60,856 nucleotides of DNA from assembly GCA_013697785.1 (NCBI GenBank), contig JACCWE010000107.1:1-60856 (forward strand), in the 5' to 3' direction. This document shows, one piece after another, positions 1 through 60,856 of this stretch. The notes under the pieces are model-generated. The model did not search any database. It was not told where the DNA came from and saw only the letters and a list, made by a program, of their open reading frames with translations. The translations under genes and the position numbers were made by a program. The DNA comes from Gemmatimonadaceae bacterium (GTDB lineage Bacteria > Gemmatimonadota > Gemmatimonadetes > Gemmatimonadales > Gemmatimonadaceae). Position 1 is the stretch's first letter, and each line of letters begins with the position of its first letter.

Positions 1-148
1 GTCGGGCATCTTCCTCGGCGTGCCCTGCAAGCTCGGTCGCGCCGGGCTCGAGCAAATCCTCGAGGTCACGCTCACCGATGACGAGCGCGCCGCACTCGCC
101 AAGAGCGCCGACGCCGTACGTGAGCCGATGGCCGCCGTGACGCTGTGA
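1..148 (+). CDS. mdh: Malate dehydrogenase, C-terminal fragment
   Basis: Reading from base 2, this is the last 48 codons of a protein cut by the window edge. The segment [17 protein letters not shown] followed by an acidic stretch and SADAV matches the C-terminal end of bacterial malate dehydrogenase, which interconverts malate and oxaloacetate using NAD in the cytoplasm. The stop at 146-148 lies 7 nt before the sdhC start, so it is probably co-transcribed with sdhCAB, giving two consecutive TCA-cycle steps in one operon. The fragment has no catalytic residues, so lactate dehydrogenase is not strictly excluded, but the sdh neighbours favour malate dehydrogenase. Confidence 0.8.
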
Positions 149-155
149 GCATCAC

Positions 156-818
156 GTGACGCGCGCTGTGAGCTTCTGGTCGAGTACCGTCGGGAAGAAG
201 ATCGTGATGGCCGTGTCGGGGCTGATCATGGTTGGCTTCGTGATCCTGCACATGGTCGGCAACCTCCAGATCTTCGAGGGCTCGGCGAAGCTCAACAGCT
301 ATTCGGCGTTTCTGCACGGCCCCGCGAATGAGGTGCTGTGGATTGTGCGCGTGGTGCTGCTCCTCGCGCTGGTCGCGCACGTGGTATCCGCATACCAGCT
401 CACGGTGCTAGACCGCGCCGCGCGCCCGGTGCCGTACGCGAAGCGGGATCTTCAAGCGGCGACGATCGGCTCGCGCACGATGCGCATCGGGGGAATCATC
501 CTCGCGCTCTTCATCGTGCTGCACATCCTGCACTTCACCACGCTCACGCTACAGCCCGCCGCGCTCACCGAGGGTGATGTCTACGCCAACGGGATCGCGA
601 GCTTCCAGCTCGGGTGGGTGACGGCGATCTACGTCGTAGCGATGATCTTCCTCGGGCTGCACCTGTATCATGGCGCGTGGAGCTCGGTGCGCACGCTCGG
701 CTTCGAGCGCGGGCGCCTCGATCCGTTCAAGCGTCCCGTCGCCATCGTGCTCGCGCTCGTCGTGTGGGCCGGCTTCACGCTCGTGCCGGTCGCCGTGTAC
801 TTCCACCTGGTACCGTGA
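156..818 (+). CDS. sdhC: Succinate dehydrogenase cytochrome b subunit (B-type, SdhC)
   Basis: A 220-residue protein with about five hydrophobic segments (near residues 14-34, 60-80, 108-128, 152-172 and 194-216). It is the single-chain cytochrome b558 anchor that holds SdhAB on the membrane and passes electrons to quinone. Histidines inside or at the edges of the helices (H32, H75, H123 or H126, H169 or H172) are candidate ligands for two hemes. There is no sdhD, and one long five-helix anchor is the B-type arrangement typical of menaquinone users, matching the mqn genes in this window. The start is GTG at 156; a second GTG four codons later is also possible. The stop sits just before sdhA. 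Confidence 0.9.
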
Positions 819-820
819 CG

Positions 821-2730
<1,910 letters not shown>

Positions 2731-2734
<4 letters not shown>

Positions 2735-3504
2735 ACCTCACGTTGCGCGTCTGGAGGCAGGCCGGGCCCAAGGCTCCGGGGAAGATGGTCGAGTACAAGG
2801 CGACGGAGATCAGCCCCGAAGCGTCGTTTCTCGAGATGATGGATGTCGTCAACGACGAGCTCACGCTCAAGGGCGAAGAGCCGATCGCCTTCGACCACGA
2901 TTGTCGCGAAGGGATCTGCGGGAGCTGCAGCATGATGATCGACGGCCACGCGCACGGTCCCAATCAGGGGACGGCGACGTGCCAGCTGCACATGCGGAGC
3001 TTCGAGGACGGCGCGACGATCTTCGTCGAGCCGTGGCGCGTGCGCGCCTTTCCGGTGGTGAAGGATCTGTGCGTGGATCGCAGTGCCTTCGACCGGATCA
3101 TCGCTGCGGGCGGCTTCATCACCGCCGCGACGGGCGGTGCGCAGGACGCCAACAACGTGCTCGTGCCCAAGGTCGCCTCCGACCTCGCGATGGACTCTGC
3201 CGCGTGCATTGGTTGCGGCGCGTGCGCGGCGGCGTGCCCGAATGGCTCGGCGTCGCTCTTCACGGCCGCGAAGATCACGCATCTCGCGCAACTCCCGCAG
3301 GGGCAGCCGGAGCGCTACCGGCGCGTGGTCGAGATGGTCGCGCAGCACGACGCCGAGGGCTTCGGCGGATGCACGCTGCACGGCGAGTGTCAGCTCGCAT
3401 GTCCGAAGGAGATCAGCATCGATACGATCTCGCGGATGAACCGCGACTACATGGTCGCGGCGGCGATGTCGCAGGAGGAGAAGGTGGGCGGGGGCACGGG
3501 CTGA
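2731..3504 (+). CDS. sdhB: Succinate dehydrogenase iron-sulfur subunit
   Basis: 257 residues. The N-terminal ferredoxin fold binds a 2Fe-2S cluster through C58, C63, C66 and C84 ([10 protein letters not shown] plus TATC). The C-terminal part carries [12 protein letters not shown] (C159, C162, C165, C169) and [16 protein letters not shown] (C214, C220, C224), giving the 4Fe-4S and 3Fe-4S clusters that relay electrons from FAD to quinone. The start ATG overlaps the sdhA stop (ATGA), so translation is probably coupled. It is the last gene of mdh-sdhCAB; a strong terminator follows 40 nt downstream. Confidence 0.96.
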
Positions 3505-3543
3505 TCGCTCGCGACTCCCTCGCGAGGCCCTTGGGCACGGATG

Positions 3544-3582
3544 AAAACGGGTGCGGCGAAGAACTCGCCGCACCCGTTTTTT
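3544..3582. terminator. Bidirectional intrinsic terminator between sdhB and the lipoprotein gene
   Basis: A perfect 16-bp inverted repeat (3544-3559 and 3565-3580) encloses a 5-nt loop. The right arm ends in a run of six T and the left arm starts with four A, so both convergent transcripts (sdhB on plus, lipoprotein on minus) end in a stem plus U tract. It lies 40 nt after the sdhB stop and 19 nt after the lipoprotein stop. Confidence 0.9.
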
Positions 3583-3600
3583 ATCTTGAATTCAAGAGAT

Positions 3601-4668
3601 CTAGTGTGCGCGATTCAGGTATTCGGTCGCGCGCAACGGCTTCTTCCGAAGGAAGTTGAGCGTCGGATTGCGAATGGGTGCGTCGGGTCCGACGATACGA
3701 GGCGGCGGCCCGGCATCAACGGTGAGCGTGAAGGCGCCCAGACCACTGAAGTTCGATCCGACCGCGACCGTGTACTGACCCGGCCAGTTGAACTGTTCGC
3801 AGACACTGGGAGATTCCGAGACCCGCGAGGCAAGCGGACCCGCCTGATCGGGGGCATTTATCGAGAAATTGTTGCAGTTCTGGTCGCCCTGAGCGGTGAT
3901 GGTGACCGACTGCGGGTCGCCCTTCGTCTGCTCGCCGACTCCGCCTCCACATCCTTCGTACGCGTAGCTGCAATCCACACCCCAAGCCGGCCCGTACACC
4001 TGGAAACCGGCGCCAAAGTCCGTGGAGTGAACGCTGATGGTCTTCGTCTCATTCGGACCGATGTACACGGAGAACAGCTTCACATGTGCGCTGTCGTTGA
4101 CGAAATTCGGCTGCGCGAGCACGCAGTCCGTGGCCGACAGCGTCTGCGCCGACGCAGTCAGTGTTCCCGTGATCTCGGCGATGGGCGAGTCGCACGACTT
4201 CGCCGTGAGCTTGTAGCCTGAGGTGTCGCTGATTTCGTAGCCGCTCGCGCGGACGTAGAATGTTCCCGAGACAGGGGCAATGAAGTACATGCGCGACCAT
4301 CCGTGCGGCCCCTCGTCATCGCTGAGTGCGAGCAGCTGTTCATTCCCCGTCGCCGGGTTCACGGTCGCCAGCTCGAGTAGTGCATCCCAGTTCGTAACGC
4401 CGTCCGAACTCTCGAGCAGGAACATGTAACCCTTTCCTTTTTCCGCCTGGAACGAGTACGCGTCGTACGGCGTGCTGTCCTCGGAGTACGCGAAATCGTA
4501 GCGCAGGCAGGAGGCGCTGTTGAGCGTGCCGCTCTTGACGTCACCGGTGCTGATGGAGCCCTTGAGACACGATTGGGGATCCGGGTTTGCATTGGCAACG
4601 CTCGTAGGATCGCTGCCACATCCAAGTGCGGCGACGCCGAGGGCCATCAGGACGAGCTGCTTCTTCAT
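3601..4668 (-). CDS. Secreted lipoprotein with PPC-like beta domains, function unknown
   Basis: I start this gene at ATG 4668, where a GAGG Shine-Dalgarno precedes MKKQLVLMALGVAALGC, a lipoprotein signal with the lipid-attachment cysteine at residue 17; an in-frame start 18 codons earlier lacks this logic. The mature part of about 338 residues is rich in Ser, Thr, Gly and Tyr and in beta-like stretches. Passages such as the one ending in GWSRMYFIAPVSGTFYVRA resemble bacterial pre-peptidase C-terminal (PPC) domains, here perhaps two or three in tandem. Several cysteines suggest disulfides outside the cytoplasm. I recognise no catalytic site. It probably sits in the outer membrane or at the cell surface. 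Confidence 0.7.
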   Translation of the reverse strand: MKKQLVLMALGVAALGCGSDPTSVANANPDPQSCLKGSISTGDVKSGTLNSASCLRYDFAYSEDSTPYDAYSFQAEKGKGYMFLLESSDGVTNWDALLELATVNPATGNEQLLALSDDEGPHGWSRMYFIAPVSGTFYVRASGYEISDTSGYKLTAKSCDSPIAEITGTLTASAQTLSATDCVLAQPNFVNDSAHVKLFSVYIGPNETKTISVHSTDFGAGFQVYGPAWGVDCSYAYEGCGGGVGEQTKGDPQSVTITAQGDQNCNNFSINAPDQAGPLASRVSESPSVCEQFNWPGQYTVAVGSNFSGLGAFTLTVDAGPPPRIVGPDAPIRNPTLNFLRKKPLRATEYLNRAH

Positions 4669-4768
4669 GCTGCCTCGCGAACTGGGGAGGCTGCCGGAAC
4701 AGCACACGGCAGCACAGCGCACGGTGATGTGCGCTACTCGGCAGACGCTCGCTCCCCGCAGCGGTCAT

Positions 4769-4774
4769 ATTATA
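4769..4774 (-). promoter_or_regulatory. Candidate -10 box of the lipoprotein gene
   Basis: On the minus strand this reads TATAAT exactly, inside the only AT-rich patch of the 151-nt gap between dcd and the lipoprotein gene. It lies about 100 nt upstream of the start codon. I find no good TTGACA-like -35 at 16-18 nt, so the assignment rests on the -10 match alone. Confidence 0.4.
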
Positions 4775-4819
4775 TGTCGCTCATGCGCGGACTCGCGGGT
4801 GATGCGGAGCCCGGCACCG

Positions 4820-5374
4820 CTAGAGCCGCGGAAGCGTCACTCCGCGCTGACCCTGGTACTTTCCCTTCCGGTCCGCATACGACGTCTCCGGCGGCTCATC
4901 GCCCTCGAAGAACAGCGCCTGCGCGATTCCCTCGTTGGCGTAGATTTTTGCCGGCAGCGGCGTCGTGTTCGAGATCTCGAGCGTCACGAAGCCCTCCCAC
5001 TCCGGCTCGAACGGCGTCACGTTCGTGATGATCCCGCAGCGCGCGTACGTCGATTTGCCCACCGTTATCGTGATGACGTTGCGCGGGATGCGGAAGTATT
5101 CGACAGAGCGTCCGAGCGCGAACGAGTTCGGCGGGACGATGCAGACGTCGCCCTCCCACTCGACGAACGACTTCGGATCGAAGTGCTTCGGGTCCACCAT
5201 CGAGTTCAAGACGTTGGTGAAGATCTTGAACTCGGTCGCGACGCGCATGTCGTATCCGTACGAGCTGACGCCGTAGGAGATGACGCCCTCGCGAACCTGG
5301 CGGTCGGCAAAAGGCTCGATCATACCGTGCTCAAGCGCCATCTGGCGGATCCAGCGATCGGACTTGATGGACAT
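4820..5374 (-). CDS. dcd: dCTP deaminase
   Basis: 184 residues of the dCTP deaminase/dUTPase trimer fold; the enzyme converts dCTP to dUTP for thymidylate synthesis. The [10 protein letters not shown] segment gives the expected Ser and Arg (S108, R112), and [14 protein letters not shown] supplies the catalytic glutamate (E133). The SSYGYDMR motif near residues 37-44 is also typical. It is transcribed away from nuoA and shares a 145-nt divergent control region with it. It lies upstream of the lipoprotein gene on the same strand, but the 151-nt gap with its own -10 box argues for separate transcription. Whether it also hydrolyses dUTP cannot be told from sequence. Confidence 0.93.
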
Positions 5375-5490
5375 GTCTCGTAGGTGGTGAGGTAGGGGTC
5401 GGTCAGCCGGAGGGGAATGTATCGCTCCCCATTGAGCATGGCAAAGCGCATTGCAGAGATGTTATCCCCTGGATAGTTTTCCGGCGGGGA

Positions 5491-5508
5491 TAGTGAAAAA
5501 TTTCACTA
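5491..5508. promoter_or_regulatory. Rex-type operator palindrome upstream of nuoA
   Basis: An 18-bp sequence, TAGTGAAAAATTTCACTA, is a perfect inverted repeat of 8 bp around two A. It contains GTGAA-N4-TTCAC, the core of operators for Rex, the NADH/NAD+-sensing repressor of respiratory genes. It ends 11 nt before the nuoA start, next to the GGGAG ribosome site at 5512-5516, and overlaps a GATAGT -10-like hexamer at 5489-5494. Binding here would block nuo transcription when NADH is low. No rex gene lies in this window, so the regulator is inferred from the motif. Confidence 0.6.
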
Positions 5509-5519
5509 ATTGGGAGACG

Positions 5520-5924
5520 ATGGGTCGCGAGTATTTTCCGATTCTCATGCTGGTGGGGTTCGTGGCCGTTAACGCGGTCGGGATGCTCGGCTTGTCCCAT
5601 CTCACCATCCGTCCGCGCCCCACTCCCGTCAAGCAGACAGCCTACGAGTCAGGCATCCCCCCGCTCGGCGACGCACGCGAGCGATTCTCCGTCAAGTTCT
5701 ACATGGTCGCCATGCTGTTCATCGTCTTCGACATCGAGACGGTGTTCATGATTCCCTGGGCGACCTACTATAGACAGCTCTCGTGCGACGTGCCGCTCGT
5801 ACACGGCGCGTGCGCCGCTTCGCACCTTTCATTCTTCGGACTCGGCGAGATGCTCGTGTTCATCGCGATCCTGCTCGTCGGCTACGTCTACGTCTGGAAG
5901 AAGGGAGCGCTGCAATGGGACTGA
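5520..5924 (+). CDS. nuoA: NADH-quinone oxidoreductase subunit A
   Basis: 134 residues with three transmembrane helices, as in the NuoA/ND3 family. The conserved loop [20 protein letters not shown] and the following FDIET acidic motif are visible. NuoA sits at the junction of the membrane and peripheral arms of complex I. I use ATG 5520, preceded by GGGAG; the open frame extends 23 codons upstream through the operator and is unlikely to be translated there. The 3' end overlaps nuoB by 10 nt. A stretch of about 20 residues between helices 2 and 3 (containing two Cys) is somewhat longer than in E. coli. Confidence 0.94.
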
Positions 5925-6538
5925 CCCAGTCTGCTCCCGCGAGCACCACCTTCGCCGCCCCGCAGCAGGAGAGCTGGGTCGCCACGCGGCTCGACTTTCT
6001 GGTGAACTGGAGCCGCTCGAAGTCGCTCTGGCCAATGCCCTTCGGCACTGCGTGCTGCGCGATCGAGTTCATGGCGACCGCCGCGACGCGCTTCGATCTC
6101 GCGCGCTTCGGCATGGAGCGCATGAGCTTCTCGCCTCGCCAGGCCGACGTGCTGATCTGCGCCGGTAGAGTGCCGTTCAAGCTTGCACCGGTGCTCCGCC
6201 GCATCTGGCAGCAAATGCCGCAACCCAAGTGGGCGATCTCTATGGGTGCATGCGCTTCGTCCGGCGGGATGTTCGACAACTACGCAGTGGTGCAGGGGAT
6301 CGACACGATCATCCCTGTCGACGTGTACGTGCCAGGTTGTCCGCCGCGTCCCGAAGGATTGATCTACGGGATCATGATGCTGCAGGAAAAAGTGATGCGC
6401 GAGAAGATGGCCGACAACTCGATCCGGAACGAGATGGAGCCCGATCCCGAGAGCGGCCTGTACATTCCTGCGAGCAGGATCGACGAGCTGTCCGAGCCGT
6501 TCGGAAATTCGGTGCAGCAGACGCGGTCTGGACTGTGA
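5915..6538 (+). CDS. nuoB: NADH-quinone oxidoreductase subunit B
   Basis: 207 residues. NuoB binds cluster N2, the last iron-sulfur centre before quinone. Its four ligands are present: the adjacent pair C47-C48 in [11 protein letters not shown]113 in [10 protein letters not shown], and C142 in [12 protein letters not shown]. The start ATG lies inside the nuoA 3' end. The last codons overlap the GTG start of nuoC. About 25 residues at the N-terminus and 30 at the C-terminus are extra, variable tails. Confidence 0.96.
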
Positions 6539-7236
6539 ACGTTCCGTTCTCTCCGGTGCTTCCAGGCAGCGCGAATCCCGGTGCACCAGCGCCGGCGACG
6601 CCGCGCAATCTTCCGCAACGTGGCGGTGAGCCGAATCCATCCGCGGCGGCAATCGCTGCGAAGTTCGGGAAGTCGTTCCTGCGCACCGAAGTCGTCTGGG
6701 GCGAAACGAACGTCTACATCCAGGCGAGCGCTGTGAGCGAGATCATTCGCTGGCTGCACGACGATGCCTCGCAGCAGTACGACTATCTCTCCGACGTTAC
6801 CGCCGTCGAGTTCCGCGATCCCGAGCAGCCGCTCGAGGTCGTGTGGCATCTGCGATCGCTTCCGTATCGCCGCTTCCTGCGAGTGAAGGTGTCGCTCGAC
6901 AAGCGCGTCAAGCTCGAGGTCGACAGCGTGTGGCCGATTTACAAGGCCGCGAACTGGCTCGAGCGCGAGTGCTTCGACATGTTCGGCATCACCTTCAACG
7001 GACACCCTGATCTCCGGCGCATCCTGATGTGGGAGTCGTATCGCGAAGGCTTTCCGCTGCGCAAGGACTTCCCGCTGCGCGGACGCTTCTCCCGCGCCGA
7101 GCAGCTGCGTCAGGCGCTGAGCATCACGACGGAGGGTCGCTACTCGATGGAAGAGCTGTCCGTGGCGCAGGCGTTCGAGGATCTCCCCGACGACATGCGT
7201 CGCCGCCTCGCCGGCGGCGAGCGGACGGGCGAATAA
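6535..7236 (+). CDS. nuoC: NADH-quinone oxidoreductase subunit C
   Basis: 233 residues of the 30-kDa subunit of the complex I peripheral arm. The signature region [20 protein letters not shown] followed by PLRKDFPL is diagnostic. The GTG start at 6535 overlaps the nuoB stop (GTGA). The first 40 residues are rich in Pro, Ala and Gly and look disordered; the conserved domain begins near residue 45. NuoC and NuoD are separate genes here, unlike the fused NuoCD of E. coli. Confidence 0.94.
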
Positions 7237-7237
7237 A

Positions 7238-8554
7238 ATGGCGACCACGACTCGCACAGTAGAAGTCGCGCTCGGCACCGCCGGCGTCGATTCCGATGGG
7301 CGCGCGGTTCGCACGCCCATGACCGTCACCGAAAACGGATCAGTGACGACGCTCGAGCCGCCGGCGATGGGCGTTGCTCCCGAGCTCGCGGGCGAGCACA
7401 TGCTGATCAACATCGGACCCCAGCATCCGGCGACGCACGGCGTGCTGCGCCTCGTGCTCGAGCTCGATGGAGAGACGGTCGTGCGTTGCGTTCCGCACAT
7501 CGGCTATCTGCACTGCGGCTTCGAGAAGATCGGCGAGTATCGCCAGTACAATCAGGTGATCCCGTGGACCGATCGAGAGGACTATCTCAACTCGATCGGC
7601 AACAATGTGGCCTTCTCGATCGGAGCCGAGCGCCTGTTCGGAGTCGAAGTGCCGCCGAGATGCACGGTGCTGCGCGTGATCGCGATGGAGCTCTCGCGCA
7701 TCATCTCGCATCTCGTGTGGCTCGGCACTACCTGCATCGACCTCGGCGCCTTCACTCCGTTCCTGTGGAGCTTCCAGGAACGCGAGAACGTCTACAACCT
7801 GCTGGAGAGCTGGGTCGGCGCTCGTCTCACCACGAGCGCGACGCGCGTTGGCGGGATGGCGGCCGACATTCCGGAAGGGTGGACGGATCAGCTCCGTCAC
7901 TTCATTCGCACCTTCCCGAAGACGGTCGACGAGTGCGACCGGATGCTCACGAAGAACGGCATCTGGATCGGTCGCACCACGGCGCTCGGCGTGATGTCCG
8001 CGGACGAGGCGATCAACTACGGGCTGTCGGGGCCGATGCTCCGCGCCTCCGGCGTCGCGTACGATGTGCGGAAGGACTTTCCGTATCTCGACTACGAGAC
8101 GTACGACTTCGACGTTCCGGTCGGCTCGAACGGCGACGTCTACGATCGCTTCCTCGTGCGCGTCGAAGAGCTCCGGCAGTCCACGCGCATTCTCGCGCAG
8201 GCGGTCGACAGGCTTCCCGATGGTCCCGTCAACTCGAGCGATCATCGCGTAATCCTGCCTCCGAAGAGCCGCGCGATGAGCGACATGGAGTCGATGATCC
8301 ATCACTTCAAGCAAGTCATGGAAGGGCCCCGGCCGCCGATCGGCGAGGTTTACGTTCCGGTCGAGAGCCCCAAGGGCGAAAAGGGCTACTACTTTGTGTC
8401 CGACGGAACGGCGAAGCCGGTGCGCTGGCGGATTCGTCCGCCGTCCTACGTGAATCTGTCGGCCATCGCGAAGATGGTCGAAGGGCATCTGCTCTCCGAC
8501 GTCATCGCGATCAACGCAAGCATCGACATCGTCATGGGAGAAATCGACCGGTGA
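7238..8554 (+). CDS. nuoD: NADH-quinone oxidoreductase subunit D
   Basis: 438 residues of the 49-kDa subunit, which forms the quinone-reduction chamber with NuoB. The NIGPQHPATHGVLR motif (residues 58-71) holds the histidine that contacts quinone, and CGFEKIGEYR and the final segment near DIVMGEIDR are typical. ATG 7238 lies one base after the nuoC stop. The first 50 residues are a poorly conserved extension. The last codons overlap the nuoE start. Confidence 0.96.
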   Translation: MATTTRTVEVALGTAGVDSDGRAVRTPMTVTENGSVTTLEPPAMGVAPELAGEHMLINIGPQHPATHGVLRLVLELDGETVVRCVPHIGYLHCGFEKIGEYRQYNQVIPWTDREDYLNSIGNNVAFSIGAERLFGVEVPPRCTVLRVIAMELSRIISHLVWLGTTCIDLGAFTPFLWSFQERENVYNLLESWVGARLTTSATRVGGMAADIPEGWTDQLRHFIRTFPKTVDECDRMLTKNGIWIGRTTALGVMSADEAINYGLSGPMLRASGVAYDVRKDFPYLDYETYDFDVPVGSNGDVYDRFLVRVEELRQSTRILAQAVDRLPDGPVNSSDHRVILPPKSRAMSDMESMIHHFKQVMEGPRPPIGEVYVPVESPKGEKGYYFVSDGTAKPVRWRIRPPSYVNLSAIAKMVEGHLLSDVIAINASIDIVMGEIDR

Positions 8555-9105
8555 GCGCTCAACGCGAAGGAGCGACGCAGGGCGAGGCGATGGATCATTC
8601 GAGTGGCGGCAGCATCGGCGAGATCCCTTATCGGCCCGTGTTCGTCGGCGCATTGAAGGAGGAGCTCGAGGCGCTGCTCGGTCGCTATCCAACCAAGATG
8701 GCCGCGCTGCTTCCCGCGCTCTGGATCATCCAGCGCGAGCGCGGCTGGGTCAGCGAAGAGGCGATGGTCGAGATTGGGCAGCAGCTCGAGCTCACGCCAG
8801 CGTACGTGAAGGGTGTCGTCACCTTCTATACGATGTACCACCAGCATCCGGTGGGGCGCCACTTCATTCAGGTCTGCACCACGTCGCCCTGCGGCGCATG
8901 TGGGGCGGAGAAGGTCGTCGAAGCGCTCCTCGCGCAGACGGGATGCGTCGACCTTGGCGCAACGTCGCCGGACGGTCGCTACACGGTGGTCGAGGTCGAG
9001 TGCCTCGGCGCCTGTGGCTTCGCGACACCGATCATGGTGAACGACGATTTCATCGAGTCGGTCACTCCCGAGAAGGTCCCGCAGATTCTCACTCAGTTCA
9101 AATAG
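8551..9105 (+). CDS. nuoE: NADH-quinone oxidoreductase subunit E (2Fe-2S)
   Basis: 184 residues if begun at GTG 8551, which overlaps the nuoD stop; ATG 8590, preceded by a GA-rich stretch, would give 171 residues and is equally plausible. NuoE is the 24-kDa subunit with cluster N1a. Its ligands are visible as CTTSPC (CX4C) and CLGAC (CX3C). It pairs with NuoF, which starts immediately after its stop, in the NADH-oxidising module. Confidence 0.94.
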   Translation: MSAQREGATQGEAMDHSSGGSIGEIPYRPVFVGALKEELEALLGRYPTKMAALLPALWIIQRERGWVSEEAMVEIGQQLELTPAYVKGVVTFYTMYHQHPVGRHFIQVCTTSPCGACGAEKVVEALLAQTGCVDLGATSPDGRYTVVEVECLGACGFATPIMVNDDFIESVTPEKVPQILTQFK

Positions 9106-10418
<1,313 letters not shown>

Positions 10419-10419
<1 letters not shown>

Positions 10420-11996
10420 TGGCTGACGCGACGATGGTCACGCTGACGATCGAGGGGCGCGAGGTCCAGGTGCCTGCGGGAACCTCGATTCTCGAGGCCG
10501 CGAAGCTCGCCGGCGTGCTCGTGCCTCACTATTGCTATCACCCGGGCCTGCCGGTCGCGGGTGTGTGCCGCATGTGTCTCGTCGAGGTGGACAAGGCGCC
10601 GAAGCTCGCGCCCGCGTGCGCGACGGCGGTTGCCGATGGACAGGTGGTGCACGTGCACTCCGAGAAGTCGCTCAAGGCGCGTCAGGGCGTGCTCGAGCTC
10701 CTGCTCATCAACCATCCGCTCGACTGCCCGATCTGCGATCAGGCCGGCGAGTGTGAGCTGCAGGACTACACCTTCCGCGAAGGGCGCACGCAAGGACGGC
10801 TTGGTCCGGAGCCGAAGCGCTTCAACCCGGTCGAGGATTTCGGCGGCGACGTGCTGTACGTCCCGAACCGCTGCATCCTCTGCACGCGCTGCGTGCGCTA
10901 CATGGACGAGATCGTGAAGGAGCCCGTGCTCAACGTGAGCGAGCGCGGCGACCGTGCGGTGATCGGCAAGTTCGACGGTCAGGATCTCACGAACGAGTGG
11001 GCATCGAACGTGGTCGATCTCTGTCCGGTGGGCGCACTGCTCTCGAAGGATTTCTTGAACAAGGCGCGCGCGTGGGAGCTGGATCGCACGCCGAGCATCT
11101 GCCCGAACTGCACGCAAGGGTGCAACTCGATTCTGGAGACGCGCGACAACGTCGTCGTGCGCATGCGGCCGCGCTCGAACGCCGAAGTCAATCAGTGGTA
11201 TCTCTGCGAGACGGGACGCCTCGACTACAAGTGGCTCAACCCATCGACGCGTCTCGAGGCGCCGCTCGTGCGGCAGGGCGCCGAGAAGCTCTCGGCCGTC
11301 GACTGGGACGTGGCCATTCGCTCTGCAGCGACGATGCTCGGCGGGGCGCGCGTGGTCGCACTCGTGAGCCCAATGCTCTCGAACGAGTCGCTCTTCCTGG
11401 CGTCGCGCGTGGTCGCGCGCACGGGCGGGAAGGGAGTCTTCCGCGTGACGACGGGCCCCGAGGCGCCGCTCCCCGGCGTGCCGGATCTCGCGCTGCGCGC
11501 CGAGCGCGCGGCGAACGTGCGCGGCGCCGAGCTCCTCGGCTTCGCGAAATCCGCGTCGCCGCTCGATGAGCTCAAGGCGGGAGACGTGCTGCTCGTGATT
11601 GGCGAGACGCTCACCGCTGCGGACACCGCGGCGATCGCGCGTGCGAGCCAGGTGATACTCATCGCCCCGACGATTCCGGAACACGCACGGGGCGCCGCGA
11701 TCGCGCTGCCGTCGTCGACGATGTCGGAGGAAGAGGGAACGTTCACGAATCTGCGAGGACGCGTGCAACGGTACTTCCAGGCGAACGCTGCGCCCGGGAT
11801 GTCGCGCCCGGCGTGGTGGGTGCTCGGCGATCTTCTCACCCAGCTCGGTGAGCCGACCAGCATGTTCGTCGCGAGCGAGGCCTTCACCGCGCTGGCAGCG
11901 GCGCGCGTGGAATTTGCCGGAATGAGCTACGACGCTCTCGGAGTGAAAGGCCTGCTCATGGCTGGGCAGCCGGCGGCGCAGGTGGTCGCGCAATGA
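10419..11996 (+). CDS. nuoG: NADH-quinone oxidoreductase subunit G, short form
   Basis: 525 residues. The N-terminal 220 carry the usual clusters: N1b (C39, C50, C53, C67), N5 (H99, C103, C106, C112) and N4 (C152, C155, C158, C202). A fourth set, C228, C231, C235 and C263 in CX2CX3CX27C spacing, matches the optional cluster N7 known from E. coli and Thermus. The molybdopterin-oxidoreductase-like part that follows is only about 260 residues, much shorter than in those proteins, yet the frame is intact and the stop overlaps nuoH, so this is a compact subunit and not a broken gene. Confidence 0.94.
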
Positions 11997-13315
11997 TGCT
12001 CGCGACGCTGGCCGTGATGGCTTCCGATCCGGTCGTCTACCATACGTATTACGATCCGCTGGTGCCGGTCACGGCGCTGCCATGGCTGCTGTACACGATC
12101 CTGAAGATGATCATCGTGTTCACGGTGCTCATGGTCGGCGTCGCCATGCTGACGCTGGCCGAGCGCAAGATCTCCGCATGGATTCAGGATCGCATTGGGC
12201 CGAACCGCACGGGGTACGGCGGACTGCTGCAGCCGGCCGCCGACGGTCTCAAGAACATCATGAAGGAAGAGACATATCCGGACGCCGCGTATATGCCGCT
12301 CTTCATTCTCGCGCCGATGCTGTCGTTCATCCCGTCGCTCATCACCTTCGCGGTGATCCCGTTCGCGGCTCCGTTCAGCTCGCGGTGGGGGCTGGTCGAG
12401 ATGTCGGTAGCCGACGTGCCGATCGGCTTCCTCTATATTCTCGCGATCTCCTCGCTCGGCGTCTACGGCATCGTGCTCGCGGGGTGGTCGTCGAACAACA
12501 AGTACTCGCTGCTCGGTGGGCTCCGCTCGAGCGCGCAGATGATCAGCTACGAGATCTCGATGGGGATGGCGGCCGTGTCGGTGCTGCTGCTCTCGGGGAA
12601 CGTCTCGCTGCAGGCAATCGTGCATCAGCAGCAGACGATGGGATGGAACGTGTTCCCGCTGCTCATCGGCTTCTTCATCTTCTGCGTCGCCTCCTTCGCG
12701 GAAACGAACCGCCTTCCGTTCGACATGCCGGAAGCCGAGTCGGAGCTGATCGCCGGTTACCATACCGAATACAGCGCAATGAAGTTCTCGATGTTCTTCA
12801 TCGCCGAGTACTCGAACATGGTCACGGCGAGTGCGCTGATGGTGACGCTGTTCTTCGGCGGCTGGGACATTCCGGGCACGCAGTGGGACAACATTCCGCC
12901 CTGGACTCTGCTCAAGTTCCTGCTGACGCTCGGCTTCTTCTTCACCAAGCTGCTGTTCTTCCTGTTCCTCTACATGTGGATCCGCTGGACGCTGCCGCGC
13001 TTCCGCTACGATCAGCTCATGAGCCTCGGCTGGAAGTTCATGCTACCGCTCGCGCTCGCGTATATCGTGATCACGGGCGGCGCGATCCTCGTACTCGACA
13101 TGCTTCAAGTGCCCCGCAGCGTGCAGTGGTTCGGGATCTCGCCGTTCTGGGCCGTGCTCGGCGTGTTGAATCTGGTGCTGGCCGTGCTCGTCTTCGTGAT
13201 CCTCGATCGAGGACGCATCATCAGCCCCGCTTACTCGCGCCTGTCGCCGCTGCATATCGCGCGTCTGCGGGCGATGAGCGCGGCGCGTCCGTTCGCTGCA
13301 AGTCAGGGAGATTGA
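11993..13315 (+). CDS. nuoH: NADH-quinone oxidoreductase subunit H
   Basis: 440 residues with about eight to nine membrane helices. NuoH forms the membrane-side wall of the quinone site. The loop LAERKISAWIQDRIGPNRTG and the FAETNRLPFDMPEAESELI segment with its acidic residues are family hallmarks. The length exceeds the common 320-350 residues because of an N-terminal extension and about 70 extra C-terminal residues that include another hydrophobic stretch. It overlaps nuoG by 4 nt and is followed by nuoI after one base. Confidence 0.95.
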   Translation: MMLATLAVMASDPVVYHTYYDPLVPVTALPWLLYTILKMIIVFTVLMVGVAMLTLAERKISAWIQDRIGPNRTGYGGLLQPAADGLKNIMKEETYPDAAYMPLFILAPMLSFIPSLITFAVIPFAAPFSSRWGLVEMSVADVPIGFLYILAISSLGVYGIVLAGWSSNNKYSLLGGLRSSAQMISYEISMGMAAVSVLLLSGNVSLQAIVHQQQTMGWNVFPLLIGFFIFCVASFAETNRLPFDMPEAESELIAGYHTEYSAMKFSMFFIAEYSNMVTASALMVTLFFGGWDIPGTQWDNIPPWTLLKFLLTLGFFFTKLLFFLFLYMWIRWTLPRFRYDQLMSLGWKFMLPLALAYIVITGGAILVLDMLQVPRSVQWFGISPFWAVLGVLNLVLAVLVFVILDRGRIISPAYSRLSPLHIARLRAMSAARPFAASQGD

Positions 13316-13316
13316 A

Positions 13317-13814
13317 ATGACGATTCAGGTGAAGGTGCTCACGCGTCCGGTGGCTGATGCGAGTTACGTGCGCGCGATGCTGAGCGGGATGGCGCTGACC
13401 TTCAAGCACATGATGAACCCGCACAAGAAGACGGAGCAGTATCCGGATGTGAAGTGGGCGCTGTCGCCGCGGTGGCGCGGCACGCACCGGATGCTCACGG
13501 ACGAGACGGGAAAGGCGAAGTGTGTCGCGTGCGGACTCTGCCCGCAGATCTGCCCTGCGAACTGCATCAAGCTGGTGCCGGGCGAAGACGAGGAAGGGAA
13601 CCGCTATCCGCTCGTGTACGAGATCGACGAGTTCCGCTGCATCTTTTGCGGCTATTGCCAGGAAGTGTGTCCGGAGGAGGCGATCCACGTCGGGCGCCAC
13701 TACGAGAACTCGGAGTACAGCCGGCAGGGTTTCGTCTACGATCTCGAGCGGCTCACCGCGCAAACGCATCCGGTGTGCGAGATGTGGGATCCCGCCGATC
13801 CGAAAGGCGAATGA
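13317..13814 (+). CDS. nuoI: NADH-quinone oxidoreductase subunit I
   Basis: 165 residues. Two ferredoxin-type motifs, CVACGLCPQICPANC and CIFCGYCQEVCPEEA, bind clusters N6a and N6b, which carry electrons from NuoG towards NuoB. An amphipathic N-terminal helix (near residues 18-35) is expected to lie along the membrane. ATG 13317 follows the nuoH stop by one base, and the end overlaps the nuoJ start (ATGA). Confidence 0.96.
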   Translation: MTIQVKVLTRPVADASYVRAMLSGMALTFKHMMNPHKKTEQYPDVKWALSPRWRGTHRMLTDETGKAKCVACGLCPQICPANCIKLVPGEDEEGNRYPLVYEIDEFRCIFCGYCQEVCPEEAIHVGRHYENSEYSRQGFVYDLERLTAQTHPVCEMWDPADPKGE

Positions 13815-14329
13815 ACACGCTTCTTTACACCTTCCACTTCTATCTCTTCGGGCTGATCTCCATCGCTTCGGCGGTGGCGTTCGTCACGCGAAAGAGTCCG
13901 GTCGCGGCGGCGCTGTGGCTCGTGAACACGATGTTCTGCCTTTCCGCACTCTACGTGATGCTCGATGCGCAGTTCATCGGGGCGGTGCAGGTGCTCGTGT
14001 ACGCGGGTGCGATCATGGTCGTCTTTCTCTTCGTCGTCATGCTGCTGAATCTCGGCCAGGCCTCGGATGTCACCGACATGCGCGGATTGGGCGGGCGGCT
14101 GACGGCGGGGCTCGTCGGCCTCGCGATGCTGGCCGAGCTCTTCGCGCTGAGCCGGATCAAGTTTCCGCGCCTCACGGGCGCGATGGGTGATCATGCGAAC
14201 GTCGTCAATCCGATCTCCGCTCCACTCTTCCATGAATATCTGCTTCCCTTCGAGGTGACGAGCGTGGTGCTGCTCGTCGCGGTCGTCGGCGCAGTCGTTC
14301 TGGCCAAGCGAGGACCGGGCGCCTCATGA
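13811..14329 (+). CDS. nuoJ: NADH-quinone oxidoreductase subunit J
   Basis: 172 residues with five membrane helices, the NuoJ/ND6 pattern. The third helix with [19 protein letters not shown], containing the pi-bulge region, is characteristic. It belongs to the proton-translocating membrane arm. The start ATG overlaps the nuoI stop and the end overlaps nuoK; a longer open frame upstream lies inside nuoI and is not used. Confidence 0.94.
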
Positions 14330-14622
14330 TCGCCGAAGCGCTCTTCTTCTCGGCCGTGCTGTTCACGATCGGCGTCGTTGGCGTCCTGACGCGACGCAAC
14401 GCGATCATCATCTTCATGTGCGTGGAGCTCATGCTCAACGCGGTGAATCTGTCGTTCATCGCGCTGTCGCGGCTGCACGGGTCGGCGAACGGACAGGTGT
14501 TCGTGCTCTTCGTAATGACGATCGCCGCGGCGGAAGCGGCGGTGGGCCTGGCGATCATCATCTCGATCTTCCGCCACCATAAATCGGTGGACCTTCGCAA
14601 CATCAATCTGCTGAAAGGCTGA
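14326..14622 (+). CDS. nuoK: NADH-quinone oxidoreductase subunit K
   Basis: 98 residues and three membrane helices, the usual NuoK/ND4L size. The second helix has the conserved membrane glutamate in [13 protein letters not shown], and the third has another in the [10 protein letters not shown] segment; both take part in proton transfer. It overlaps nuoJ by 4 nt and shares one base with the nuoL start. Confidence 0.95.
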
Positions 14623-16844
14623 TGCTTCAGGACCTGGCCGCCGCCGGTAGTCACCCGCTCGCGGATACGGCCGCGCGATATGTTGGCCTGCTCCCACTGT
14701 TGCCGCTCGCCGGATTTCTGGTGAACGGCGCGCTGTCGCTGATGCCGGCATACAAGGCGGGGCCGGCGGATCCGTCCACTGCGGGACATGGGCACGAGGC
14801 TTCGGCGCACGCCGGCGACGCGCGCGCCGGTGACGCGCACGCAGTGACACACGGCGACGAGCACGGCGCGGTGGGCGACGATCATCACGTGGTCGCCCGG
14901 CACAAGTATGCCGGTGTCGCGAGCGTCGTCGGTCCTCTCGTGCTCGCGCTCTCGTTCGGGCTCGCGGTCATGATCTGGCTGGCGATGGCGGGCGCGGGAG
15001 AGATGACTACGCCCTACGTCCAGACGTTCTTCGACTGGATGGTCACCGGCGACCTCAAGATCTCGTGGGCGTTCCAGCTCGACCAGCTCTCGATGATCAT
15101 GGTGCTCGTGATCACCGGAGTCGGCACCCTCATCCACATCTTCAGTATCGGCTACATGCGCGACGACCCCGGGTATCCGCGGTTCTTCGCCTATCTGAAT
15201 CTCTTCGTCGCCTTCATGCTGGTGCTCGTCCTTGGCGCGAGCTATCTCGTGCTGTTCGTGGGTTGGGAAGGCGTCGGACTGTGCTCGTATCTGCTCATTG
15301 GCTTCTGGTTCAGCGAGAAAGCGAACGCGGACGCCGGAAAGAAGGCGTTCATCGTCAATCGCATCGGCGACTTCGGCTTTCTGATCGCGATGTTCCTCCT
15401 GTTCGCGAATCTTGGGACCCTCGACTTCACGAGTGTGGCCGCGGCCGCGCCGACGCTCGGCTACAACAGCGCGCTGGTCACGACGATCTGCCTCTTTTTC
15501 TTTCTCGGTTGCGCCGGCAAGAGTGCGCAACTCCCGCTCTATGTGTGGCTGCCGGATGCCATGGCGGGTCCGACTCCCGTCTCGGCCCTGATCCACGCGG
15601 CGACGATGGTCACCGCCGGCGTCTATCTCATCGCTCGAAGCGGCGTCCTCTTCGCGATGTCGCCCACCGCGTGCATCACGGTGGCAGTGGTCGGGACGCT
15701 CACGGCGCTCTTCGCCGCGACGATCGGCCTCAAGCAGTGGGACATCAAGAAGGTGCTCGCGTATTCCACGATCTCCCAGCTCGGCTACATGTTCATGGGC
15801 GTGGGCACAGGTGCGTATGCGGCCGGCATGTTCCATCTGATCACGCACGCGTTCTTCAAGGCGCTTCTGTTCCTCGGCTCTGGCTCGGTGATCTACGCGA
15901 TGCACGCGGCGTATCACCACACAGGGAGCCACGAGGATGCGCAGGACATGCGCAACATGGGCGGCCTCAGGAAGTACATGCCGGTGACGTTCGTGCTGAT
16001 GTGGATCGCGACGCTTGCAATCGCGGGTGTGCCGCCGTTCTCGGGGTTCTTCTCGAAGGACGGTATCCTCAGTGCCGTATTCGCGCGCGCGCAGCACGGG
16101 GCTCTTTCCGAGGCGACGTGGCTCGGCATGCCTGGGAGCGCGGTGCTCTACGCTCTTTACGGATTGGGGCTCGTCACCGCCTTCCTCACCGCGATCTACA
16201 TGACGCGGATGATGCTCTACACCTTCCATGGTCCGAATCGCACCGGTGAGGCGGAGCAGGCGCACCTGCACGAGGCGCCGTGGTCCATGACGGGTCCGCT
16301 CGTGGTGCTCGGCGTGTTGAGCGCGGTAGGTGGCTGGCTCAATCTCCCCGTCGCGATTCCGCTCGGACCGATCGGCGTGCTCGAGAAGTGGCTCGAGCCG
16401 GTGGTTGGCGCGGCGACGGTGGCCGTCGGCGGAGCGGTAGGCGAAGAGGTGACGAACACCGAATATGGTCTGATCGGCGCTGCGGTCGCGATTGCGATCC
16501 TCGGCATCGTGGTCGCCGTCGTGAAGCTCAGGCCCGCGGCCCTCGTGCCGAAGCGCGATGCGACTCCGTCGCATGGCTTCGAGCAGGTGCTCGAGGACAA
16601 GTACTACGTCGACGAGGTCTACGACGATACGATCATCAAGCCGCTCGTCTCCGGCTCGCGCAACATTCTCTGGACCGGCATCGACCGCGGGATCATCGAC
16701 AGTCTGTTCGTGAACGGCTCCGCGGTACTCGCGCGCGGAGTGGGCTGGGTCGGCTCGCAACTGCAGTCCGGGGAGACAGGCGCTTACGCGTGGGCGATCG
16801 CGATCGGTGCGCTCGCGGTTCTTGGCGCTTTCACCTTCCGCTGA
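14622..16844 (+). CDS. nuoL: NADH-quinone oxidoreductase subunit L with His-rich insertion
   Basis: 740 residues, longer than the 610-650 usual for this antiporter-like subunit. The core is standard: WEGVGLCSYLLIGFW, then QLPLYVWLPDAMAGPTPVSA, with the key lysine and glutamate of the proton channel. The extra length includes a hydrophilic loop after the first helix (residues about 50-95) holding nine histidines among Asp, Gly and Ala, and a longer segment around residues 640-680 before the last helix. It is the distal subunit of the membrane arm. The frame is intact; nuoM starts 3 nt after its stop. Confidence 0.95.
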   Translation: MLQDLAAAGSHPLADTAARYVGLLPLLPLAGFLVNGALSLMPAYKAGPADPSTAGHGHEASAHAGDARAGDAHAVTHGDEHGAVGDDHHVVARHKYAGVASVVGPLVLALSFGLAVMIWLAMAGAGEMTTPYVQTFFDWMVTGDLKISWAFQLDQLSMIMVLVITGVGTLIHIFSIGYMRDDPGYPRFFAYLNLFVAFMLVLVLGASYLVLFVGWEGVGLCSYLLIGFWFSEKANADAGKKAFIVNRIGDFGFLIAMFLLFANLGTLDFTSVAAAAPTLGYNSALVTTICLFFFLGCAGKSAQLPLYVWLPDAMAGPTPVSALIHAATMVTAGVYLIARSGVLFAMSPTACITVAVVGTLTALFAATIGLKQWDIKKVLAYSTISQLGYMFMGVGTGAYAAGMFHLITHAFFKALLFLGSGSVIYAMHAAYHHTGSHEDAQDMRNMGGLRKYMPVTFVLMWIATLAIAGVPPFSGFFSKDGILSAVFARAQHGALSEATWLGMPGSAVLYALYGLGLVTAFLTAIYMTRMMLYTFHGPNRTGEAEQAHLHEAPWSMTGPLVVLGVLSAVGGWLNLPVAIPLGPIGVLEKWLEPVVGAATVAVGGAVGEEVTNTEYGLIGAAVAIAILGIVVAVVKLRPAALVPKRDATPSHGFEQVLEDKYYVDEVYDDTIIKPLVSGSRNILWTGIDRGIIDSLFVNGSAVLARGVGWVGSQLQSGETGAYAWAIAIGALAVLGAFTFR

Positions 16845-16847
16845 CCC

Positions 16848-18425
16848 ATGCAAGACTTTCTGGTTCAGATCAACTACAACGCCTGGATTCTGCCGGCGCT
16901 GCTGCTCATACCGCTGGCCGGCGCACTCGTTCTGCTCGTGACCGGCTCGCTCTCGAGCGACGACGGCACGCTCGAAGGCGCGCCCTCCGCGCGCATGGTC
17001 GCGCTTCTCGTCTTCGTGCTCGAGTTCGTCGTCTCGATGGGACTCTGGTGGTCGTACGATCCCGCCGGCTCGCGCTGGCAGGCGACCTACGATCACTGGT
17101 GGATCATTCCGTGGAACGCGCGTCTGTCGCTTGGCATCGACGGCATCTCGCTCATGATGGTGCTCCTCACCACCGTGATCATGCCGCTCGCCGTCCTCGG
17201 GAGCTGGACGTCGATTCGCTCGAAGGTGCGCAGCTACTACGCGCTGCTGATGGTGCTCACCACCGGGATGCTCGGCGTCTTCGTCTCGCGCGACATGCTC
17301 CTCTTCTACGTGATGTGGGAGATCATGCTCGTGCCGATGTACTTCATCATCGGTATCTGGGGCGGGGAGCGACGGATCTATGCGAGCCTCAAGTTCTTCG
17401 TCTACACGATGGCCGGATCGCTGCTGATGCTTGTCGGCATTCTGTATCTCTGGAATGCCTCGTCCGTTGGCGGAAGCCCCGCGACATTCGACTATGACCA
17501 GCTGCTCACCATCGCGCACACGCACAAGGCCGCGCTCTGGCTCTTCGGCGCCTTCTTCCTGGCGTTCGCGGTGAAGGTGCCGATGTTCCCGTTCCACACG
17601 TGGCTTCCCGATGCGCACGTCGAGGCGCCGACCGCCGGCTCCGTGATCCTGGCGGCGATCATGCTCAAGATGGGGACCTACGGCTTCCTTCGTTTTGCGA
17701 TGCCTCTCTTCCCATCGGCTGCGATGACGCCATGGGTGCGGACGACCATTCTGACGCTCGCAGTCATCGGCATCATTTACGGCGCGCTCGTCGCCATGGT
17801 GCAGCCTGATTTCAAGAAGCTCGTCGCCTACTCCTCGGTGAGCCATCTCGGCTTCGTCATGCTCGGCATCTTCGCGCTCACGCTGCAGAGTGTGCAGGGC
17901 GCACTCATGGTCATGATCAGCCACGGCATCTCGACCGGCGCGCTGTTCCTGCTCATCGGCATGATCTACGAGCGACGACACACCCGCCTCATCGAAGCAT
18001 ACGGTGGGATCGCTCGCGTCGTTCCGCTCTTCTCGACGCTCCTCGTCATCGTTTCGCTCAGCAGCATAGGACTTCCATCGACCAACGGTTTCGTCGGCGA
18101 GTTTCTCGTGCTGATCGGCTCGTTCCGCACGCATCCGTTCTTCGCTTTCTTCGCCACCACCGGCGTCATCTTCGCTGCGGCGTATCTACTCTGGGCGATT
18201 CAGCGCATTCTCTTCAATGCGCTCGACAAGCCGGAGAACGAGCACATCACCGATCTCAATGCGCGTGAGCTCACCATGATGGGCGTTCTCGTCGCCGCGA
18301 TCTTCTGGATTGGGATTTATCCTCAGCCGATCCTGAGGCGCATGGAGCCGTCCGCGGCGCTCTTCGTACGCACCGTGACCACCGGCCAGGCGAACGTTCG
18401 CACTGCTGCGCGGGGTGATCGCTGA
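16848..18425 (+). CDS. nuoM: NADH-quinone oxidoreductase subunit M
   Basis: 525 residues with about 14 membrane helices, an antiporter-like subunit of the complex I proton pump. MWEIMLVPMYFIIGIWGG carries the conserved glutamate, and VPMFPFHTWLPDAHVEAPT is the central signature. Length and composition are normal for the family. It shares one base with the nuoN start. Confidence 0.96.
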   Translation: MQDFLVQINYNAWILPALLLIPLAGALVLLVTGSLSSDDGTLEGAPSARMVALLVFVLEFVVSMGLWWSYDPAGSRWQATYDHWWIIPWNARLSLGIDGISLMMVLLTTVIMPLAVLGSWTSIRSKVRSYYALLMVLTTGMLGVFVSRDMLLFYVMWEIMLVPMYFIIGIWGGERRIYASLKFFVYTMAGSLLMLVGILYLWNASSVGGSPATFDYDQLLTIAHTHKAALWLFGAFFLAFAVKVPMFPFHTWLPDAHVEAPTAGSVILAAIMLKMGTYGFLRFAMPLFPSAAMTPWVRTTILTLAVIGIIYGALVAMVQPDFKKLVAYSSVSHLGFVMLGIFALTLQSVQGALMVMISHGISTGALFLLIGMIYERRHTRLIEAYGGIARVVPLFSTLLVIVSLSSIGLPSTNGFVGEFLVLIGSFRTHPFFAFFATTGVIFAAAYLLWAIQRILFNALDKPENEHITDLNARELTMMGVLVAAIFWIGIYPQPILRRMEPSAALFVRTVTTGQANVRTAARGDR

Positions 18426-19948
18426 TGTACTTCGATCTTCTCATTCCGTCGCAGCTCGCCGGCGCACTGATTCCCGATCTGATTCTGATAATCGGAGCGA
18501 TGCTCCTGCTGCTGGTCGCCGTGTGGGGTCCGGAGACGATGGCCCGCGCGCGACTCACCGGAATGCTGGCGATCGGCGTTTGCTTCGCTACCTTCGCCGC
18601 CGTCGTCTGGCTCTGGCATGGGCAGGCAACGGCGAGCGCCGGCATCATCGCCGTCGACGCCTTCCGCTGGGCAACGGACTGTATCATCCTGGCAGCGACG
18701 ATCATCGCCACGACGCTCATGATCGACTACAGCGAGCGCGAGCAGCTCGTCTCCGCCGAATCGTACGTGCTCCTGCTGCTCGCCGCGGGCGGCATGATGC
18801 TGCTCGCAGCGTCTCGCGATCTCATCGTCGTCTTCCTCGGCATCGAGCTGATGTCGATCGCGAGCTACGTACTCTCCGGGCTCGATCGGCGCAGCAGCCG
18901 AGGCGCAGAGGCGGCACTCAAGTACTTCCTGCTCGGCGCATTCTCGACGGGCTTCCTGCTCTACGGCATCGCGCTCGTCTACGGCGCCACCGGCTCGACG
19001 GACATCGAAACGATCGGCTCCGTGGTCACGGGCGCCAACTTCAACAATCCGCTGCTGCTCGCCGGCATCGGAATGTTGATCGTCGGATTCTGCTTCAAGA
19101 TCGCGGCGGTCCCATTCCACATGTGGGCTCCCGACGTCTACGACGGCGCGGCAACTCCGATCACCGCGTTCATGGCCGCTGCGGTGAAGGCCGCGGCCTT
19201 TGCCGCGTTTCTACGCGTCTGGATCGAGGCGTTTCCCGGCGCGACGGCCGCCTGGATGCACCCGCTGCAGTGGCTCGCCGCCCTCACGATGGTCGGCGGT
19301 AACGTGATCGCGCTTCAGCAGAAGAGCATGAAGCGCATGCTCGCGTATTCGAGCATCGCGCACGCCGGCTATCTCCTCGTGACCGTCGTCGTCGCCAACG
19401 CGCTCGGCGCCTCCGCGTTCCTCTTCTATCTCGTCGCCTACACGCTGGCGACGATGGGCGCCTTCGCCGTGGTCATCGCGCTTGGCGAGCCGGGTGAGCG
19501 GAACCAGCAGATTGCCGACTATGCGGGACTCTGGAACGTCGAACCGTGGCTCGCTGCGGCGATGGCGGTATTCATGATGGCGCTCCTCGGCTTTCCGATC
19601 GCGGGCGGTATGGGCTTCTTCGCCAAATTCTACGTGATCGATGCCGCCCTGCATGCGCCGCATCCGCAAACGGCACTCGCCGTCATCCTCGTGATCGCGA
19701 GCGTGATCTCCGCCGGCTACTACCTCGGCGTCGTTCTCGTCATGTTCATGAAGCCGCGCCCTGCCGACGCACTCGTCGTTCGTCCGGTGCCGACGGGAAC
19801 GTTCCTCGTGATCTATCTCTCCGCTTTCACGCTTCTGCTGTTCGGCATCCTTCCGAACGGATTCGCTGCACTCGCGCGCGAGAGCGTGCCAATCGGTATG
19901 GTAAGTTCACCGGCGAGAGCACCGGTGGCAGCCGCGGCCAGTCGATGA
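18425..19948 (+). CDS. nuoN: NADH-quinone oxidoreductase subunit N
   Basis: 507 residues, the third antiporter-like subunit. FLGIELMSIASYVLSG and VPFHMWAPDVYDGAATPITA are typical, as is the KRMLAYSSIAHAGY segment. It is the last of the fourteen nuo genes, which appear here in canonical order A-N without insertion. A GC-rich hairpin follows its stop. Confidence 0.96.
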   Translation: MYFDLLIPSQLAGALIPDLILIIGAMLLLLVAVWGPETMARARLTGMLAIGVCFATFAAVVWLWHGQATASAGIIAVDAFRWATDCIILAATIIATTLMIDYSEREQLVSAESYVLLLLAAGGMMLLAASRDLIVVFLGIELMSIASYVLSGLDRRSSRGAEAALKYFLLGAFSTGFLLYGIALVYGATGSTDIETIGSVVTGANFNNPLLLAGIGMLIVGFCFKIAAVPFHMWAPDVYDGAATPITAFMAAAVKAAAFAAFLRVWIEAFPGATAAWMHPLQWLAALTMVGGNVIALQQKSMKRMLAYSSIAHAGYLLVTVVVANALGASAFLFYLVAYTLATMGAFAVVIALGEPGERNQQIADYAGLWNVEPWLAAAMAVFMMALLGFPIAGGMGFFAKFYVIDAALHAPHPQTALAVILVIASVISAGYYLGVVLVMFMKPRPADALVVRPVPTGTFLVIYLSAFTLLLFGILPNGFAALARESVPIGMVSSPARAPVAAAASR

Positions 19949-19953
19949 CCACC

Positions 19954-19975
19954 CGAGGCCGCCCATGCGGCCTCG
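19954..19975 (+). terminator. GC-rich hairpin after nuoN, without U tract
   Basis: A perfect 9-bp stem (19954-19962 with 19967-19975) and a 4-nt loop begin 5 nt after the nuoN stop. No T run follows, so it is either a weak terminator or an attenuator or mRNA 3'-end stabiliser that partly separates nuo from the next gene. Confidence 0.4.
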
Positions 19976-19994
19976 CATCGTATCGAGGAACGAG

Positions 19995-21362
19995 ATGACG
20001 CTCAGCAGGGAAATCTTCCGGCAGTATGACGTGCGCGGCATCGTCGGCCGCGATCTCACCGCGGATACGGCGTACGTGCTCGGGTGCGCGTACGCCGCGT
20101 ATTTGAAGGGGAGAAACGTGACGGGCTCGGTGGCAGTCGGCCGCGACAACCGGCCGAGTGGCGGCGAGCTCCGTGATGCACTCGTGCGCGGACTCACCGA
20201 GTGCGGACTGAACGTCGTCGACGTTGGACAGGTCCCGACGCCGCTGCTCTACTGGGCGCTCAATCACGTCGACGTCGCCGGCGGCATCCAGGTGACGGGC
20301 TCGCACAATCCGCCCGAGTACAATGGATTCAAGCTTTCGCTCGGCACCGAGTCGATTCACGGCGGAGAGATCCAGTCGCTCTACGCACTCGCGGTCGCAG
20401 GCGTGTTTCCCTCGGGGAAGGGCACGGTGCGCACACAGTCGATCATCGACAGCTACGTCGAGGATATCGTCGCCCGTACGGGGAAGCTCGACCGTCGTCT
20501 CAAGGTCGTCGTCGACTGCGGCAATGGCGTGGGCGCGCTGGTCGCGCCTCAGCTGTTCGATGCGCTCGACGTCGAGTGGACGGGACTGTTCTGCGAGAGC
20601 GACGGCACGTTCCCGAATCATCACCCGGATCCGACGGTCGTCGAAAATCTCCAGGACCTGATCAAGGCGGTTCGCGACACAGGCGCCGACCTGGGCGTCG
20701 GCTTCGATGGCGATGCCGATCGCATTGGCGTCGTCGATGCCGATGGAAACATCGTGTGGGGCGACCACGTCCTCATTCTGTATGCGCGCGATGTGCTCGA
20801 GCGCACGGGCCCGGGGCAGCCGATCGTCTTCGACGTGAAGTGCTCGCAGGCGCTCCCCGATGAGATCCGGAAGGCGAAAGGCGTCCCCGTGATGTGGAAG
20901 ACCGGACACTCGCTGATGAAGGACAAGATGCACGAGCTCCACGCCCCAGTCGGCGGCGAGATGTCGGGGCACATGTTCTTCACCGAAGGCTTCTACGGCC
21001 ACGACGATGCGCTCTACGGCGCCGCTCGACTCATTCGCATCGTCGCGGCGTCCGGCAAGTCGCTTTCCGGAATGCTCTCCAACGTTCCGAAGTTCGTGTC
21101 GACGCCGGAGCTGCGCGTCGACGTCGAGGAGGCGCGCAAGTTCGGGATCGTCGAACATGCGATCGCCCATTTCAGAGAGACGCACGAGGTCATCGATGTC
21201 GATGGCGCGCGCGTGCTGTTCGGCGATGGATGGGGGCTGATCCGGGCGTCGAATACGCAGCCCGTGCTCGTGACGCGTTACGAGGCGCGCACGGATGCGC
21301 GGCTCGCCGAGATCCGCGGCGAGATGGAGCAGTGGCTGCGCTCGCAGGGCGTTTCGCCTTGA
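19995..21362 (+). CDS. Phosphomannomutase / phosphoglucomutase
   Basis: 455 residues of the alpha-D-phosphohexomutase superfamily, which interconverts hexose 1- and 6-phosphates for polysaccharide synthesis. All four active-site loops are present: the phosphoserine loop TGSHNPPEYNG (S103), the magnesium loop GFDGDADRIG (D238, D240, D242), the sugar-specificity loop GEMSGH, and the phosphate-binding RASNTQPVLVTRYEA. I start at ATG 19995, preceded by GAGGAACGAG; an in-frame start 10 codons earlier lies in the hairpin. The GEMSGH loop and the length suit the bifunctional PMM/PGM group (AlgC/ManB-like) better than phosphoglucosamine mutase. Confidence 0.9.
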   Translation: MTLSREIFRQYDVRGIVGRDLTADTAYVLGCAYAAYLKGRNVTGSVAVGRDNRPSGGELRDALVRGLTECGLNVVDVGQVPTPLLYWALNHVDVAGGIQVTGSHNPPEYNGFKLSLGTESIHGGEIQSLYALAVAGVFPSGKGTVRTQSIIDSYVEDIVARTGKLDRRLKVVVDCGNGVGALVAPQLFDALDVEWTGLFCESDGTFPNHHPDPTVVENLQDLIKAVRDTGADLGVGFDGDADRIGVVDADGNIVWGDHVLILYARDVLERTGPGQPIVFDVKCSQALPDEIRKAKGVPVMWKTGHSLMKDKMHELHAPVGGEMSGHMFFTEGFYGHDDALYGAARLIRIVAASGKSLSGMLSNVPKFVSTPELRVDVEEARKFGIVEHAIAHFRETHEVIDVDGARVLFGDGWGLIRASNTQPVLVTRYEARTDARLAEIRGEMEQWLRSQGVSP

Positions 21363-21377
21363 TGTCCTCGCGCTAGC

Positions 21378-23876
21378 GTGAGCATCCCCATCCGCTGGCG
21401 CCGCTGGCCCGTCATCGCACTCGCGGTCGTCGCGGCGCTGCTCGTGCTCGGGCGCGTGGGCGCGGCGATCGTCGCCGACTATCTGTGGTACGCAGCGATG
21501 GGAGCCGCTGCGCTCTGGCGCGAGCGCGCGTTGCTCATGACCGTCATCTGCGCGGGATCCGCTCTCGTCGCCGCCGCGATCCTCTTCGTGAATCTCTACG
21601 TCGTGCGGCAGAGCGTAGTCTCGCTCGTGCTGCCGCGCCGCGTCGCGAACATCGAGATCGGTGAAGAGGTGCCCGGGCGCTACCTCGTTGGCGCAGCGCT
21701 GGCCATCTCGCTCGTGCTCGGATGGTGGCTCTCACTCCCCGCCGAGAGCTGGCGGTTGTTCTCGCTCCTCCGTCACGGGCTCCCGTTTGGAGAGATCGAT
21801 CCGTACATGGACGTGGACATCGGCTTCTACGTGTACTGGCTGCCGATCGAGAGCATGCTCTACTATCGCACGCTCACGACGGTTCTCTTCGCGACGGTCG
21901 TCGTGATCTTCTTCTACGCGCTCACGCCGAGCCTGCGTTGGGATCGTGGCGCGCTCTATGTGTCGCACTACGTTCGCCGCCATCTCACGGCACTCGGCGC
22001 CGTACTGTTGCTGCTGCTCGCGTGGAGCTATCGCCTCGATATCTATGAGGCGCTGCTCTTCGGCTCCGGCCCCGACGGTGCATTCTCGTTCTCCGACCAC
22101 CGCACCATCATTCCGATCAGCATCTGGCTGGCCTATCTCACAGCGGGCACGGCGCTCGTCGTTTTCTACTTCGGCTGGATCGGACAGGTTCGCGCGGCCA
22201 CGATGACGCTCATCGCAGTCCTGCTGATCTCCGTGTTGCTGCGGCACGTCACGCCGGTGTTCATGCGCCGCTACGTCGCTGCGGGCGGCGAGTCCGCGCG
22301 CGAGCAGGGATATCTCTCCACGCGCGCCGAGTACACTCGCCGCGCCTACGCATTGCAGCGCATCGATCAGGACAGCGCGCTCGCGCTTCCGGCACATGCG
22401 AGCGATGTGGCGACGGACGTCTCCGTCTGGGATCCCACCGCGCTCATGCACGCGCTCGGCCGGCGCGCCGCAGGACCGTCCGCGCCCGGCACCATCCAGT
22501 GGTCCACGTCGCCCGACGGGCTTCGCGCGACCGTGGTCGAGCGCCCGGTCGGCGGCGACGTCGACGGCGAGCGCGCCGACTGGTCCATGACGCGGCTCTT
22601 CGCGTCGCGCGTCGAGAACGACGGCGCGCTCGCTCGCGTGCCCGCGAGCCGGAGCGCGCGCGAACCCGAGCAGATCGGCCCCGTGCTCGTCGCCGACTCG
22701 CTCACGGGCTATCGTGTCGTGTCGGATTCGGTGGGGGTGATCGCGGCGCCGGCGCTCGACGGAACGCTCCCGCGGGTGGCGTTCGCGTGGGCGTTGCAGA
22801 ACTTTCGGCTACTCACCGGCGAGCTCCCGCGTCCCGTATCGCGCATCGTCACGCATCGTGACCTTCGCGATCGGCTCGATGCCGTCGCGCCCTACTTCCT
22901 GCAGGGAAGCGGGATCACGCCGATCGTCGTCGCGGACAGTCTCTACTGGGCAATCGACCTCTACTCCGCTTCGAACAGCTATCCGCTCAGTGAGCGCGAC
23001 TCGCTCTTCAACACGAGCGTCGTCAACGTCACCTATCTCCAGCATGCCGGCGTGGGCGTGGCCAACGCGCTCACTGGCGCCGTCTGGGTCGTCGCCGACT
23101 CGGCGAAGGATCCAATTTCCGAGAGTTGGTTCGCGGCCTTCCCCTCGCTCTTCGTCGCGCGCAACGCACTTCCGCCGGGCGTCGCGAACGCGCTCCCGCC
23201 GCCGGTCGACGCGGCGCGTGTGCAGGGGCACAAGCTTGCGAGCTTCGGCCTTCGCGGTGAGGTCGAGCGCCACGGGCACCTGCTCGCCGAGGACGTCGGC
23301 TCCGACACATCGTTGTCCAGCGAGAGCGCGCTGTTCGCACTACCGGGCACCGACGCACTGCAGTGGAGCGGAGTCGTGGTGGATCCGAACGAGCATCCCG
23401 TTGGCGTGCTTCTCGCCTCGGGAGGCGCGGAACCCGCAGTTCACTGGCTGCTGCTCGGACATCCGGGTGCGCGCTGGAGCACTATCGCCCAGCAGCTCCG
23501 TCGCTCGCTCGATACCACCGTCTCGGCGCCGCGCGACGCGCACGCGGTGCACGGGCGCGTCCGCATGATCCCGCTCGCCGGCGGCCAGCTGCTGTACGTG
23601 CAGCCGCTCTACGGATGGCGCACCGATGGCGCGACGCTGCTCGCCGTCGCCGCAACCACAGACACCGTCGTCACGGCCGCGCACACGCTCGCCGACGCGC
23701 TCGGATCGCGTGGCGCGCCCACCGATCCCTCCGTTCCTATCGCCTCCGCCGACTTCCGTACGGCCGCCGAGCAGCTGTATGAGAAGATGTCGGACGCAAT
23801 GCGACGCGGAGACTGGGTCGCGTTCGGCCACGCCTACGATGCGCTCGGCGCACTCCTCAACCGCTCGAACAAATGA
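21378..23876 (+). CDS. UPF0182 family membrane protein
   Basis: 832 residues. The first 310 contain about seven membrane helices; the rest is a large soluble, probably extracytoplasmic part. The DPYMDVDIGFYVYWLPIESM segment, and LSTRAEYTRRAYAL after the last helix, mark it as a UPF0182 (COG1615) protein, a family without an assigned biochemical function. The start is GTG 21378, 15 nt after the mutase stop; no strong ribosome site is evident. The stop overlaps the carbamate kinase start by 4 nt, so the two are translationally coupled. Confidence 0.82.
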   Translation: MSIPIRWRRWPVIALAVVAALLVLGRVGAAIVADYLWYAAMGAAALWRERALLMTVICAGSALVAAAILFVNLYVVRQSVVSLVLPRRVANIEIGEEVPGRYLVGAALAISLVLGWWLSLPAESWRLFSLLRHGLPFGEIDPYMDVDIGFYVYWLPIESMLYYRTLTTVLFATVVVIFFYALTPSLRWDRGALYVSHYVRRHLTALGAVLLLLLAWSYRLDIYEALLFGSGPDGAFSFSDHRTIIPISIWLAYLTAGTALVVFYFGWIGQVRAATMTLIAVLLISVLLRHVTPVFMRRYVAAGGESAREQGYLSTRAEYTRRAYALQRIDQDSALALPAHASDVATDVSVWDPTALMHALGRRAAGPSAPGTIQWSTSPDGLRATVVERPVGGDVDGERADWSMTRLFASRVENDGALARVPASRSAREPEQIGPVLVADSLTGYRVVSDSVGVIAAPALDGTLPRVAFAWALQNFRLLTGELPRPVSRIVTHRDLRDRLDAVAPYFLQGSGITPIVVADSLYWAIDLYSASNSYPLSERDSLFNTSVVNVTYLQHAGVGVANALTGAVWVVADSAKDPISESWFAAFPSLFVARNALPPGVANALPPPVDAARVQGHKLASFGLRGEVERHGHLLAEDVGSDTSLSSESALFALPGTDALQWSGVVVDPNEHPVGVLLASGGAEPAVHWLLLGHPGARWSTIAQQLRRSLDTTVSAPRDAHAVHGRVRMIPLAGGQLLYVQPLYGWRTDGATLLAVAATTDTVVTAAHTLADALGSRGAPTDPSVPIASADFRTAAEQLYEKMSDAMRRGDWVAFGHAYDALGALLNRSNK

Positions 23877-24832
23877 CAACAAACGGAGCAGAAACCGCCG
23901 TTATCGCATTGGGCGGAAACGCGCTCTCGCCGGCCGGTGAGCACTGCTCGATCGGAGATCAGTTCCGGCACACGCGCGCGAGCCTCGGCGCGATCGTCGA
24001 TCTCGCGCTCGACGGCTGGGACATCTGCCTCGTTCACGGCAACGGCCCCCAGGTGGGCGATGAGCTCGTGCGCAACGAGCTCGCGCGAGCCGAAGTCGCG
24101 CCTCTTCCGCTTGGCGTGCTCGTCGCGGCAACGGCTGGGTGGATCGGTTACATGATCCAGCAGTCGCTCGAGAACGCGCTGCGTCTCGCCGGATCCGATC
24201 GTGAGGTGGCGACCGTCATCACACAGGTACGCGTGCGCCATGACGATCCCGCCCTCACGGCACCCACGAAGTTCATCGGCCACGAAATCGCCGAGGCGCG
24301 CGTAGCGGCGCTGATCGAGCGCGGCGTGGCGGTGACGAGAGATGCGCGGGGCCGCTTCAGGCGCGTGGTCGGAAGTCCGGCCCCGCTCGCGGTGCACGAG
24401 GTCGGCGTGATCCGGCGACTCGTCCGGAGCGGCGCGATCGTGATCGCATGTGGTGGAGGCGGCGCGCCGATCTACTACGATGGCGCTCGGGGGTGGGAAG
24501 GGATCGACGCCGTCGTTGACAAGGATCTCGCGGCCGCGGTCCTTGCGCGAGATTTAGGCGCATCGCTGCTGATGATTCTCACGGACGTCGATGGCGTCTA
24601 CCTCGACTACGGAAAGCCATCGCAGCGAATGCTGGACACGCTCACACTCGCCGAGGCGGCTCGTCTCGATGAGGCGGGCGCATTCGGAGCAGGGAGCATG
24701 GCGCCCAAGGTTCGCGCGGCCGCGGACTTCGTGCGACATACAGGTGGCCGGGCTATTATTACCGAGCTGGCGCGTGGCCGTGAAGCGGTGCGCGGCGCAG
24801 CCGGAACAACGATCATCGCGGAGAACGCGTGA
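23873..24832 (+). CDS. arcC: Carbamate kinase
   Basis: 319 residues of the amino-acid kinase fold. Carbamate kinase makes ATP and carbamate from carbamoyl phosphate and ADP. Family motifs are visible: VIALGGNALSPAG, LVHGNGPQVG, APTKFIGHEI, FRRVVGSPAP, VIACGGGGAPI, AVVDKDLAAAVLA and MAPKVRAA. No arginine deiminase or carbamoyltransferase gene lies nearby, so the source of carbamoyl phosphate is unknown. It overlaps the UPF0182 gene upstream and the sucC GTG start downstream, putting it inside the succinyl-CoA synthetase operon. Confidence 0.92.
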   Translation: MTTNGAETAVIALGGNALSPAGEHCSIGDQFRHTRASLGAIVDLALDGWDICLVHGNGPQVGDELVRNELARAEVAPLPLGVLVAATAGWIGYMIQQSLENALRLAGSDREVATVITQVRVRHDDPALTAPTKFIGHEIAEARVAALIERGVAVTRDARGRFRRVVGSPAPLAVHEVGVIRRLVRSGAIVIACGGGGAPIYYDGARGWEGIDAVVDKDLAAAVLARDLGASLLMILTDVDGVYLDYGKPSQRMLDTLTLAEAARLDEAGAFGAGSMAPKVRAAADFVRHTGGRAIITELARGREAVRGAAGTTIIAENA

Positions 24833-25971
24833 ACATACACGAGTACCAGGCAAAGGAAATTCTTCGGCGCGAAGGTGTTCCGATTCCGCCGGGCGAGATC
24901 GCCACGACGGCGGCGCAGGTCGAGCAGATTGCGCGGCGACTCGGCGGAATGGTCGTGGTCAAGGCGCAGGTGCACGCCGGTGGGCGCGGGAAAGCGGGTG
25001 GAGTGAAGCTGGCGAAGACGCCGGCCGAAGCGGCGGAAGTCGGGAAGAAGATTCTCGGCATGCAGATCAAGGGGCTGACGGTCGAGAAGGTGCTCGTCAC
25101 CGCTGCCGCCGACATCGAGACCGAGGCATACGTCGGCGTCATCATCGATCGCGCCTCGAAGCGCGCCGTCTTCATGGTGAGCCCCGCTGGAGGCATCGAC
25201 ATCGAGGAAGTCGCCGCGACCGATCCCGATAAGATCATGCGCCTTCCTGTCGATCCTCGCTACGGCCTCCAGCCGTTCGAGGCGATGGAGATGGGCTTCT
25301 TCCTGTACAAGGACGTCGCCAGGGCCCGCGCAGCCGCTCGCATCATGGCGCAGCTCTACCGTGCCTTCATCGACAGCGGAGCCTCGCTCGCCGAGATCAA
25401 TCCGCTCGTGACGACGCCGGACGGTGAGGTGATCGCGGTCGATGCCAAGATGGTGATCGATGACAACGAGCTCGATCGCCGCCCGGATATCGCCGCGCTG
25501 CGCGACGAGAGTGCCGAGGAGACGAGCGAGCTTCAGGCGCGGCGCGCGAATCTCACCTTCATCAAGCTCGATGGCGACGTCGGCTGCATCGTCAACGGCG
25601 CCGGCCTGGCGATGGCGACCATGGATCTCGTGAAGTATTACGGCGGCGAGCCCGCGAACTTCCTCGACATCGGCGGCTCGTCGAGTCCGGAGAAGGTCGT
25701 CAACGCGCTTCGCATCATCACCGCGGATTCCGGTGTCAAGGCGATCCTCTTCAACATCTTCGGCGGCATCACGCGCACCGATGACGTCGCGAACGGAATC
25801 GTTACGGCGACGAAGCAGAGCCCACTCACCGTACCACTCGTGATTCGACTGACGGGGACCAACGAGGAAGTCGCATTGAAGATTCTCGCCGAGAACGGCT
25901 TCGCGGCGACGAGCGACATGGACGAAGCAGTCCAGAAAGTGGTCGCGCTGGCGAAGGGAGGTGCAAAATGA
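24829..25971 (+). CDS. sucC: Succinyl-CoA synthetase beta subunit
   Basis: 380 residues. The N-terminal ATP-grasp domain begins [20 protein letters not shown] and contains [19 protein letters not shown]; the C-terminal CoA-ligase domain has the [14 protein letters not shown] and FNIFGGITR motifs. With SucD it makes ATP or GTP from succinyl-CoA in the TCA cycle. The GTG start at 24829 overlaps the arcC stop. The domain set and length are those of a standard synthetase, not of FdrA-type paralogues. Confidence 0.96.
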
Positions 25972-26837
25972 GCATCTACATCGACAAGGCGAGCCGCGTC
26001 GTCATTCAGGGAATCACGGGACGCGATGGATCATTCCACGCGCGGCAGATGCGCGAGTACGGCACGAACGTCGTGTCCGGTGTCACGCCGGGGAAGGGCG
26101 GACAGAGGTTCGATGGCGAGGTCCCGATCTTCGACACCGTCGCCGACGCCGTCGCGCAAACGAAGGCGACTGTGTCCGTGATATACGTGCCGCCGCCGTT
26201 CGCCGCCGACGCGATGATGGAGGCGGCGGCCGCGGGCATTGCGCTGATCGTCTGCATCACGGAAGGCGTGCCTGTGCTCGACATGACGCGCGTCTATCCA
26301 TACGTGAAGGAGCACGGCGCGCGGCTCATCGGACCGAACTGTCCGGGGCTCATCACGCCTGGTGAATGCAAGGTCGGCATCATCCCCGGGCGCATCTGCA
26401 CGCCGGGATCCGTGGGCGTCGTGAGCCGTTCGGGCACGCTCACGTATGAGGTCGTCGACCAGCTCACGCGCGCCGGCATCGGGCAGTCGACGTGTGTCGG
26501 CATCGGCGGCGATCCGATCAACGGCACCAGCTTCATCGACGTGCTCGAGGCATTCGAAGCGGATCCGAAGACCAAGGCGATCGCAATGATGGGGGAGATC
26601 GGCGGCACGGATGAACAAGAGGCCGCGCGCTTCATTCACGACAAGATGAAGAAGCCCGTCGTCGGATTCATCGCCGGGCAGACGGCGCCGCCGGGACGCC
26701 GCATGGGGCACGCGGGTGCGATCATCTCCGGCTCGGCCGGAACCGCCGCGGAAAAGATCGATGCGTTCGAGAAGGCCGGAATGGGAATCGCGCGCAGGCC
26801 CAAGGACTTCGTCGAGCTGCTGCGCGCGCGGCTATGA
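25968..26837 (+). CDS. sucD: Succinyl-CoA synthetase alpha subunit
   Basis: 289 residues. The Rossmann CoA-binding domain includes [18 protein letters not shown], and the second domain carries the phosphorylated active-site histidine in [31 protein letters not shown] is the usual central motif. It overlaps sucC by 4 nt and the next gene by 4 nt, so all three are probably translated together. Confidence 0.96.
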
Positions 26838-27730
26838 AGCTGACGGAGCTGCTCAGAGCGGATCGAGTGTTGATCCCGCTCGAGCAGCGAACGCTCCCCG
26901 ACGCGATCTGGGCGCTCGTCGAAACGCTCGTGGCATCCGGCGTCGTCGGTGAGCCTGAGTCCCTGCGCGCCCGCATCGCCGAGGCGCGCGGCGAGGATCT
27001 CGTCGTGCAGAGCGGGCGCGCGTACATCGCGCACTACCGCACCGAGAGCGCGCAGGATCTGGGCATCGCGATCGGTGTCGCGGCGGAGGGGATCGCGCGC
27101 GATGTGAGCGAGGGCGAGCAGAACGAGGCGCAGTGCGCACGCCTCGTCATCCTGGTGCTCGCGCCGCCGCGCATGGCCGGACGCTACCTCCAGACGCTCG
27201 GGGCCTTCACGCGCGTGCTCACGCGGCAGGTGGTCGTCGATCACATTCTCGCCGCGCGCACGGCCGCCGAGCTGATCTCCCTGCAGATGCTGCATGAGAT
27301 CGATCTCGCGCCACAGCTCTCGGTGCGCGAGCTCATGACCGAATCGCCGCGCTCCACGCGCGCGGATACGCTGTTGCGCGATGCGGCGCGCGACATGGTG
27401 CGCTCGGGAATCGGCGCACTGCCCGTCATCGAAGCGGACGGACTCCTCGTCGGCATGCTGAGCGAGCGCGAACTAATGCGGCACATGCTGAGCCTCGCGT
27501 CGATCAACGGGTCGACGCCTCGACCGCAATCGGGCGTGGAGCGTGCGCGCCGAACGGTGCGCGACGTCATGACGCGTCAGGTGTTGTGCGTCTCTCCCGA
27601 CCAGCCGTTGTCCGAAGTGGCTAGCTTAATGACCAACAAGGATGTCGACAGAGTGCCCGTGGTCCAGGAAGGGCGCCTCGTCGGATTTCTCACCCGTGGC
27701 GATATCGTCCGCAAACTCATTGGATCCTGA
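26834..27730 (+). CDS. PTS EIIA-like domain fused to two CBS domains
   Basis: 298 residues. Residues 1-150 resemble the fructose/nitrogen-type EIIA fold, and a histidine (H67, in [10 protein letters not shown]) stands where the phosphorylated residue is expected, although the surrounding GIxxPH consensus is not kept. Residues about 164-218 and 242-298 are two CBS domains ([41 protein letters not shown]), which usually bind adenine nucleotides. No transport or DNA-binding domain is present, so it looks like a signalling protein reading energy state. It overlaps sucD by 4 nt and is followed by ndk after 2 nt. The domain calls are confident; the role is inference. Confidence 0.75.
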
Positions 27731-27732
27731 TC

Positions 27733-28161
27733 ATGCCTGATACTCATACGCTCACGATCGTAAAGCCCGACGCCTTCGCTTCGGCCAAGGCCGGCAAGAT
27801 CATCGCCCACCTCGAGGCCCAGGGCTTCAAGGTCTGCGCCGCCCGCGTCATGCACCTCACGCAGGCGCAAGCCGAGGAGTTTTACGGCGTTCATCGCGAG
27901 CGCCCATTCTTCCGCTCGCTGGTGTCGTTCATGACCTCTGGGCCGTGCATGCCGCTGGTGCTCGAAAAGGCGGACGCGGTTGCATCGCTGCGCAAGGCGA
28001 TCGGCGCGACGGATCCGAAGGAAGCGGAGAAGGGAACAGTGCGGGCACTGTTCGCCGAGTCGAAGGAGCGGAACGCGATCCACGCCTCCGATTCCGACGA
28101 GAACGCGGCTCGCGAGTCGCGCTTCTTTTTCTCGGAGTCGGAGCTGCTCGCGGCGCACTAG
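27733..28161 (+). CDS. ndk: Nucleoside diphosphate kinase
   Basis: 142 residues, the standard size of this hexameric or tetrameric enzyme that balances NTP pools. The N-terminal TLTIVKPDAF and the active-site RNAIHASDS with the phosphohistidine (H117) are both present. ATG 27733 lies 2 nt after the previous stop, making it the last gene of the arcC-sucCD run. It faces a convergent minus-strand gene that ends 13 nt away. Confidence 0.96.
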   Translation: MPDTHTLTIVKPDAFASAKAGKIIAHLEAQGFKVCAARVMHLTQAQAEEFYGVHRERPFFRSLVSFMTSGPCMPLVLEKADAVASLRKAIGATDPKEAEKGTVRALFAESKERNAIHASDSDENAARESRFFFSESELLAAH

Positions 28162-28174
28162 CTCGGGACCGGGG

Positions 28175-29602
28175 TCACTGCGGCGGGGCGGCGTCCGCCG
28201 CACGAGCCCCAGCACTATCCGTACGCGTTCCCTGAAACCGGTCGTAGCTGATCGATGTCGCGCGCCCAAGCGCGTCTCTTCTGATCTCGATCGGCTCCCA
28301 GTACGCGCGGTCGATTGCGTGATCGCGATCGATCGGAATGACGGGCGATCGATCATGCGATGGCCATCGGAGAAACATTTCTCCGTTCTCCATCTCGAAG
28401 GCGAGCGTCGCATTGGGCTGGTAGAAGTCGGCGGGGAAGGTGAAGCGCTCGCCACTCAACTTCAACGAGTCGGGAGAGAACCCGTGTCTGCTCAGTACCG
28501 CTGGCGCATATGGTAAACCGAGCGCGATCGCGGCAATGTCGAGGGCGATATCGGCCGTCGCGGAAGAGTAGATATTGCTGAGCGCGACCACCGTGAGATC
28601 CTCGCGCGGCAGATGAATGACATACGATGCGAAGCCTGGCGACCGACCACTCATCGAGTACGCGAATTCGCCAAAGCGCTTGTTTGGCCGGCGAAACCAT
28701 CCGTAGCCGAAAGGGAAGCTCGCGCTGTCCACGATCGCCGCACGCGTGGCTTCCTGTAGATAATGCCCGTGGAAGAGCTGCTGCACCCAATGCGACTGAT
28801 CAATCGCCGTTGACCGGACGGACGCATTCCCGCTCTTTGCCGACCAATGAATCGGCGTCGTCGCGGCGAGCTCGAACACGCCCTTCGGATCATGGCCGAG
28901 GGCGACCTCGGCCCCGCGAACGGGAGCATCGTCGTCGATGCTCGAGTGCGTCATCGCTAGCGGAGCGAAAACGAGGCGCTCAAGTGCGCGGGCGAACGAC
29001 TGACCGCTTTTCTTCTCGATGATGAGGGCAAGCAGATTGTTCGCCGAATGCTCCTCGTGCATGTACTTGCTGCCCGGCGCGAAGCGCAGCGTATCGCGGG
29101 CGATATAGCCGACGAGGGTGGCCGGAGTTTGGTGCGCCTGCAAAATCGCTGAGTAATCTGCGCGCGAATTGATGTCGGAGAGCCCTGATCGCTGTTCGAG
29201 CAGGTTCCGAATCGTGATGAGGTTGCCGCCGCGCACGTCGGGAACGATCTCCGCGACGCGCGTATCGAGAGTGAGCGCGCCGGAATCGATCAGGCGCATG
29301 ATCGCCGCGGACGTGAATTGCGTCGAGATCGAGGCGATATGGAGCTCGGTCTCACGCGTCATCGGTGTTCGCGCTTCTCGGTCCGCCCAACCGAGACTAC
29401 GCTCGTAGAGGACGCGCCCGCTCCTCATTACGACGAGCTGTCCCGAGAAGTTGTTGGTCTCGACATATGGACGCACGTAGGCGTCGATCGCAGCCGTCAT
29501 CGACTCGCTCGGCAGCCTGCTCTGTGCGAGCCCCCGGCCAGACGCGGAGGCGAAGCTCACGATTGCGGCTGCCGCAGCAACGCTCCAGCGCGTGGGGAGC
29601 AA
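28175..29602 (-). CDS. Beta-lactamase-fold (class C type) exported protein with degenerate active site
   Basis: 475 residues with an N-terminal signal peptide cleaved around residue 26. Residues 35-360 follow the serine beta-lactamase/D-Ala-D-Ala carboxypeptidase-like pattern, followed by a beta-rich C-terminal domain. All three catalytic motifs are altered: SxxK reads S91-I-S-T94, the YxN position reads H185-S-A187, and the HxG position reads MSG near 317. The fold landmarks (LLEQRSGLSD, FAPGSKY, RSPGF) remain. It starts at TTG with a perfect AGGAGG at 29606-29611, so it is expressed and not decayed. Probably a non-hydrolytic binding protein of the periplasm. Confidence 0.8.
   Translation of the reverse strand: MLPTRWSVAAAAAIVSFASASGRGLAQSRLPSESMTAAIDAYVRPYVETNNFSGQLVVMRSGRVLYERSLGWADREARTPMTRETELHIASISTQFTSAAIMRLIDSGALTLDTRVAEIVPDVRGGNLITIRNLLEQRSGLSDINSRADYSAILQAHQTPATLVGYIARDTLRFAPGSKYMHEEHSANNLLALIIEKKSGQSFARALERLVFAPLAMTHSSIDDDAPVRGAEVALGHDPKGVFELAATTPIHWSAKSGNASVRSTAIDQSHWVQQLFHGHYLQEATRAAIVDSASFPFGYGWFRRPNKRFGEFAYSMSGRSPGFASYVIHLPREDLTVVALSNIYSSATADIALDIAAIALGLPYAPAVLSRHGFSPDSLKLSGERFTFPADFYQPNATLAFEMENGEMFLRWPSHDRSPVIPIDRDHAIDRAYWEPIEIRRDALGRATSISYDRFQGTRTDSAGARAADAAPPQ
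28179..28202. terminator. GC hairpin between ndk and the convergent gene
   Basis: An 8-bp perfect stem (28179-28186 with 28195-28202) with an 8-nt loop starts 18 nt after the ndk stop, inside the 3' end of the minus-strand gene. No T tract follows. It could act as a weak terminator for ndk; it may also be a coincidence of GC-rich coding sequence. Confidence 0.25.
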
Positions 29603-29795
29603 AGGCCTCCTAATTGTGGTGCGACATTCTCCAATTCTAAGCCAGGGCCACTCGTCCAGTTAGCCGCTGCGACAGACTTCTGACCTTCGTCAGCTTGTGT
29701 CTACATCTCCTGCCACAGCGGATGGGTCTGGCCTCGGATTACCACTCACAGGCGCGGCTTGCCGAGGGCGGCATCTTCAAGTAGATTCACGGGTT
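29603..29795. promoter_or_regulatory. Divergent intergenic region before yceD-rpmF
   Basis: A 193-nt gap between the minus-strand beta-lactamase-fold gene and the plus-strand lipid cluster, so it should hold promoters for both. The AGGAGG ribosome site of the minus gene is at 29606-29611. I see no clear -35/-10 pair or repeat. The yceD frame stays open back to 29697, but the added residues have no family resemblance. Confidence 0.5.
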
Positions 29796-30302
29796 ATGCT
29801 GTCTTTCGACATTCGCTCGCTCGAGGACCAGGCGGCTACGGTCAATGGCGCGCTCGCCACCGACGATCCGATCTGGATCGAGGGTGACATGCGCCCTGAA
29901 ACCGCTGTGCGCGCCACCGGCCGCCTCTCCATAGCGGGCCTTGGCCGCTACTACTGGAGCGGCGCAATCGAAGGCACGGCGACCGTACCGTGCCGTCGTT
30001 GTCTCACCGAGACGACGGTGAAGGTGAACGAGAACGTGCACGTGCTCTACGCTGAAGACGGCGATGAGATCGACGACCCGGAGATTTACGTGCTCGAGAA
30101 GCGCGCGCGGACGCTCGACCTGCGCCCCGCCGTTCGCGAGCAGTGGATCCTCGCGGTTCCGCGCTTTCCCGTGTGCCGGGAAGACTGCAAAGGGCTCTGT
30201 CCGACCTGCGGTGCCGAGCTCAATGCGGGAGCATGCAGCTGCCCGCCTGTTGTAGATGCACGTTGGAGCGAGTTGCGCACGGCGCGTGGTACCGACAACT
30301 GA
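29796..30302 (+). CDS. YceD/DUF177 family protein
   Basis: 168 residues from ATG 29796. The N-terminal part contains the CRRCLTET pair and the C-terminal part a cysteine cluster, CREDCKGLCPTCG and CSC, which probably binds zinc. DUF177/YceD proteins are found directly upstream of rpmF in many bacteria and have been linked to 23S rRNA maturation or accumulation. Here rpmF follows after 51 nt, the expected context. It opens the rpmF-plsX-fab cluster. Confidence 0.85.
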   Translation: MLSFDIRSLEDQAATVNGALATDDPIWIEGDMRPETAVRATGRLSIAGLGRYYWSGAIEGTATVPCRRCLTETTVKVNENVHVLYAEDGDEIDDPEIYVLEKRARTLDLRPAVREQWILAVPRFPVCREDCKGLCPTCGAELNAGACSCPPVVDARWSELRTARGTDN

Positions 30303-30353
30303 TTCGCCACACTGATTTCAAGCACTGAACCTTTTTCTACCGACTGAGCACAC

Positions 30354-30536
30354 ATGGCCGTCCCAAAGCGCAGAACCTCCAAGCGGAAGAAGCGCGCCCG
30401 CAATACGCACAAGAAAGCGCCGGCAATCGCCATCCAGCGCTGTCCGCGTTGCCAGAGCATGAAGCGTCCGCATCGTGTCTGCGCCGAGTGCGGATATTAC
30501 GGCGGAGTCCAGCGGGTCGAAGCTAAGGAAGCTTAG
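30354..30536 (+). CDS. rpmF: Ribosomal protein L32
   Basis: 60 residues, starting MAVPKRRTSKRKKRARN as in L32 generally. Two cysteine pairs, CPRCQSM and CAECGYY, form the zinc ribbon of the zinc-binding (C+) form. It is flanked by yceD and plsX, the conserved arrangement that couples ribosome and lipid synthesis. Confidence 0.97.
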   Translation: MAVPKRRTSKRKKRARNTHKKAPAIAIQRCPRCQSMKRPHRVCAECGYYGGVQRVEAKEA

Positions 30537-30538
30537 CT

Positions 30539-31558
30539 TTGGCGCGGATCGCCGTGGATGCGATGGGGGGCGATCTCGCTCCCCACTCACCCGTGTCTGG
30601 CGCCATGCTCGCGCTCGCCGAGCTCGGCTCCGAGCACACGGTCATTCTGGTTGGTCGCACGAAGATCATCGAGGACGAGCTCCATCGCCTCGAAGCCAAT
30701 GGCACTGCCGGCTTCGCTGCGGCGCGCGCGCGCATCAGCATCACTGAGGCGCCCGACGTCATCGAGATGACCGATCGCCCTACCGCAGCTATCCGCGGCA
30801 AGGCGCACAGCTCGATGGTCGTTGGCCTCAAGCTCCACGCTGCCGAGAAGGCCGATGCCTTCGTCTCCGCCGGCAACACCGGCGCGCAGATGGCCAGCTC
30901 CGTTTTTCTCCTCAAGCTCCATCACGGCCTCACGCGTCCCGCGATCGCCGCGATGATTCCCACGCTCAAGAATCCCGTGGTGCTCGTCGACGCCGGCGCC
31001 AACGTCGACTGCTCCGCCGAGGAGCTCGTGCAGTTCGCGAGACTCGGTTCGGTCTACGCGGAGGACATCCTCATGCGACCCGAGCCGGCGATCGGACTCC
31101 TCTCCAACGGCGAAGAGCCGGAGAAGGGGAACGCGTCGGTGAAGGAGGCGCACAAGCTGCTGGCCGCGGCAGGGCTCAACTTCATAGGCAACGTCGAGGG
31201 CCGCGACATCCTCAGCGCCGGCAGCGCGCGCGGAGCGCTCGACGTCGTGGTGTGCGACGGCTTCGTGGGCAACGTGCTCCTCAAGTTCTACGAGTCTGTT
31301 CCCGGACTGATCTTCAGCATGCTCGCCTCCGCCGGAATTCAGCAGGAGCTCATCACGCAGACCTTTCGCGGCTTCGACTATTCCGACTACGGCGGCGCGC
31401 CGCTCCTCGGCGTGAAGGGCGTGAGCATCATCTCGCACGGGAGCTCGTCGCCTTACGCGATCAAGAATGCGATTCAGGTTGCGGTGCGCGCCGTCGAGTC
31501 GCGCATGAACGACCACATTGGCCGCCGACTCGGCCATGCTGCGGTGGCGAGCGCATGA
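30539..31558 (+). CDS. plsX: Phosphate acyltransferase PlsX
   Basis: 339 residues. PlsX converts acyl-ACP to acyl phosphate, the first step of phospholipid synthesis by the PlsX/PlsY route. Typical segments are RIAVDAMGGDLAP at the start, SAGNTGAQMA, and CDGFVGNVLLK. The start is TTG at 30539, 2 nt after the rpmF stop, with AAGGA about 8 nt upstream inside rpmF. It overlaps fabH by 4 nt. Confidence 0.95.
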   Translation: MARIAVDAMGGDLAPHSPVSGAMLALAELGSEHTVILVGRTKIIEDELHRLEANGTAGFAAARARISITEAPDVIEMTDRPTAAIRGKAHSSMVVGLKLHAAEKADAFVSAGNTGAQMASSVFLLKLHHGLTRPAIAAMIPTLKNPVVLVDAGANVDCSAEELVQFARLGSVYAEDILMRPEPAIGLLSNGEEPEKGNASVKEAHKLLAAAGLNFIGNVEGRDILSAGSARGALDVVVCDGFVGNVLLKFYESVPGLIFSMLASAGIQQELITQTFRGFDYSDYGGAPLLGVKGVSIISHGSSSPYAIKNAIQVAVRAVESRMNDHIGRRLGHAAVASA

Positions 31559-32544
31559 AGCGACCGAACGTTCAGATCTCCGCGATGGGCCGCTCGGTGC
31601 CGGCGCGCGTGATGACCAATTACGACTTCGCGGCGATCGGGATCGAGACGACCCACGAGTGGGTGATGGAGCGCACGGGAATCTCGGAGCGCCACATCGC
31701 CGGACCCACCGACACCACGTGCAGCATGGGCGCGGCCGCGTCGCGTGTCGCCATGCAGCGCGCGGGCGTGCAGCCAGGCGAGATCGACGTGATCATCCTG
31801 AGCACCGCGACGCCGGATCGCCTCCTTCCCGCAACGGCCGTCGAAATCCAGGCGGAGCTCGGCGCCACGCGAGCCGCGGCCTTCGACATCTCGGCGGCGT
31901 GCTGCGGTTTTCTATACGGGCTCACGATGGCGGAAGCATTGATCCAGAGCGGCGCGGCGGAGACGGTTCTTCTCGTGAGCTCGGAGAAGATGAGCGCCAT
32001 CACCGACTGGACCGATCGCACGACGTGCGTGCTCTTCGGCGATGGCGCGGGTGCGGCGGTGATGCGGCGCTCACAGAAGGGGCGCGGCATTCTCTCGACG
32101 TACATGCGCAGCGACGGCAGGCTCGCCGATCTGCTCTATCGCCCCGAGGGGGGCGCGACGACTCCGATGTCCCCCGCAGTGCTCGAGGCGCGCACGCATC
32201 TCCTCCACATGGCCGGCCGCGAAGTGTTCAAGCACGCGGTGCGCTCAATGGCGGAATCCGCGGCGCGCGCGCTCGATCTCGCGCGCATCAACGGCAGCGA
32301 CATCGATCTCTTCGTTCCACATCAGGCGAACCTGCGCATCATCGAGGCGACGGCGAAACACGCGAACATCTCGATGGAGAGGGTCTATGTGAACGTCGAT
32401 CGATTCGGAAACACGTCATCGGCGTCCATTCCAATCGCGCTCGACGAAGCGATTCAGAAAGGGAAGGTGGGCGAAGGCTCGCTCGTGCTGATGGTCGCGT
32501 TCGGCGCCGGCTTCACGTGGGCGTCCTCGGTCGTTCGACTCTAG
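31555..32544 (+). CDS. fabH: 3-oxoacyl-ACP synthase III
   Basis: 329 residues. FabH condenses an acyl-CoA primer with malonyl-ACP to start fatty-acid synthesis. The catalytic triad is visible: Cys in ISAACCGFLYG (C116 by alignment), His in VPHQANLRI (H256) and Asn in FGNTSSASI (N286). ATG 31555 overlaps the plsX stop; a longer open frame upstream lies within plsX. Substrate preference (acetyl or branched primers) cannot be read from sequence. Confidence 0.95.
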   Translation: MKRPNVQISAMGRSVPARVMTNYDFAAIGIETTHEWVMERTGISERHIAGPTDTTCSMGAAASRVAMQRAGVQPGEIDVIILSTATPDRLLPATAVEIQAELGATRAAAFDISAACCGFLYGLTMAEALIQSGAAETVLLVSSEKMSAITDWTDRTTCVLFGDGAGAAVMRRSQKGRGILSTYMRSDGRLADLLYRPEGGATTPMSPAVLEARTHLLHMAGREVFKHAVRSMAESAARALDLARINGSDIDLFVPHQANLRIIEATAKHANISMERVYVNVDRFGNTSSASIPIALDEAIQKGKVGEGSLVLMVAFGAGFTWASSVVRL

Positions 32545-32556
32545 CCAGCGATTCGC

Positions 32557-33495
32557 GTGGATATCGTGCTGCTCTTTCCCGGGCAGGGATCGCAGAAGGC
32601 CGGGATGGGAAAGGATCTCGCGGCGGCGTTCCCGTCGGCGAGCGACATCTTCGAGCAGGCCGACACTACGCTCGGATTTCCGCTTTCCAGCTTGTGCTTC
32701 GAAGGCCCCGACGATGAGCTCATGGCCACACGCAACGCGCAGCCGGCGCTCCTCACGCACGGAGCCGCGGTCTGGGCAGCGGTGGCCGATCGCGTGCGCC
32801 CGCACGTGCGCGCGGCCGCGGGGCACTCGCTCGGCGAGTTCACCGCGTATCACGCGGCGGGTGCGTTCGCGTTTCCGGATGCGCTCAGGCTCGTGCGCCG
32901 CAGGGGCGCGCTGATGTTCGAGAGCGGTGCGAAGCGGCCGGGCGCGATGGCCGCGATTCTCGGACTTTCCGAGGCGAACGTCGAAGCCGCGTGTGCGCGC
33001 GCGCTCGAAGCGGGCGACGTGGTTCCCGCGAACTACAATACGCCTGAGCAGCTCGTGATCTCGGGAGAGGTCGCGGCGGTCGAGGCAGCGATGGCGATCG
33101 CCAAGGAGCTTGGCGCCAAGCGCGCGATCAGGCTCAATGTGAGCGGTGCCTTTCACTCGCCGCTCATGGAAGAGGCAGCGGAAGGGCTCAAGGTTGCCCT
33201 CGACGCCGCGCCGATCGCCGCGACGGACTTCCCGGTCTACTCGAACGTGAGCGCGTATCCCTCTGCGGGGGCGGCAGATGCGAAGCGATTGCTCCTTCGT
33301 CAACTCACATCACCCGTACGCTGGACCGATCTCGTGCGACACATGGCAGAGGAAATTCCGGACGCGCTTTATGTAGAGATGGGTCCGGGAGCCGTGCTGT
33401 CGACTCTCGTGAAGCGAGTTGTCCCAGGGGCACGAACCATGACATGCGGGACGGCGGCCGAGATCGATCAACTCGTAGGAGCACTGCCCACATGA
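32557..33495 (+). CDS. fabD: Malonyl-CoA:ACP transacylase
   Basis: 312 residues. FabD loads malonyl groups onto ACP. The LLFPGQGSQKAGMG opening, the nucleophile in AAGHSLGEFTA (S91) and the catalytic His in VSGAFHSPLM (H200) are all in place. The start is GTG 32557, 12 nt after the fabH stop. Confidence 0.95.
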   Translation: MDIVLLFPGQGSQKAGMGKDLAAAFPSASDIFEQADTTLGFPLSSLCFEGPDDELMATRNAQPALLTHGAAVWAAVADRVRPHVRAAAGHSLGEFTAYHAAGAFAFPDALRLVRRRGALMFESGAKRPGAMAAILGLSEANVEAACARALEAGDVVPANYNTPEQLVISGEVAAVEAAMAIAKELGAKRAIRLNVSGAFHSPLMEEAAEGLKVALDAAPIAATDFPVYSNVSAYPSAGAADAKRLLLRQLTSPVRWTDLVRHMAEEIPDALYVEMGPGAVLSTLVKRVVPGARTMTCGTAAEIDQLVGALPT

Positions 33496-33502
33496 CGCGC
33501 GT

Positions 33503-34240
33503 ATGAAGATCGATCTCACGGGAAAGGTCGCGCTGATCACGGGGAGCACCCGGGGAATAGGGCGCGAGATCGCGGCGACGATGGCGTCGGCCGGCGCGCG
33601 CGTGGCGATCTCGGGCCGCAACGCCGAGACCGCTGCTGAGGTCGCCAGCGCGATCGGCGGGGATGCGCACGGCTTCGCCTGCGACATCGCCGACACCGCG
33701 AGCGCCGCGTCGCTCGTCGATGCCGTCGAGAAGCACTTCGGCTCGTGCGACATCCTCGTCAACAACGCCGGTGTGACGCGCGATAACCTGCTCATGCGCC
33801 TCAAGGATGATGATTGGGATGCGGTGCTCGACGCGAACCTCCGCGGGGCTTTCGCGACCATTCGCGCAGCCTCGCGAGGCATGATGAAGAAGCGCTGGGG
33901 GCGCATCATCAACATCACCAGCGTCGTCGGCATCACGGGCAACAAGGGGCAGGCGAACTACGCGGCCAGCAAGGCGGGGCTGATCGGTCTCACCAAGTCA
34001 GTGGCGAAGGAGCTCGCGTCGCGAAACATTCTCGCGAACGCCGTCGCGCCGGGCTTCATCGAGACGGACATGACGGCGGCGATGACCGCCGATGCACGCA
34101 CGGAGCTCGGGGCGCAGATACCTCTGGGAAGGCTCGGGACCCCTGGCGATATTGCGGGGATGTGTGCCTTTCTGGCGTCGGAACACGCGTCGTACATCAC
34201 GGGGCAGCTTTTCGTGGTGGACGGCGGGCTAGCGATGTAG
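33503..34240 (+). CDS. fabG: 3-oxoacyl-ACP reductase
   Basis: 245 residues of the short-chain dehydrogenase family. The NADPH-binding TGSTRGIG (residues 14-21), the NNAG motif, and the catalytic Ser-Tyr-Lys set (S140, Y153, K157 in the NYAASKAG region) are present. The C-terminus has the usual VDGGLAM. It is the reductive step of chain elongation, placed between fabD and acpP. Confidence 0.95.
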   Translation: MKIDLTGKVALITGSTRGIGREIAATMASAGARVAISGRNAETAAEVASAIGGDAHGFACDIADTASAASLVDAVEKHFGSCDILVNNAGVTRDNLLMRLKDDDWDAVLDANLRGAFATIRAASRGMMKKRWGRIINITSVVGITGNKGQANYAASKAGLIGLTKSVAKELASRNILANAVAPGFIETDMTAAMTADARTELGAQIPLGRLGTPGDIAGMCAFLASEHASYITGQLFVVDGGLAM

Positions 34241-34298
34241 ATTTCTGTAGCACGTTTCGCGCAGCGGCGCGCACAATTCATTCAAGAGGACCACGTCC

Positions 34299-34535
34299 AT
34301 GGCGGATCTCGAAGAAAAGGTTAAGGAAATCATCGCCAAAGAGCTTGGCGTCGAGCGCGAAAAGCTGACGAATGACGCGAGCTTCATGGAGGACCTCGGG
34401 GCCGACAGTCTGGACACGGTGGAGCTCGTGATGGAATTCGAGAAGGAGTTCAACATCGACATTCCGGACGAGGACGCCGAGAAGCTGCGCACGGTCGGTG
34501 ATGCGCTCACATATCTCAAGTCAAAGTCGGCGTGA
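34299..34535 (+). CDS. acpP: Acyl carrier protein
   Basis: 78 residues, acidic, with the phosphopantetheine attachment serine in [10 protein letters not shown] (S37). A GAGGA ribosome site lies 7 nt before the ATG. It is set off from fabG by 58 nt, the widest gap in the cluster, which could house an extra promoter suited to an abundant protein. It overlaps the fabF GTG start by 4 nt. Confidence 0.97.
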
Positions 34536-35779
34536 GTAAGCGCAGGGTCGTCGTCACCGGCCTCGGGGCCATCACGCCCGTCGGCAACGACGTGGCGACG
34601 ACCTGGCAGTCCCTTCTCGAGGGACGTTCGGGAGCGGGGCCGATCACGAAATTCGATCCGGGCCCGTTCGCCGTGAAGTTCGCCTGCGAGGTGAAGGACT
34701 TCGACCCGCACGCATACATGGATCGGAAGGAGGCCAAGCGCGCGGATCTCTTCACGCAGTACGCAGTGGCCACCGCGGTGCAGGCGATGCGCGATGCGAA
34801 GCTCGAGGGCACCTCGGACTACGATCCCAATCGCCTCGGCGTGATCGTCGGCAGCGGCATCGGCGGCCTGGCCACGATGGAGCAGCAGCACGACACCTAT
34901 CGCGACCGTGGCCCGTCCAAGATCTCGCCGTTCTTCATCCCCATGTTCATCTCGGACATCGCGGCGGGCATCGTGTCGATGCAGTTCAACGCGCGAGGCC
35001 CGAACTACGCCACCGTCTCCGCCTGCGCCACGAGCGCTCACGCAATCGGCGACGCATACCGTGCCATTCAGTACGGCGACGCGGACCTCATGCTCACCGG
35101 CGGCGCCGAAGCCGCGGTGACGCCGATGTCGATCGGTGGCTTCGCGAACATGCGCGCCCTCTCCGAGCGCAACGACGAGCCGCTCACCGCCTCGCGCCCG
35201 TTTGACGCGACGCGCGACGGCTTCGTCATGGGCGAGGGAAGCGCGACGCTGTTGCTCGAGGAGCTCGAGCACGCGAAGAAGCGCGGCGCGAACATCTACG
35301 CCGAGATCGTCGGCTACGGCGCGACGGGTGATGCGTACCACCTCACGTCCCCTGCGCCGAACGGCGAAGGCGCGCAGCGTGCGATGAAGCGTGCGATGGA
35401 AGACGCTGGTCTCACCCCCGAGACGGTGCAGTACGTCAACGCGCACGGAACGTCGACGCCGGCCAACGATCTCAACGAGACGCGCGCGATCCGCGCCGTG
35501 TTCGGCGAGGCCGCAAACGGTCTGAGTGTCAGCTCGACCAAGTCCGGCACGGGGCACATGCTCGGCGCCGCTGGCGCGGTCGAACTCCTCATCTCTTCGC
35601 TGGTCGTGCGCGACGGGATCATCCCGCCTACGATCAACTACTGCACGCCCGATCCCGAGTGCGACCTGGACTACACGCCGAACACGCCGCGCAAGCGCGA
35701 TGTCACTGCGGCGTTGAGCAACAGCTTCGGCTTCGGCGGCCACAACGTCACGCTCGCCGTTCAGCGCTACGTAGGCTGA
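34532..35779 (+). CDS. fabF: 3-oxoacyl-ACP synthase II
   Basis: 415 residues, a condensing enzyme for chain elongation. The Cys-His-His triad is visible: C165 in [12 protein letters not shown], His in VNAHGTSTP, and His in [12 protein letters not shown]. The GTG start overlaps the acpP stop. mqnE begins one base after its stop, so lipid and quinone synthesis genes run on without a break. Confidence 0.95.
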
Positions 35780-35780
35780 G

Positions 35781-36935
35781 ATGCCGGTTCCCGCGGACGT
35801 CTCTTTCGCGCGGCTGACGGATCCGGCGCTGCGATCCATCGGCGCCAAGGTTGCGGCGGGCACGCGCCTTACCGCCGCCGACGGTATAACGCTCTTCGAG
35901 ACGCCGGACATCCTCGGCGTTGGCCACCTCGCGAATGCGGCGAACGAGGCGAAGCACGGGAGCACCGTTTACTTCGCTGCGAACCAGCACATCAATCCGA
36001 CCAACGTCTGCATCCTCCGCAAGACGTGCGTCTTCTGCTCGTACGCGCGCCTTCCCAAGGAAGCGGGCGCGTATCGCTACACGATGGATCAGGTGTACGC
36101 CGAAGCAGCTGCGAATCCGTACGTGCGCGAGTTCCACATCGTCGGCGGTCTCGACATGGGCGCAGGACTCGAGTACTACGCGGAGATGTTTCGCGGGCTC
36201 AAGCAGCGCCACCCCGACGTGCACATCAAGGCGCTCACGGCCGTTGAGATCGCGCACATCGCGCGTATCGAGAAAATGACCAATCGCGACGTGCTGATCG
36301 CGCTGCGCGAGGCGGGGCTCGATACGCTTCCCGGCGGCGGCGCCGAGGTGTTCAGCAAGGGCGTGCGCGCAACGATTGCCGAGAAAAAGCTGAACGCCGA
36401 GGACTGGATCGAGGTGCACCGCGTTGCGCACGGTCTCGGCATTCGGACGAATGCGACGATGCTCTACGGTCACGTCGAGACGTACGAGGATCGCATCGAG
36501 CACCTCACGCTGCTGCGCAGTCTGCAGGACGAGACTGGCGGCTTCCTGACCTACATCCCACTGGCGTATCACCCCGACAACAACGAGCTGGGGGCCACGC
36601 TCGGCCGTCTCGGAACCGCGACCACCGGCTTGGACGATCTCCGCAACGTCGCCGTCGGCCGGCTTTTTCTCGACAACTTCGACCATGTGAAGACGCACTG
36701 GATCATGGTCACGCCGTTTCTGTCGCAGATCGCGCTGTCGTGGGGAGTCAACGATCTCGAGGGAACGGTGGTGCGCGAGAAGATCTATCACGAGGCCGGC
36801 GCCCACACGGCGCAGGGGCTTGCCCTCGAGGATCTGCTCGCGCTCATTCGGGGCGCCGGGCGCGTGCCCGTCGAACGCGACTCGCTCTACAACACCATCC
36901 GCACCTTCGAGGCGCCGGCCGCCGAGGCGGCCTGA
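35781..36935 (+). CDS. mqnE: Aminofutalosine synthase MqnE (radical SAM)
   Basis: 384 residues, the radical-SAM enzyme that joins the chorismate-derived 3-[(1-carboxyvinyl)oxy]benzoate and SAM into aminofutalosine for menaquinone. AANQHINPTNVC, then a radical-SAM cluster site, VGGLDMGAGLEYY, and the final AGRVPVERDSLYN fit MqnE. The cluster site reads C77-ILRKT-C83-VF-C86, i.e. CX5CX2C, two residues longer than the usual CX3CX2C. mqnA and mqnC follow within 2 nt each, supporting the assignment over related radical-SAM enzymes such as CofH-like proteins. Confidence 0.9.
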   Translation: MPVPADVSFARLTDPALRSIGAKVAAGTRLTAADGITLFETPDILGVGHLANAANEAKHGSTVYFAANQHINPTNVCILRKTCVFCSYARLPKEAGAYRYTMDQVYAEAAANPYVREFHIVGGLDMGAGLEYYAEMFRGLKQRHPDVHIKALTAVEIAHIARIEKMTNRDVLIALREAGLDTLPGGGAEVFSKGVRATIAEKKLNAEDWIEVHRVAHGLGIRTNATMLYGHVETYEDRIEHLTLLRSLQDETGGFLTYIPLAYHPDNNELGATLGRLGTATTGLDDLRNVAVGRLFLDNFDHVKTHWIMVTPFLSQIALSWGVNDLEGTVVREKIYHEAGAHTAQGLALEDLLALIRGAGRVPVERDSLYNTIRTFEAPAAEAA

Positions 36936-36936
36936 C

Positions 36937-37791
36937 GTGCGCGTCGGGCGCATTCGCTACATCAACTGCTTTCCGGTGTACGGCGCCATCGACCGCGGCG
37001 TGATCGAGCTTGGCGCCCCTGTGGTGAGCGGCAATCCGAGCGAGCTCAATGAGCTGATGGCGAAGGGGCAGCTCGACGTGAGCGTGATCTCAGCGGTCGA
37101 GTACGCGCGCGAGTCGTCGCGCTACCTGCTTCTCCCCGACCTCGGCATCACCTCCGATGGCCCGGTGCGGAGCGTGATGCTCTTTTCGCGTGTTCCCGCC
37201 GAGTCGCTGGGGGGCAGGCGCGTACTCCTCTCGCGAAGCTCGATGACCAGCGTCGCGCTCACGCAGCTCCTCTTCGAGCACGTGTGGAAGGCGAAGCCCG
37301 ACTTCGCCGCCGGCGACGCGGAGCTCACGGACATCGCGCGCTTCCTCGACGAGCCGCACGACGCGCGCCTTGTCATCGGCGACGCGGCGCTCCTGCTCGC
37401 CAACAGGCTTCGCGCGAACGGGAGCGAGCATCCGGGCGCGTCTGATTATCCCTACGTCTACGATCTCGGCGAGTGCTGGAAGGAGTGGACGGGACTTCCG
37501 TTCGTCTTCGCGGTGTGGGTCGCGCAGCGAACGACGGTGATCGCCGATGCACTCCAGGTGCACGCGCGGCTGCTCGAGTCGCGCGACTGGGGACTCACGC
37601 ATCTCGACGTGCTCGCCGAGCAGGCATCTGCGGTCACCGGCGTCGCGCGTCGCATCTGTCTCGAGTATCTCTCGGGACTCGACTATCGCCTCTCGTACCA
37701 CCATCTCGCGGGACTCTCGGAGTTCTTCCGCCGTCTCGCCAGCGCGGGCATCGTGCCCGCCGCTCCGCTCTCGTTTCTTCCGGCAGCCTGA
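36937..37791 (+). CDS. mqnA: Chorismate dehydratase MqnA
   Basis: 284 residues of the periplasmic-binding-protein-like fold used by MqnA, which dehydrates chorismate in the first step of the futalosine pathway. The start VGRIRYINCFPVYGA, the NPSELNELMAKGQLDVSVIS segment and DYPYVYDLGECWKEWTGLPF are typical. The GTG start at 36937 is one base after the mqnE stop. mqnB and mqnD are not in this window. Confidence 0.9.
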   Translation: MRVGRIRYINCFPVYGAIDRGVIELGAPVVSGNPSELNELMAKGQLDVSVISAVEYARESSRYLLLPDLGITSDGPVRSVMLFSRVPAESLGGRRVLLSRSSMTSVALTQLLFEHVWKAKPDFAAGDAELTDIARFLDEPHDARLVIGDAALLLANRLRANGSEHPGASDYPYVYDLGECWKEWTGLPFVFAVWVAQRTTVIADALQVHARLLESRDWGLTHLDVLAEQASAVTGVARRICLEYLSGLDYRLSYHHLAGLSEFFRRLASAGIVPAAPLSFLPAA

Positions 37792-37792
37792 C

Positions 37793-38824
37793 ATGAGAGA
37801 CCTTCTCGACTTCTACACGAACGCGCCGCTGCTCGAGCTCGGCGCCGAAGCCGATCGCGTGCGCCAGCAACTCCACCCGCACACGACGGTCACGTACATA
37901 GTCGATCGCAACATCAACTACACGAACGTGTGCGTCGCCGATTGCGGCTTCTGCGCCTTCTACCGGCGCCCGAAGCACAATGAAGGGTGGACGCTCTCGT
38001 ACGAGCAGATCGGCGCGAAGATCGACGAGGCGAAGCAGCTCGGCGCGGTGCAGATCCTGATGCAGGGCGGGCACAATCCGTACATCCCGTTCGAGTGGTA
38101 TCTCGAGCTGCTGCGCTACATCAAGAAGTACCACACGATCCACATCCACGGCTTCAGCCCGAGCGAGGTCGATTTCTTCGCGAAGGTCTTTCGCATGGAT
38201 GCGCGCGATGTCATTCGGGAGCTGATGAAGGCGGGGCTCGACTCCGTGCCGGGCGGCGGCGGTGAGATTCTCGTGCAGCGCGTGCGCGATCTCGTCGCGA
38301 AGAAGAAGGCGGGCGCGGATCGGTGGCTCGAGATCATGGAGATCGCCCACCAGGAAGGTATGAAGACGAGCGTCACGATGATGTACGGCATCGGTGAGAC
38401 GCTGGCCGAGCGCATCGAGCATCTCGAGCGTGTGCGCGAGCTGCAGGCACGGACGCACGGCTTCACCGCGTTCATCTGCTGGCCGCTGCAACCCGAGAAC
38501 ACGCCCACCATGTCGCACATGCCGAAGACGGGCGCCGTAGACTATCTCCGCACGACCGCCCTCGCGCGCATCGTTCTCGACAATGTGCCGAATCTCCAGG
38601 CGAGCTGGGTTACGATGGGCGGAAAGATCGGACAGGTCGCGCTCAAATTCGGCTGCAACGACTTTGGGTCGCTCATGATCGAGGAGAACGTCGTCTCGGC
38701 GGCGAACACCACGCATCGCATGACGATCGCCGAGATGGAGCGGCTGATCACGGACGCCGGCTTCACCCCCGCGCGCCGGCGCCAGGACTATTCGATCATT
38801 CAGCCCGCGCACGCCGCCGCGTGA
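37793..38824 (+). CDS. mqnC: Cyclic dehypoxanthinyl futalosine synthase MqnC (radical SAM)
   Basis: 343 residues. MqnC cyclises dehypoxanthinyl futalosine. NINYTNVCVADCGFCAFYR gives a canonical CX3CX2C cluster motif, in contrast to the neighbouring MqnE. QILMQGGHNPYIPFEWY, HIHGFSPSEV and the FICWPLQPENTP segment are family signatures. ATG 37793 lies one base after the mqnA stop; the open frame upstream lies inside mqnA. Confidence 0.93.
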   Translation: MRDLLDFYTNAPLLELGAEADRVRQQLHPHTTVTYIVDRNINYTNVCVADCGFCAFYRRPKHNEGWTLSYEQIGAKIDEAKQLGAVQILMQGGHNPYIPFEWYLELLRYIKKYHTIHIHGFSPSEVDFFAKVFRMDARDVIRELMKAGLDSVPGGGGEILVQRVRDLVAKKKAGADRWLEIMEIAHQEGMKTSVTMMYGIGETLAERIEHLERVRELQARTHGFTAFICWPLQPENTPTMSHMPKTGAVDYLRTTALARIVLDNVPNLQASWVTMGGKIGQVALKFGCNDFGSLMIEENVVSAANTTHRMTIAEMERLITDAGFTPARRRQDYSIIQPAHAAA

Positions 38825-38845
38825 TTCCTTCGCGCGGCGCCACAA

Positions 38846-39403
38846 ATGGCTAAAGCGAGTGATCTTCCCGAGGAATCTCCGGAGCGACGGAGCCGGCCTC
38901 GCAAACGCGCAGCGAAGGTCGCGATCCGCATGGGCATCGGCTACGACTCGCATCGCTTCGGGCCGGGGAACGCCGTGCGCCTAGGTGGCATCAGCATTCC
39001 CTACGATCTCGCGCTCGTCGGCCACTCCGACGCCGACGCCGTCGCCCACGCCGTGACCGATGCGCTTCTCGGCGCGATCGGTGAAGGGGACATCGGCTCG
39101 ATGTTCCCCGACAACGACCCCACCAATCGAAGCCGCGACTCGATCGAGATGCTCACGATCGCGATGGCGTTGCTGCGCGACCGCGGATGGCGCGCGAACA
39201 ACGTCGACATCACGGTGATCGCCGAGGCGCCGCGCATTGCGCCGTTCCGCGAGGCGATGCGGGATGCGCTCGCCGCCGCGCTGCAGCTCGATCGCACCGC
39301 CGTGAGCGTGAAGGGAAAGACGAACGAGGGGATGGGATGGATCGGCCGCGGCGAGGGCATCGCGTGCGTGGCCGTCGCCACCGTCGTGCCCGTCGCGACG
39401 TGA
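38846..39403 (+). CDS. ispF: 2-C-methyl-D-erythritol 2,4-cyclodiphosphate synthase
   Basis: 185 residues from ATG 38846, or 157 from the ATG 28 codons later (MGIGYDSHRF), where homology begins; the basic N-terminal tail may not be translated. IspF closes the cyclodiphosphate ring in the non-mevalonate isoprenoid pathway. The zinc-binding GYDSHRF and HSDADAVAHAVTDALLGA and the KTNEGMGWIGRGEGIA motif are complete. Isoprenoids feed the menaquinone tail and polyprenyl carriers. It overlaps the recombinase start by 4 nt. Confidence 0.93.
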   Translation: MAKASDLPEESPERRSRPRKRAAKVAIRMGIGYDSHRFGPGNAVRLGGISIPYDLALVGHSDADAVAHAVTDALLGAIGEGDIGSMFPDNDPTNRSRDSIEMLTIAMALLRDRGWRANNVDITVIAEAPRIAPFREAMRDALAAALQLDRTAVSVKGKTNEGMGWIGRGEGIACVAVATVVPVAT

Positions 39404-40311
39404 CTGCCATCGACGAGATCTCTCGCGACTTCCTGCTCGAACGATTCGACGATTTTCTCTCGGTGGAGCAGGGCGCGGCGGGGAATACCGGCGAGGCATA
39501 CCATCGCGATCTTTCCCGCTTCGCCACGTACGCGCGCACAAAGGGCGCGGCGGCGCCCACTGCGGTCACGCCGGCGATGCTCCGCGCCTACGTGTATCAC
39601 TTGAAGGATGTCGGCCTCGCGCCCTCGTCCATCCGCCGAAACGTCTCGGCGATGCGCACGTACTATCGCTTCCTGATTGGCGAGGGCGAGGTCGCGAAGG
39701 ACCCCACCGAACGGCTCGAGACACCGAAGCGCTGGCTCACGCTCCCCGATGTTCTCACCGTCGCTGATATCGAGAAGCTGCTCGCGGCGCCGACGCTCGA
39801 CGAGCCTCTCGCCTTCCGAGACCGCGCGCTGCTCGAGCTCGCATACGGCGCCGGTCTCCGTGTCTCCGAGTGGATCACCATCGGCGTAAAGGATGCGCTG
39901 CTCGATGAAGGGCTCGTTCGCGTCTTCGGAAAGGGGAGCAAGGAGCGGCTGGTGCCTATCGGCCGCCGGGCGATCGCGGCGGTCGCCGTCTATCAGCGCG
40001 AGCTTCGCCCGAAGCTCGAGCGTGGCGGAGGCAAGGGCGCGCTCTTCTTGAACGCGCGCGGTGAGCCGCTTTCGCGCATGGGCGCGTGGAAGATTCTGCG
40101 GAAGTACGTCACGATCGCCAAAATCGAGAAGCACGTCACGCCGCACACACTCAGGCACTCCTTCGCCACGCATCTGCTGGAGGGCGGCGCTGATCTCAGG
40201 GCGGTCCAGGAAATGCTAGGTCATGCGAGCATTGCGACCACTCAGATTTACACCCACGTGGATCGCGAATTTCTCCGATCGGTCCACAAGCAGTATCATC
40301 CACGGGGCTGA
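39400..40311 (+). CDS. xerD: Tyrosine recombinase XerC/XerD
   Basis: 303 residues with an N-terminal core-binding domain (1-110) and a C-terminal catalytic domain. All active-site residues are present: R154 in GAGLRVSE, K178 in FGKGSKERLVP, H249 and R252 in PHTLRHSFATHLL, H275 in MLGHAS, and the nucleophile Y284 in IYTHVD. The size and features are those of chromosomal XerC/D, which resolves chromosome dimers at dif, not of phage integrases. Whether it is XerC or XerD is a judgement; I lean to XerD. GTG 39400 overlaps the ispF stop. Confidence 0.88.
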   Translation: MTAIDEISRDFLLERFDDFLSVEQGAAGNTGEAYHRDLSRFATYARTKGAAAPTAVTPAMLRAYVYHLKDVGLAPSSIRRNVSAMRTYYRFLIGEGEVAKDPTERLETPKRWLTLPDVLTVADIEKLLAAPTLDEPLAFRDRALLELAYGAGLRVSEWITIGVKDALLDEGLVRVFGKGSKERLVPIGRRAIAAVAVYQRELRPKLERGGGKGALFLNARGEPLSRMGAWKILRKYVTIAKIEKHVTPHTLRHSFATHLLEGGADLRAVQEMLGHASIATTQIYTHVDREFLRSVHKQYHPRG

Positions 40312-40350
40312 CCTCCACGTTCCGCCTCCGTTTTCCCATTCGCCGCGCCC

Positions 40351-40941
40351 ATGCTCCTCGTCATCGACAACTACGACTCCTTCACGTACAACCTGGTTCA
40401 GTATCTCGGTGAGCTGGGCGAGGAGCCCGTGGTCCGTCGCAACGACCTGATCTCCGTCGAGGAGGTCGGTGAGCTGCATCCTTCGGCGATCGTGCTCTCG
40501 CCGGGACCCTGCACGCCCTCTGAAGCCGGGATCACCGTGCAAGTCGTCAAGCGATGGGGAAGCGAGATTCCCATCCTTGGGGTCTGTCTCGGGCACCAAG
40601 CGATCGGCGAGGCGTATGGCGGCAAGGTGATTCGCGCGGACCGCGTAATGCACGGCAAGACGTCGCGCATCACGCACGATGGGACGGGACTCTTCGAAGG
40701 GCTCCCAAATCCGCTCGAAGTGATGCGCTATCATTCGCTCATCGTCGAGCGGAAGTCGCTCCCTGCCGAGCTCGAGATCCTCGCCACCACCTGCGATGCT
40801 CCGGACGAAGTCCAGGCCGTACGCCACACGAAGCATCCCGTTTGGGGCGTGCAGTTCCATCCGGAGTCCGTCCTCACCCAGCAGGGAAAGCGTATCCTCC
40901 AGAATTTCCTTTCGATGGCATTGATGGCGGCGGTCGCGTGA
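40351..40941 (+). CDS. Glutamine amidotransferase of anthranilate/aminodeoxychorismate synthase
   Basis: 196 residues, a class I glutaminase that supplies ammonia to TrpE or PabB. LVIDNYDSFTYNLVQYLGEL, the LSPGPCTPSEAG loop, the nucleophile in GVCLGHQAIGEAYGG and the His-Glu pair in VQFHPES are present. No trpE or pabB partner lies in the window, so it could serve tryptophan, folate or both (TrpG/PabA). It is followed by a barrel protein whose GTG overlaps its stop. Confidence 0.92.
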   Translation: MLLVIDNYDSFTYNLVQYLGELGEEPVVRRNDLISVEEVGELHPSAIVLSPGPCTPSEAGITVQVVKRWGSEIPILGVCLGHQAIGEAYGGKVIRADRVMHGKTSRITHDGTGLFEGLPNPLEVMRYHSLIVERKSLPAELEILATTCDAPDEVQAVRHTKHPVWGVQFHPESVLTQQGKRILQNFLSMALMAAVA

Positions 40942-42431
40942 AGGCATTCGCAATCGCGATCTTCTCCGCGGCCACGCTCTCGAGCGCTGCGGCAGCACAG
41001 GACTCGCTCCGAATTCGCGCGCCGGGTCCCACGGTCGCCGAGCAGATCGTCGAGCAGACGCTCGCGCACCGCTACATCGTGCGCCACGAGCAGTACAACA
41101 CGCGTCTCTTCCGCGATTCAGTCTTCGACGCGACGGTCGTCGTGCTCAACTCCGATGCGACTGTAGCGAGCACGATTCACGGCGACGTCGTCGTCATCAA
41201 CGGCGATCTCTTTCTCCAGCCGGGCGCAAAGATCGACGGGAAGGCCGTGTCGATCGGCGGCGGCGTCTACGATTCGCAGCAGGCCACCGTCGGCGGTGAG
41301 AAGCTCTCGTTCCGCGACGTGCACTTCGACACCGCGCGAACCGCGACGGGCGTGGACCTCGTGTACCGCATTCCGCCACCGCCCGACGACACGATCCCGA
41401 CACTCGGGCTCCCGGGACTTTACGGCTTACGGACGCCGCTCTACGACCGCGTGAACGGCCTCACCGTCCCCTGGGGTCCGCGCATCACGCTCGGCGACAC
41501 CCGCCTCGTGATAGATCCGACGCTTACCTATCGCTCGAATCTCGGCGCGTACGACCTCGCTGCCACGGTGCAAGCCGAGATCGCTGACGGGTGGACTGCC
41601 ACCGCATTCGGCGGGCGGACGACGCTCTCGAACGATCGCTGGATCCAGAGCGATCTCGCCAACTCGATCTCGACGATCGGAGTGGGTAGCGACTACCGCA
41701 ACTATTGGCGCGCGACGCGCTTCGAGGCGAAGGTCGCGCGCGAGTGGCTCTTTTCCGAGGGTGAGTTTCAGGTAAACGCCGGCGGACGCACCGAAGACGA
41801 TTGGTCGGTGCGCGGCGGCGGTCCGTGGAGCCTCTTGAATCGCAACGACACGCTGCACATGGAGCGCCCGAATCCCGGCGTCGAGCGCGGCAACCTCTCG
41901 AGCGCGCTCTTCGGCGCGCGCGGAAGCTGGGCGCGCGAGAAGGTCGTGCTCAACGCCGGCGCCGACGTCGAAGTCGTGCTCGACGCTCCGAGCAACGAGC
42001 ACTTCACGCAAACGACGCTCTTCGCGCGCGTCGCGTTCCCGACGTTCGTGTCGAGGTTCGGCACGCAATCCTTCGTCTTCCACACGCACATGGTGCTGAC
42101 GGCAGGCGACACCGCTCCGCCTCAGCGCTACGCGTATCTCGGCGGCTATGGCACGCTCCCGACCTTCGAGCTCCTGAGCCGCGGCGGCGATCAGCTGATC
42201 TTCCTGGAGGGGCTCTACAACTTCCCGATCCAGACGATCCACGTGCCCTTTCTCGGCACCCCGATCATCACCGTGCGCGAAATGCTGGGAGGGACGGGCG
42301 TCGGCAGCTTCGGCCGGTTCGACAGCAACATCGGCGCGCGCCTCACCCTGGGCTTCCTGAGCGGCGAGATGTTCATCAACCCCACGAATGGCGACCACGT
42401 CTTCTCGCTGGGGCTCTCGCTGATTCGCTAA
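40938..42431 (+). CDS. Outer-membrane barrel-like protein with bactofilin-like N-terminal segment
   Basis: 497 residues from GTG 40938. A signal peptide ends near residue 20 (SAAAAQD). Residues about 65-115 form short repeats such as ATVASTIHGDVVVINGDLFL and GKAVSIGGGVY, like the beta-helix of bactofilins or cell-surface polymer-forming domains. From about residue 160 to the end the pattern alternates polar and hydrophobic residues with many aromatics (DIGARLTLGFLSGEMF-type strands), as in outer-membrane barrels. I do not recognise a named family. It is probably a surface or assembly protein. The overlap with the amidotransferase gene suggests co-translation but no functional link. Confidence 0.6.
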   Translation: MKAFAIAIFSAATLSSAAAAQDSLRIRAPGPTVAEQIVEQTLAHRYIVRHEQYNTRLFRDSVFDATVVVLNSDATVASTIHGDVVVINGDLFLQPGAKIDGKAVSIGGGVYDSQQATVGGEKLSFRDVHFDTARTATGVDLVYRIPPPPDDTIPTLGLPGLYGLRTPLYDRVNGLTVPWGPRITLGDTRLVIDPTLTYRSNLGAYDLAATVQAEIADGWTATAFGGRTTLSNDRWIQSDLANSISTIGVGSDYRNYWRATRFEAKVAREWLFSEGEFQVNAGGRTEDDWSVRGGGPWSLLNRNDTLHMERPNPGVERGNLSSALFGARGSWAREKVVLNAGADVEVVLDAPSNEHFTQTTLFARVAFPTFVSRFGTQSFVFHTHMVLTAGDTAPPQRYAYLGGYGTLPTFELLSRGGDQLIFLEGLYNFPIQTIHVPFLGTPIITVREMLGGTGVGSFGRFDSNIGARLTLGFLSGEMFINPTNGDHVFSLGLSLIR

Positions 42432-42484
42432 CTGCTCTGCGGTATGTAGTGCAGCCAATCTCCCATTTGATTTCGCGGCCGCGA

Positions 42485-42515
42485 GCCGTAAATTGCTGCT
42501 CGTGCAATTTGCGGC
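42485..42515 (+). promoter_or_regulatory. Hairpin in the leader of kdsB
   Basis: Left arm 42485-42496 pairs with 42504-42515 over 12 bp including one G-U pair, leaving a 7-nt loop. It lies 18 nt before the kdsB ATG in a 102-nt gap, right where a ribosome site would be. It could be a weak terminator of the previous gene, or a leader structure affecting translation of the Kdo/Lpt operon. Confidence 0.35.
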
Positions 42516-42533
42516 CGGGCACTCCATTCGTTC

Positions 42534-45776
<3,243 letters not shown>

Positions 45777-45780
<4 letters not shown>

Positions 45781-46343
45781 TCAACGGCGCGCTCGCGAAG
45801 CGCATCAAGCTCGTCGGACTCGACGTCGACGGCGTGCTCACCGACGGTGGCGTCTACCTCGGCGACGTCGGCGGGACGCCGCAGGAGTTCAAGCGCTACG
45901 ATATTCAGGACGGGCTCGGCATCAAGCTCATGCGCGCGTCGGGGATCAAGGTCGTCATCATCACGGGGCGCGTTTCCGAGAGCGTGCGGTTGCGCGCCGC
46001 CGAGCTCGAAGTAGACGATCTCATTCAGGATGCGCAGGCGCGCAAGCTTCCGGCGCTGCTGCGCATGCTCGAGCGCTTTGAGATCAAGCCGGAGGATACA
46101 GCTTTCGTCGGCGATGACTTTCCGGATCAACCCGTGTTGCGCGTCGTCGGACTCCCGGTCGCGGTGGGCAATGCGGTTCCGGAGATCCGCGACCTGTGCA
46201 GCGTGCAGCTCAAGCGCACCGGCGGCTTCGGCGCGGTTCGCGAGTTCGCGGAGATGCTGCTCAAGGCGCGCGGCGACTGGGAGCGCGTCGTCTCGGACTA
46301 TCTCGCCGAGCGCATCGATACGAGGCTCGAGGTGCTCCGGTGA
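45777..46343 (+). CDS. kdsC: Kdo-8-phosphate phosphatase
   Basis: 188 residues of the HAD superfamily without a cap domain. Motif I is LDVDGVLTDGG, motif II VIITGR, and the acidic motif IV is FVGDDFPD. Placement between kdsA and kdsD, each overlapping by 4 nt, fits hydrolysis of Kdo-8-phosphate to Kdo. It lies on the usual KdsC length. Confidence 0.92.
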
Positions 46344-47305
46344 ATTCGCTCGAGATTATAGAGCGGGGCCGGGCGGTGATCCGCATGGAGCGCGATGCGC
46401 TCGCCACGCTGGCGACTCGCATCGATGACTCCTTCGCGAACGCCGTGAATCTGCTCGCCGCTGCGGAAGGACAAGTGATCGTGAGCGGAGTGGGGAAGTC
46501 GGGACTCATCGGCCAGAAAGTCGCCGCGACGTTTCGCTCGACCGGCAGTCAGGCGAACTTTCTGCATCCCACCGAAGCGATGCACGGCGATCTAGGCCTC
46601 GTCGGCCCATCCGACGTCGCCCTCTTCATTTCGAAGAGCGGCGAGACGGATGAGCTGACCCCGCTGGCGGAGCAGCTCAAGCGCTTCGGTGTACCCATCA
46701 TCGTGATCACCGGCGCCGTCGACTCGTTTCTCGCTCGCCAGGCGGATGTCTTCCTCGATGCGAGCGTCGTCGACGAGGCCTGTCCGACCACCGACGCGCC
46801 CACGACGAGCACCACCGTCGCCCTCGCCCTCGGCGACGCACTCGCCGTCGCGCTGCTCTCGGCGAAGGGCTTTCGCCGCGAGGACTTTGCGCGTCTCCAC
46901 CCCGGCGGGTCGCTCGGCAGGAAGCTCGTCACTCGCGTCCGCGACCTGATGGTGAAGGACGAGCTGCCGACGCTTCCGGTGAGCGCCGAGATGCGCGAGG
47001 CCGTGGTGTTGCTCGCAAAGCGCCGCGGCACCGTCGCCATCGTCGACGATGTCAAGCGCGTCCTCGGCGTGATCACGGCGGGCGATCTCACGCGCCTGAT
47101 GGAGCGAGGCGACGACTTTCTTTCGGTGTCGGTATCGCAGGTGATGAACGCGATGCCGAAGACGGTGCACGACGACGAGCTCGCGAGCGCAGGCGCGTAC
47201 CGCATGGAGCAGCACGGCATCATGGCGCTCCCCGTGATCGACGGGCGCGACCGGCTGGTGGGAATGATCCACCTGCACGATCTCATGCGCGCGGGGATTC
47301 TGTGA
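46340..47305 (+). CDS. kdsD: Arabinose-5-phosphate isomerase
   Basis: 321 residues: a SIS sugar-isomerase domain (VSGVGKSGLIGQKVAATF, then HPTEAMHGDLGLV and ISKSGETDEL) followed by two CBS domains. It makes arabinose 5-phosphate from ribulose 5-phosphate, the first committed step to Kdo. The GTG start overlaps the kdsC stop. With KdsA, KdsC and KdsB, this completes the whole ribulose-5-phosphate to CMP-Kdo pathway in one operon. Confidence 0.94.
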   Translation: MNSLEIIERGRAVIRMERDALATLATRIDDSFANAVNLLAAAEGQVIVSGVGKSGLIGQKVAATFRSTGSQANFLHPTEAMHGDLGLVGPSDVALFISKSGETDELTPLAEQLKRFGVPIIVITGAVDSFLARQADVFLDASVVDEACPTTDAPTTSTTVALALGDALAVALLSAKGFRREDFARLHPGGSLGRKLVTRVRDLMVKDELPTLPVSAEMREAVVLLAKRRGTVAIVDDVKRVLGVITAGDLTRLMERGDDFLSVSVSQVMNAMPKTVHDDELASAGAYRMEQHGIMALPVIDGRDRLVGMIHLHDLMRAGIL

Positions 47306-47916
47306 AGCACTTCGTGATCGCCGCCACCGCGATGGCCTCGGCAATCATCATCGGTGCCCTCGGCGGCTGTCAGGAGGGAACGAAGCCTCCGATTCTGGCG
47401 AAGGACAGCCTCGCCGACTCGGCCGATCAGGTGATGTTCGGCATCAGCACCTTCATCACCGACAAGGGATTGCTGAAGGCGCAGCTGCAGGCGGACACGG
47501 GCTACTTCTTCGATGGCAACTCTCGCATCGAGATGCGAAACGAGAAGACGACCTTCTTCAACTCGACCGGGGCGCAGACTGCGGTGCTCACGTCGAGGGA
47601 AGGGACGTACATCACCGCTCGCTCGACGATGGAGGCGCGCATGCACGTCCTCGTCGTCACCACCGATGGCAAGCGACTCACGACCGAGCAGCTGCACTAC
47701 AATCAGGGAACGAACGAGATCTCGAGCGACAGCTCGTTCGTGATGACGGAGCCCACGCGTGAGCTGCGAGGGATCGGATTCGTTTCCGACCCGAATCTGA
47801 TCAACATCCAGGTAAAGCGCGTGCTGAGTGGTCAGGGTCCTCTGCCGCTCCCGGGTCAGCAGCAGCAACAGCCGGCGCCGCTGCCGCCGGCGTCTCCTCC
47901 GCGGCCGCAGCACTGA
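47302..47916 (+). CDS. lptC: LptC-like LPS export protein with lipoprotein signal
   Basis: 204 residues. A short hydrophobic N-terminus ends in IIIGALGGC, a lipobox with the lipidation cysteine at residue 23, instead of the uncleaved anchor of E. coli LptC. Residues 40-170 have the beta-jellyroll pattern of the LptC/OstA group (QADTGYFFDGNSRIEMRN, SREGTYITARSTMEAR). The last 25 residues are rich in Gln and Pro. Position just before an OstA-like gene and lptB supports the call. The GTG start overlaps the kdsD stop. Confidence 0.85.
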   Translation: MKHFVIAATAMASAIIIGALGGCQEGTKPPILAKDSLADSADQVMFGISTFITDKGLLKAQLQADTGYFFDGNSRIEMRNEKTTFFNSTGAQTAVLTSREGTYITARSTMEARMHVLVVTTDGKRLTTEQLHYNQGTNEISSDSSFVMTEPTRELRGIGFVSDPNLINIQVKRVLSGQGPLPLPGQQQQQPAPLPPASPPRPQH

Positions 47917-49370
47917 TGCGCATCACTCGTCGCCTTCTATGGGCACTCGTCGCCTCGTACGCACTGCTCGCGCCCGCACTCGCCGCGCAGCAGCCGACCG
48001 CGCCTGTGCCTGCGCCAACGCCGCCACCCGTGGTTCCCGGTGCTGCCACCCCCGTCTCGGCGCTCCCGGCCGGTGCCGCGCCCACCGGGCAGTGCGATCT
48101 TCTCCTCACGCCCAACACCGACTCCACGCACTTCACCTCGGCGAAGCTTCCGAGCGGCGAGTACAACAACTTCGTCGGTGGTGGCATCACCGGGCACTGT
48201 CCCGTGCAGCAGATCACGCTCATCGCGGACAGCGCGGAGTGGTTCGGCGATCTGCACATGTGGCATCTGGTAGGCCACGTGCACTACACGGAGCCGCGCC
48301 TCACGATGGACTCGGATGTCGCGACGTACTATCTCATCGACGAGCACCTGCTCGCCGAGGGGAATGTCCACACCCTCCTTCCGAGCGGTACGACACTCGT
48401 CGGACCGCGGGTCGAGTACTATCGCGCGGCGCCCAAGATCCGCGCCGTCGCGCACATGGTCGCGCCCGGCCGGCCGACGATCAACGTCATCGAGAAGGAT
48501 TCATTGGGGAAGCAATCCGAGCCCACGGTCGTCGTCGCCAATACCGTGGTCATGGATGGGGACTCGCTCGTCTTCGCGTCGCAGAACGTCGTGATCACGC
48601 GCACCGATGTGATCGCGACCGGCGACACCGCCACGATGAACAGCCAGACGCAGTTCGCGCGGCTGATGAAGTCGCCGAAGATCGTCTCCCGCGGAAAGAA
48701 GCAGTTCATCCTCTACGGCGAAGTGATCGATCTCTTCGGGCAAAATCATGCGCTTCAGCGCGTGCTCTCGAAGGGGAAGGCGAAGAGCATCAGCGACAGC
48801 GCGACGATGACTGCGGACACGATCGACTTCCGAATGGACGCGGGGCTCATGCAGCGCGCGTACGCGTGGGGGAAGTCGCGCGCGCACGCGACGAACCCCG
48901 TTTACGATGTACTCTCCGACTCGATCGATCTGCGCATGCCCGGCCAGCGCACGCGCGAGATCCGCGCGATCCGAAAGGCCTACGCGCAGAGCATCCCGGA
49001 TACCGCGAAGCTGCACACGAAGGAGAAGGATTGGATGCGCGGAGACACGATTACCGCGCACTTCGACAGCGTGCAGGTCGCCGGTGACACATCGAGCCAA
49101 CCGCAGATGCGGCAGCTGATAGCGCAGGGAAGCGCGCAGTCCTTCTACCAGCTCGCGGCGAAGGACAGCGGCGTCGTGGGCCCCGCGATCAACTACGTGA
49201 AGGGACGCGACATTTCGATCGCATTCGCCAATCGCGTCGTGCAAACCGTCGACATCGTGGACAAGGCGGAGGGGGTCTACCTCGAGCCCCAGGTGCCCGG
49301 CCGGTCGGACACACTCACCACGCGCAAGCAGTCCGGGCAATCGACGCGACGCCCCTCGAGACGCCCATGA
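47916..49370 (+). CDS. Large OstA/LptA-like periplasmic protein
   Basis: 484 residues, more than twice the size of E. coli LptA. A signal peptide ends around residue 23 and a Pro/Ala-rich linker follows. From about residue 75 to 450 there are repeated jellyroll-type strands ([54 protein letters not shown]), the OstA pattern of LPS bridge proteins. The C-terminus is basic. It probably spans part of the periplasm between LptC and the outer-membrane translocon; no LptD gene is in this window. It shares one base with lptC and overlaps lptB by 4 nt. Confidence 0.78.
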
Positions 49371-50590
49371 TCGAGCGCCAGCTTCCGATTCCCGTCCAGC
49401 GCTTCATCGAGGAGCATGCGCACGGGGACCGCTGGACCGGCATGGCGTTGCACGCGCTGGTGTGCGCCGCGGGCGACAATGGCGACGTCAACTTCAACGA
49501 CATCGCGATCCAGTATCGGAACGACTACCTCGGAATGGTCCGCGACGAGGGACGCGACGCCGATCGCGAAGCCGGACGGCTCGGCCTCGACGAAGTGCGC
49601 GAGCATCTGACGCGCACCGTGCTCCCGCGCCTCGCGCAGGACGGACTCGTCACCCTGCCGGCCGGCCAGATCACCGCCGATACCACGATCACCATTGAAC
49701 CGTCATACTGGAGTCAGATCGCTCCATTCCGTCAGGCGATTCAGGACTCGGGCGTCGAGGGCGTTCTCAAGCACACGGGCGAGCATGTCGCCATCCGGGC
49801 CGGACAGCGCCGCCCAACCGACCCGCTCGAAGGCGGCAGCGTCCTCGAAGCTCGTTCGCTGGTAAAGACTTACAAGCGGCGAAGGGTCGTCAATGATGTG
49901 GCCTTGCGCCTGCAACAGGGGGAGATCGTCGGACTGCTCGGCCCCAACGGAGCGGGGAAGACGACCACCTTCTACATGATCGTCGGGCTGGTACAACCGC
50001 AGGAAGGGCGGATCCTGCTCGACAATCGCGATATTACGGAGATGCCCATGTACAGGCGCGCGCGTCTGGGCATCGGCTACCTTTCACAGGAACCGTCGAT
50101 CTTTCGTAAGCTTACGGTCGAGGAGAACATCCTCGCGATTCTCGAGTCGATGAAGCTGGCGACACGCGATCGGGAAGCTCGGTTGGAGCAGCTGCTGGGA
50201 GAGTTGAGCATCGCGCACCTGCGTCACAACCGCGCCTACTCGCTGTCGGGAGGGGAGCGGCGCCGCCTCGAGATCACCCGGGCGCTCGTGACGCAGCCGA
50301 AGTTCATGATGCTGGACGAACCGTTCGCCGGAGTCGATCCGATCGCGGTGCACGACATTCAATCAATCGTTGCCGGCCTCCGTCATCGGGGAATCGGAGT
50401 GCTGATCAGCGATCACAATGTGGAGCAAACGCTGGATATCGTAGACCGCGCATACATCATGTTCGACGGCCAGGTGAAGGTATCGGGGACCGTCCGTGAG
50501 CTCGTGTTCGACGAGACCGTCGCCGAGATCTATCTCGGACCGACGCTCGCCGCACGGTTGCGCGCTCGTTTCGCAGGAGGTGCTGCATGA
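49367..50590 (+). CDS. lptB: LPS export ATPase LptB with a novel N-terminal domain
   Basis: 407 residues against about 240 for usual LptB. Residues 158-407 are a complete LptB ATPase: Walker [10 protein letters not shown] (192-200), signature [10 protein letters not shown] (C-loop at 293-297), Walker [13 protein letters not shown]-loop H350, and the [10 protein letters not shown] region near the Q-loop. Residues 1-157 form an extra, mostly helical domain I do not recognise. There is no in-frame ATG, GTG or TTG between about 49741 and the ATPase start, so the fusion is real. ATG 49367 overlaps the upstream stop. LptB powers LPS extraction from the inner membrane. Confidence 0.9.
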
Positions 50591-52059
50591 GATCCGGCAT
50601 GTCGCAGCACACGCAGATGAAGCAGGAGATCAAGATCAATCCTCGCCTCTACCAGGCGATGGATCTCCTGTACATGCCGCTCCTCGATTTGCAGCAACAC
50701 CTGAAGCAGGAGCTCCTCAACAACCCCTTCCTCGAGATGTACGAGGAGGATGAAGACGAGGACGGCGAGGAGGCTGCCGCGGAAGAGGGCGAGCAGACCG
50801 AAGAGGAAACGCAGAAGGAAGAGACCACCGACGAGATCGACTGGGAAGAGATCCTCCTCAACGGCTTCGATGCCGGCGGCCGCCCGGAGGAGCACGAAGA
50901 GAAGGAATACTTCGAGCCCGTCACCGTAGACCGGCGCGATCTCAGCGATCATCTCCGCGACCAGGTTGCGCTGCTCGATCTCGACGAGCGCCAGCACCAG
51001 CTCGCCGAGGAGTTCGTCGGCAACATCAACGAAGACGGCTACCTCGCCTGCTCGCTCGACGAGATTCGCCGCGGCATCAACGAGTGGGTCGAGAAGGCCG
51101 CCGAAGAGCTGGGTCGGGATACCGAGGGGCTTCCGTTCTATACGGAGGAAGAGTGCGACGCGATGCTCCGCACGATTCAGGCGCTCGATCCGCCGGGCGT
51201 CGGCGCACGCAACCTCCGCGAGTGTCTGCTCCTCCAGCTCCGCGAGGCGGGGCTCGAACAGTCGGTTCCATATCGCCTCGTTCGCGACTGCTTCGATGAG
51301 CTGATCAACCACCGCCGCAGCGAAATCTCCAAGCGCTTCGGCATCAGCGTCACCGACGTGCAGAACGCCGCCGACGAGATCGCGAAGCTCGATCCGAAGC
51401 CGGGACTCGTCTACAGCGACAGTGGCGACAACTACATCATTCCCGATCTCGTCATCGACAAGATCGACGGCGTCTATCTCATCACGCTCAACGATGCGAA
51501 CGTCCCACGCCTCAAGCTGAGTCGCGCGTACGTCGAGATCGCGCGTGACAAGAAGAAGTTCGACGGCGAGAACAAGGAGTTCATCTCCAACAAGATGAAC
51601 TCGGCCAACTGGATGATTCAGGCGATCGAGCAGCGTCGCCAGACGATGCTCAAGGTCATGCACTTCATCGTCGATCGTCAGCGCGACTTCTTCGAGAAGG
51701 GCGTGCAGTATCTCAAGCCGCTCACGCTCCGCGAGGTCGCCGAAGTCATCAACATGCACGAGTCGACCGTCAGCCGCGTGACGAACGAGAAGTACGTGCA
51801 GACGCCGCGCGGCGTGCTGCCGCTCAAGTTCTTCTTCTCGTCCGGCCTTTCGACGACGGGCGGCGAGGATGTTTCCGCGCGCGGCATCAAGGCGCAGATC
51901 GAGAAGCTCGTCGCGGATGAGGATCCGAAGCACCCGCTCACCGATCAGGCCATCGTCAACATCCTGAAGGAGAGCGGCGTTCAGATCGCGCGCCGCACCG
52001 TCGCCAAGTATCGCGACCAGCTCGGCGTCCTCTCGGCCCGGATGCGCAAGCGAGTATGA
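50587..52059 (+). CDS. rpoN: RNA polymerase sigma-54 factor
   Basis: 490 residues. Region I (residues 6-50) is Gln/Leu-rich, region II is a very acidic stretch (52-87), the core-binding domain follows, then the helix-turn-helix ([20 protein letters not shown]) and the RpoN box ARRTVAKYR at 468-476. It recruits polymerase to -24/-12 promoters and needs AAA+ activators, none of which are in this window. The lptB-rpoN adjacency is widespread in Gram-negatives. ATG 50587 overlaps the lptB stop; a second Met is four codons in. Confidence 0.96.
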
Positions 52060-53030
52060 CGCTCGTCGCCGCGGCATCGTCTCCAGCCGCGATCGACGTC
52101 TCGGTGCTCGTGCCGGCCAAGGACGAGGCTGAGAATCTGCCGCTCTTCATGGAGCAGGCGCAGGCCGCGTTCGCGAACAGCACCGTGTCGTACGAAGTCG
52201 TCGTCATCGACGACGGCTCGAGCGACGACACCCCCGCGGTGCTCGAGGCGCTGCAGAAGAAGTATTCGTTCCTCAGAGTGGCGCGCCATCGCCGGCAGCG
52301 CGGGATCGCCGACGCGCTCCGCACGGGCTATCTCAAAGCGCGCGGCCGCGTGCTCGTCTTCTATCCCGCCGACCTGCAGTACAAGCCGGAAGACATTCCG
52401 CGACTCGTCGCGCCGATCCTCGCGGGAGAGTCGGACATGGTCACCGGCTACAAGCAGGGCGTCTACGAGAAGGCGTTCGTCTCGAAGATCTACAACGGTC
52501 TCTCGCGCTCGCTCTTCGAAATTCCCGTGCGCGATCTGAATTCGGTGAAGGCGTACCGCCGCGAGATCATGGAACTGCTTCCGGTGCGTCCCGACTGGCA
52601 TCGCTACATGATCGTGATAGCGGCCGAAAATGGCTTCACGGTGACCGAGATCCCGGTGCCGCTTTATCCGCGCAATGCCGGCGTCTCGAAGTTCGGCATC
52701 GGGCGCATCCCGATCGGCGTGCTCGACATGCTCTCGGTGTGGTTCGAGCTGCGCTTCGGCAGAAAGCCGCTCCTCCTCTTCGGCATGGCGGGCTTCGCGC
52801 TCTTTCTCCTCGGCGTGCTCGCCGGCCTGGTCGCGCTCGCTGTACGCGTCTTCTGGGGCGTCGGCTTCCGGCCGCTGCTCAACCTCGTCGAGATCTGCGT
52901 GATCACGGGAAGCGTCTTCCTCGTGGGCGGGCTCGTTGGCGAGATGATCGCGGGGCAGCGCGCCGAGATGCGCGAGCTGCGACGCCAGCTCGCCGCGACG
53001 CTCGAGAGGCGGGACGGCGACGATCGCTGA
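52056..53030 (+). CDS. Membrane-anchored family 2 glycosyltransferase (polyprenyl-phosphate sugar synthase type)
   Basis: 324 residues. Residues 13-230 are a GT2 domain of the dolichol-phosphate mannose synthase/GtrB group (IDDGSSDDTP at 51-60), and two helices (about 237-262 and 272-294) anchor the C-terminus, as in CsbB and GtrB. The metal-binding DADLQ is PADLQ here (104-108), keeping the second Asp only. It probably loads a sugar onto undecaprenyl phosphate at the inner face of the membrane. It overlaps rpoN by 4 nt and is followed by a flippase-like gene and a YfhO gene. Confidence 0.82.
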   Translation: MTLVAAASSPAAIDVSVLVPAKDEAENLPLFMEQAQAAFANSTVSYEVVVIDDGSSDDTPAVLEALQKKYSFLRVARHRRQRGIADALRTGYLKARGRVLVFYPADLQYKPEDIPRLVAPILAGESDMVTGYKQGVYEKAFVSKIYNGLSRSLFEIPVRDLNSVKAYRREIMELLPVRPDWHRYMIVIAAENGFTVTEIPVPLYPRNAGVSKFGIGRIPIGVLDMLSVWFELRFGRKPLLLFGMAGFALFLLGVLAGLVALAVRVFWGVGFRPLLNLVEICVITGSVFLVGGLVGEMIAGQRAEMRELRRQLAATLERRDGDDR

Positions 53031-53064
53031 CCCCGGGGGAGCCGACGCGCGCACTGGCGCGGCG

Positions 53065-54018
53065 GTGACACCATCGTCGCACCGCGTGCTCTGGCGCGTG
53101 GTGCAGTTCGCGCTCGCCGCGATCGTTATCGTGCTTGTCGCGAGGAAGCTCGCCGCCGAGTGGGGGGCCGTGAAGCTCGCCGCGAGCGAGGCCCGCCCCA
53201 ACTGGATCGCGCTCGCGGCGTCCGGTGTGATCGTCCTCGCGACGTATGCCATTCTCATCGAGACGTGGCGCGTGTTGCTGCGTGGATGGCAGCACGACAT
53301 TCCGTTTTGGGATGCGGCGCGAATCTGGACGGTGTCGAATCTCGGCAAGTATCTGCCGGGCAAGGTGTGGTCGATCACCGCGCTCGTCGTGATGACGCGC
53401 GAGTATGGCGTGTCGGCTGCCGAAGGCGCGACGGCGTCGGTGCTCGTGACGCTGGTGAACACCATCGTAGGATTCGTGGTCGCGCTCGTCGCCGGCGCGT
53501 CGCTGCTCGAGATGCCGCTGTGGGCGGTGATCGCGATCGCCGCGATCGCGGTTGCGGTGCTCCTGTCGCCGGCGGCGCTGCCGAAGCTCGGCGGGCTGCT
53601 CGGGCGTGTGCTCAAGCGCGAAATCGTGCTGCGCCCGCTCGCGCATCGCGTGCTACTCACCGCTGCAGCGCTGACCGGGATCGCATGGATGATGTACGGC
53701 GTCGCCTTCTGGCTCTTCACGAAGGGGGTGCTCGGGAGCGCGCCTGGCGCGCTCAGAGACTACGTGGCAATTTTCGCGGGCTCGTACCTGATCGGTTTCC
53801 TCGCGATATTTTCGCCAGCGGGCATGGGTGTCCGCGAAGGCGCGATGGGCGTCGCGCTCGAGCGGGCGGGGTTCGCGGTCGGGCCGGCGTATCTTCTCGT
53901 CGTCGCCTCGCGACTCTGGCTCACCGCACTCGAAGTCATTCCGCCACTCATATTTCTCGCCTTCGTCCGGCGTCGCCGGCTGTCAACTCATGAAGAAGAA
54001 CACAGCCCAACGCGCTGA
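53065..54018 (+). CDS. Flippase-like membrane protein (lysylphosphatidylglycerol synthase TM / AglD family)
   Basis: 317 residues with about eight membrane helices, matching the LPG_synthase_TM (PF03706) type. SNLGKYLPGKVWSITALVV and the FSPAGMGVREGAMG motif near residue 255 are the family's most conserved parts. It lacks the soluble aminoacyl-transfer domain of MprF, so it resembles the stand-alone flippase-like or AglD-type proteins found beside glycosyltransferases. The start is GTG 53065, with no clear ribosome site. Its 3' end overlaps the next gene by 29 nt. Confidence 0.8.
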   Translation: MTPSSHRVLWRVVQFALAAIVIVLVARKLAAEWGAVKLAASEARPNWIALAASGVIVLATYAILIETWRVLLRGWQHDIPFWDAARIWTVSNLGKYLPGKVWSITALVVMTREYGVSAAEGATASVLVTLVNTIVGFVVALVAGASLLEMPLWAVIAIAAIAVAVLLSPAALPKLGGLLGRVLKREIVLRPLAHRVLLTAAALTGIAWMMYGVAFWLFTKGVLGSAPGALRDYVAIFAGSYLIGFLAIFSPAGMGVREGAMGVALERAGFAVGPAYLLVVASRLWLTALEVIPPLIFLAFVRRRRLSTHEEEHSPTR

Positions 54019-56398
54019 AGCCGTGCCCGCGATGGCCGAGGTCGCGTCCCCTCGCCTCGGAGGATTGTGGAGCGCGCTCGTGTACGCGACCGCGACGCTC
54101 TGGCTCGGCGCGCCTGCGCTCCTCGGAAAGTTCCTCATCAACATCCGGAGCGATCAGTATCTCGCGGGTTACGCCTTCCGCGAGTTCGGCGCGCACGCCC
54201 TCCGCACGACGGGCTCGTTTCCGATGTGGAACCCGTACATCTTCGGCGGGCTGCCGTACGTCGCCGCGATGCACGGCGACATCTTCTATCCGACGTTTCT
54301 GCTGCGCATGATCATGCCGACCGACGTCGCGATGACCGTTGGCTTTATGCTGCACATTTTTCTCGCGGGCGTTTTCACCTACTATTTCCTCCGCGCGTGC
54401 GGGTTTGGTTTTTACTCCGCGCTGGCAGGCGGGCTCGCGTATATGATGGGCGGACCGATCGCGAGCTACGTCTCGCCGGGGCACGACGGCAAACTGTTCG
54501 TGAGCGCGCTCACGCCGCTCGCACTCTGGATGTTGATTCGCGGGATACGCGACGGACGTTATCGCGCGTTCGGCGTCTTCGCGCTGGTGACAGGGCTCGC
54601 GGTTCTGAGCCCGCATCCGCAGCTCCTTCAGTACATGTTGCTCCTTTCCGGCGCCTTTGCGCTCTACCTCGCGTTCTCCCCCGGCGACAGTGGCATCGCG
54701 TTGCCGCGGAACACGGCGTTTGCGCGACTGGGATTGTCGGCGGCGAGCGTCGCCGTTGGGATGGTCATGGGCGCCGTGCAGTATCTCCCTGTGATGCAAT
54801 ACGTGGCGTGGTCGCCGCGCGCGGGCGGCGCGAGCTACGAGTTCGCGACGAGCTACTCGTTTCCGATCGAGGAGCTGCTCAATACGTACATACCGCAGTT
54901 CACGGGAATTCTGAACTCGTACTGGGGACGGAACGGCATTCATTTCCACAGCGAGTATCTCGGCGCGTCCGTGCTCGTGCTTGCGACGCTGGGCTTCGGC
55001 GCCGCGCTCGGGATCACTCGCCGCGGCTTCGCGCGCTTCTGGCTCGGGGTTTTCGTCGTCGCGCTGCTGTGGGCGCTCGGCGGCTATACACCGTTCTTTC
55101 AACTGCTGTATGCGCTCGTGCCCGGAACGAAGTTCTTCCGCGCGCCAAGCACGATCTTCTACGTGGTGGCGCTGTCGATTGCGGTGTTCACGGCGCTCGG
55201 CGTCGAGCGTGCACTGGCGCTCGATTTCACGAAGCGATTCCTGGTCGGGTGGTCGATTGCGGCGGGGATACTCCTGCTGTTGGGCGTGAGCGGCGGCCTG
55301 ACGTCGATGGCGACGGCCATCGCCCTTCCGCAGCAGGCCGACAAGGTGCCGGGCAACGCGGCGGAGCTCGGGCTGGGCTCCATCCGATCGTTCTTCGCGG
55401 CGGCGGCGATGCTCGCGGTTCTCTTTCTCCTGCTCTCGGAAAAGGTGCGCGCGCCGCAGGCGGCGTGGGCGTTCGTCGCAATCGCGGCGCTCGACCTGTG
55501 GAGCATCGAGCGATTCTACTGGCTCTTTTCGCAGCCCGCCGCGCAGATATACGCGAGCGACGCGGCCATCGAGTATCTGCAGCACGTGAAGGAGCCGGGA
55601 CGTGTGCTCGCGCTCCAGCTGGGGCAGGGCGACGCGACCCGCGATCCGTATCTCACCACCGTGTCCAACGGGCTGATGATCCACGGCGTGCGCCAGCTCG
55701 TCGGCTACCATGGCAATGAGCTCGGTCGATACGAGACGCTGCTAGGCGGCCCCGACTACAAGGAGCTCGGCAATCCGAAGCTCTGGAGCCTGCTCAACGT
55801 CCAGTACATTCTCACCGACGTCGACTCGCTGCCAATTCCGGACGCGAAGAAGCTGCTTGGGCCCGTGAAGAATGCCGTGGGCGACGCCGAGTATCTGTTT
55901 CAGCTTCCGGGCGACAATGCATATGCGTGGGTGGCGCCCGTGATCGTGAAGGCGGGGGATGCACCGGTTCTCGCGACCGTGCTCGATCCGCGCTTCGATG
56001 CGCCGCGCGTGGCGCTCGTCGACTCCGCCGCGCCGGTGCTCGGCCCGCAGATCACGACGATGCCAGCGGCGACGGGAATCGGCGTGCACACCGTATCGTA
56101 CGCGCCGGGAGATGTGGTGCTGGAGCTCGCGAAGCCGGCGCCGGCGGGAGCCGCGCTGGTCGTCTCGGAGAACTACTATCCGGGGTGGGTCGCGACGGTG
56201 GACGGGAAGACGGCGCCGGTGGTGCGCACGGACTACTCGCTGATCGGCGTGGTGATGCCGACCGGCGGGACGAAGGTCGAGCTGACGTTCACGAGCCCTT
56301 CGTACCAGAAGGGGAAGATGCTCACGCTCGTGGCGCTCGGCCTCTCGCTCGTCGGGATCGTCGCGGGTGCGGCCGCGGACCGGAGGCGTCGTGGCTGA
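53990..56398 (+). CDS. YfhO family membrane glycosyltransferase
   Basis: 802 residues with 11-13 predicted membrane helices in the first 560 and a soluble C-terminal domain before a last helix. The first external loop carries RSDQYLAGYAFREF, whose Asp (D55) is the expected catalytic acid position of GT-C enzymes, then FPMWNPYIFGGLPY. The C-terminal ENYYPGWVATVDGK is a YfhO hallmark. B. subtilis YfhO moves sugar from a polyprenyl-phosphate carrier made by CsbB to a surface polymer; the two synthases beside this gene fit that role. ATG 53990 overlaps the upstream gene; ATG 54032 is an alternative. Confidence 0.82.
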   Translation: MKKNTAQRAEAVPAMAEVASPRLGGLWSALVYATATLWLGAPALLGKFLINIRSDQYLAGYAFREFGAHALRTTGSFPMWNPYIFGGLPYVAAMHGDIFYPTFLLRMIMPTDVAMTVGFMLHIFLAGVFTYYFLRACGFGFYSALAGGLAYMMGGPIASYVSPGHDGKLFVSALTPLALWMLIRGIRDGRYRAFGVFALVTGLAVLSPHPQLLQYMLLLSGAFALYLAFSPGDSGIALPRNTAFARLGLSAASVAVGMVMGAVQYLPVMQYVAWSPRAGGASYEFATSYSFPIEELLNTYIPQFTGILNSYWGRNGIHFHSEYLGASVLVLATLGFGAALGITRRGFARFWLGVFVVALLWALGGYTPFFQLLYALVPGTKFFRAPSTIFYVVALSIAVFTALGVERALALDFTKRFLVGWSIAAGILLLLGVSGGLTSMATAIALPQQADKVPGNAAELGLGSIRSFFAAAAMLAVLFLLLSEKVRAPQAAWAFVAIAALDLWSIERFYWLFSQPAAQIYASDAAIEYLQHVKEPGRVLALQLGQGDATRDPYLTTVSNGLMIHGVRQLVGYHGNELGRYETLLGGPDYKELGNPKLWSLLNVQYILTDVDSLPIPDAKKLLGPVKNAVGDAEYLFQLPGDNAYAWVAPVIVKAGDAPVLATVLDPRFDAPRVALVDSAAPVLGPQITTMPAATGIGVHTVSYAPGDVVLELAKPAPAGAALVVSENYYPGWVATVDGKTAPVVRTDYSLIGVVMPTGGTKVELTFTSPSYQKGKMLTLVALGLSLVGIVAGAAADRRRRG

Positions 56399-57113
56399 GA
56401 GGGCGCTGGTCATCGTACCGACGTACAACGAACGCGACAACATTCCGACGCTGGTCGGCCGGATCCTGGAGCAGGATCCGCGACTCGAGGTGCTGGTCGT
56501 CGACGATGGGTCGCCGGACGGCACGGGCGACCTCGTCGACGAGATCGCTGGGCGCGAGCCTCGGGTCCACGCCATGCATCGCGGGCGAAAGCTCGGGCTG
56601 GGCACGGCGTACTGCGCCGGGTTCAAATGGGCGCTGGAGCGGGACTTCGCCTACATCTTCGAGATGGACGCAGACTTCTCGCACGACCCGGCGCACCTGC
56701 CCATGTTCCTGGCCGCGATTCAGGACGCCGACCTCGTGCTCGGCTCCCGCTACAACAAGGGGAAGGTGACGGTGGTGAACTGGCCCATCCGCCGGCTGAT
56801 GCTCAGCTATGCGGCGAATCTGTACGCGCGATGGGTAACTGGCTTGCCACTCGACGATTCCACGGGCGGCTTCAAGTGCTTTCGCAGGTCCGTGCTCCAA
56901 GCAATCGATCTCGACTCCGTGAAATCGAACGGTTATGGCTTCCAGATCGAGGTGAGCTATCTCGCATGGAGAAAGGATTTCAGAATCGTCGAGATTCCGA
57001 TCGTCTTCCACGACCGAACCGAGGGACAGAGCAAAATGTCCCGGAAGATCGTATTCGAGGCGATCTGGATGGTGTGGCGGCTGCGCTGGCGGACCCTCAC
57101 CGGGAAGATCTGA
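56391..57113 (+). CDS. Polyprenol monophosphomannose synthase-like glycosyltransferase
   Basis: 240 residues, soluble, the size of bacterial Ppm/dolichol-phosphate mannose synthases. PTYNERDNIPTLVGRI, VVDDGSPDGTG (37-47), the metal motif EMDADFSHDP (91-100), LGSRYNKGK and the DDSTGGFKCFRR segment are all typical. It should transfer a hexose, most likely mannose, from a nucleotide donor to polyprenyl phosphate. I use GTG 56391 with GGAGG at 56382-56386. Unlike the GT2 at 52056 it has no membrane helices and a complete DAD motif. It overlaps yfhO by 8 nt. Confidence 0.9.
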   Translation: MAERALVIVPTYNERDNIPTLVGRILEQDPRLEVLVVDDGSPDGTGDLVDEIAGREPRVHAMHRGRKLGLGTAYCAGFKWALERDFAYIFEMDADFSHDPAHLPMFLAAIQDADLVLGSRYNKGKVTVVNWPIRRLMLSYAANLYARWVTGLPLDDSTGGFKCFRRSVLQAIDLDSVKSNGYGFQIEVSYLAWRKDFRIVEIPIVFHDRTEGQSKMSRKIVFEAIWMVWRLRWRTLTGKI

Positions 57114-57115
57114 GC

Positions 57116-57943
57116 GTGACCCGACGCCGATTCTGGAAGATGTCGGGCTCGGGGAACGACTTCGTGGTGATCGACGTGCGACAGGAGCCGGCTGGGTCGC
57201 TCGAGCGCCCGGAGGTCATCCAGGAGCTGTGCGCGCGCGGAACGGGCGTGGGAGCAGACGGAGTGGTTTTTATCGCCAATCCGGGGCACTCAGACGCCTC
57301 GCTGGCGATGCGCTACTACAACAGCGATGGCTCGCGCGGGGATTTCTGCGGGAACGCGACCTTGTGTGTTACGAGCCTCTCGAGCACGCTAGGGGTTCGG
57401 CCTGGGGGGTCTGGCCCCGAACTGGTGATCGAAACCGACAACGGACCAGTGTCGGCGCGTATCGGAGTGCGTGGGCCGGAGATCGACCTGCCGGCGGTGG
57501 CGGATGTAGTCCCGCAGGTCGAGCTAGCGCTGAAAGCCGGCGAGCTCCAGATGGGCTTCGCGCTGGCCGGCGTGCCGCATCTGGTCGTTCGCTGCGACGA
57601 TGTGCAGACGGTGGACGTCGCGACCCGAGGACGTGAGCTCCGGCATTCGAATTTCCGCGCTTCGGGTGCGAACGTGAACTTCGTATCGGAGCGAGTTGGC
57701 GACTGGTCGATCCGGACGTTCGAGCGCGGCGTAGAGGGCGAAACGCTGGCGTGCGGATCGGGCGCGATCGCTTCGGGAATTCTGTTGGCGGTCTGGAAGC
57801 GGAGCGGGGATGCGACCTCGCTGATGACGCGAAGCGGACGGCTTCTGACCGTCCGCTTGGCGCGCGATGGGGCGTCCTGGAGGCCGACTTTGGCGGGCGA
57901 AGGTCGAGTTGTATTTACTGGCGAGCTTGCCGAGGCGAGCTGA
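57116..57943 (+). CDS. dapF: Diaminopimelate epimerase
   Basis: 275 residues, the two-domain epimerase that makes meso-diaminopimelate for lysine and peptidoglycan. KMSGSGNDFVV opens the protein. The two catalytic cysteines are present: C84 in DFCGNATLC and C213 in LACGSGAIAS. The first site is usually CGNGARC, so GNATLC is a mild variant. The GTG start lies 2 nt after the glycosyltransferase stop. A long non-coding region follows. Confidence 0.9.
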   Translation: MTRRRFWKMSGSGNDFVVIDVRQEPAGSLERPEVIQELCARGTGVGADGVVFIANPGHSDASLAMRYYNSDGSRGDFCGNATLCVTSLSSTLGVRPGGSGPELVIETDNGPVSARIGVRGPEIDLPAVADVVPQVELALKAGELQMGFALAGVPHLVVRCDDVQTVDVATRGRELRHSNFRASGANVNFVSERVGDWSIRTFERGVEGETLACGSGAIASGILLAVWKRSGDATSLMTRSGRLLTVRLARDGASWRPTLAGEGRVVFTGELAEAS

Positions 57944-58060
57944 GCGCTGATCCCGCCGTTGCGTTGCGGGTTACAGGGTAGCGACAGGCGCGTGGCTATC
58001 GATCCTAAAGGTCTATCAGGACAGAAGTTGTCCAACAGTTGACGGCGGGCAGTGACGCGC

Positions 58061-58069
58061 TTGTCCACA
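58061..58069 (+). promoter_or_regulatory. DnaA-box-like nonamer
   Basis: TTGTCCACA differs by one base from the E. coli consensus TTATCCACA and equals the form preferred in GC-rich Streptomyces. A second, imperfect copy (TTGTCCAACA) lies at 58028-58037. Two copies without dnaA or dnaN nearby do not make an origin; it may be chance or a minor DnaA site. Confidence 0.25.
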
Positions 58070-58085
58070 TTTCTCCCCACCGTTT

Positions 58086-58113
58086 AGTTTACATAATGTA
58101 TCTTATACGTAGA
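58086..58113 (+). other. Candidate dif site for XerC/XerD
   Basis: A 28-bp sequence divides into an 11-bp left arm AGTTTACATAA, a 6-bp centre TGTATC and an 11-bp right arm TTATACGTAGA. The inner part, CATAATGTATCTTAT, matches E. coli dif at 14 of 15 positions; over all 28 positions 17 agree. The outer half of the right arm is divergent. It lies in a non-coding AT-rich spot, and the one-sided gene orientation to its left becomes mixed to its right. The window also encodes a Xer recombinase at 39400-40311. Confidence 0.45.
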
Positions 58114-58379
58114 TGGGTTCACCCAAGCTCAGCCGACAGCTTTGCGTCACTCCCGCCAGTGATTGGCTGATCTCCGGGGGCGTTGCACCGCGGAATCCAC
58201 GGTACCTCCCTCACCTGAATTCTCAGTCTCGGATTTCCCCCAATCGTCGATCGCGAGATCACGAATCAACGCGAAAAACGGACAGAATCGGAGCCGCCAA
58301 AGCAGCATCCTCTCGTGTCCGTTCGCGTCCGTTTTACAGGCCGTTCGGCGCGCAGTCAGCGCACCATCGAGCCCCTCAA

Positions 58380-59033
58380 TCAGCCCTGCCCAGCCTTCGC
58401 CTCGATCTCGCCCAGCCGCACCCGCGCCTCGGCCGACGCCGCACTCTCGTCGTCCTTCGCCAGCGCCGACCAGATCTTCTTCGCATCGTCCAGCTTGCCC
58501 GCCGTCGTCAGCGCACGCGCAGCGCTCGCCATGTAGACGTCGTGATCGACCTTGTACGGAGCCTTCTCAGCCGCCTTCTGATAGCTCGCGGCAGCCTCCG
58601 CGAACTTCCCAGACTGCTCCTGGCCGGCGCCCGTCAGATTGATCGCCGCAGCGGCCGTGTACGTCTTCTTCGAGTCGACGACCGGCTTGAGCTCCGCGAT
58701 CCCTTGCTGGAACTCGCCCTTGTCGAAGTGAACCTGGGCCAGCAGCACGTGAGCCTGGGTTCCCGCATCCGTGCTTCCGTAGCGCTGGATCAGTTTCTCG
58801 AGATCGCTCTGCGCGAGCGGCAGATTCCCCGCGGCAACCGCCGACTGCGCCTCCGTCAGCGCCGTAGCTGCGCTCTCCGACTGGCGCATGTTCGACTGCT
58901 TATAGAACCAGAATCCCCCAGCGACCACCAGCAGCCCGATCGAGCCGAACATGAGCTGCCGCGAGTGCAGCTCGAGCCAGGTGACGAGCGAATCCATGCG
59001 CTCTTCGACGTCGGGACGGGGCTTCTTGGTCAT
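58380..59033 (-). CDS. Membrane-anchored TPR protein (YfgM-like)
   Basis: 217 residues from ATG 59033; the open frame continues upstream but without homology. One N-terminal helix (about residues 28-45) anchors a periplasmic part built of tetratricopeptide-like repeats (ALTEAQSAVAAGNLPLAQSD, AHVLLAQVHFDKGEFQQGIA, AEAAASYQKAAEKAP). This is the layout of the YfgM/PF09976 group, linked in E. coli to the Sec translocon and periplasmic chaperones. It is alone in its transcription unit, with a strong hairpin in the leader. Confidence 0.8.
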   Translation of the reverse strand: MTKKPRPDVEERMDSLVTWLELHSRQLMFGSIGLLVVAGGFWFYKQSNMRQSESAATALTEAQSAVAAGNLPLAQSDLEKLIQRYGSTDAGTQAHVLLAQVHFDKGEFQQGIAELKPVVDSKKTYTAAAAINLTGAGQEQSGKFAEAAASYQKAAEKAPYKVDHDVYMASAARALTTAGKLDDAKKIWSALAKDDESAASAEARVRLGEIEAKAGQG

Positions 59034-59059
59034 CTGATACCGTAAGGTATTTCGCGGCA

Positions 59060-59086
59060 TTTCCGCTCGCGTCATGCGAGCGGAAA
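59060..59086 (-). promoter_or_regulatory. Hairpin in the leader of the TPR gene
   Basis: A perfect 11-bp stem (59060-59070 with 59076-59086) and 5-nt loop lie 26-53 nt upstream of the minus-strand start. The outer pairs are A-T, so each strand ends in a short A or T run. A second small inverted repeat (ATACC/GGTAT, 59038-59050) lies between it and the start codon. Possible attenuator or protein-binding leader. Confidence 0.4.
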
Positions 59087-59235
59087 GACTGTCGGTTGAG
59101 GTCAGGTGAAGATAGCTAAGTGACGTGATGTCATGCAAGTAAACGATCGCTACGCGTACCGGATCGATGCGCCACGCCGCCCCGCACGTCAGGTGGATCC
59201 TCGCACGAGAGCTGCCCGGGGAGAATTCGCATTAG

Positions 59236-59263
59236 TTGACAAAGTCAAGCAATTGAGTATCCT
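59236..59263 (+). promoter_or_regulatory. Promoter and operator of the MarR-GNAT gene
   Basis: TTGACA at 59236-59241 and TATCCT at 59258-59263 are spaced 16 nt, a good sigma-70-type pair. The -35 lies inside the inverted repeat TTGAC-AAA-GTCAA (59236-59248), which looks like a MarR-family operator and suggests autoregulation. The -10 ends only 5 nt before the ATG, so the mRNA should be leaderless. Confidence 0.6.
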
Positions 59264-59268
59264 CCCTC

Positions 59269-60204
59269 ATGCCCGACGCGCGCCTCGACTCCCGCATCAC
59301 CGCCATCCGCCGCTTCAATCGCTTCTACACCAGGCAGATCGGCGTTCTCCAGGATGGCCTCCTCGATACCGATTTCTCGCTGGCCGAGGCTCGAGTGCTT
59401 TATGAGCTCGCCCATGAGGATGGCGCGACTGCGACCGGCATCTGCAAATCGCTCGGCCTCGACGCCGGCTATCTGAGCCGGATGCTCCGCTCCTTCGAGA
59501 AGCGCGCGCTCGTCCAGCGCCGCCAGTCCGCCGCCGACGCACGTCGTACGATGCTCTCCCTCACCCGCAAAGGGCGCGGCGCCTTCGCGAAGCTCGACGC
59601 GCGCGCCCACGACGAGATCGCCGCACTCCTCGCCAATCACCCAGCCGGAGAGCAGCGCCGGCTCGTCGATGCCATGTCATCGATCGAGCGCGTCCTCGGC
59701 GATCCAATCGCCGATCCTCCGCGACAACAGGTGGCGCTCCGCCAGCCCCACCCCGGCGACCTCGGCTGGGTGGTCGAGCGCCACGCGGAGCTGTACGCCG
59801 AGGAGTACGGGTGGGGCGACCACTTCGAGGCGCTGGTGATAGAGATCGTCGCGCATTTCGTGCGCGAGCACGATTCTGCGCGCGAGCGATTCTGGATTGC
59901 GGCGGCGGGCGGCGAACGCGTCGGCTCCGTACTCCTCGTGCGCGAGTCGGATACCGTCGCGCGACTGCGACTGCTGCTCGTCGAGCCTGATGCGCGGGGG
60001 CTGGGCGTCGGCAAGAAGCTGGTGAGTGCGTGCTTGGAGTTCGCGCGCAACGCGGGCTATTCGAAGGTCACGCTGTGGACCAACGCCGTGCTTCACGCGG
60101 CGCGTGCGATCTACATAGCGAACGGCTTTCGGCTCGTGCGCGAGGAGAAGCACACACACTTCGGGAGCGAGCAGCTCGGTCAGGATTGGGAGTTGCAGCT
60201 CTAG
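59269..60204 (+). CDS. MarR-family regulator fused to GNAT acetyltransferase
   Basis: 311 residues. Residues 1-145 are a winged-helix MarR domain (FSLAEARVLYELAHEDGATA, GLDAGYLSRMLRSFEKRALV, then a wing with RRTMLSLTRKG). Residues about 155-311 are a GNAT acetyltransferase, with the acetyl-CoA loop in DARGLGVGKKLVSACLEFA and ANGFRLVREE near the end. Such two-domain proteins are known in many bacteria, but their substrates mostly are not. ATG 59269 has no ribosome site and probably starts a leaderless transcript from the promoter just upstream. Its 3' end overlaps the convergent membrane-protein gene by 4 nt. Confidence 0.88.
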   Translation: MPDARLDSRITAIRRFNRFYTRQIGVLQDGLLDTDFSLAEARVLYELAHEDGATATGICKSLGLDAGYLSRMLRSFEKRALVQRRQSAADARRTMLSLTRKGRGAFAKLDARAHDEIAALLANHPAGEQRRLVDAMSSIERVLGDPIADPPRQQVALRQPHPGDLGWVVERHAELYAEEYGWGDHFEALVIEIVAHFVREHDSARERFWIAAAGGERVGSVLLVRESDTVARLRLLLVEPDARGLGVGKKLVSACLEFARNAGYSKVTLWTNAVLHAARAIYIANGFRLVREEKHTHFGSEQLGQDWELQL

Positions 60205-60578
60205 ACGTTGTTTGCTGTACGGCGAGCCGTTCGAGCCGCGCTCGCGAGCCCCGCGCCGAACACCAGTGCCGCGCACGGGATCGCGATCGTGGGCGCAACC
60301 AGCGCGAGCGCCGATACTACTGCGCTCGCGGCGAAAATCATAGCCAGCGAAAGGCGCCGCCATACAGCTGCGACGATTGCGGCGGCGACCGAGATCGCGA
60401 TGGCGCTCACCACTCCCAGAAAAAGCGCACAAAGCGCGAAGGCCGCCGCGCCGAACGCTCCACCGGCCACGAGCGCGGCCAGCGGCTCTCTCCCGGCAGC
60501 TTCGCGCTCCGCGCTGCTCACCGTGGCACGCGGGGCAGCTCCACTCTCGTCGATCGATACTGTAGTCGAGTCGGTCAC
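60201..60578 (-). CDS. Small Ala-rich membrane protein, function unknown
   Basis: 125 residues with a polar N-terminus of 30 residues and about three to four hydrophobic stretches (near 34-56, 57-72, 77-92 and 94-112). It starts at GTG 60578 with a good AAGGAG ribosome site 6 nt upstream, which is the best evidence that it is expressed. No conserved motif is recognised. It is convergent with the MarR-GNAT gene, sharing 4 nt at the ends. Confidence 0.6.
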   Translation of the reverse strand: MTDSTTVSIDESGAAPRATVSSAEREAAGREPLAALVAGGAFGAAAFALCALFLGVVSAIAISVAAAIVAAVWRRLSLAMIFAASAVVSALALVAPTIAIPCAALVFGAGLASAARTARRTANNV

Positions 60579-60743
60579 GCCCTGCTCCTTTCGTTACAGC
60601 CCATTGTCGTCCGTCGCCCCGGCACGTTTCGCGCACGGCCGGTCCGGTGGATCGACCCGCGCGCATCATGCTCGAATGTTTGCACAATTACATGGCGATC
60701 ACTCGCCGCAAGATATCGCGAGACGATACATTTATCGAATCCT

Positions 60744-60856
60744 ATGAACCCCGGCATTGACGCCCTGTTGAACCGGGCCCGCAAGGTGCGCGACGATCTC
60801 GCGCTGCCCGAGGCTGCGAAGTCCGAGTCGCGGCGTGACAAGCGCACGGCGGAGCT
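60744..60856 (+). CDS. Start of an unidentified gene cut by the window end
   Basis: An open frame begins MNPGIDALLNRARKVRDDL and runs to the window edge (37 codons) with strong GC-rich third positions. The start is rich in charged residues and probably helical. The upstream 60 nt are relatively AT-rich (ATACATTTATC), fitting a promoter, but no ribosome site is clear. Too short to assign. Confidence 0.45.
   Translation, partial: MNPGIDALLNRARKVRDDLALPEAAKSESRRDKRTAE

Follow-up and report, generated by a model that had tools for sequence, protein, structure and literature searches.

In a Gemmatimonadaceae bacterium, the genes for complex I are immediately preceded by an 18-bp palindrome, TAGTGAAAAATTTCACTA (positions 5491 to 5508 of the window, i.e., the whole 60,856-nucleotide stretch of DNA analyzed; no strand is assigned to it), which is very probably the operator at which the NADH-sensing repressor Rex binds to and represses the nuo operon. 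The original prediction of a Rex-type operator directly ahead of these genes gained support from the presence of a rex gene, from the conservation of the core of the palindrome, and from the co-variation of site and rex among relatives. From the sequence of the site, its conservation, the rex gene, the co-occurrence of the two, and canonical operators at other respiratory genes, we infer Rex binding, repression, the response to NADH, and the transcription start at nuoA.

The palindrome consists of two 8-bp arms, TAGTGAAA and TTTCACTA, which flank a 2-bp AA centre, and it contains the core GTGAA-N4-TTCAC (5493 to 5506; no strand assigned). It ends 11 nt ahead of the ATG at 5520 of nuoA (5520 to 5924, plus strand; PF00507, E = 9e-34), with which the complex I operon begins (nuoA-N, about 5520 to 19948, delineated from the open reading frames); a ribosome-binding-like GGGAG, read from the sequence, occupies positions 5512 to 5516 of the same strand. 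The uninterrupted 8-bp inverted repeat, its core, and its distance to nuoA had thus all been described correctly. As a bare 8-bp inverted repeat the palindrome is unremarkable: we counted 38 such repeats (spacer of at most 8 nt) across the window, and one arises in 1.1% of shuffled versions of the 145-bp intergenic region. What is remarkable is the sequence GTGAA-N4-TTCAC itself, which arose in none of 5000 shuffles of the intergenic region and for which pattern searches for further copies in the genome recovered 12 sites, compared with 0 for the reversed-pattern control. When set against the full consensus TTGTGAA-N4-TTCACAA, 2 of 14 bases differ at nuoA (A at position 2 and T at position 17). 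The palindrome is perfect in this genome, as had been claimed, but it is not so as a conserved unit: because the two genus mates, which have TAGTGAAAAATTTCACGA at the site, carry a G at the right flank, the outermost TA...TA symmetry is a change private to this genome. The conserved unit is the 14-bp core together with partly asymmetric flanks.

The site had been viewed against an actinobacterial background, a frame that does not fit this DNA since the closest named NuoA loci (93-94% identical) belong to Gemmatimonadaceae/Gemmatimonadetes MAGs; the actinobacterial parallel is still useful for comparison. A perfect core was found 27-63 nt before the nuoA match in 51 of 54 genomes of the family. 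Among 80 named nuoA loci, it is perfect in 74, contains one mismatch in 4, and is absent from 2. The sequence around the core drifts within the 74 perfect-core loci; the left flank (position 2) is A in 35, C in 34, and T in 5 of them, and the right flank is G in 70 and A in 4, so that the T of the window is absent from this set. The perfect core is also kept upstream of nuoA in 26 of 30 rex-bearing genomes of the class, and the nuoA sites from other families there have TTCACAA as their right half. This is the canonical Rex half-site, and the nuoA motif and the canonical Rex motif are therefore connected. The core is consequently retained in close as well as in distant relatives, and the loss from relatives that had been named as speaking against a Rex operator did not occur. 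The NuoA proteins of the Gemmatimonadaceae themselves contain a two-cysteine insertion about 15 residues long (residues 89-103; 5784 to 5828) that is absent from the other families of the class, where alignments break at residues 88 and 103.

Mining of the genome sequence revealed one clear rex gene (G000:C124), and the lack of a Rex homologue, the other outcome that would have spoken against the original prediction, was thereby not observed. The encoded protein contains both PF06971 and PF02629, i.e., a winged-helix DNA-binding domain and a Rossmann NAD(H)-binding domain, passes the cut-off of the NCBIfam Rex equivalog NF003992, and aligns through residues 11-213 with the solved Rex structures 2dt5 and 3ikt (E about 1e-50). 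The first ATG of rex is spanned by an exact TTGTGAA-TGAA-TTCACAA. Since the canonical TTGTGAAN4TTCACAA was present at the rex start in all 30 family rex loci read, a predicted Rex operator at rex is a fixed feature of the family. Every rex operator read has a T at position 2, where nearly all nuoA sites of the family carry A or C.

The presence of the site follows that of rex. Our class-wide sample comprised 295 genomes of at least 90% completeness, 23 of them without a PF06971 match, and we read the nuoA upstream regions of 30 rex-bearing genomes and of 18 of the 20 genomes listed as rex-less. A repeat search in which full-length Rex served as the query uncovered a C-terminal fragment of rex at a contig end of G147, which was counted as rex-bearing, and found no convincing Rex in the other rex-less genomes. 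When the family and class data were combined (93 genomes of at least 90% completeness), 71 of 76 genomes with rex and 3 of 17 without it had the core upstream of nuoA (Fisher p = 4e-10); collapsing the data to genera, which handles phylogeny to genus level alone, gave 49 of 54 and 2 of 12, respectively (p = 8e-7). Within the genera g67 and g95, rex-less species have lost the site and rex-bearing species have retained it. The canonical 18-mer occurs in 19 of 20 rex-bearing controls compared with 2 of 20 genomes in which no rex was detected. Exceptions exist in both directions, namely the site without a detected rex (G264, G279, and G140) and rex without a perfect site (G045, G082, and three genomes of family f3, G124, G131, and G254). 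The absence of rex from a draft assembly can be an assembly gap, as in G147; in G140, one of the 2 of 20 genomes with the canonical 18-mer, Rex operators are kept before NDH-2-like and cupredoxin genes, and its rex gene may simply be missing from the assembly. In G045, rex possesses its canonical operator (L081), and the nuoA site (L046) has decayed to TTCGTG-N8-CACGAA, with the outer symmetry alone left.

The palindrome had been thought to overlap a -10-like hexamer, a placement that found no support. We searched 74 nuoA upstream regions for the pattern TTG-N3, 16-18 nt, TA-N3-T and found it in 69 of them, compared with 1.4% of shuffles, with the -10 element ending 9-23 nt (mode 16) 5' of the core. 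The promoter of the window that fits the relatives is TTGCAG-N17-TAGTTT (5451 to 5479, plus strand). Its predicted -35 hexamer (5451 to 5456) is weak when taken alone, its predicted -10 hexamer (5474 to 5479) is conserved in the genus mates G032 and G056 and ends 13 nt 5' of the core, and its score is modest (7/12); a generic promoter scan omitted it. With this promoter located 5' of the palindrome, the operator is therefore likely to lie at about +5 to +22 relative to the predicted transcription start of nuoA, and not on the -10 hexamer. The divergently oriented dcd gene (dCTP deaminase; 4820 to 5374, minus strand; TIGR02274, E = 1.6e-46), whose promoter was suspected to be affected as well, is probably not a target and probably stands outside Rex control at the nuoA operator. 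Sharing of the operator is unlikely because a separate promoter is predicted for dcd, TTGCCA-N17-TACATT (5444 to 5416, minus strand; a consensus match only), 47 nt from the operator, and because the nuoA site is present at 14 loci without a nearby dcd.

The core of the palindrome also matches GTGA-N6-TCAC, the genome contains four Crp-type HTH matches, and the flanks of the nuoA sites are consistently unlike those of the rex operators, all of which would suit a reading of the site by another regulator with a similar half-site, e.g., of the Crp/Fnr family, and a merely indirect correlation with rex. We consider this improbable and rejected a Crp/Fnr-type reader, given that the presence of Crp-type proteins is discordant with that of the site: HTH matches over the Pfam cut-off occur in the site-less genomes G025, G138, G275, G090, and G115, and the site-bearing genomes G064, G091, and G146 lack them. 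Furthermore, the site tracks rex, and its right half in other families is the one expected for Rex.

Instead of a DNA operator, the inverted repeat might be a 5'-terminal hairpin of the nuo mRNA that influences its stability or translation, and the repeat is indeed situated within the predicted 5' leader and is foldable (z -1.8). Such a role is very unlikely. The five core pairs are invariant in the 74 loci with zero compensatory change, and the next pair is a non-pairing A-G in 32 of the 74 and A-A or C-A in 4 further loci; because the core pairs never vary and the next pair is often unable to form, the constraint is on the bases and not on their pairing. The lack of paired changes led us to reject the hairpin, against which the tracking of rex by the site also speaks. 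That the palindrome arose by chance and has no function can be practically dismissed: the frequency of 8-bp inverted repeats in the window would allow for it, but it is refuted by the retention of the core in nearly all relatives amid drifting neighbouring sequence, and the shuffles mentioned above speak against it as well.

Other members of a Rex regulon can be proposed. Canonical Rex operators are also present before rex, actA (alternative complex III), NDH-2, cupredoxin genes, and clpX, and nearly none were found in rex-less genomes. In the genome studied here, the rex, actA, and clpX sites match the full motif TTGTGAAN4TTCACAA. One of them (L153 1501-1518; G000:C119:75575-75592) is located 5' of an ActA-ActB-like alternative complex III operon that begins with a multihaem cytochrome c and a molybdopterin-type subunit; we assign these to ActA and ActB from PF14522, PF04879, and similarity to QrcA/QrcB models. 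The actA site was found again in eight relatives (G032, G056, G307, G007, G006, G001, G005, and G013). Another canonical operator, TTGTGAAATGATTCACAA, is positioned in the clpP-clpX gap (L151 1501-1518; G000:C70:11448-11465) and is common to the genus mates G032, G306, and G307; clpX would be an unusual Rex target, if real. In other relatives, the canonical operator precedes cupredoxin or NDH-2-like genes, the latter so named from their translated sequence alone. A set comprising actA, NDH-2-like, and cupredoxin genes is of the kind expected for Rex, as far as these predicted functions go. Two genomes of genus g67 (G064 and G091; nuoA loci L135 and L136) contain 17 and 9 exact canonical Rex 18-mers, respectively, compared with 1-4 elsewhere, which points to an enlarged Rex regulon.

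In the mechanism that we propose, a Rex dimer, either NAD+-bound or free, would occupy GTGAA-N4-TTCAC just 3' of the predicted start and, at about +5 to +22, would block initiation or early elongation. Upon a rise in the NADH/NAD+ ratio, NADH-bound Rex would leave the operator and complex I would be produced, so that its synthesis would match NADH re-oxidation to supply. The most interesting remaining point is the conserved difference between the nuoA and rex operators: nearly all members of the family have A or C at position 2 and a TTCACGA right half at nuoA, whereas rex of the same genomes always has TTGTGAA...TTCACAA. At nuoA, the canonical Rex operator occurs as a conserved variant that may have a lower affinity. 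The A or C at position 2, which is seldom a T, may lower Rex affinity relative to the rex operator, and the NADH/NAD+ ratio that frees nuo could then, speculatively, be below that for rex or actA. Only tentatively do we suggest that selection maintains a detuned Rex site at nuoA and that complex I, alternative complex III, NDH-2, and rex are released at different NADH/NAD+ ratios; if true, this would amount to a graded respiratory programme under one repressor.

Our search of a literature library for Rex in Gemmatimonadetes or Gemmatimonas found no report. With the putative nuoA operator, the control of complex I by Rex that has been proven in Streptomyces would extend to the Gemmatimonadota. 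The regulon outlined here (complex I, NDH-2, alternative complex III, and cupredoxin) spans the path from NADH to cytochrome c and would place respiratory capacity under a single metabolite ratio; the lineages that have lost rex and the site provide natural material for testing Rex control.

The core GTGAA-N4-TTCAC at nuoA is identical to that of the general Rex operator TTGTGAAN4TTCACAA (Ravcheev et al., 2012, cited by PMC5317091), from which the site deviates at positions 2 and 17 here and mostly by A or C in the family. In Caldithrix abyssi, a predicted Rex site precedes rex and hydrogenase genes (PMC5317091); a predicted site 5' of rex beyond the classical Gram-positive hosts is common to both cases, but the target in C. 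abyssi is a set of NADH-oxidising hydrogenase genes in one genome only. Footprints of Streptomyces avermitilis Rex (PMC5355995) cover the nuoA1 operator TTGTGACCTGCTTCACAT, which overlies the -35 element at -42 to -16, an atpI operator one half of which reads TTCACGA, and a cydA1 operator situated 3' of the transcription start. Since one or two mismatches do not prevent the binding of Rex to published S. avermitilis sites (PMC5355995), two deviations from the consensus alone do not exclude a Rex operator. As in S. avermitilis nuoA1-N1, a Rex-type operator stands before the nuoA-N operon, and the predicted geometry downstream of the start resembles that of cydA1 (PMC5355995). In contrast to the footprinted nuoA1 operator, the putative operator described here is TAGTGAAAAATTTCACTA, is predicted to lie at about +5 to +22, and belongs to another phylum.
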